A stretch of 32,903 bases of DNA, from the NCBI GenBank assembly GCA_963575655.1, contig CAUYTY010000196.1:1-32903 (forward strand), written 5' to 3'. The position numbers were made by a program, and so were the translations under genes. Origin of the DNA: Gammaproteobacteria bacterium. GTDB lineage: Bacteria > Pseudomonadota > Gammaproteobacteria > CAIRSR01. Below, piece by piece: positions 1 through 32,903 of this stretch. Positions within the stretch are counted from its first letter, which is position 1, and every line of letters begins with the position of its first letter. Under the pieces are notes generated by a model. The model was not told the origin of the DNA. It saw only the letters and a program-made list of their open reading frames with translations, and ran no database searches.

Positions 1-54
1 GTCAATCTCGGGCTTGCTTTCACAAGCCTCGGGCTTTAGCCCGGGGTGATTGAC
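1..54. repeat. Three-stem palindromic repeat upstream of flhA
   Basis: The first 54 bases fold as a small three-way junction. GTCAATC (1-7) pairs with GATTGAC (48-54). Inside are two hairpins: GGCTTG (11-16) with CAAGCC (23-28), and GGGCT (31-35) with AGCCC (38-42). It may extend past the left edge of the window. The structure resembles dispersed REP-like intergenic repeats. It has no T-tract, so it is not an obvious intrinsic terminator, although it could end the transcript of an unseen upstream gene. Confidence 0.6.
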
Positions 55-272
55 AAATCGTTGTGGCTTGATAAGTCGTGATAATCAAGTTGCCAACGAT
101 AGGCCTCGGGTCGCATTCTATCGTAGACACCTCGATTGAAACCAAATAGTTATGGGGATAGCTCGCGGGACCTTGACCACGTTACAACTAAGGGACAAGA
201 CTTCCCCAACGGTCTGATTACCTCCTTGCCCAGTAAAAAGGTAGGGACTTCCTGGAGATTTCGGAGACTTTG

Positions 273-2390
273 ATGACAACCCAAACCCAAGTTCTGAGCG
301 TCCTCCGAGCTACGTTCAGGAATTTGCTCGCCAATGGTCTGGGGGCGCCACTTTTGTTGATGGGAATGCTCTCCATGATGGTGCTGCCGATGGCGCCCTT
401 CATGTTGGACATATTCTTTACCTTTAACCTCGCCCTATCGCTCATCGTTCTGATGGCCACGGTGTACATCCAGCGCCCAATGGAATTCGCTGCCTTCCCA
501 ACGGTGCTACTGGTAACTACCCTTCTGAGACTATCCCTTAACATAGCCTCTACCCGTGTCGTTTTGCTCGAAGGCCATGCCGGTCCAGGGGCTGCGGGTC
601 AGGTTATCCAGGCCTTTGGTGACTTTGTGGTGGGCGGTAACTTTGCGGTTGGCTTGGTGGTGTTTGCGATACTTATCATCATCAATTTTGCGGTAGTAAC
701 CAAAGGTGCCGGTCGTATCTCTGAGGTGAGTGCCCGTTTTACCCTTGATGCCATGCCCGGCAAGCAGATGGCTATCGATGCTGACCTCAATGCCGGCATC
801 ATCAACCAAGATGAGGCCCGCACCCGACGCTCGGAGGTGATGCAGGAGTCTGATTTCTATGGGTCTATGGATGGCGCCAGCAAGTTCGTGCGTGGCGATG
901 CTGTGGCGGGTATTTTGATTCTGTTCATCAACGTTTTGGGTGGATTGACCGTGGGCGTGTTGCAACATGGCCTGGGTGCGGCTGAGGCTGCCCGTATCTA
1001 TACCCTACTGACCGTTGGTGATGGTTTGGTGGCGCAGATCCCCTCGTTAATGTTGTCCACCGCTGCGGCCATTATGGTGACCCGCGTCTCCGCCGCTCAG
1101 GATATGGGGCAAGCGGTGACCTCACAACTCTTCCGCGACCCGCGGGCGTTGGGAATGACCGCTGGCATCATCGGGATTATGGGTATGATCCCGGGGATGC
1201 CCAATGTGGCTTTTCTATCCCTGGCGCTGCTTGCCGGGGTTGGTACCTGGTGGTTGGTGTATCGGCGTGATGCGGTAACCGAGGCAGAACGGACCACAGC
1301 AGGCGCGGCGGCCCCTTCCTCTGCCGCCCAACAGCAACAACAACCCCAAGAGCAGAAGGAGCTGTCCTGGGACGACGTAGTACAGGTGGATCTGATCGGG
1401 CTAGAGGTGGGCTATCGCCTGATTCCTTTGGTCGACAAGAATCAGGGCGGGCAACTCATGAAGCGTATCAAGGGGGTACGCAAGAAACTGTCTCAAGACC
1501 TTGGTTTCTTGGTCCCCGCTGTCCACATCCGCGACAACCTCGACCTGCCCCCTGGTACCTATCGCATCACTCTGCTTGGCGTCACGGAAGGCGAGGCGGA
1601 GATCTATCCCGAGCGTGACATGGCCATTAATCCTGGCAAGGTTTACGGACACCTCCCTGGTATCGAGACCAAAGACCCTGCCTTCGGTTTGGATGCCGTG
1701 TGGATCGAGGCCAGCCAGCGAGATCAGGCCCAGGTCATGGGTTATACCCTGGTCGACGCCTCGACGGTGGTGGCCACTCATCTCTCCCAGATCCTCCAAG
1801 ACCACTCCCACGAACTCCTCGGCCGCGAGGAGGTGCAACAAATTCTGGATAAGCTCAAGGGTTCTTTTCCAAAATTGGTCGAAGACCTCGTCGCAACTCT
1901 GCCCCTTGGAATCACCCAAAAAATCCTGCAAAACCTACTGGAGGAGCGTATCTCCCTGCGTGATATGCGTACCATCGCCGAGACCTTGGCATCCAGTGGG
2001 GCACGTGACCCGGCCTCCCTTACTGCCGCAGTACGTGTTGCCCTGGGACGCTCGATTGTTCAGAACATCACTGGCGTGACCAAGGAGCTACCGGTCATCA
2101 CCCTTGACCCGGCACTGGAACAACTGCTCCACCAGATCATGCAGTCGGCAGGAGAGGCGGGGCCGGTGTTGGAACCAGGATTGGCCGAACGGATCCACAA
2201 AGCTTTAGCCGAGAGTACCAACCGCCAGGAAGTACTTGGGCAGCCGTCAATTTTGCTGGTATCTGCGATTCTTCGGCCCTGGTTCTCGCGCTTTGTACGT
2301 AATAGTATCCCGACTCTACATGTGCTTTCCTACCACGAAGTCCCAGAGGATCGACAGATCCGAATTGTATCCGCAGTAGGTAGAGGGTAA
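273..2390 (+). CDS. flhA: Flagellar biosynthesis protein FlhA
   Basis: This is the inner-membrane export gate of the flagellar type III secretion apparatus, coupling the proton gradient to export of rod, hook and filament subunits. The N-terminal ~330 residues are strongly hydrophobic, consistent with the family's eight membrane helices. The FHIPEP signature lies at about residues 149-172 and contains the string ARFTLDAMPGKQMAIDADL. A short Gln-rich linker near residues 350-365 precedes the cytosolic FlhA-C domain that docks chaperone-substrate complexes. Length (705 aa) is normal. A TTG lies at 270, but GGAG at 263-266 is six bases before the ATG at 273, so the ATG is preferred. No other flagellar structural genes are visible; the left neighbour is outside the window. 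A chemoreceptor gene follows after 302 bases. Confidence 0.96.
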   Translation: MTTQTQVLSVLRATFRNLLANGLGAPLLLMGMLSMMVLPMAPFMLDIFFTFNLALSLIVLMATVYIQRPMEFAAFPTVLLVTTLLRLSLNIASTRVVLLEGHAGPGAAGQVIQAFGDFVVGGNFAVGLVVFAILIIINFAVVTKGAGRISEVSARFTLDAMPGKQMAIDADLNAGIINQDEARTRRSEVMQESDFYGSMDGASKFVRGDAVAGILILFINVLGGLTVGVLQHGLGAAEAARIYTLLTVGDGLVAQIPSLMLSTAAAIMVTRVSAAQDMGQAVTSQLFRDPRALGMTAGIIGIMGMIPGMPNVAFLSLALLAGVGTWWLVYRRDAVTEAERTTAGAAAPSSAAQQQQQPQEQKELSWDDVVQVDLIGLEVGYRLIPLVDKNQGGQLMKRIKGVRKKLSQDLGFLVPAVHIRDNLDLPPGTYRITLLGVTEGEAEIYPERDMAINPGKVYGHLPGIETKDPAFGLDAVWIEASQRDQAQVMGYTLVDASTVVATHLSQILQDHSHELLGREEVQQILDKLKGSFPKLVEDLVATLPLGITQKILQNLLEERISLRDMRTIAETLASSGARDPASLTAAVRVALGRSIVQNITGVTKELPVITLDPALEQLLHQIMQSAGEAGPVLEPGLAERIHKALAESTNRQEVLGQPSILLVSAILRPWFSRFVRNSIPTLHVLSYHEVPEDRQIRIVSAVGRG

Positions 2391-2692
2391 CTAGCTATAA
2401 AATAGTCTTTCAAAAGAGAAGGATTTTCAGGATAATAGGGGAATCCTCGGCTGATTCAGAGACCACTTGGTGTTGGCGATAGTGCCGGGGACACACACGG
2501 TGTAGCGCTACCACCAATGTGGTTGAAGATTACAAACGTATCGGTGGAAGGACTGATTTTGGCTTTAGCGAATCATGCCTGAACAATTCATGCGTGGACG
2601 AGTGAATTTTCTTTCTAGCCTTATCCGCTGGGCCAAGGTAAGGCGCCACCAGATGTTCGGGACTGTTTTTATTCTCTTCGGGAGGTTAACCT
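2391..2692. other. Intergenic region flhA - MCP
   Basis: This 302-base stretch has no convincing gene. Its only visible structure is a short palindrome, GTAGCGCTAC at 2502-2511 inside a slightly longer imperfect dyad (2499-2515). No clear intrinsic terminator for flhA is seen. A good Shine-Dalgarno sequence (GGAGG, 2681-2685) belongs to the next gene. Confidence 0.5.
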
Positions 2693-4738
2693 GTGTTTCA
2701 AAACATTAAAATTCGCAACAAAATCATTATTGCCGTTGCCGTTATCTTAGTTATTACGTTGTCGGCCGTAACCCTGATCATTTCGACTAAATCAGGACTT
2801 TGGTTTAGTGAAGAAGCAGAAGCAAAGTTAAACACCGCTGCCAAAGTTGTCTTGGCTGATATCGAGAGTAGATTTGAAAAAATGGACAGAGATGTCTGCA
2901 TGATCTCGGAAGAAGATTCTGTTATCTCTCCAACCAGTACCATCAATAATATCATCAAAGACGATCCTAGCCATGCTTTTGATGCCACCCAGTTCGAGTT
3001 GACCAAGAGTTTGGCGCTCCATTTCAGAAAGATTAGTGATACTCGTCGTGGTTTTCACATAATTCGGATCTATGACGCCAATGCCAATCTGATTGCCTTC
3101 TATGATAAGGTCCATCGCCTGACTGGTTGGTACCGGGGAAACGGCAAATTTGCGGGCTTAAAGGGAAATAACAAATCATTAGAAGATACGCCTCCTCCTG
3201 AATATGTTGATATGCGTTATCCTGGTGTACTTCCCAAAGATCACACCACGAGTTTTAACGTTATCGGGGATCATCTGGAAATTAGTGCCCATGCACTGGT
3301 GTACGAGAAGATTTCTGGTCTATCGATATTGGTCGGACTGGTTGTGGTCGATACCTTTTTTGACGACCAGTATGCTGAGATAATGTCGACACTACTCAAT
3401 TCTCAAATTAATTTCTTCCTCGGTCAGGATTATGAGGCGGGAGTAATCAAAGACTATACGAAGCTCTCTTCTGAGTCCTATCAGGCATTACAGGCGAGCT
3501 ACTCGGTTAATGGGCAAAACGAATCCAAACCGCTTAATCGTTCTACCACCGTCAATAATAAAGATTATTACGAAGAGATTTTTCCTTTCGGAAAAGACGG
3601 TAAGGTTATTGGGGCAATGTCTATTTTGTATTCAAAGGAATATGCGACAGCAAAGCAAATGGACGCCGTGGTACTACTGTCAATTCTTGCAGTACTGTCT
3701 TTTTTGATCGGAATCGGAGTAGCGGTGGTATTTTCCCACGCCATTACTGTACCGATCCGCGAGGCTGTAAACGTCTCAAATCGTTTGGCCGAGGGTGATT
3801 TAATGGTAGTTATTGAGGCTCAGAGCCAGGATGAAACGGGGCAACTCCTCGGCGCCATGAGGAATATGGTTGAACATCTCAAGGATATTCTCAGTAGCGT
3901 CCGTCGCACCGCCGATGTCGTAGTATCGAGTAGCCGGCAACTATACGATCGATCACAAAGAATGACTGTGGGCCTAATCGGACAGGCTGATAAGGTGACC
4001 CAGCTTGCTACCGCCTCTACCGAAATGTCCCAGACCGTAATCGACATTGCCAAAAATGCAATGAGTATTGCCACCTCTGCTGCTGATGCTGTTGGTATTG
4101 CCAGGTCAGGTGAAAATATTGTCAAACAGTCCATTCACGAGGTTAATTCCATTGCGGATATGGTGCGTGAGGCCGCGCAGATGGTTAATTCACTCGGTAA
4201 CCGCTCCCAGCAGGTTGGTGAGATCGTTGGGGTGATTAATGATGTTGCTGACCAGACCAATCTTCTCGCACTGAATGCCGCGATTGAGGCTGCTCGTGCT
4301 GGTGAAAGTGGCCGGGGTTTTGCTGTGGTTGCCGATGAGGTTAAGAAACTTGCGGAACGGACTGCCCAGGCCACTGCCGAGATCCGCAAAATGATTAAAG
4401 ATATGCAGCATGAAGTCCATCGTACTGTGGATGCCATGGCGGAAGGGACGCGTCGGGTTGAAACAGGGGCAGAACTTTCCGGTCAAGCGGGTCTCGCCCT
4501 CAATAATATTGTCAGTAGCGTTACTGCGCTTCAATCCATGGTGGAGCATATTGCCGCAGCTACCGAGGAGATGTCCGTCGTTTCGGAACAGAGCAACCGT
4601 GACATTGTGGAAATCTCGACGATTTCCAACGAAGCAGTCTCTAATTTCGAGGAAATATCGCAATCGGCAGCAAATATGACCGAGCTGTCAGTTAAATTGG
4701 ACAATAAGATAGGAAGATTCCGCATAAATGGCGGATAA
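2693..4738 (+). CDS. Methyl-accepting chemotaxis protein
   Basis: This is a transmembrane chemoreceptor of 681 aa that would signal through CheW/CheA to the flagellar motor. TM1 lies at residues 11-31. A large periplasmic sensor region (about 33-322) has a Cache-like layout (inference; the ligand is unknown). TM2 is at about 325-350, followed by HAMP (350-405) and the long signalling coiled coil. The conserved hairpin tip spans about 512-552, with DQTNLLALNAAIEAARAG at its core. There is no C-terminal NWETF-type pentapeptide, so it probably does not tether CheR directly. The start codon is GTG: GGAGG at 2681-2685 lies seven bases upstream and no in-frame ATG fits better. It sits alone between flhA and a helicase gene and is followed by its own terminator. 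Confidence 0.95.
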   Translation: MFQNIKIRNKIIIAVAVILVITLSAVTLIISTKSGLWFSEEAEAKLNTAAKVVLADIESRFEKMDRDVCMISEEDSVISPTSTINNIIKDDPSHAFDATQFELTKSLALHFRKISDTRRGFHIIRIYDANANLIAFYDKVHRLTGWYRGNGKFAGLKGNNKSLEDTPPPEYVDMRYPGVLPKDHTTSFNVIGDHLEISAHALVYEKISGLSILVGLVVVDTFFDDQYAEIMSTLLNSQINFFLGQDYEAGVIKDYTKLSSESYQALQASYSVNGQNESKPLNRSTTVNNKDYYEEIFPFGKDGKVIGAMSILYSKEYATAKQMDAVVLLSILAVLSFLIGIGVAVVFSHAITVPIREAVNVSNRLAEGDLMVVIEAQSQDETGQLLGAMRNMVEHLKDILSSVRRTADVVVSSSRQLYDRSQRMTVGLIGQADKVTQLATASTEMSQTVIDIAKNAMSIATSAADAVGIARSGENIVKQSIHEVNSIADMVREAAQMVNSLGNRSQQVGEIVGVINDVADQTNLLALNAAIEAARAGESGRGFAVVADEVKKLAERTAQATAEIRKMIKDMQHEVHRTVDAMAEGTRRVETGAELSGQAGLALNNIVSSVTALQSMVEHIAAATEEMSVVSEQSNRDIVEISTISNEAVSNFEEISQSAANMTELSVKLDNKIGRFRINGG

Positions 4739-4752
4739 GGTAACTCTCACGT

Positions 4753-4787
4753 AGGTTGGGTTATTGCATTTCGCAACCCAACCTTTT
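4753..4787 (+). terminator. Intrinsic terminator after the MCP gene
   Basis: AGGTTGGGTT (4753-4762) pairs perfectly with AACCCAACCT (4775-4784) across a 12-base loop, and a T-run (4784-4787) follows. It starts 14 bases after the MCP stop codon. Confidence 0.8.
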
Positions 4788-4969
4788 GTCTGTTTCCCTG
4801 CTCTTTCTCGTTGGAGGGGTAAATGGTTACGGAAGAGGAGGCGGGGGTGAGGTTCCCGATAATGTCTGTTACAAATCGGTTTGGTGGTGTTACATTTCTC
4901 GGAAATAACCGAGTGTGATATCCTCCGCCCTTCCTGCTCTCCCTTTGAGTTATTTCCCTTGATGCTACC

Positions 4970-6910
4970 ATGACCTCCATGGATCGGATCTCCCCAAATC
5001 CCCTTGAGCCCGCCAACCTTCTTGGCGCCAATGGCCCGCTGGCCCGCCACATTCGGGGTTTTGCCCCCCGTTTTGCGCAGCAGGAAATGGCCGCAGCGGT
5101 GGCTAAGGCATTGGCGAAGCGCGGCGTGCTAATCTGTGAGGCCGGTACTGGTACCGGTAAAACCTACGCCTATCTGGTTCCTGCCTTACTCTCCGGGCAA
5201 AAGATCATTATCTCGACCGGGACCAAGAATCTTCAGGACCAACTCTTCCAGCGTGACTTGCCTTTAGTTCGCGATGCCCTCGGTGTGGGGAGCCGCATTG
5301 CCTTGCTGAAAGGGCGGAGCAATTATCTATGTCTACATCGCCTTGAGATAATGACTGGTGACGTCCGTCTCCACAGTCGCGAGGCTACTTTCCATCTTGC
5401 TAGGGTTCAGGCCTGGGCTAAGCACACGCGTAGCGGCGATGTGGCGGAGGTAAATGTCCCAGAGGACGCGAGCATCTGGCCGTTTGTTACCTCCACGGTT
5501 GATAATTGTCTTGGCCAAGACTGTGCAAGACTCTCCGATTGTTTTTTGGTACAGGCGCGTCGTGCCGCCCAAGAATCAGATCTGGTGATAATCAACCATT
5601 ATCTGCTGATGGCCGATATTGCCCTACGTGGTGCGGAGGTGGGTGAACTACTGCCGGCAGCAGATGCCTTTATTCTTGACGAGGCCCATCAACTCCCCGA
5701 TATTGCAACGCAATTCCTGGGAATCTCGCTGAGCGACCGCCAACTCCAGGAATTGGTCCGCGATACGATCGAGGAACAGGTTAAAGAAGCGCCGGAAATG
5801 TATCAAATCCGAGTTGCGGCAGAATTGGTATCGATGGCCGTTAAGGATCTACGTTTGGCCTTCGGTGAGGAGGGGCGTCGTGCTGCTTGGCGTGAGACAG
5901 CCAATTGTATCGAACTAGCACCGGCGATTACTACCGTTGCTAAGATGTTGGACAGCCTTGCCATATTTCTAGGACAAGTTAAAGAACGCGGTAAGGGCTT
6001 GGATAATTGCTACCGGCGAACTCTCGATCTCAAGAATTGTCTGGACAAAGTGGGAGGAGAAACGCCACAGGATCATATCCATTGGTTCGAAACTTTTAAG
6101 ACCCACTTTACCTTGCACCTTACTCCCTTGGAGATCTCTCAAACCTTTCAGGCACGCATGACGGTACGTCCTACCGCTTGGGTTTTCACCTCGGCGACCC
6201 TCGCGGTAGGTAAAAAGTTTGATCACTTTACCCATCGCCTCGGTATCCAGGGGGCTGTAGAGAAACGCTGGGAGAGTCCCTTCGACTTCAAACATCAAGC
6301 CCTTCTGTATTTCCCCCCAGATATGCCCGACCCCCGTGAGTCGAATTTCGGTGCTGTTTTTGTTGAACAGGCCTTGCAAGTACTTGATGCCTCCCAAGGG
6401 CGAGCTTTTTTACTTTTTACCAGCCACCGTGCCCTCCAAGAGGCCGCTGAGCGCCTCACGGGGAGATTATCCTATCCAATGCTGGTGCAAGGCACCGCTC
6501 CTCGAGCGGATCTATTGGATCGTTTTCGTAGTCTCGGTAACGCGGTATTACTCGGTACCAGCTCTTTCTGGGAGGGGGTTGATGTGCGGGGCGAGGCTCT
6601 TTCCTGTGTCATTATCGATAAACTCCCATTTGCCTCTCCCTCCGATCCAGTGTTCGAGGCGCGGATTGACGCATTGCGCCGCTCGGGAGGTAATCCCTTT
6701 CAAGAGTTTCAACTTCCACAGGCGGTCATTACCCTCAAGCAAGGGGTGGGACGCCTTATCCGTGATGTTACTGACCGTGGTGTGATGGTCTTGTGCGACC
6801 CGCGTCTGATGACAAAATCCTATGGTAAAGTCTTTCTGGATAGTTTGCCACCGATGGCTAGAACCAATAAATTGGCCGTTGTGCAATACTTTTTCTCGGT
6901 GGGGGCGTAG
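4970..6910 (+). CDS. yoaA: ATP-dependent DNA helicase, YoaA/DinG family (Fe-S)
   Basis: This is a superfamily 2, XPD-like 5'-3' DNA helicase of 646 aa, close to the E. coli YoaA length and shorter than DinG. Walker A (AGTGTGKT) is at residues 58-65 and the DEAH box at 237-240. Four cysteines at 121, 180, 185 and 191 match the family's 4Fe-4S cluster ligands. Motif VI (QGVGRLIRD) is near the C-terminus. YoaA is known to act in replication fork repair with the polymerase accessory subunit HolC; the same role here is inferred from family membership. No strong ribosome-binding site precedes the ATG at 4970. An ATG three codons downstream is an alternative. The gene stands alone and converges with the TAXI gene, 28 bases away. 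Confidence 0.92.
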   Translation: MTSMDRISPNPLEPANLLGANGPLARHIRGFAPRFAQQEMAAAVAKALAKRGVLICEAGTGTGKTYAYLVPALLSGQKIIISTGTKNLQDQLFQRDLPLVRDALGVGSRIALLKGRSNYLCLHRLEIMTGDVRLHSREATFHLARVQAWAKHTRSGDVAEVNVPEDASIWPFVTSTVDNCLGQDCARLSDCFLVQARRAAQESDLVIINHYLLMADIALRGAEVGELLPAADAFILDEAHQLPDIATQFLGISLSDRQLQELVRDTIEEQVKEAPEMYQIRVAAELVSMAVKDLRLAFGEEGRRAAWRETANCIELAPAITTVAKMLDSLAIFLGQVKERGKGLDNCYRRTLDLKNCLDKVGGETPQDHIHWFETFKTHFTLHLTPLEISQTFQARMTVRPTAWVFTSATLAVGKKFDHFTHRLGIQGAVEKRWESPFDFKHQALLYFPPDMPDPRESNFGAVFVEQALQVLDASQGRAFLLFTSHRALQEAAERLTGRLSYPMLVQGTAPRADLLDRFRSLGNAVLLGTSSFWEGVDVRGEALSCVIIDKLPFASPSDPVFEARIDALRRSGGNPFQEFQLPQAVITLKQGVGRLIRDVTDRGVMVLCDPRLMTKSYGKVFLDSLPPMARTNKLAVVQYFFSVGA

Positions 6911-6938
6911 TTTTCTAGGTTATGTTATCGGGCAGTAG

Positions 6939-8291
6939 TCATTTATCTTCCGTGGATTTCTCCCTAATTTCTTCCAGGCGATTTCGGAGGTAGTGGACGT
7001 GGACACGCATTGAATAATATTCACCCGCGAACATGATCGGAACCGAGAACTTGGATAGTTCATTCTCGTGTTTTATAAGTTGTTCGATGTCTGCATCCAA
7101 GGTGTTAATGACGGTACCTTTGGCAATTCGGTCGTCGATATCCATGAGGAGACGATATTTGGCAGATATTTTCCGGGTAATCTTCCAGCGATATGCAGGC
7201 AGGGCCAGTTTTATTAAAGGGACGGCCAAGGTTACGAGTGGAATGGCCATAATCCAGAGGCGGTTGATAGTATTAGCAACCCAGAACGGCAAGACTTTAT
7301 GGAAGAAGGAGGGTCCTTCCTCATGAAACTGTTCTGCCTCATGTAGCAGGGGAAATGTGACACCTTTTGGGGAGGGAAATTCATTTGGTTTTTCCAACCA
7401 GCCACCTTGCTCCTGGAGTTTACGGCAGGTTTGAAGAATCAATACGGCAATATCTCCGTTGAGATCATCACGACAAATCAAGGTTGCCCTTGGTGAGATC
7501 AACGTAACATCGGTAGGTGGATAGTCGTTTTCAAGGTCGAGCAGCCCTTCGTTAATAGTTACGGTGGACAGGTGGGGTAAACGGCTGATATGGGCCTGGA
7601 TACGTCCTAGCGGAAAGATGCTCAAATTCGGATCGGCCATGAGTGCATGTAGATCCGGATTTGGTTTTTGTGGATCGCTTACGTCATTGACCGGCGCCAC
7701 CAGAAATATTGCCTGAACTTCGTTTCTCTGAAGTGCAGGAACACCTTCCTTAAATCCAATCGGTACCCAACTGGTCTCTGGAATATGACTTTCTCGTAAC
7801 AATAGCTTGGATAATACTTGAGTGCCCGAGCCGTCCTTGCCAATGGCCACCTTCATGTGTTTTAGATCAGCAAAGCTATTCATATTGGCCTCCTTGCGAT
7901 AGAAGATCCAAAACGGCTCGTAAAAAAGGCTACCCAATCCACGAATGCTCTTTTTGTCTCCCGTGTAAAAACGTTCGGCGCCGCCTTGACCAAAGGCAAC
8001 ACTGACGGAGCTATTCGGATCGGAAAGAAGATTAAGATTCTCGATGGTGCCTGCCGAGAGACGTAGGTTAACGCGTAACCCTTGTTGTTCGAGGGCGGCT
8101 TTTAGTTGCCGCCCGAAACGGTGGTAGCCTGCGTATTCCGAACCGGTAGCAATGGTGATTTCTCGCGGAGGTGGCGGCGTAACAAAGTGATATGCCACCA
8201 GAAAGCCTACCAATACAATTAACAGCGCCCACCAATTATATCTGATCATTCCCATCAGAAGTGTGGTCAAGGTTTTCGAGGTGTTGCTCAT
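6939..8291 (-). CDS. TAXI-family TRAP transporter solute-binding protein, membrane-anchored
   Basis: This 450-aa protein resembles the TAXI family of TRAP-transporter substrate-binding proteins. A single N-terminal membrane segment (about 19-36) is followed by ITIATGSEYAGYHRFGRQL, the typical start of the TAXI binding fold. The central ~280 residues form the ligand-binding domain. Unlike classical soluble TAXI proteins, it has a second hydrophobic segment (about 335-370) and a charged C-terminal tail of roughly 80 residues, so it is probably fixed in the inner membrane with the tail in the cytoplasm. No DctQ/DctM-type permease lies nearby, so either a distant partner or a sensory role is possible. 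Its promoter region is shared divergently with the ferredoxin gene. Confidence 0.85.
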   Translation of the reverse strand: MSNTSKTLTTLLMGMIRYNWWALLIVLVGFLVAYHFVTPPPPREITIATGSEYAGYHRFGRQLKAALEQQGLRVNLRLSAGTIENLNLLSDPNSSVSVAFGQGGAERFYTGDKKSIRGLGSLFYEPFWIFYRKEANMNSFADLKHMKVAIGKDGSGTQVLSKLLLRESHIPETSWVPIGFKEGVPALQRNEVQAIFLVAPVNDVSDPQKPNPDLHALMADPNLSIFPLGRIQAHISRLPHLSTVTINEGLLDLENDYPPTDVTLISPRATLICRDDLNGDIAVLILQTCRKLQEQGGWLEKPNEFPSPKGVTFPLLHEAEQFHEEGPSFFHKVLPFWVANTINRLWIMAIPLVTLAVPLIKLALPAYRWKITRKISAKYRLLMDIDDRIAKGTVINTLDADIEQLIKHENELSKFSVPIMFAGEYYSMRVHVHYLRNRLEEIREKSTEDK

Positions 8292-8318
8292 TGTTTCTTA
8301 TCTGTATAGATGTAGCGG

Positions 8319-8348
8319 ATATTAACTATTGGTTGTGTTTGTGGTCAA
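8319..8348 (-). promoter_or_regulatory. Candidate sigma-70 promoter for the TAXI gene
   Basis: On the minus strand, TTGACC (8343-8348) and TAATAT (8319-8324) are separated by 18 bases. This places the transcript start about 20 bases before the ATG at 8291. The -35 matches consensus at 5 of 6 positions and the -10 at 4 of 6. It is a prediction by eye only. Confidence 0.4.
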
Positions 8349-8482
8349 CACGAATGGAAGATGTTTTAATTCGAATCTGGACTGAATCCAAAAGCAGCCC
8401 CAACCTTTAATCGGGATTAGGTGTAGCGATACGGCTACCTATCCAATATTCCCGTTGCCCCCCACTTAAGTAGCAGAAAGCC

Positions 8483-8797
8483 ATGACAGAGCCCTATTAT
8501 AGATATCACGTTTTTTTCTGCACCAATCTTCGTGAGGAAGGAATACCGTGTTGTGGTAGATGCGATGCCCAAGCGTTGCGTGACTATACCAAACAACGAG
8601 TCAAGGCCCTGGAGCCAGTTCTTTCAGGTAAGGTGCGTATCAATAGTGCCGGTTGTCTTGATCGTTGTTCCGCAGGACCGGTCTTGGTTATCTATCCCGA
8701 GGGGACTTGGTATACCTACGTGGATCGAGAAGACATCGACGAAATTATCGATGAGCATATCGTACACGGTCATGTAGTTGCACGGCTGAAGATTTGA
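8483..8797 (+). CDS. (2Fe-2S) ferredoxin domain protein, thioredoxin-like fold
   Basis: This 104-aa protein has the spacing of the thioredoxin-like [2Fe-2S] ferredoxins (related to the NuoE and Shethna types). Cysteines are at 13, 23, 24, 27, 58 and 62, including a GIPCCGRC stretch and the downstream AGCLDRC motif. The cluster-binding set is most likely Cys13, one of Cys23/24/27, and Cys58/62. The C-terminal half contains the expected beta strands and a Gly-Trp-Tyr turn. The electron-transfer partner is unknown. The start at 8483 is the first ATG and has only a weak upstream purine tract. The gene is monocistronic, ending at a bidirectional terminator. Confidence 0.88.
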   Translation: MTEPYYRYHVFFCTNLREEGIPCCGRCDAQALRDYTKQRVKALEPVLSGKVRINSAGCLDRCSAGPVLVIYPEGTWYTYVDREDIDEIIDEHIVHGHVVARLKI

Positions 8798-8814
8798 GTT
8801 TGGTTACCAGCGTA

Positions 8815-8852
8815 AAGCCGAGTAGGCTACACATTGTGCGTCTACTCGGCTT
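8815..8852. terminator. Bidirectional terminator between ferredoxin and pdsS
   Basis: AAGCCGAGTAG (8815-8825) pairs perfectly with CTACTCGGCTT (8842-8852) around a 16-base loop. It sits exactly between two convergent genes, ending 8 bases before the pdsS stop codon. The T/A tracts on both sides are short. Confidence 0.7.
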
Positions 8853-8860
8853 GAACCTTA

Positions 8861-11080
8861 TTAAGGTGTTAGACCGCTACGTAGGGGGAGATGTACCGTG
8901 AAACGAGCGCCTGGAGGGTCTTTCAGATTGCTGGCTTCTACCAGGCCACCATGGAATTCAGTAATGAGGCGCACGATATAGAGGCCGATTCCCAAATGAG
9001 GCTCATTGCCACGCTGAGTTCGAATCGAGACCATCGATTCAAATAAGCGCCCCCCCATTTGTGCGGGTAGTCGTGTACCGTAATTTGTTACAGATAAGAG
9101 GGCATGGGTGCGTCCCGATACCAATTGGATCTGAATCGGGGCATCGCCGCTACTGAAGTCCACGGCGTTGGAGATAAGTTTGTCGAGCATCTGGGCAACA
9201 AGTTCAGGAACTCCATGTATCTGTACCGTCCCAGCCGATAATTCTAAAGAGAAGGTCTTATGGGGATAGATCCCCCGATATCCTTCTACGCAGCCTGATA
9301 CTACCTCTTCGAGTCCGAAGTTTTCGGTCTCTGCCCGTTGTAGCACCTGTTCTAAGCGTGATGCCTCACTCATGCAGGCAATAATCGAGGAAAGACGGAC
9401 CACGCCTTCGCGTGCACGGCGGGTGTAGATCGCAGCCTCCTCCGATACTGGCTGCATCTCTAGGTTTTCCAGCGAAGATTTGACCACAGCAAGTGGTGTG
9501 CGTAATTCGTGGGAGAGTCGGCCGGCCATAGCCTCCAGATAGCGGGTGTACTGGCCAATCCGATCTAATAGCGTAGAAAAGCTGCGTGCGAGGTCACCCA
9601 CTTCGTCTGAGGCGAAGGATCCGGTAATTCGTCCCTGTACCCGCCCGTCAGGACCGATGGCACGCTCTGCCTCGTCGCGCAGGCGGCGGATCCGACTGGA
9701 AAAACGTGACGCGAAGATGAGCAAGGCCACCGTGGCGGTGAGAAACACGATCAACGTGACGTTAAATAGGTTCTCCAATACCCGATTTTGCAGACTCAGT
9801 ATGGTGTTACTGGTCTCTTCTACCACCACGGCCCCGCTCACAGTCTCCTCGGTATGTACCGGGTGGGCGGCGGATAGGATGGCCGTATGCCGATCCGGGA
9901 GTTGGCGCCAACGAGTCTGGGGTGCACCGGCGAGTGCTGCCTCGATCTCTTGTCCCTCCAAGCGTGCCGCGCCTGAGAGATCGTCGTCAAAGCTCGCGCT
10001 GGGTTGCGGAAGGATGAGTCGATACAGTGTGTGCATCAACACGGCGGTGGAGCTGCGGGGCTGTTCGTGGGGGGGGAGGTCATCTTGAAGACTCCCGGCC
10101 AGTGCCAATACCCGCTTGTCGTGATCCACGACCCACATGCGCTCGGTGCCTCGCTCTAGGTCCTTGAGGATGGTCTCGATCTCGGGGGAGGGCACGATCA
10201 CCACCCCCAGTTCCTCGATCCGCCGCGTACCTGCGGTACCGATGATTGTGTTGATCTCGCGCGTCTCTGAGTTGTCGACATCCGCAATCGCAAAGGCGAT
10301 ACGCGACCCGACCATGGACATGGGGATGCGCAACTCGATGACATAGCCATTCGTGATCTCACGCCAGGCACCCTTGATGCGTACCTCCGGGCGGACCGGC
10401 AGAGGATTGGTGGGACTGTCCGGCATCAGATGGGCATTCACCCAACCTGGGACCTGAGTTGCAAGCCGGTAGCGATAGAACTTTCCGTCCGCGCCCTGGA
10501 GTGCGATCTGTAGGTGGTCACACTGATCGATGCGATAGCTTTTGGGTGCTCGATAGACCACCTTGTCGTCAGTCACAATGAAGACGGTGTATAGGTAACG
10601 CTCGTAAGTCCCGATAATCTGGCGGAAAGATAGGGAGCTAGGGTTATAACTTCCCTTACTTTCCAACACGTTGTCGGCGGCGTAGGTATGGGCCTGTGCT
10701 AGGTAGGGCTTCCAATCGTCCAGTTGTCCATCGAGCACAATTGAGCTGCGCAGGGTTGGGATGAACATCTCGCGTTCCGCCTGTGCGGAACGCAGTAGAT
10801 CGGCGTGGTGCTGAAATAATTCGGGACGATTGTGAAGCACTGCGGCCACTGCTCGTGCTGTAGCCAGTAGGGCATTTTCCTGGCCCTGCTGTAGAAAGAC
10901 CTCCATCTCACGCAGATATTCGTACCCTATCCATGGGATGGTAAGCACCGCCAGTGAAACCAGCAACAGCTTGAGGCGCAGGCTGATTAGTGGCCGCCGT
11001 CGCGAGGGTGTCACTACCGTTCGATTTTGGTCCGTGCTCCGTACGGTCGCGTCCCGCCGAGCTAGGCCTCCGCTTTCCAT
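8861..11080 (-). CDS. pdsS: Sensor histidine kinase, PdsS-like (dedicated sortase system type)
   Basis: This is a 739-aa membrane histidine kinase. TM1 is at about 33-52. The large periplasmic region contains a DGQLDDW motif (118-124) typical of CBM9-like domains. TM2 is at about 438-458 and HAMP at about 460-512. The HisKA H-box SHELRTPL has phosphoacceptor His524, and the ATPase domain has the N-box around Asn638 and HLGIGLYIV at 695-703. The CBM9-like sensor, length and adjacent regulator resemble PdsS of the proteobacterial dedicated sortase system, but this is recognition by architecture. The gene overlaps the 3' end of the response-regulator gene by 19 bases, so translation is probably coupled. 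No class GN sortase, PdsO or sortase-target gene is in the window. The ATG at 11080 is kept because no later start is well placed. Confidence 0.82.
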   Translation of the reverse strand: MESGGLARRDATVRSTDQNRTVVTPSRRRPLISLRLKLLLVSLAVLTIPWIGYEYLREMEVFLQQGQENALLATARAVAAVLHNRPELFQHHADLLRSAQAEREMFIPTLRSSIVLDGQLDDWKPYLAQAHTYAADNVLESKGSYNPSSLSFRQIIGTYERYLYTVFIVTDDKVVYRAPKSYRIDQCDHLQIALQGADGKFYRYRLATQVPGWVNAHLMPDSPTNPLPVRPEVRIKGAWREITNGYVIELRIPMSMVGSRIAFAIADVDNSETREINTIIGTAGTRRIEELGVVIVPSPEIETILKDLERGTERMWVVDHDKRVLALAGSLQDDLPPHEQPRSSTAVLMHTLYRLILPQPSASFDDDLSGAARLEGQEIEAALAGAPQTRWRQLPDRHTAILSAAHPVHTEETVSGAVVVEETSNTILSLQNRVLENLFNVTLIVFLTATVALLIFASRFSSRIRRLRDEAERAIGPDGRVQGRITGSFASDEVGDLARSFSTLLDRIGQYTRYLEAMAGRLSHELRTPLAVVKSSLENLEMQPVSEEAAIYTRRAREGVVRLSSIIACMSEASRLEQVLQRAETENFGLEEVVSGCVEGYRGIYPHKTFSLELSAGTVQIHGVPELVAQMLDKLISNAVDFSSGDAPIQIQLVSGRTHALLSVTNYGTRLPAQMGGRLFESMVSIRTQRGNEPHLGIGLYIVRLITEFHGGLVEASNLKDPPGARFTVHLPLRSGLTP

Positions 11081-11757
11081 CGGTACCCCATCCCGTAGAT
11101 CGTCTCAATGGAAGAGAAGTCGTCGTCCAGCAGTGTGAACTTGTGACGGACTCGCTTGATGTGGCTAGTGATGGTGCTGTCATCCACGACGATGTTGGCC
11201 TCGTGCATGAGTTGCTCACGATTCTTGACGTGCCCTGGAAAGCGCGCCAGGGCGTGAACTAGCCAAAACTCGGTGAGGGTTAGGTCTACTGGTTGGTTGC
11301 GCCAGCGTACCTGCATCCGATTCATATCCAAGGTCAGTGGACCACGGTTGAGCAGCGTCTCGCGTGTTGGTGGTGCGCGGAGGGCGTCCATGCGTCGAAA
11401 CAGCGCGGCAATTCGCGCCCCTAGATGAGGCAGGCTGATGTCTTTGGTGAGGTAGTCATCTGCCCCCAGGCGTAGCCCGGAGATGGTATCAAATTCACTA
11501 TCGCGAGCGGTCAGAAAAATGATGGGGAGTGTCGCGGACATGGCCCGTAGCTCGCGACACAGCTCGAATCCGCCCTCGATTTCATCCTCCAACCCAATGT
11601 CCAGGATCGCGAGGTCAGGCAGTCGAGCACGGAAGGATGCCAGTGCCTCGATGCGAGTACCGAAGGTCACTACTTCATAACCTTGGCGGCGCAGGACATC
11701 AGCGTAGTTTTCCCGGATGGATGGTTCGTCTTCGACGATAGCGATCTTGCGTTTCAC
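11062..11757 (-). CDS. pdsR: OmpR-family response regulator, PdsR-like
   Basis: This is a two-domain response regulator of 231 aa. The receiver domain has the acidic pocket Glu9-Asp10, phosphoacceptor Asp53 (in AILDIGLED), the FLTA switch strand and the conserved Lys of DDYLTK. A winged-helix DNA-binding domain follows from about 130 to the end. The GTG at 11757 is chosen as start because GAGG lies six bases upstream on the minus strand; a TTG eight codons earlier (11781) lacks such a site. It is the first gene of a two-gene operon with the kinase, which it presumably controls together with unknown targets. PdsR assignment rests on its PdsS-like partner and is less certain than the family call. 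Confidence 0.85.
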   Translation of the reverse strand: MKRKIAIVEDEPSIRENYADVLRRQGYEVVTFGTRIEALASFRARLPDLAILDIGLEDEIEGGFELCRELRAMSATLPIIFLTARDSEFDTISGLRLGADDYLTKDISLPHLGARIAALFRRMDALRAPPTRETLLNRGPLTLDMNRMQVRWRNQPVDLTLTEFWLVHALARFPGHVKNREQLMHEANIVVDDSTITSHIKRVRHKFTLLDDDFSSIETIYGMGYRWKAEA

Positions 11758-11806
11758 AGGACACCTCAGGGATATACCCAACTAAAACATATTAACCCAA
11801 CATCCT

Positions 11807-11830
11807 CCCGTGGGCAGCCACGTCCACGGG
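11807..11830. promoter_or_regulatory. Dyad in the pdsR / small-protein intergenic region
   Basis: CCCGTGG (11807-11813) and CCACGGG (11824-11830) form an inverted repeat with a 10-base gap, 50 bases upstream of the pdsR start. It could be an operator for autoregulation or a 5' hairpin. The sequence alone does not decide. Confidence 0.3.
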
Positions 11831-12013
11831 CAGATTTTCGACATATTTCATCATCCCATGGCCAGATGTCCTCAATGTCCTTGCCATTGACAAGGGGTTT
11901 ACTATGCATCGTATCTCTGTTTGGATTCATCGTACGGACGCTGCCTCCCCGGCAAGAGGGGAACCCACCAAAACTACCCCTGTCTGCATCGTCCGATGGG
12001 GAGGAGTGAAACG

Positions 12014-12259
12014 ATGAGGACTGTGAACCAAGAACGGATGTCGATGCAAGGTCGTAGACTCTATCCCCAGGGTCTGCTAGGAGAAATGGTACTGGGGGTG
12101 TTGGCGAGCATGATTATTGGTATTGGTTTCAGTATTTTGGCGGGAGCCTTCGTACTGATTTTGGCCGGTGGACGGGTAGAGTCGGTCTCTTCCTCCGATC
12201 TGATGGGAACTACCTTCACTCAGGTCTCCCAGCGACGGATCGTTTTACCGCACGAATAG
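12014..12259 (+). CDS. Small single-pass membrane protein, unknown
   Basis: This is an 81-aa protein I do not recognise. GAGGAG (12001-12006) lies seven bases before the ATG at 12014, a good translation signal. Residues 1-20 are basic and polar, 25-51 form one strongly hydrophobic helix (GEMVLGVLASMIIGIGFSIL at its start), and about 30 polar residues follow. By the positive-inside rule the N-terminus should be cytoplasmic. It is transcribed divergently from pdsRS with 256 bases between the starts, so it is a possible target or accessory of that two-component system (inference). Confidence 0.65.
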   Translation: MRTVNQERMSMQGRRLYPQGLLGEMVLGVLASMIIGIGFSILAGAFVLILAGGRVESVSSSDLMGTTFTQVSQRRIVLPHE

Positions 12260-12701
12260 CAAGATAATAAATCCATATTCTCCTATTCCTGAAAGTGTCC
12301 GTCGAGATCTCCCGCTTCCTCTCCTAGTAAGATGGGGGAAGGGGCGGAGGCTGAGATTCTTGATGGTTGCGAGTAGGGGTTGGTGATAAGCAATAAATAT
12401 ACCATCTCGTTGGTCACAACGCTGTCGATCCCTCCGGTTATTGGTTAATAACTGATGTATGGAAGGTAATTTTCCCCTAACCCAGGAGTACTAGTCCCTG
12501 GGCGGTCGCTGCTGCCTGATGCTCTGTGATAACATTGGCATCTGCTGGGAACTCTTCAAACACCCGCAACCGTTCACCCCGTTATGTCGTTATGGTCGGA
12601 GGAGTTTTTCATGATGTCTTAATGGCCTTAATGTCTGTATCTTGCCTTTTAAGTCTTTCTTGAGTTTTTCTCCCTGTCCCCGGTTGGTCGATCCCTACTT
12701 G
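12260..12701. other. Leader/intergenic region before gyrA
   Basis: This 442-base stretch has no convincing gene. The only structure I see is a weak dyad, CCCAGG (12481-12486) with CCTGGG (12497-12502). The reading frame of gyrA stays open upstream to a TTG at 12644, but that extension does not look like GyrA. A promoter for gyrA must lie here but none stands out. Confidence 0.5.
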
Positions 12702-15407
12702 ATGAACGCTATTGCCAAGGAAGTCCTCCCCGTCAATATCGAGGAGGAAATGAAACAGTCGTATCTGGATTATGCCATGAGCGTAATTATTGGGCGCGCC
12801 TTGCCCGATGTTCGCGATGGCCTCAAACCAGTACATCGGCGTGTATTGTTCGCCATGCACGAATTGGGCAATGACTGGAATCGAGCCTATAAAAAATCTG
12901 CCCGCGTAGTCGGTGATGTGATTGGTAAATATCACCCACATGGTGACGTAGCCGTATACGATACGATTGTGCGTATGGCGCAACCGTTCTCGTTACGCTA
13001 CATGTTGGTTGATGGGCAAGGAAACTTCGGTTCGGTAGACGGTGACCCGCCTGCGGCGATGCGTTATACCGAGATCCGCATGTCGCGGATCGCCCATGAA
13101 TTGCTCGCGGATATCGAGAAAGAGACGGTAGATTTCGTCCCTAACTACGATGAATCCGAACACGAGCCCACCGTTTTACCCACGCGCGTCCCGAATTTAT
13201 TGGTCAATGGATCATCGGGGATTGCCGTGGGTATGGCCACCAATATTCCGCCTCACAATCTAGGCGAGGTGATCGACGCTTGCGTGGCATTGGTGGACAA
13301 TCCAGAATGTACCCTGATTGATTTGATGCGTCATATCCCAGGGCCAGACTTTCCAACTGCGGCCTTTATCAATGGTGCAGCGGGTATTCGTGAGGCCTAT
13401 ACCACCGGTCGGGGACGCATCTACATGCGTGCTCGTTCTCATGTGGAGGAAGCGGAAAAAGGCGCTGGCAAGCAGGCCATTATCGTCACCGAATTGCCCT
13501 ACCAGGTGAACAAGGCGCGGTTATTGGAGAAGATTGCCGAGTTGGTCAAGGAGCGTCATATCGAGGGGATTACGGCGCTACGTGATGAATCTGACAAGGA
13601 TGGGATGAGGGTTGTCATCGAATTACGTCGTGGTGAAGTACCCGAGGTGGTGCTCAACAACCTCTACCAACACACCAATATGCAGTCTGTCTTCGGTATT
13701 AACATGGTGGCGTTGGTAGATGGGCAACCGCATACGCTCACTCTCAAGCAGATCATTGAGGCCTTCCTGCGTCATCGGCGCGAGGTAGTGACCCGTCGCA
13801 CCATCTATGAGCTACGCAAGGCCCGCGAACGTGCCCACCTCTTGGAAGGGTTGGCGGTGGCGTTGGCCAACATTGACCCAATTATTGCCCTCATCAAAGC
13901 GGCACCCAATCCGGCCGAGGCGAAGCTTGCCCTAACCTCTCATCCCTGGCCTGCCGGGGGAGTGGTGCAGATGCTCGAACGCGCCGGGGCTGGTGCCTCG
14001 CGTCCCCAGGGGTTACCAGCAGAATTAGGACTCAACTCTACCGGTTACCAACTCTCGGAGTCTCAGGCCCAGGCGATCTTGGACCTGCGTCTGCACCGCC
14101 TTACCGGGCTTGAGCAGGACAAAATTCTGGAGGAGTATCGGCAACTCTTGGAGATCATCGCGGGCCTGTTGGCGATCCTCGGTAGTACCGAGCGACTCAT
14201 GGCAGTGATTCGCGAAGAATTGTTGGTCATCCGTGGGCAATTCTCCGACCCCCGTCGTACCGAGATCCAGCTCAACCAACAGGATCTCACCATGGAGGAT
14301 TTGATCACCGAGGAAGATGTGGTGGTCACTTTCTCCCACACCGGTTATGTCAAATACCAATCCCTGAACCTGTATCGCGCTCAACGTCGTGGCGGGAAGG
14401 GGCGGGCTGCGGCCAACGTCAAGGAAGAGGACTTCATCGATAAATTATTTGTGGCCAATACCCATGACACCTTGGTGTGTTTCTCCAGTCGAGGTAAGGT
14501 CTATTGGGTCAAGGTCTACCAACTCCCGCAGGCCGGGCCGGGGGGGCGCGGTAAGCCGATCGTCAATCTCCTGCCCCTGGAAGAAGACGAGCGTATCAAT
14601 GCAATACTGCCGATTCGGGATTATACCGAGGGGAAATACGTCTTCATGGCCACCCAGCAAGGCGTGGTAAAGAAGCTTCCCCTTGCTGAGATCTCTCACC
14701 CAAGGGCAGCGGGCCTGAACGTCGTGGTTCTGCGTGAAGGTGATCGCCTGATCGGGGTGGAACTAACCGACGGATCTCGCGAGATGATGCTCTTTGCCAG
14801 TGATGGTAAGGCGGTACGCTTTCCCGAGGAGAATGTGCGCTCGACGGGTCGAACTGCCATGGGGGTGCGTGGAATCAATCTCCAGGAAGGCAGCCAAGTG
14901 ATTGCCCTGATGGTGGTCGGAGAGGGGTGTGTGCTCACCGTCACCGAAAATGGTTACGGTAAGCGCACTTCCATTGAGGAGTATCGTGCCACGTCGCGGG
15001 GAAAGATGGGGGTTATTTCTATCCAGACCAGTGAACGCAATGGATCGGTAGTGGGGGCGATCTTGGTCCAGGAGGAAGATGAGATCATGCTTATTACCAA
15101 TGCAGGGACCTTGGTGCGGACTCGGGTTGCCGAGATTCCTTCGGTCGGACGCTATGCCCAAGGGGTAAAACTCATTAGCCTCAGCGACGATGCTCGACTG
15201 GTTGGAATTGAGCGAATTGCTGAGCAGGATGAGTCCGCAGCGAGTGGGGTGACCCCAATCGTTGTTGATACCGTCGAAACATCGAAAGGCGAGGTTCCGG
15301 TTACTAGTGAGATGTCCGCTGACGAAGCTTTGATTGACGAAATTCCGGTTAACGAGGTTCCCGCTGGGGAGGTTCCGGTCAATAATGGGGATGATAAATT
15401 GGTCTGA
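12702..15407 (+). CDS. gyrA: DNA gyrase subunit A
   Basis: This is the DNA-cleaving subunit of type II topoisomerase gyrase, 901 aa. The start is set at the ATG at 12702 because [18 protein letters not shown] aligns with the usual N-terminus; upstream in-frame sequence has no homology. Numbering matches E. coli closely: the catalytic tyrosine is Tyr122 (MRYTE). The quinolone-determining region reads [13 protein letters not shown], with Val at 83 instead of the usual Ser and Asp at 87. The GyrA-box QRRGGKG at 561-567 begins the DNA-wrapping C-terminal domain, confirming gyrase rather than ParC. The last ~50 residues are an acidic tail with a repeated EVPV/EIPV motif. It heads the conserved gyrA-serC-aromatic cluster. 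Confidence 0.98.
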
Positions 15408-15590
15408 CGGTAGTTGTTTTATTCCCATTTCTACGAGATTTTAATCTGCGCGTCGGATCCAAGGATTAGAATAATCGTTCGTCCCCTCCCGCTGGAAGCG
15501 TGGAAGGGCAGTTACGAATTAGAATTCAGAGCCAAAAGACCTCAAGAACTTTGCTAACCAGAGATCTTCCTGAGGGTGTTGGTCTTACGC

Positions 15591-15759
15591 TAACCCAAGT
15601 TGCTACCTATGCGGTGAGAAACGAAAAAGCCCCTCTCCCTCCGGGAGAAGGGTTGGGTGAGGGCGGAAATTTGTTGATTTGTCAGCATCACGTCCTCACC
15701 CCCGGTCCCTCTCTCGGGGGGAAAGGGGAGAAAAGCACGCTAGGTAGCAGCTTGAGTTA
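15591..15759. mobile_element. MITE-like element with 19-bp terminal inverted repeats
   Basis: TAACCCAAGTTGCTACCTA (15591-15609) and TAGGTAGCAGCTTGAGTTA (15741-15759) are terminal inverted repeats matching at 17 of 19 positions. The interior holds GC-rich paired blocks (CCCCTCTCCC ... GGGAGAAGGG and their mirror). No coding capacity is credible. The same terminal sequence bounds the element at 27131-27279, so this is a mobile family. Both ends begin or end with TA, as expected for a TA-duplicating mechanism. It lies between gyrA and serC, ending 36 bases before the serC start; the rest of the 388-base gyrA-serC gap (15408-15795) shows nothing else. Confidence 0.75.
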
Positions 15760-15795
15760 CGCTCTAAGCAACTATTTCCTGCGGAGAAATTGAGA

Positions 15796-16881
15796 ATGAA
15801 GCGTGTCTACAATTTTAGTGCCGGTCCGGCCATACTGCCTGAAGAGGTTTTGGAACGTGCCCGAGAGGAAATGCTAGATTGGCGTGGGAGTGGCATGTCG
15901 GTAATGGAAATGAGCCATCGTGGCAAAGAGTTCATGTCCATTGCCGAGCAAGCCGAGGCTGACCTGCGCGAGTTGTTGGCCATACCGACCAATTACAAGG
16001 TGCTATTTCTGCAAGGTGGCGCTAGTCTCCAATTTGCGATGGTGCCTCATAACCTGATGCGTGGTAAAGGCAAGGCCGACTATATCAATACCGGGGCCTG
16101 GTCTAAAAAAGCCATTACCGAAGGCAAGCTCTACGGCAAAGTCAATGTGGCGGCATCCTCCGCTGATGCCAATTTTACTAACATCCCGCCGTATGAAACC
16201 TGGAAACTTGACCCCGAGGCTGCCTATCTCCACTACACCCCCAATGAAACCATCGGTGGCGTAGAATTTCACTCTGTTCCCGATATTGGTGAGGTGCCGC
16301 TGGTCGTGGATATGTCTTCCACCCTATTGTCGCGGCCAGTGGATGTGAGTCGCTTTGGCGTAATCTATGCGGGTGCCCAGAAGAATATTGGCCCGGCAGG
16401 ATTGGCGATTGTGATTATCCGCGAGGATCTGATCGGTCATGCACCGACGGGGTCACCAGCGATGATGGATTATAAGATCCACGCCGATAATCAATCGATG
16501 TACAACACCCCACCGACCTACACCTGGTATATCGCAGGGCTGGTCTTTGCGTGGCTCAAGGCCAAAGGCGGATTGGCGGGCATGGCCGAGATCAATCATC
16601 GTAAGGCCGAAAAACTCTACACCTATATCGATCACTCCGAGTTCTACAAGAATCCCGTAGACCGTGCCTGCCGCTCTTGGATGAATGTCCCCTTCACCCT
16701 TCCCAAGGAAGAAATGGATGCCGAATTCTTGGCTGGAACTAAAAAAGCAGGTTTGGTCTCCCTCAAAGGTCATCGTTTGGTAGGCGGAATGCGTGCGAGT
16801 CTCTACAACGCAATGCCAGAGGCTGGGGTAGATGCCCTCATCGAATACATGAGGAATTTTGCCGCTAGTCGTAATGGATAA
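15796..16881 (+). CDS. serC: Phosphoserine aminotransferase
   Basis: This is a PLP enzyme converting 3-phosphohydroxypyruvate and glutamate to phosphoserine; the same enzyme serves pyridoxal phosphate synthesis as PdxF in gammaproteobacteria. It has 361 aa, the family length. The N-terminus KRVYNFSAGPAILPEEVL is diagnostic. The PLP-binding lysine is Lys196 in AGAQKNIGPAG, and the C-terminal KGHRLVGGMRASLYNA is conserved. The ATG at 15796 is preferred over a TTG two codons upstream (15790). GGAG at 15783-15786 is nine bases before it. It lies between gyrA and serA, forming a serine-synthesis pair with the latter. Confidence 0.97.
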   Translation: MKRVYNFSAGPAILPEEVLERAREEMLDWRGSGMSVMEMSHRGKEFMSIAEQAEADLRELLAIPTNYKVLFLQGGASLQFAMVPHNLMRGKGKADYINTGAWSKKAITEGKLYGKVNVAASSADANFTNIPPYETWKLDPEAAYLHYTPNETIGGVEFHSVPDIGEVPLVVDMSSTLLSRPVDVSRFGVIYAGAQKNIGPAGLAIVIIREDLIGHAPTGSPAMMDYKIHADNQSMYNTPPTYTWYIAGLVFAWLKAKGGLAGMAEINHRKAEKLYTYIDHSEFYKNPVDRACRSWMNVPFTLPKEEMDAEFLAGTKKAGLVSLKGHRLVGGMRASLYNAMPEAGVDALIEYMRNFAASRNG

Positions 16882-16955
16882 TCGGCTACCTACTTAACTT
16901 GCGATGTCTCGTTTTCCTGAGTAGTTAGCACCTGACTGGAAACCAAGCTTTCTCT

Positions 16956-17112
16956 CGTTCCCACGCCTCAGCGTCACTGCCATTAAATTAAGGGAGTCTC
17001 TCCTAAAACAAACAGTTACATCGTTCCCACGCGGAGCGTGGGAACGATGTAACTGTTTGTTATAAAACAGAAGTCCTTAACTTAATGGCTGTGACGCCTC
17101 AGCGTGGGAACG
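16956..17112. repeat. 157-bp near-perfect palindrome (REP-like), copy A
   Basis: This element is symmetric about position 17034. The central arms 17007-17032 and 17036-17061 are perfectly complementary over 26 bases with a 3-base loop. The outer arms, from CGTTCCCACG at 16956 to CGTGGGAACG at 17112, continue the pairing with few mismatches. The core CGTTCCCACGC/GCGTGGGAACG and the flanking TTAA-TTAATGGC motif recur in copies B (23251) and C (29167). It fills much of the 378-base serC-serA gap (16882-17259); the remainder shows no gene. It is transcribed with the operon and would form a very stable hairpin. Confidence 0.9.
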
Positions 17113-17259
17113 CAGATTTCGACGTCCCAGCGTCGCAGCTTGGTGGTAGTTTAGGTGCGAGTGGTGGATGTATACGGGAAATACGAGACGCTGGGGCGCG
17201 TCCCTGCCTGCGTTTGCCGTTTTTGATCATTGCTAATCAGTTTCTGAGGACACACTGGC

Positions 17260-18426
17260 ATGTACAAGATCCTCACGCTAAATAATATCTCTGTATCGGG
17301 TCTTGAGCGATTTCCTCGTGATCGTTACGAGGTTGCCTCTGAGATTCAGCACCCCGATGCGATCCTGGTGCGATCCTTTAAAATGCATGGGATGGATATT
17401 CCCACCACACTCAGAGCAATTGGTCGGGCGGGGGCCGGGGTCAATAATATTCCCGTGGAGGAAATGAGTAAACGCGGTATTCCCGTATTTAACGCCCCAG
17501 GCGCCAACGCCAACGCGGTCAAGGAAATGGTGATCGCCGGGATGTTGCTTGCTAGCCGTAATCTCTGCCAGGCCTGGGATTTTGCCCGAAATTTAGAAGG
17601 AGACGATGCGACCCTTCACGAGAAAACCGAGCAGGGAAAAAAGCGCTTTGCAGGTTTTGAGTTGTCAGGACACACCCTGGGAGTTATCGGGCTAGGGGCG
17701 ATCGGTATACGTGTGGCCAATGTGGCCATTGAGCTAGGGATGAATGTTCTGGGCTACGATCCATTGATTACGGTACAACGGGCCTGGCAGCTTTCTTCTC
17801 GGGTCCAGCAGACGCTATCCGTGGATGATTTATTGGGTCGTTCTAATTTTGTCACGATTCATGTCCCGCTTAACAGTGATACCCGTGGTTTGATTAATGC
17901 CAACCGGCTGCGTTTGATTGGGCGGAATGGGATACTCCTTAATTTTTCACGGGAAGGTATTGTAGACAATGCCGCAGTATGTGAGGCGATTCGTAAAAAT
18001 CGGCTCTGGGCCTATGTCTGCGATTTTCCTAGCAATACACTCAAGGGCCAGGAACGAATTATTACCTTGCCGCACTTGGGCGCCTCCACCGCCGAGGCTG
18101 AGGACCATTGCGCGGTTATGGTTGCCGACCAGGTACGAGATTATCTGGAGAATGGCAACATCTTCAATTCTGTTAATTTCCCAGAAGTGGTTATGCCTCA
18201 CACTCAAGGTTTCCGTCTGGGGGTTGCCAATGCCAATGTTCCTAATATGGTGGCGCAGATTTCTAGTGCCCTGGCGCGGGTTGGGCTCAATATTCTGGAC
18301 ATGGTCAACAAATCCCGCAATGACCTGGCCTACACCTTGGTAGATGTAGAAACTCCTATCCCCGAATCGGTGGTTGAGGAGATTTCTGCCATTTCTGGGG
18401 TGTTGGCGGTGCGTACGATCCCTTAG
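17260..18426 (+). CDS. serA: D-3-phosphoglycerate dehydrogenase (short, ACT-containing)
   Basis: This is the first enzyme of the phosphorylated serine pathway, oxidising 3-phosphoglycerate with NAD. Of its 388 residues, the Rossmann dinucleotide motif GLGAIG is at 144-149. Catalytic Arg231 lies in FSREGIVDN, and His272 in LPHLGASTAEAEDH completes the D-2-hydroxyacid dehydrogenase active site. A C-terminal ACT domain (about 320-388) suggests serine feedback control. It lacks the extra intermediate domain of the long PGDH type. A TGAGGA sequence (17245-17250) precedes the ATG. Its product feeds SerC, encoded just upstream, and pheA follows after 11 bases, suggesting co-transcription. Confidence 0.95.
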   Translation: MYKILTLNNISVSGLERFPRDRYEVASEIQHPDAILVRSFKMHGMDIPTTLRAIGRAGAGVNNIPVEEMSKRGIPVFNAPGANANAVKEMVIAGMLLASRNLCQAWDFARNLEGDDATLHEKTEQGKKRFAGFELSGHTLGVIGLGAIGIRVANVAIELGMNVLGYDPLITVQRAWQLSSRVQQTLSVDDLLGRSNFVTIHVPLNSDTRGLINANRLRLIGRNGILLNFSREGIVDNAAVCEAIRKNRLWAYVCDFPSNTLKGQERIITLPHLGASTAEAEDHCAVMVADQVRDYLENGNIFNSVNFPEVVMPHTQGFRLGVANANVPNMVAQISSALARVGLNILDMVNKSRNDLAYTLVDVETPIPESVVEEISAISGVLAVRTIP

Positions 18427-18437
18427 CGTATCAACGA

Positions 18438-19523
18438 ATGAACGAAGACGCCCAACTACTGGAGATTCGTTCTCGAATCGACACGATCGACGAACGCCTT
18501 CAGGCCTTAATTAGCGAACGAGCCACCTGTGCGCAGGAAGTGGCGCGCATTAAACGTGCCACGGGGACGCTCACCGACTTCTACCGTCCTGAGCGGGAGG
18601 CGGAGATCCTGCGGCGGGTGATGGCTCGAAACACCGGTCCTCTTTCGTCCGAGGAGATGGCGCGACTATTTCGGGAGGTGATGTCGGCCTGCCTGGCGCT
18701 CCAACATCCCAAAAAGATTGCCTTTCTGGGTCCGGTTGGGACTTTTACCCAGGCGGCCGCCCTGAAACACTTCGGTCATTCGGTGCTTACCGTACCGCTG
18801 GGGGCAATTGATGAGGTCTTCCGGGAAGTAGAATCAGGGGAGGCCCATTTCGGGGTGGTACCGGTTGAGAATTCTACGGAAGGAGTTATTACCCATACTC
18901 AAGATATGTTCCTACGCTCGCCGCTTAAAATCTGTGGCGAGGTGCAATTACGAATCCACCATCAACTCATCGGGGCGATGACGGAGCTTGGTGCGGTACA
19001 ACGTATCTACACCCACCAGCAAACTCTCGCCCAATGTCGAGAATGGTTGGACCGCAATCTCCCCGGCGTGGAACGCCTAGCGGTGAGTAGTAATACCGAA
19101 GGTGTGCGCCGTTCCCAATCAGAGGCCGGATCCGCAGCAATTGCGTCGGTGGCCGCCGCCCAAATCTACCATCTCTCGATCCTGGCCGAAAATATCGAGG
19201 ACGAACCGGATAATACTACCCGTTTCTTGATCATCGGCAACCATGAAAGTGCTCCGAGTGGTGAGGATAAAACTTCGCTATTGGTCTCGGCGCATAATCG
19301 TTCTGGTGCGTTGTACGCATTGCTTGCCCCGTTCGCCCAGCATGAAGTCAGTATGACCCGTATCGAGTCTCGCCCCTCGCGCCAGGGAATATGGGAATAT
19401 GTTTTCTTCATCGACATTGAGGGTCACCAGCGTGATGAGAAAGTAGCGGCAACCCTGGAAGAGGTAGCGCGGGAGGCAAGTTTCCTGAAGGTATTGGGGT
19501 CATATCCACGAGCGGTGCTTTAG
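18438..19523 (+). CDS. pheA: Bifunctional chorismate mutase / prephenate dehydratase (P-protein)
   Basis: This enzyme makes phenylpyruvate from chorismate in two steps and commits carbon to phenylalanine. The N-terminal chorismate mutase spans about residues 1-90, with the conserved RSRIDTIDERLQALISER helix. The prephenate dehydratase domain (about 93-270) begins IAFLGPVGTFTQAA and has the VPVENSTEGVI motif. A C-terminal ACT domain (about 282-361) carries ESRPSRQGIWEY, the usual phenylalanine-binding regulatory signature. The length, 361 aa, is normal. It starts 11 bases after serA and is followed by two non-biosynthetic genes before hisC. Confidence 0.97.
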   Translation: MNEDAQLLEIRSRIDTIDERLQALISERATCAQEVARIKRATGTLTDFYRPEREAEILRRVMARNTGPLSSEEMARLFREVMSACLALQHPKKIAFLGPVGTFTQAAALKHFGHSVLTVPLGAIDEVFREVESGEAHFGVVPVENSTEGVITHTQDMFLRSPLKICGEVQLRIHHQLIGAMTELGAVQRIYTHQQTLAQCREWLDRNLPGVERLAVSSNTEGVRRSQSEAGSAAIASVAAAQIYHLSILAENIEDEPDNTTRFLIIGNHESAPSGEDKTSLLVSAHNRSGALYALLAPFAQHEVSMTRIESRPSRQGIWEYVFFIDIEGHQRDEKVAATLEEVAREASFLKVLGSYPRAVL

Positions 19524-19608
19524 ATGTAATCGTTCTTGTCTCCTGGGGCGTGGACGTTTTTATCGCCTGCGTGCGATTAATTCTGCTGAAATGCAACTAA
19601 GGAAGCTT

Positions 19609-20043
19609 ATGAATGCCAACTTGCATGACCAGGACTTCTACGCTTGGACCCAGCAACAACTAGAGATCATGCGTCTGGGCGACCTCTCTAAAGTCGACCT
19701 GGAAAATTGGATGGATGAAATAGAAAGTATGGGGGCAAGCGAACGACGTGAATTGGAAAGTCGCATTATTGTCTTATTGCAACATCTATTGAAGTGGCAA
19801 TTCCAACCAAATCAGCGCTCAGGTGGATGGCTAGGTACCATTGATGAGCAGCGCACCCAACTAGAAATCCTATTACGGCAAAGCCCCTCGCTCAAACGAC
19901 TATACCCGGAGAGTGTAGTACTCGCGTATCCGAAAGCGCGCAGGAAGGCCGCTTGGGAAACCGGTGCTACTCTACAATCTCTTCCAGAATCTTGCCCCTA
20001 TTCGCTCAACGAAATATTAGACGAAGAATTTCTTCCCGATTAA
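19609..20043 (+). CDS. DUF29 family protein
   Basis: This 144-aa protein has the DUF29 pattern: a start with HDQDFYAWTQQQLEIMRLG, a central DLENWMDEIESMGASERRE segment, and an all-helical middle with LLKWQFQP. The function of DUF29 is unknown; the family is common in cyanobacteria and in large-genome sulfur bacteria, often near repeats. The ATG at 19609 is chosen because AAGGA (19599-19603) lies five bases upstream; an ATG at 19591 has no such site. It interrupts the pheA-hisC linkage and is followed by a nested palindromic element, suggesting it arrived as part of an inserted segment. Confidence 0.85.
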   Translation: MNANLHDQDFYAWTQQQLEIMRLGDLSKVDLENWMDEIESMGASERRELESRIIVLLQHLLKWQFQPNQRSGGWLGTIDEQRTQLEILLRQSPSLKRLYPESVVLAYPKARRKAAWETGATLQSLPESCPYSLNEILDEEFLPD

Positions 20044-20060
20044 AGAAGTCGTACTTTTCT

Positions 20061-20324
20061 CCCCTCTCCCTCCGGGAGAGGGGCCGGGGGCGAGGGCGTG
20101 ATGCTGACGAATCAATAAGGAACGAGAATTTTATAATTTGTGCAGTTGTAACCGTCGATGGTGTAGGGTGGGCAACGGCTTTATCGTTGCCCACGCGGAA
20201 TTCGTGTAATCGCGTGGGCAGGCAAAAAGACGCCTGCCCACCCATACAACTATGCACAAGTTAATAAATTACCGTTCCTAAATGCCCGCCCTCACCCCAA
20301 CCCCTCTCCCGGGGAGAGAGGGGC
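20061..20324. repeat. Nested inverted-repeat element between DUF29 and PD-(D/E)XK-like genes
   Basis: This segment folds at three levels. The outer arms hold CCCCTCTCCC / GGGAGAGGGG hairpins at 20061-20083 and 20301-20324. Intermediate arms pair the AAGGAACG region near 20118 with CGTTCCT near 20273. The inner arms contain GGTGGGCAACG / CGTTGCCCAC and TGGGCAGG / CCTGCCCA hairpins (about 20165-20245). The right outer hairpin ends in CTTTT and may act as a terminator. It shares the CCCCTCTCCC motif with the MITE at 15591. It occupies nearly all of the 315-base gap and has no credible gene. Confidence 0.7.
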
Positions 20325-20358
20325 TTTTGTAAACAAACAATCGTAAAGAGAGAGCATT

Positions 20359-21006
20359 ATGAAAGAATTCTCGAAATGGACGATTGAAGAAGTTGAAGAG
20401 TATTTTCACATAACGCCACTCCAAAGCAGTTTGGAATTAACCGCCTGGCAAACCGCTGAAGTTGTTCGTGCCCCCCAAGAGGAGGCGCAATTGTTGAAGC
20501 TATGCCATTCATTGCAACAGCACGTCAACGATTGGAATGAGGAGGAACTGAAATTACATTTCATCAGCCTATTGTTGCATATGGTAAATTATACACACGA
20601 TCAATATCATGTCTTTTTCGAGCGCACACTCTCTGTCAAAATAGACGGGGAGCGTTTACGTGGTGTTGTAGATTGTATTATCGCACAGGGTCGACGTTCA
20701 CCGAAACGTCCATATTTCTGTCTGCATGAATATAAACAGGAACGTCATTCGTCTAATGATCCATTAGGGCAAGTAACCATCGCGATGGTGGCGGCGCAAC
20801 GCTTGAACAACGATGGAAAGCCCGTGCATGGAGCCTATGTCGTCGGTCGTCAATGGTTTTTTCTAGTGTTGCAGGAAACGTCATACGCGCTAAGTCTGGC
20901 CTACGATGCCACTAAAGAAGAAGATTTATATAAAATATTCAGTATGTTGAGGTATATAAAACAACGTATCCAACAAGAATTGAACCTTATTAATACTACG
21001 GGGTGA
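20359..21006 (+). CDS. PD-(D/E)XK nuclease-like protein, unknown
   Basis: This 215-aa protein has no family I can name with certainty. Its core matches the PD-(D/E)XK pattern: Asp105 in RGVVDCIIAQG, then Glu124-x-Lys126 in FCLHEYKQER on the next strand, then Gln138 in DPLGQVTIAM. The helical N-terminal ~75 residues include acidic stretches. Such domains occur in transposon-linked and restriction-like nucleases, but catalytic activity is not shown here. A purine-rich GAGAGAG sits just before the ATG. It is placed between a palindromic element and hisC, so with the DUF29 gene it forms a foreign-looking pair inside the aromatic operon. Confidence 0.65.
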   Translation: MKEFSKWTIEEVEEYFHITPLQSSLELTAWQTAEVVRAPQEEAQLLKLCHSLQQHVNDWNEEELKLHFISLLLHMVNYTHDQYHVFFERTLSVKIDGERLRGVVDCIIAQGRRSPKRPYFCLHEYKQERHSSNDPLGQVTIAMVAAQRLNNDGKPVHGAYVVGRQWFFLVLQETSYALSLAYDATKEEDLYKIFSMLRYIKQRIQQELNLINTTG

Positions 21007-21079
21007 GACAAACCGAGATAACCGTTTTACCTTCTCTCAATCTTTTGGGGATTACCTTCCTCTGAACCTAGAGCTAATC

Positions 21080-22186
21080 ATGCAGGAAAACCTATTTCAG
21101 AACCTTGCCGCACCTGGCGTACGTGGCCTTACCCCTTACCAACCTGGCAAACCCATCGAGGAATTGGAACGGGAATACGGTGTTACCAATGCCGTTAAAC
21201 TTGCTTCCAATGAGAATCCGCTAGGTCCTTCTCCGCTTGCCTTAGCTGCGGCGCGTTCGGCACTTACTGATCTTGCTCGTTATCCCGATGGTGGTGGTTT
21301 TACGCTGCGGAATGCGTTGGCCCTCCGTTTTGGAGTCGAACGAGATTCGATTACGTTAGGCAATGGTTCCAATGATGTCTTGGAATTAGTGGCGCGTGCC
21401 TTGGTAGCTCCTCAGGACGAGGTAATCTATTCGAAGCATGCCTTTGCGGTATATCCGTTGGTGATTCAGGCAATTGGTGCGCGGGGAGTGGTAACCCCAG
21501 CTCGAGATTTCGGGCACGATTTGGCGGCAATGGCGGCGGCGGTGACGCCGCGTACTCGGTTAATCTTCATCGCCAACCCCAATAATCCCACGGGTACCTG
21601 GCTTACTGCTGATGTTTTGGAGGATTTCATTCGAGGATTACCGTCACATGTCATCGTCGTGATTGATGAGGCGTATTGGGAATATGTCATTCACCCCGAT
21701 TATCCCAATGCGTTGGATTGGTTGGGACGTTATCCAAACCTATTGGTGACTCGAACCTTTTCTAAAGCCTATGGACTCGCTGGGCTGCGTGTTGGGTATG
21801 CGGTTTCTCATCCCGCCCTGGCGGATCTTCTCAATCGGGTACGGCAGCCTTTTAACGTTAACAGTATTGCCTTGGCGGCGGCAACGGCGGCCCTAGACGA
21901 TGAAGATCACCTCTCTCGGGCGCGAACGATAAATATGGAGGGGATGGCGGAGATAATTGCGGGCGTTACTGCTTTGGGGTTGAGTTATATCCCATCGGTG
22001 GGTAATTTCGTGGCCGTGGATGTAGGGCGGGCGGCAGGACCGATTTATGAGGCATTATTGCATCAGGGGGTAATTGTGCGCCCCTTGGCCAATTACGAAA
22101 TGCCACGTCACTTGCGAGTAACTATTGGGCTTGCAGCGGAAAATGCCCGTTTTCTCGACGCATTGGCCCGGGTGCTACGCACATGA
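21080..22186 (+). CDS. hisC: Histidinol-phosphate / aromatic aminotransferase
   Basis: This is a class I/II PLP aminotransferase of 368 aa. It has KLASNENPLGPSP near the N-terminus and NPNNPTG at 167-173. DEAYWEY follows Asp196, and the PLP lysine is Lys229 in TFSKAYGLAGLRVGY. The family makes histidinol phosphate; copies next to tyrA often also transaminate prephenate, phenylpyruvate or hydroxyphenylpyruvate, which fits this setting. It overlaps tyrA by four bases (ATGA), so the two are translationally coupled. Confidence 0.93.
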   Translation: MQENLFQNLAAPGVRGLTPYQPGKPIEELEREYGVTNAVKLASNENPLGPSPLALAAARSALTDLARYPDGGGFTLRNALALRFGVERDSITLGNGSNDVLELVARALVAPQDEVIYSKHAFAVYPLVIQAIGARGVVTPARDFGHDLAAMAAAVTPRTRLIFIANPNNPTGTWLTADVLEDFIRGLPSHVIVVIDEAYWEYVIHPDYPNALDWLGRYPNLLVTRTFSKAYGLAGLRVGYAVSHPALADLLNRVRQPFNVNSIALAAATAALDDEDHLSRARTINMEGMAEIIAGVTALGLSYIPSVGNFVAVDVGRAAGPIYEALLHQGVIVRPLANYEMPRHLRVTIGLAAENARFLDALARVLRT

Positions 22187-23100
22187 CCGATATCGTAGCG
22201 ATGCCGAAGGTTCAATGGGAACGGATGGTTATCCTTGGGGTAGGACTTATCGGCGGGTCGTTGGCTCGGGCGGTCCGATTGGCGGGGATCTGTCGTGAGG
22301 TGGTGGGTTGGGGGCGTAATCCTGCCACGCTGGAACGCGCTTTGGCCCTTGAAGTGGTAGATCGTATCGAGACCGACCTGGCTACGGCGGTTCGTGGCGC
22401 CGATTTAGTGGTAGCGGCGGTACCGCCGGGGGTGATGGAGGCGTTGTTTCGCGAACTTGCCGGGATGTTAGGACCGGAAACGGTGCTGACCGACGTGGGT
22501 AGTACTAAAGGGTCTGTCGTTACGGCGGCCCGAGCGGCCTTCGGAACGCTTCCGGCCCATTTTGTCCCTGGGCATCCCATTGCGGGAAACGAGCGTAGCG
22601 GAGTAGAAGCGGCGGACGCCAATCTATTCAACAATCGATTGGTAATTCTCACCCCTCTCCCTGAAACTGATTCGGGATCTGTGAGTCGCGTGCGCGCTTT
22701 GTGGGAGGTTTGTGGTGCGGAGATTACCGAAATGGAGGTAGAGCACCACGATACGGTGCTCGCTGCCACCAGCCATCTCCCTCATCTGCTCGCCTTTACG
22801 TTGGTTGATGTCTTGGCGCGTATGGATGATAGTTGGGAGATCTTTCATTACGCAGCCGGTGGTTTTCGTGATTTCACCCGTATTGCAGGCAGTGACCCGG
22901 TGATGTGGCGTGATATCTGTTTGGCCAATCGTACCCACCTCCTGGCGATGTTGGATCGCTATCGCGACGGATTAGATCAAATGGCCACAGCAATTACCAC
23001 CGGGGACGGCGATCGGTTGCACCAAATCTTTAGCCATGCACGGGCAGCGCGAGAATATTTCTCGGCCCAGAAGAATATGTTAAAGCCCAGCGCCTCGTGA
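22183..23100 (+). CDS. tyrA: Prephenate / arogenate dehydrogenase
   Basis: This NAD(P)-dependent enzyme of tyrosine synthesis has 305 aa. The dinucleotide motif VILGVGLIGGSLARAV has glycines at 19, 21 and 24. PGHPIAGNERSGVEAA carries the conserved His of the catalytic region, and TSHLPHLLAFTL the second. There is no fused chorismate mutase or EPSP synthase domain. In many gammaproteobacteria aroA and cmk follow, but here a hairpin and repeats do. It starts inside the hisC stop codon. Confidence 0.95.
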   Translation: MTDIVAMPKVQWERMVILGVGLIGGSLARAVRLAGICREVVGWGRNPATLERALALEVVDRIETDLATAVRGADLVVAAVPPGVMEALFRELAGMLGPETVLTDVGSTKGSVVTAARAAFGTLPAHFVPGHPIAGNERSGVEAADANLFNNRLVILTPLPETDSGSVSRVRALWEVCGAEITEMEVEHHDTVLAATSHLPHLLAFTLVDVLARMDDSWEIFHYAAGGFRDFTRIAGSDPVMWRDICLANRTHLLAMLDRYRDGLDQMATAITTGDGDRLHQIFSHARAAREYFSAQKNMLKPSAS

Positions 23101-23106
23101 AAATAT

Positions 23107-23150
23107 AACCGTTCACTCACCCCCACTCAATGGGGAGTGAGTGAACGGTT
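23107..23150 (+). terminator. Hairpin terminator after tyrA
   Basis: AACCGTTCACTCAC (23107-23120) pairs perfectly with GTGAGTGAACGGTT (23137-23150), and inner CCCC/GGGG (23121-23124, 23132-23135) extends the stem. Only a short T-run (TTTT) follows, at about 23155. It begins seven bases after the tyrA stop and closes the cluster. Confidence 0.65.
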
Positions 23151-23210
23151 ACCAGTTTTCCGTTTGGTAGTATTTAAAATCTAATGGCTCAGCAGTCTGC
23201 TGACCAATAA

Positions 23211-23250
23211 AGGAGGCTGATATGTCTGAGGTGTACGATCAAGCGGCTAT
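23211..23250 (+). pseudogene. Orphan gene start truncated by a repeat element
   Basis: AGGAGG (23211-23216) sits five bases before ATG (23222), the best Shine-Dalgarno in the region. Yet the frame encodes only MSEVYDQAAI before it enters the palindromic repeat at 23251. This looks like the 5' remnant of a gene cut by the repeat. The MSEVYDQ start resembles N-termini of some DUF29 proteins, which is a guess from ten residues. Confidence 0.35.
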
Positions 23251-23477
23251 TTACATCGTTCCCACGCTCCGCGTGGGAATGCATCCCGTGACGCTCCAGC
23301 GTCGCGTATTGGTGGGGATCACGAACAAACCGGAAGTCATCGCGGTATATAATTCTCGTGCGGAGCGTGGGAACGATGTAACTATTTGCTTTTATGAGAG
23401 ATTCCCTTAATCTAATGGCAGTGAGGGCGTTACTCTGGGCTGATATACCGATGCGCCGTTGGCGTGTCTAAAGGCTA
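23251..23477. repeat. Palindromic REP-like element, copy B
   Basis: The arms 23251-23272 and 23360-23381 are perfectly complementary over 22 bases (core TTACATCGTTCCCACGC). The interior (about 23300-23355), with TATTGGTGGGGATCACGAAC and GGAAGTCATCGCG, is nearly identical to that of copy C (about 29361-29410) in the same orientation. From about 23408 a flanking module follows (TTAAT-TAATGGCAGTGAGGGCGTT, then CGCCGTTGGCGTGTCTAAAGG), also present in copy C. No protein is encoded. Confidence 0.85.
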
Positions 23478-23492
23478 CGACTTATCCCATCC

Positions 23493-23837
23493 GCGCAACT
23501 TTACGCTGGTGGCCCCGAGAGGCCACCAGCATAAAGTTGCGCACCCGCACTCTGTTGGTGGTTGCCCCAAGGGGGCATCATCCTCTAACCAAGGGTTGCG
23601 GAATCCATGCCGCTACCCCGGGTTTGTAATCCAACACATAAATATCAACCTAAAAGGGGTTGCGTCAGAGGAAGAACCTCATTTTTGGGGTTGGAATTTA
23701 TGTTTTGAACTACGAACCCAGGGTGGCGGTATGAATGCCGCAACCCTTGGTTAGAGGATGATGCCCCTTTGGGGAAAAATTCTTCTTATCCCCCAACCGC
23801 TTCAATACTGTGGGTGCGCAACCTTATGCTGGTAGCC
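23493..23837. repeat. Nested inverted-repeat block with GCGCAACTTTA-type arms
   Basis: Three inverted repeats overlap. 23493-23514 pairs with 23521-23542 (21 of 22). The 23521-23548 arm also pairs with 23810-23837 (25 of 28). Between them, about 78-base imperfect arms 23565-23642 and 23697-23774 share the strings CATCATCCTCTAACCAAGGG and its complement. The GCGCAACTTTACGCTGGTG motif also bounds copy C (29167-29188 and 29622-29643). Together with copy B this fills the 790 bases between tyrA and the ATPase gene; no intact gene lies there. Confidence 0.8.
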
Positions 23838-23890
23838 CCGCCGAGATTGCTGATCGGAGAATTGAACGTAACCCGTGAGAATTACATACG

Positions 23891-25007
23891 ATGACTCAAA
23901 TTACCCAAGCTCCTACACCTGCGCGCATTGAGGCATTGCGTGTGGAAAACTATCGGGCGCTACGTTCGGTTGAATTCAAGAAGCTGACGCCGTTAACCGC
24001 ACTATTGGGTCCCAATGGCAGCGGGAAATCCACGGTGTTCGATGTATTCGCTTTCTTATCCGAGTGTTTCGAGTCTGGGCTGCGGCGGGCTTGGGATCGT
24101 CGTGGTCGTGCGAAAGAGTTAAAAACACGCGGTGGGGATGGTCCGGTGGTGATAGAAATAAAATATCGTGAACGAGGGAATCTTCCTCTCGTCACCTACC
24201 ATCTGGCCGTTGATGAGAAAAAAGGTTCGCCGGTCGTCGTGGAAGAATGGTTGCAATGGAGGCGCGGCTCAAGTGGAAAACCATTTCGATTCCTTGATTA
24301 CCGTGATGGTCGAGGGCGAGCGGTGAGTGGAGAAAACCCCGATAAACAAGATACGCGCCTAGAAATTCCTCTTAAATCGACAGATTTGATCGCGGTAAAT
24401 GCGCTCGGCCAATTTGCGGATCATCCGAGAGTGGCGGCACTGCGGGATTTCATTACGAGCTGGTATGTGTCCTACTTTTCCGTCGATGACACACGGGGAC
24501 AACCCGAAGCCGGGCCACAGGAACGGCTTTCTCGTACCGGTGATAATCTAGCCAACGTTATTCAGTACCTAGCCGAACAACATCCTGGTCGTCTGGACGA
24601 TATTTTCTCAGTGTTGCGTAAGCGTGTCCCGCAGATAGAGCGGGTGCTCACCGATTCCATGCCTGATGGGCGATTGCTATTGCAAATTAAAGACGCGCCA
24701 TTTGATCATCCGGTCTTGGCGCGTTTTGCCTCGGATGGCACGCTTAAAATGTTGGCCTACCTGGTGTTGCTATATGACCCCAATCCGCCGGCATTCATTG
24801 GTATCGAAGAGCCGGAGAATTTCCTACATCCGCGTCTGTTGCAAGAATTAGCGGAAGAGTGCCGAGCGGCCTCGGAACGTGGACAATTTTTAGTTACGAC
24901 GCACTCACCGTTCTTTATCAATGCGCTACGGCCAGAGGAAGTGCGAGTCTTGTATCGGGACGAGAAAGGTTATACGCAAGCTATGTGCGCTGCCGATATT
25001 CAAGGGG
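23891..25007 (+). pseudogene. AAA (OLD-like) ATPase, 5' part, split by a transposon block
   Basis: This encodes residues 1-372 of an ABC/SMC-type AAA_21 ATPase. Walker [10 protein letters not shown] is at 40-48, a [10 protein letters not shown] signature region follows, and Walker [14 protein letters not shown] has catalytic Glu306/307. The switch His338 lies in [11 protein letters not shown]. The native sequence stops at CAAGGGG (25001-25007). Beyond it the frame reads 14 foreign residues into an IS30 end and stops at 25051. The missing 40-residue C-terminus is found at 28354-28475; joining the two restores 412 codons in frame. The intact gene would overlap the following DUF4276 gene, the usual layout of a two-component ATPase/TOPRIM-like module. 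The truncated protein keeps the ATPase motifs and could still fold. Confidence 0.88.
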
Positions 25008-25012
25008 CGGAT

Positions 25013-25237
25013 TCAACCTTGAAGTGCAACGGGTGGGTTAATCGATTGTAACTCATTATTGAACACTTCAAAAGGAGTTTTGAACCCGAGGCATTTCCGT
25101 GGCCGGTGATTTAGGAAATCCTTTGCCCTCTGGATAAGTTTTTCAGGGATGAATTTAAGACTCATCTTCTTTGGAAAGAACTGGCGGATTAGTCCATTCA
25201 TATTCTCATTGGCGCCACGTTCCCAAGAGGAATATGG
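25013..25237 (-). pseudogene. IS30-family transposase, C-terminal fragment
   Basis: The last ~74 residues of an IS30 transposase remain. They include SSWERGANENMNGLIRQFFP (the region of the third catalytic acidic residue) and LNHRPRKCLGFKTPFEVF. The stop codon lies within the terminal inverted repeat, with PPVALQG as the end, as is typical for this family. The 5' part is missing: an inverted IS1 end abuts it at 25238. Confidence 0.88.
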
Positions 25238-25359
25238 GGTGGTGTTTCAGACCTGGATATTGCGGTAGCCATTCTTCAAACATGGGTATCGGGTGACTTT
25301 CTGCCATAATTTTGAAGTATTATCGTGCGCAACGAGAACTTTACTTGGAAAGAACCTCC
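25238..25359 (+). repeat. Inverted 122-bp copy of the IS1 left end
   Basis: This stretch is an exact inverted copy (by eye) of 26532-26653, the segment from the tip of the IS1 left end to just before the insA start codon. It begins GGTGGTGTTTCAGACC. It makes the whole IS1 cluster 25238-26653 start and end with the same sequence in opposite orientation. Confidence 0.85.
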
Positions 25360-25727
25360 GGTGGTGTTCCAGACCTGGATATGGCCAGTAATGTTCCATA
25401 ATTTAGATATTTTTCAGACTAAGACGCCAAATTCATAGCGATTTATGAAGAGACCAATCACAATATCATGCATTTTCTCAAGTTTGGAGAAGCAAATGGT
25501 TTTCCGGGCAAGCCGTTTGATACGTGTCCGTAACATTAAATGTTTCCTCTCGATTTTTTGAGTATTCTTCTTGCTAATGATTTGTTGTTCGACTGGTAAA
25601 TTCCGTTCATAAGCCCCCCAATCGTCAGTATAAAATCGAGAAATCCCAAACGGCTTGAGGAGTTCTTTTAAGGACAAAAATACCGAATCTTTCCTTTTGC
25701 CAAGCACATACGCAAGAACATTTCCCG
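25360..25727 (-). pseudogene. Partial IS1 copy: right end and insB 3' portion
   Basis: These 368 bases duplicate 25728-26095 in tandem. I see one substitution (AAGCACATA against AAACACATA, giving Leu for Phe in LAYVxGKRKDS). They contain the right terminal repeat (GGTGGTGTTCCAGACC) and code for the C-terminal ~100 residues of InsB (YTDDWGAYERNL, KIERKHLMLRTRIKRLARKT), stop at 25414. There is no start of its own; the open frame continues 40 bases into the neighbouring IS1 end. Confidence 0.85.
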
Positions 25728-25781
25728 GGTGGTGTTCCAGACCTGGATATGGCCAGTAATGTTCCATAATTTAGATATTTT

Positions 25782-26253
25782 TCAGACTAAGACGCCAAAT
25801 TCATAGCGATTTATGAAGAGACCAATCACAATATCATGCATTTTCTCAAGTTTGGAGAAGCAAATGGTTTTCCGGGCAAGCCGTTTGATACGTGTCCGTA
25901 ACATTAAATGTTTCCTCTCGATTTTTTGAGTATTCTTCTTGCTAATGATTTGTTGTTCGACTGGTAAATTCCGTTCATAAGCCCCCCAATCGTCAGTATA
26001 AAATCGAGAAATCCCAAACGGCTTGAGGAGTTCTTTTAAGGACAAAAATACCGAATCTTTCCTTTTGCCAAACACATACGCAAGAACATTTCCCGTAGCA
26101 TGGTCAATAGCATGCCAAAGCCAGCGTTGATTTTCCTTGTTGCCGACATAGCTCCACATTATCATCCACTTCAGCACCTTCAACTTTCTGAATATCAGAA
26201 AGAATGTCATCTGAATTCAGTCTTTCCAGTAGTGACCGATTGACTGGTTCCAT
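25782..26253 (-). pseudogene. insB: IS1 InsB transposase, frameshifted
   Basis: The expected InsB frame starts at the ATG at 26253 (MEPVNRSLLERLNSDD) and runs through KVEGAEVDD. One extra base at about 26158-26162 then shifts the frame just at the first catalytic aspartate. The remainder is in the next frame (MWSYVGNKENQRWLWHAID...) to the stop at 25782, with TDDWGAY and KIERKHL giving the second D and E of the DDE triad. The open frame from 26210 alone would have a non-native N-terminus. Either this copy is inactive, or the shift is programmed, which is not the site known for IS1 (an A6C slip near the insA end). Confidence 0.7.
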
Positions 26254-26530
26254 ATAGGGTTCTTGTTTCTTTTATTTTGCTAATAACCGTCCCTGGACTA
26301 ATTCCCAATACCCGCGCAGTATCACGGATCCCGCTGCCGTTCATTGCCATGTCGATGATCTGCTCCTTGACTTCTGGCAAATACCCCTGGTAGGTATAAT
26401 CTAAAATGAATGTCTTCCTACCACATTCCGGCTTCAGGCAGAGATAGCGTTGTTTTCCAAGTTCCGTCTTGCCGCGTTTAACGACATGATCACATTTACA
26501 GCATGGACACAAAACAGCTCTGTTAGCCAT
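26207..26530 (-). CDS. insA: IS1 InsA (zinc-finger, HTH DNA-binding protein)
   Basis: This 107-aa protein has the InsA layout. A zinc ribbon CPCCKCDHVVKRG ... YLCLKPECGRKTF comes first. A helix-turn-helix follows, including MNGSGIRDTARVLGISPGTV, the part that recognises the IS ends. It starts at ATG 26530; an upstream in-frame ATG at 26566 (MRNENFTWKEPP) is possible but lies within the terminal region. Its 3' end overlaps the InsB reading frame. Confidence 0.85.
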   Translation of the reverse strand: MANRAVLCPCCKCDHVVKRGKTELGKQRYLCLKPECGRKTFILDYTYQGYLPEVKEQIIDMAMNGSGIRDTARVLGISPGTVISKIKETRTLYGTSQSVTTGKTEFR

Positions 26531-26652
26531 TGGAGGTTCTTTCCAAGTAAAGTTCTCGTTGCGCACGATAATACTTCAAAATTATGGCAGAAAGTCACCC
26601 GATACCCATGTTTGAAGAATGGCTACCGCAATATCCAGGTCTGAAACACCAC

Positions 26653-26761
26653 CCACGGTCCCTTGACGCTGCGAGGATTCGTCTGATACAGAAATTAGAG
26701 TACCTCGCTCACTCAACTAACTGTTAATTCAAGAGTTGCACTTCGAGTTTGAATCCGCAAG
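26653..26761 (-). repeat. IS30-type end, first copy of a 109-bp direct repeat
   Basis: These 109 bases are identical by eye to 28242-28350. The last part (26735-26757) is an IS30 terminal inverted repeat (GTTGCACTTCGAGTTTGAAT). The left edge coincides with the IS1 end at 26653. It is followed directly by a truncated transposase frame. Confidence 0.8.
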
Positions 26762-27084
26762 CTAAAATCATCCCATTTCCTGATAATTTGAAGAAGCTCT
26801 TAATGTTGACCACAATCCGCTGCCTTCATTGCAATTCTGAAGACTGCCGTATCTCCAAAACTTATAATACATCCAGCAACGGCAGCAGAAATCTTTATGA
26901 ATGCAATAGCTGTCGGAATGTTTTTTCAGAAACAAAAGGAACATTTATGGAGAATATAAAAAAACCCATAAGCCTGATTGCAAAGGTACTCCAGGCGCGA
27001 AGTGAGGGAATTGGCCTTAACGCTGCCTGCCGACTTTTTGAAATAGCAAAAAATACGTTATTAGAAATTGAAAATAAGAAATAA
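26762..27084 (+). pseudogene. Zinc-ribbon transposase N-terminal fragment
   Basis: About 105 residues remain open from the IS30 end to the stop at 27084. A zinc ribbon (RCLHCNSEDCRI ... YECNSCRNVFSETKGTF) is followed by a helix-turn-helix-like stretch (LQARSEGIGLNAACRLFEIA), the N-terminal domains of IS1-like transposases. The catalytic domain is missing. An internal ATG at 26803 could start a short protein. The open frame upstream of that ATG suggests the 5' end was cut by the IS30 end. Confidence 0.6.
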
Positions 27085-27130
27085 GAATAAGGGAAGACAA
27101 AATCGTAAGCGAGGCCGGAAACGTTCTAAA

Positions 27131-27279
27131 TAATCCAAGTTGCCACCTATTCAAAATTCGGGATCGCATCCAATCGTCCCCCCTCAATCCCCCCGTAAAC
27201 GGGGGGAGGTCTGCGGCCTACTCCTTCCCCGTTTACGGGGAGGGTTGGGGAGGGGGCAAGTAGGTGGCAACTTGGGTTA
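27131..27279. mobile_element. MITE-like element, same family as 15591-15759
   Basis: TAATCCAAGTTGCCACCTA (27131-27149) and TAGGTGGCAACTTGGGTTA (27261-27279) match as inverted repeats at 18 of 19 positions and share their sequence with the element before serC. The interior has two strong hairpins, CCCCCCGTAAACGGGGGG near 27191 and CCCCGTTTACGGGG near 27228. It is non-coding. Confidence 0.8.
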
Positions 27280-27384
27280 ATTAGACCTTATCGGAAACCT
27301 CCTCATCACCCACCACAGTCAATATAAATCATGAGGTTGCGTTGTCCGGCAGAGCTAGGTAGGGGGTTTCCGATAAGGTCTAAT
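27280..27384. mobile_element. 105-bp element with 20-bp perfect inverted ends
   Basis: ATTAGACCTTATCGGAAACC (27280-27299) is the exact reverse complement of 27365-27384, and pairing continues three more bases after one mismatch. The 57-base interior is non-coding. It abuts the IS30 transposase frame at 27385 and truncates it, so it looks like a MITE or a deleted IS whose family I cannot name with confidence (an IS5-type end is possible). Confidence 0.65.
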
Positions 27385-27972
27385 GAGTGTGAGGCGTGAG
27401 CGACGCTCGTTGATGGTCACCAGCGCACCTTGATGGCCAGCGCCGATGACGAGATCAGCCTCCCAGTCGCCCAGACGCTCACGCGTATCAACGATCGCGG
27501 GACGTTGCTCGATGGAGGTCTGATTAGGGATGGTTCCGCGCTGCTCAGTGCTTCCGTGGCGTTTTCGGCGCGGTTTCTGACAACGAAGAGCGAGATACAG
27601 GGTTCCTCCGGTTCGTTGGTCCGCGTATATACGCTGATAAATGCTCTCGTGGCTGACAGTGGGCTTACCATTGGCATCTAAATACCCGGTTATCTGTTCG
27701 GGGCTCCAGTACTCAGCAAGTTTTTCCTCCACGAATGTCCAGGTATCCGTGGAAATCCGAGGTCCATTGGCACAAGCAGCCCCACGCTCCACCGCAAGTG
27801 CTTGTGCTGTAACGGGTTGATAGCCGAGGTCAGTACCATTGCGTGCCAGTTCGCGGCTAATGGTCGACTTGTTTCGGCCTAGTAAGTCGGCGATGCCCCC
27901 AAGGGTGTTACCGGCTTTTTTGAGAATCGAAATTTGGCATCTTTCATCACGAGTGAGATGCGTGTAATTCAT
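27355..27972 (-). pseudogene. IS30-family transposase, N-terminal two-thirds
   Basis: The start is intact: GGAGG lies seven bases before the ATG at 27972. It encodes MNYTHLTRDERCQISILKKAG, the HTH (IADLLGRNKSTISRELARN), SHESIYQRIY and the catalytic start GDWEADLVIG. After residue 196 (SRLTLI) the frame enters the 105-bp element and stops at 27355, so the remaining D and E catalytic residues are missing. It is more GC-rich than the IS30 fragment at 25013 and belongs to a different element. Confidence 0.85.
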
Positions 27973-28100
27973 TTTGTTCCTCCGATGGAATGCATTGTTA
28001 GAAAAGTGGTAGCCCGCTAGATCAAATGATCCATTTTCTCACGGGCAAGGAAAAAGTCTTGAACCATTGATAAGAAAAGTCAAACCCACCCTCGCCGGGT

Positions 28101-28234
28101 GGCAAGGGTGCCGGGGGAAAAAATTCCCGGCACCCCTGCCACAAGCTTATTTTTTATGGTTGCATCAAGGGCTTTCGCGGCATAAACGCGATTGTGTCCT
28201 TGGCACGATAAGGCCGTACCAAGGACACAACCGC
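28101..28234. repeat. Two consecutive strong hairpins
   Basis: GGCAAGGGTGCCGGG (28101-28115) pairs with CCCGGCACCCCTGCC (28126-28140) at 14 of 15 positions, across an A-rich loop. GCGATTGTGTCCTTGG (28188-28203) pairs with CCAAGGACACAACCGC (28219-28234) at 15 of 16. They lie between the IS30 transposase start and the right-hand end of the composite block. No gene is credible here. Confidence 0.7.
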
Positions 28235-28241
28235 ATTTATT

Positions 28242-28350
28242 CCACGGTCCCTTGACGCTGCGAGGATTCGTCTGATACAGAAATTAGAGTACCTCGCTCA
28301 CTCAACTAACTGTTAATTCAAGAGTTGCACTTCGAGTTTGAATCCGCAAG
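28242..28350 (-). repeat. IS30-type right end, second copy of the 109-bp direct repeat
   Basis: It is identical by eye to 26653-26761. Its terminal inverted repeat (28324-28346) forms the right boundary of the composite insertion. The last four bases (CAAG) belong to the 7-bp target duplication, yet CAAG also follows the first copy, so the two copies may derive from each other by recombination. Confidence 0.8.
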
Positions 28351-28475
28351 GGGTTTCCGAATTTATGAAAGCGGGTGCTTCGCTGGGACATCTTTGGTTA
28401 GAGGGGCATTTTGGAATAGGTGATCCACTCGTCAATCACGGTATGCCGTCCTCATTGCGTGGAGGTAAGAAGTGA
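28347..28475 (+). pseudogene. AAA ATPase, 3' part
   Basis: After the duplicated CAAGGGG this stretch continues the ATPase frame for 40 codons (VSEFMKAGASLGHLWLEGHF ... LRGGKK), ending at TGA 28473-28475. SLGxLWxEGHF is the usual C-terminal end of such ATPases next to DUF4276 genes. It has no start codon of its own. The stop overlaps the GTG of the next gene (GTGA). Confidence 0.85.
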
Positions 28476-29086
28476 AAGACGTACACCTGGAAATTTTGGT
28501 TGAGGAGCCGTCCATGGAGGAATTTCTGCGCGCTTTGCTCCCTCGTTTGCTGGGTGATTCCGTCAGTTTTAATGTACACCCGTACCAATGCAAAGACGAT
28601 CTATTGAATAAACTGCCAGCTCGACTGAAAGGTTATAAGAATTGGATCCCGAAGACATGGCGCATTGTGGTGGTCGTAGATCGGGATGATGACGACTGTC
28701 ATGGCCTCAAGCAGAAAATAGAGCAGATGTTTATAGCAGCAGGACTGCAAAGTCGAACGGTGACTATGGTAGCAACTTGGCAAATAGTGAGTCGCATTGC
28801 TATTGATGAATTGGAATCCTGGTATTTCGGAGATTGGGAGGCCGTGCGAACCGCCTATTCTCGTGTCCCCGCAAATCTTTCCGTTCAGGCGAAATATCGT
28901 GATCCAGATGCGATAAAGGGAACTTGGGAAGCTTTTGAGCGTGTGCTTAAGAAAGCAGGTTATTTTAAAGGTGGCCTGCGTAAAATAGAGGTTGCCCGGG
29001 TTTTGGGGGGAAATATGGACCCAGCACGCAATCAATCTCGAAGCTTTCAGGTCTTTCGTGACGCTATTTTGGAAGCCATCTCGTGA
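28472..29086 (+). CDS. DUF4276 family protein (TOPRIM-like)
   Basis: This 204-aa protein matches the DUF4276 pattern. LEILVEEPSMEEFLRALLP gives N-terminal acidic residues Glu11, Glu12 and Glu16. IVVVVDRDDDDC gives Asp70/Asp72, the TOPRIM-like metal site. RIAIDELESWYFGDWEAV is the family's conserved Glu-Trp-Gly-Asp region. It starts with GTG inside the ATPase stop codon; GGAGG (28461-28465) lies six bases upstream. DUF4276 genes commonly follow AAA_21 ATPases, and the pair is reminiscent of OLD-type ATPase/TOPRIM nucleases and of RloAB/AbiL-type systems; the defence role is inferred. This gene is intact, but its partner is broken and its transcription probably now depends on the inserted DNA. 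Confidence 0.82.
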   Translation: MKDVHLEILVEEPSMEEFLRALLPRLLGDSVSFNVHPYQCKDDLLNKLPARLKGYKNWIPKTWRIVVVVDRDDDDCHGLKQKIEQMFIAAGLQSRTVTMVATWQIVSRIAIDELESWYFGDWEAVRTAYSRVPANLSVQAKYRDPDAIKGTWEAFERVLKKAGYFKGGLRKIEVARVLGGNMDPARNQSRSFQVFRDAILEAIS

Positions 29087-29097
29087 GAATACATAAA

Positions 29098-29116
29098 TGA
29101 CCCAAGTTTCCATCTA
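29098..29116. repeat. Single degenerate MITE end
   Basis: TGACCCAAGTTTCCATCTA resembles the terminal repeat of the 15591 and 27131 elements at about 15 of 19 positions. No partner end is seen nearby, so it may be a relic or a chance match. Confidence 0.3.
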
Positions 29117-29166
29117 TCCATGGATTATCTCTTTAACGCGCTACTGTGAGTTGCGCTCCATCCGCA

Positions 29167-29643
29167 GGCCACCAGCGTAAAGTTGCGCAGAGAGTATCGT
29201 AATTCTTTTAGACACGCCAACGGCGTGTCGGTGTATCAGCCCAGGGCGTTGCCCTCACGGCCATTAAGTTAAGGAACTCTGTTTTCTAACAAACAGTTAC
29301 CAATTCTGTTACATCGTTCCCACGCTCCGCGTGGGAATGCATCCCGCGACGCTCCTGCGTCGCGTATTGGTGGGGATCACGAACAAGCCGGAAGTCATCG
29401 CGCTATATGACCGTGTGGAACGCAATCACCACATGGATGTGCCGTGTTTCGGGACCCGCGACGCGGGAGCGTCGCGGGATGCATTCCCACGCGGAGCGTG
29501 GGAACGATGTAACTATTTGTTTAAGAGAGATTCCCTTAACTTAATGGCAGTGAGGGCGTTGCCCTGGGCTGATGTACCGACACGCCGTTGGTGTGTCTAA
29601 AGGCCACAGCTCACCTCATCCGCGCAACTTTACGCTGGTGACC
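29167..29643. repeat. 477-bp nested palindromic element, copy C
   Basis: The outermost arms 29167-29188 and 29622-29643 carry GGCCACCAGCGTAAAGTTGC and its complement. Next come mirrored modules GACACGCCAACGGCGTGTC / TCAGCCCAGGGCGTTGCCCT (from 29211) and their counterparts (about 29549-29597), then the TTAAGTTAA/TTAACTTAA arms. The core arms 29308-29355 and 29466-29513 are perfectly complementary over 48 bases. The interior, with TATTGGTGGGGATCACGAAC, is shared with copy B. It fills most of the 657 bases between the DUF4276 and sensor kinase genes. No gene is present. Confidence 0.9.
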
Positions 29644-29743
29644 CATCCGCAGTGACTGGAAAGAAGTGTATGCATCGCCATTTTGATATTGTCGGCACCT
29701 ATGTACCGTTGTCCTAGTTTCCTATTCGCCACTGCCACCAGAC

Positions 29744-29996
29744 ATGATGCACTCCGAACAGCCTAACGTTGTAGCGACAGACGATGGGCTAAGATTGCCC
29801 ACCTCGCGCCGGTTAGCATTTCTCTTTAGCTTTGCGGCGTTAATCCTTTTCGTTACTGTCTACCTGATTTTTGATACACAGAAACGCGACATTAGGGCGC
29901 ACGTCGAACATAATCTGGCGAATATCGCCACACTCAAAGCCGAGCAGATCCGTTTGTGGTTGAAGGAACGCATGGATGATGCGGCTATCTTTACTA
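29744..29996 (+). pseudogene. Sensor histidine kinase, N-terminal part, split by IS630
   Basis: This encodes residues 1-84 of a membrane sensor kinase: a polar N-terminus, TM1 at about 24-43 (LAFLFSFAALILFVTVYLIF), and the first helix of the periplasmic domain. The frame then enters the IS630 end and stops at 30013. Removing 29997-31134 plus one TA joins ATC-TTT-ACT to AGT-AGC-AAC in frame with the right part. A second ATG one codon on (29747) is an equal start candidate; neither has a strong ribosome-binding site. Confidence 0.88.
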
Positions 29997-31134
29997 ACCT
30001 GCGCGTTGGTTAGGGGACAAGCAAGTAAAAATAATCTATTATTAGTCCAACCAAAAAATAAGACATGAAATTGCTAAAATTATGAAAAATTCTGATGGAC
30101 GTTCTCTCGATCACTCTACCCTTGAGTATATAAGGCTTCAAGCAGTAAAAGCTGTACGTAAAGGAATGTCTCCTAGGGAGGTGGGCGAGATTTTCGGTAT
30201 GCACCGATCGAAGGTGTACGAATGGGTGAAGAAGGCAAAAGAGATGGGTCTAGCTACGTTAAATGCGAAACCTGTCCCTGGAAGAAAATCCTTCATCAAT
30301 GAACAGCAAGAAGGAATACTAGTATTCTGGCTGTGCGCATTTACCCCATTGGATTTTGAATTCTCGACAGTCTTATGGACAACTGAAATGATAAAGACAT
30401 TAATAGAGAGGAAATTTTCTATTTACATGAGTCGTTCCGCGGTGGGCCGTTTTTTGCGCCGCATTAATTTAACTCCACAACGGCCAGTATATCGTGCGAT
30501 AGAGAGGGACCAATTTTCAGTAGATAATTGGATTAACAAAGAGTTTCCTAGAATCAAAGAGTTGGCAAGTAATGAGGGTGCTATAATCTATTTTCTTGAT
30601 GAGGCTGGGGCGCGCACCGATTATCACGCGGGTACAACTTGGGGGCTAGAAGGTTTAACTCCCATAATTCCCTCCACTGGTGGACGTTATCGCATAAATA
30701 TGATCGCTGCGATAACTTCTGAAGGAAAGATGCATTTCCAAATAGGTCCCTCATCGCTCAATGGTGGTGCGTTTGTTGAATATCTAAAAATTTTGGCTCA
30801 AGAGAATTCATGCCCCATCTATATTGTAACAGACGGGTATTCTGCCCATCATGCAAAAGTAGTTAAGGAATATCTGGAGACGACAAATGGAAAGGTTAAA
30901 ATATTCTTTCTTCCCACCTATTCTCCACACCTTAATCCTGTCGAGCTAGTATGGAGCAATATTAAGACACAAGGAATTGCGCGTCACCTTATTCGTAATG
31001 TGGAGGAGTTAAAAAATAAAGCTACTCAACTTTTAGAGGATTTAAAAAAATCGCCAGAGAAAGTCAGAGAACTTTTTAAAGAAGAATCCGTCCAATATGC
31101 TATTTAGCTGGAGTCCCCTAACCAACGCGCAGGT
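29997..31134 (+). mobile_element. Complete IS630-family insertion sequence
   Basis: This 1138-bp element has 22-base perfect terminal inverted repeats (29997-30018 and 31113-31134, tip ACCTGCGCGTTGGTTAGGGG). It is flanked by the TA duplication (29995-29996, 31135-31136). The target was CTAG, the known preference of IS630. It carries one intact transposase gene. A second copy begins at 32856. Confidence 0.93.
30082..31107 (+). CDS. IS630-family transposase
   Basis: This is an intact 341-aa DDE transposase of the IS630/Tc1-mariner group. An N-terminal HTH region (about 12-60; PREVGEIFGMHRSKVYEWVK) binds the ends. Catalytic residues are Asp173 (IIYFLDEAGARTDY), Asp251 (PIYIVTDGYSAHHA) and Glu288 (LPTYSPHLNPVELVWSNIK). 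It occupies nearly all of the element between its inverted repeats. The sequence is AT-rich compared with the surrounding kinase gene. Since a second copy of the same left end is present 2.9 kb away, this gene is probably functional or recently so. Confidence 0.95.
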   Translation: MKNSDGRSLDHSTLEYIRLQAVKAVRKGMSPREVGEIFGMHRSKVYEWVKKAKEMGLATLNAKPVPGRKSFINEQQEGILVFWLCAFTPLDFEFSTVLWTTEMIKTLIERKFSIYMSRSAVGRFLRRINLTPQRPVYRAIERDQFSVDNWINKEFPRIKELASNEGAIIYFLDEAGARTDYHAGTTWGLEGLTPIIPSTGGRYRINMIAAITSEGKMHFQIGPSSLNGGAFVEYLKILAQENSCPIYIVTDGYSAHHAKVVKEYLETTNGKVKIFFLPTYSPHLNPVELVWSNIKTQGIARHLIRNVEELKNKATQLLEDLKKSPEKVRELFKEESVQYAI

Positions 31135-31136
31135 TA

Positions 31137-32855
31137 GTAGCAACCGTACTCCATTTGCGGAGATGTTCAACAATTGGTTGCGCCACGGTGCCAAGGACGA
31201 TAGCGACCGTCGCTTGATGCTGTCGCGAATTGACATGATCTTGAACAGTCAGAACTACTATGCCTTGCTGTTGTTCGACGTACAGGGACAAGTACGGTTG
31301 TCCATGTACGAACCGAAGAGCATTGCCGAGCACGAACCGGAGGGCATTGACGAACGCGATCGTCAGCTAGTGTTCGAGGCGATACGCACGCGGCAGGTAC
31401 GGATCGACGACATCCATATCGGTACGGCGCATCCGCCCGCCATGGGTTTGGTCGCGCCAATGCTCGCTGGCGAAGGTAAGGAAAGTTATGTGGTGGGTGT
31501 TCTGTATTTTCGTATCGATCCGGCCCGTTTTCTGTATCCTTTGATTGAGTCTTGGCCAATCGAGAGCCAGACTGCGGAAACTCTGCTTGCGCGCCGCGAC
31601 GGGGAGGAGGTGCTATTTCTTAACCGCCTGCGCCACCTCAACGCCGCCCCGCTGTCCTTTCGCGCGCCACTCGCCACCTTCGATCTACCGGCGGCTCAGG
31701 CGCTACGTGGGAAAAAAGGATTCACCAGAGGCAAGGACTATCGTGGCGAGAAAGTGACCGGTTATCTATTACGCATCCCTGGCACTGACTGGATTATGGT
31801 GTCCAAAATAGATGAGACCGAGATTTACACACCGATCCACTATCTTGTTTTCTATATGGCGATGGCGCTGTTCGTGTTGTTGTCTTTCGGCATCTATATT
31901 TTTTGGTCGCTACGTGTCCGCGCCGAGTATGTCTGGCAGCAGTATCAGACCGAATTACGGAACCGGATGTTAGTGCAACGCTTCGATTACCTGAGCAAAT
32001 TTGCCAACGACATTATCATATTGGGGGACGACCAGAACCATTTTCTCGAAGTCAATGACCGTGCCATCGAGACCTATGGCTATACGCGCGCTGAGTTTTT
32101 GCAAATGGGCATCCGTGAATTGCGCTCACCGAAAGCCCTCGTTACGCAAGAACACGACTGGCACAACCTCATGGCCAACGGTCAAACGCTACTCGAAACT
32201 GTGCACCGGCGTAAGGACGGTAGCAGCTTCCCGGTAGAGATCAGTGCACGCATGATTTCTGCCGATCATCGGCAATACATGCAGGCAATCATCCGCGACA
32301 TTAGTGAACGAAAGCGGGCCGAGGTTACATTGCGGCTGCATGAATGTTTGACAAACAACATGCAGGAAGGTCTATCCCTGATCAGGAGTAGCAACGGCCT
32401 CATCGTATTTACCAATCCCAAGTTCGATGCGATGTTCGGCTACACCACCGACGAAATCCACGGTAGGCACGTCAGTTGCCTCAACGCGCCAACCGATGAT
32501 AGTCCTGAAGAGAACGCACGCAAGATCATGGAGGTGCTTAACCGAACTGAGATGTGGTCGGGAGAGATTAAGAACATTCGGAAGGACGGCACGGTATTCT
32601 GGTGCAACGCAACCGTTTCGAGCTTTGTCCACCACGACTATGGAAAAGTCTGGCTGGCCATTCATCAGGACATTACCGAGCGCAAGAAACTGGAACAAAC
32701 ACAGATTGAGTACTTGGAACGCATTCGAGAACTTGGCCAACGCCTATTGGCGATACAGGAAGACGAGCGACGCAAGCTTGGCATGGAACTGCACGATCGC
32801 ACTGCCTCGAACCTTGCCACCATGAACCTGCTGCTGAAAGACCTTACCACTACTA
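31137..32855 (+). pseudogene. Sensor histidine kinase, central part (PAS-PAS-HisKA_3)
   Basis: This continues the kinase from residue 85 for about 573 codons. The rest of a periplasmic Cache-like sensor region (to about 31840) is followed by TM2 (LVFYMAMALFVLLSFGIYIF). Two PAS domains follow, each ending in a DISER/DITER motif. A HisKA_3 segment has the H-box LGMELHDRTASNLATM (about 32783). It is cut again by an IS630 end at 32856, so the ATPase domain is separated. The frame here has no native start; an artificial one begins inside the IS at 31097. As it stands the locus cannot make the whole kinase. Confidence 0.88.
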
Positions 32856-32903
32856 ACCTGCGCGTTGGTTAGGGGACAAGCAAGTAAAAATAATCTATTA
32901 TTA
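32856..32903 (+). mobile_element. Second IS630 copy, left end (truncated by window edge)
   Basis: The last 48 bases match 29997-30044 (ACCTGCGCGTTGG ... AATAATCTATTATTA) by eye, in the same orientation, again preceded by CTA. The element continues beyond the window. Confidence 0.9.

Follow-up and report, generated by a model that had tools for sequence, protein, structure and literature searches.

What separates pheA from hisC in this gammaproteobacterial genome, and do the genes lodged between them belong together? Along the + strand of the window, by which is meant the whole stretch of 32,903 nucleotides analysed, the order is pheA, a DUF29 gene, a nested palindrome, an open reading frame (ORF) of 215 aa, hisC and tyrA, the same layout that a sequence-only reading of this DNA had described. 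That reading had further supposed that the DUF29 gene and the 215-aa gene, the latter with a nuclease-like residue pattern, form a selfish or regulatory pair. The features of the locus, and the evidence on which each is called, are as follows:

18438..19523, + strand: pheA (chorismate mutase / prephenate dehydratase), left flank; Pfam PDT, CM_2 and ACT.
19609..20043, + strand: DUF29 gene, 144 aa, judged a coincidental neighbour; PF01724 at E 5.4e-47, no co-occurrence.
20054..20118, + strand: left part of repeat A, dispersed and MITE-like; own-genome matches, many with the left and right parts contiguous.
20116..20118, no strand: TAA on the left of element B, one copy of its putative target duplication; seen against repeat A where it is uninterrupted.
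20119..20278, no strand: element B, an insertion of 160 bp in repeat A with the ends GGAACG / CGTTCC; missing where repeat A is intact, end recurs elsewhere.
20157..20243, no strand: repeat C, a hairpin-rich core inside element B; 74-81% identical pieces in the own genome (C181, C7, C144).
20279..20281, no strand: TAA on the right of element B, the other copy of that putative duplication; same comparison.
20280..20328, + strand: right part of repeat A, with a terminator-like hairpin at 20301-20323; own-genome matches.
20359..21006, + strand: predicted solitary PD-(D/E)XK nuclease gene, 215 aa (E61, D105, E124, K126, Q138); AlphaFold2 model, fold matches, conservation, PADLOC PDLC01472 and GC content.
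21080..22186, + strand: hisC-like aminotransferase gene, right flank; Pfam Aminotran_1_2, orthologues in relatives.

Purine-rich stretches lie 5' of the starts of both the DUF29 and the nuclease gene, by eye, in keeping with the good starts claimed for them. GC content is 43.1% in the nuclease gene, 47.8% in the DUF29 gene and 51-57% in the biosynthetic genes on either side, and the nuclease gene looks foreign between two genes of amino-acid synthesis. The expectation that pheA and hisC normally adjoin is borne out by comparison with relatives: an orthologue of hisC was found in 19 of 22 relatives searched (at least 51% identity), pheA was the next match upstream in 14 of those 19, and the gap between the two matches measured 11-175 nt in 13 relatives and 381 nt in one. 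In G003, which belongs to the same family as the source but to another genus, the gap is 37 nt. Upstream of hisC in G001, a member of the same genus, lie an OrfB_IS605 gene and repeats, with no pheA found in the 3.7 kb upstream, while in G002, of another genus, the gene before hisC points the opposite way and appears thiL-like by eye. Because these nearest relatives differ, the gap was invaded within the genus, and differently in the two species of it that have been seen.

The palindrome itself is a stack of dispersed repeats and is part of neither the DUF29 nor the nuclease gene. Its outer arms (20061-20089 and 20295-20323) are 29 nt long and 86% complementary, so that the nested palindrome described earlier is real, although it spans 263 bp and not 264. 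At least 90 matching pieces of the region occur in the own genome (40 of the 166 first-look candidates were scored). If element B is taken out with one TAA and its flanks are joined, an ordinary copy of repeat A results; the end of element B recurs at three other places of the own genome (C66, C195 and C250), with no matches in viral contigs, and repeat C recurs there independently of element B at the three places given above. The fold of the palindrome is unusually stable (folding-energy z-score of -11.6, with none of 100 shuffled sequences folding as well), and since the region is a stack of dispersed repeats, this stability needs no function to explain it. Another copy of repeat A lies at 15625-15739 of the window, between gyrA and serC.

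Further mobile DNA is found downstream. At 23891-29086 of the window, transposase genes of the IS1 type and of the HTH_38 type, the latter of which we take to be IS30-like, stand between a gene for an AAA_21 (AbiEii-like) ATPase and one for a DUF4276 protein. AAA_21 ATPase and DUF4276 genes often occur together in defence-like pairs. Within this stretch, at 25414-26210, two adjacent IS1 transposase ORFs are almost identical over a long C-terminal stretch, which gives the appearance of a tandem duplication at the 3' side of the IS1 element.

The DUF29 protein matches PF01724 over model positions 1-138 of 138. A search for literature on DUF29 found none among open-access papers. One reading of the locus is that this gene and the nuclease gene constitute a two-gene selfish or regulatory module, perhaps resembling a toxin-antitoxin pair; the two are adjacent and co-directional in the window, and DUF29 occurs in 18 of the 32 genomes examined, all of which were chosen for holding the nuclease. 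Outside the window, the two were never found together. No DUF29 match occurred at any of 79 nuclease loci (726,380 bases, with up to 5 kb on each side and E values up to 1), whereas the same profile recovered 9 of the 9 DUF29 loci in the own genome, 8 of which had been used to build it; conversely, a profile search found the nuclease at none of the 8 other DUF29 loci of that genome. A recurrent adjacency of the two genes was thus absent from both directions of the survey, an outcome that the sequence-only reading had itself named as refuting the pair. Moreover, the own genome contains 9 DUF29 places and 11-12 nuclease places in 4.2 Mb, and since both families are present there in many copies, an occasional chance neighbour is to be expected; by simple arithmetic from 9 and 12 places, a single chance pair within 1 kb would be approximately a 5% event. 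The proposed module is contradicted by these counts, and we have rejected it as highly improbable. The description "selfish" is still plausible for the nuclease family alone.

The related idea that the pair makes use of operon transcription fares no better. Both neighbours of the nuclease gene were co-directional with it at 36 of 72 copies, versus 126 of 222 control genes (Fisher p 0.34), and a terminator-like hairpin (20301-20323) lies between the DUF29 and nuclease genes, although shuffled sequence yields such sites nearly as often (a mean of 1.5, with two found here); on both grounds, the use of operon transcription is unsupported for this family, which showed no preference for operons. Copies opposing both of their neighbours numbered 15 of 72, and controls 20 of 222. 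Gene calls in these neighbourhoods are rough, since they come from a greedy rule that favours the longest ORF.

What, then, is the 215-aa protein? The AlphaFold2 model (pLDDT 96.7, pTM 0.92) contains the alpha-beta-beta-beta-alpha-beta core of the PD-(D/E)XK superfamily, with D105 and the E124/K126 pair on neighbouring strands and Q138 on the following helix. D105, E124-x-K126 and Q138 have the residue numbers that the sequence-only reading gave them. All 75 homologues have E61, E124, K126 and Q138, and position 105 is D in 69 of them and E in the other 6, in keeping with the D...ExK active site of the superfamily. The nuclease-related fold that had been suspected is therefore confirmed at the level of prediction, with its core and conserved catalytic residues in place. 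The protein is assigned to no Pfam or NCBIfam family. The PADLOC model PDLC01472 (PD_DExK) matches it at E 9.5e-17, and also matches all 75 members of the family alignment. A search of a viral structure library returned weak nuclease matches only (best E 1.8e-5, TM 0.27).

The distribution of the family is scattered and its copy number high. Its profile matched 23 of 25 genomes at E<=1e-5, with up to 66 places per genome; 20 of the 25 were chosen for holding the family, and these figures accordingly describe copy number and not prevalence. The own genome contained 11 profile matches, G001 contained 8, and G002 and G003 contained none. A second and more distant subfamily (alignment A4) accounts for most of the own-genome places. 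Members were found in five phyla (Bacteroidota, Desulfobacterota, Chloroflexota, Ignavibacteriota and Pseudomonadota), and a quick tree of the family mixes them: the phylum labels change 8 times, against a minimum of 4 and a shuffled mean of 22.2, so that the labels cluster without each phylum forming a single clade. Two copies of the own genome fall apart in this tree: the one in the window joins Desulfobacterota and Thiotrichaceae (support 91, not starred), and L002 joins Methylomonas (support 96, starred). Their positions in different clades suggest separate arrivals.

Hosts of the family include giant or filamentous sulfur and cable bacteria, namely Achromatium, Parabeggiatoa, Electronema and Electrothrix. 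As to an expansion of the nuclease family in large bacteria, no mention was found in PMC10580974, and PMC5728499 mentions cas nucleases only. In three cable-bacterium genomes, family members lie near panC- and panD-like genes, by eye (L075, L078 and L079).

Several copies occupy sites that are empty in relatives. In the own genome, an A4-type copy (L176, 1480-2088; G000, contig C22) whose product has only 21% identity to the window protein separates fabH from fabD, and these two genes are tightly spaced in G002 and G003; a further family copy, in Electronema aureum, overlaps aroB by 4 bp at a site unoccupied in three other genomes. Together with pheA-hisC, this makes three gaps with empty counterparts; such sites show gain or loss, not mechanism. 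A homing endonuclease would insert exactly at its own cleavage site and have empty-site alleles, and of these features the empty sites at the three gaps were observed. Comparison of two Ignavibacteria genomes found several copies in synteny (L193/L204, L195/L211 and L196/L212), from which it follows that copies can be long-lived and vertically inherited, and which speaks against rapid movement. The same comparison found no clean boundary of a mobile unit, and the one highly similar, non-syntenic pair sits in a rearranged tandem array.

It is conceivable that the nuclease gene has no mobility of its own and is the passive cargo of repeat- and IS-driven rearrangements, in a genus that collects insertions between the genes of its operons. 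Unrelated inserts do fill the same gaps in G001, where the OrfB_IS605 gene and repeats lie at hisC and a PepSY_2 ORF lies between fabH and fabD, and repeat A adjoins the nuclease gene in the window. The same family is nevertheless dispersed in Bacteroidota, Chloroflexota, Desulfobacterota and Ignavibacteriota, which points to a property of the gene itself, and we regard the role of cargo as unlikely.

Another possibility is that the nuclease is retained for a service to its host, acting as a restriction barrier or as an effector that is CRISPR-associated or works in DNA repair. The strict conservation of the active site speaks for this, as does purifying selection: dN/dS was 0.08, 0.13, 0.17 and 0.20 in four pairs, with values of 0.21 and 0.36 in two distant pairs and saturated dS in two further pairs. 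The PADLOC model is moreover labelled as CRISPR-associated, and two family members (L113 and L124) sit directly beside genes that, by eye, resemble type III-B cmr genes; their proximity is a possible reason for the PADLOC label. Against a host role stand the patchy distribution (a single-sequence query matched 3 of 95 genomes, the own genome included) and the presence of diverged copies by the dozen within single genomes. Nor do most of 77 loci share a partner gene: among their 588 neighbour ORFs, the commonest cluster consisted of further family copies (15 loci) and the next was present at 7 loci. These analyses of 77 loci leave out two of the 79 (L112 and L131) that have no clean ORF. We therefore consider a retained host function improbable here, although purifying selection on the nuclease also fits a useful cellular role.

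Taken together, the observations make it probable, in our judgement, that the 215-aa gene encodes a solitary, horizontally mobile nuclease of the PD-(D/E)XK type, from a many-copy family as yet without a name, that it reached the pheA-hisC gap in this genus, and that the DUF29 gene and the stacked repeats came there independently. To judge from its fold, active site and distribution, the protein would be a metal-dependent DNA endonuclease, and probably a dimeric one. By analogy, its spread could follow the course that Feder and Bujnicki proposed for COG4636, in which rare breaks provoke recombination (PMC551604, in excerpt). Copies so established might then be retained because they are tolerated or mildly useful, and the pheA-hisC gap would be one of many tolerated landing places.

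An unexpected likeness emerged when the window model was compared with structures in the PDB, where two kinds of mammalian mitoribosome chain ranked highest, first chain 5 (or the chain equivalent to it) and then chain s. The former type aligned from residue 1, over 195-201 residues, at Z 15.0-16.4 (16.4 over 199 residues), and the latter at Z 13.9-14.5. We take chain 5 to be mL37 and chain s to be mL65 (PDCD9, PF07147), proteins whose lengths agree with a chain numbering that runs to residues 423 and 433. A model of the distant subfamily, made from its own alignment, gave the same order (mL37-type Z 13.5-14.7, the best over 192 residues; mL65-type 12.8-14.0; the type IIG enzyme BpuSI 12.5), and the predicted structures of both subfamilies thus appear to share the overall fold of mL37 and mL65. 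Identity to these chains over the structural alignments is 6-14%. Sequence profiles do not confirm the link: PF07147 scored above its cut-off in none of 13 nuclease-bearing genomes, the three weak matches to it (E 0.06-0.43) fell at no listed nuclease place, and a profile of the nuclease family found nothing relevant among PDB sequences.

An endonuclease origin of mL37 and mL65 is already known in general, being stated in the review PMC8998825, an excerpt of which describes the two as a pseudo-dimer of repurposed endonucleases; there, their source is called only "repurposed endonucleases", with two Science papers cited. Among the papers listed in searches that joined mL37 or mL65 with a nuclease family, none named a bacterial source in its title or abstract opening. 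What would be new is a candidate bacterial family whose modelled structure also shares the N-terminal part with mL37 and mL65. We suggest, tentatively and as a doubtful but interesting possibility, that mL37 and mL65 were both recruited from this nuclease family, together with its N-terminal extension, a selfish-like bacterial homodimer having given rise to a catalytically dead heterodimer that props up a shrunken rRNA. Another bacterial family, one without a solved structure, could be closer to mL37, since the search ran from the nuclease models to the PDB. If the structural link is true, the family would be a specific bacterial candidate for the ancestry of these two proteins of animal mitoribosomes.

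Comparison with known nuclease systems helps to place the family. Unlike the predicted nuclease, mL37 and mL65 have a structural rather than a catalytic role, in the mitoribosome. The N-terminal nuclease domains of the type IIG enzymes BpuSI and DrdV have the same core (Z 11.1 and 10.6), but the match begins at residue 40 or 41, and in the window the domain stands alone, the other domains of these enzymes being absent. HsdR matches the window model at Z 9.1. Whereas PDLC01472 carries its CRISPR-associated label, the window copy sits among genes of amino-acid synthesis; of those window ORFs that were scanned, a part of the total, none was recognised as a cas gene, and cmr-like genes were seen by eye beside 2 of 77 loci. 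The closest parallel in behaviour is Uma2/COG4636 (DUF820), which excerpts of PMC551604 and PMC2701414 describe as solitary PD-(D/E)XK genes of many copies, horizontally transferred, found in tandem cassettes, and with no fixed partner. The window family is likewise solitary, dispersed in many copies, horizontally transferred and without a partner; the likeness is one of behaviour, not of membership, and the Uma2-like structure TT1808 (1wdj) matches the window model at Z 7.0. No Uma2 Pfam model matches the window protein (E<=1) or any of the 75 members (E<=0.1), and the catalytic lysine, which has migrated in Uma2 (PMC551604, in excerpt), is in the canonical ExK position in 75 of 75 members of the window family. 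The window gene is thus a member of a little-described, Uma2-like family, a second many-copy family of solitary nucleases that is present in several phyla and has no Pfam match above threshold.
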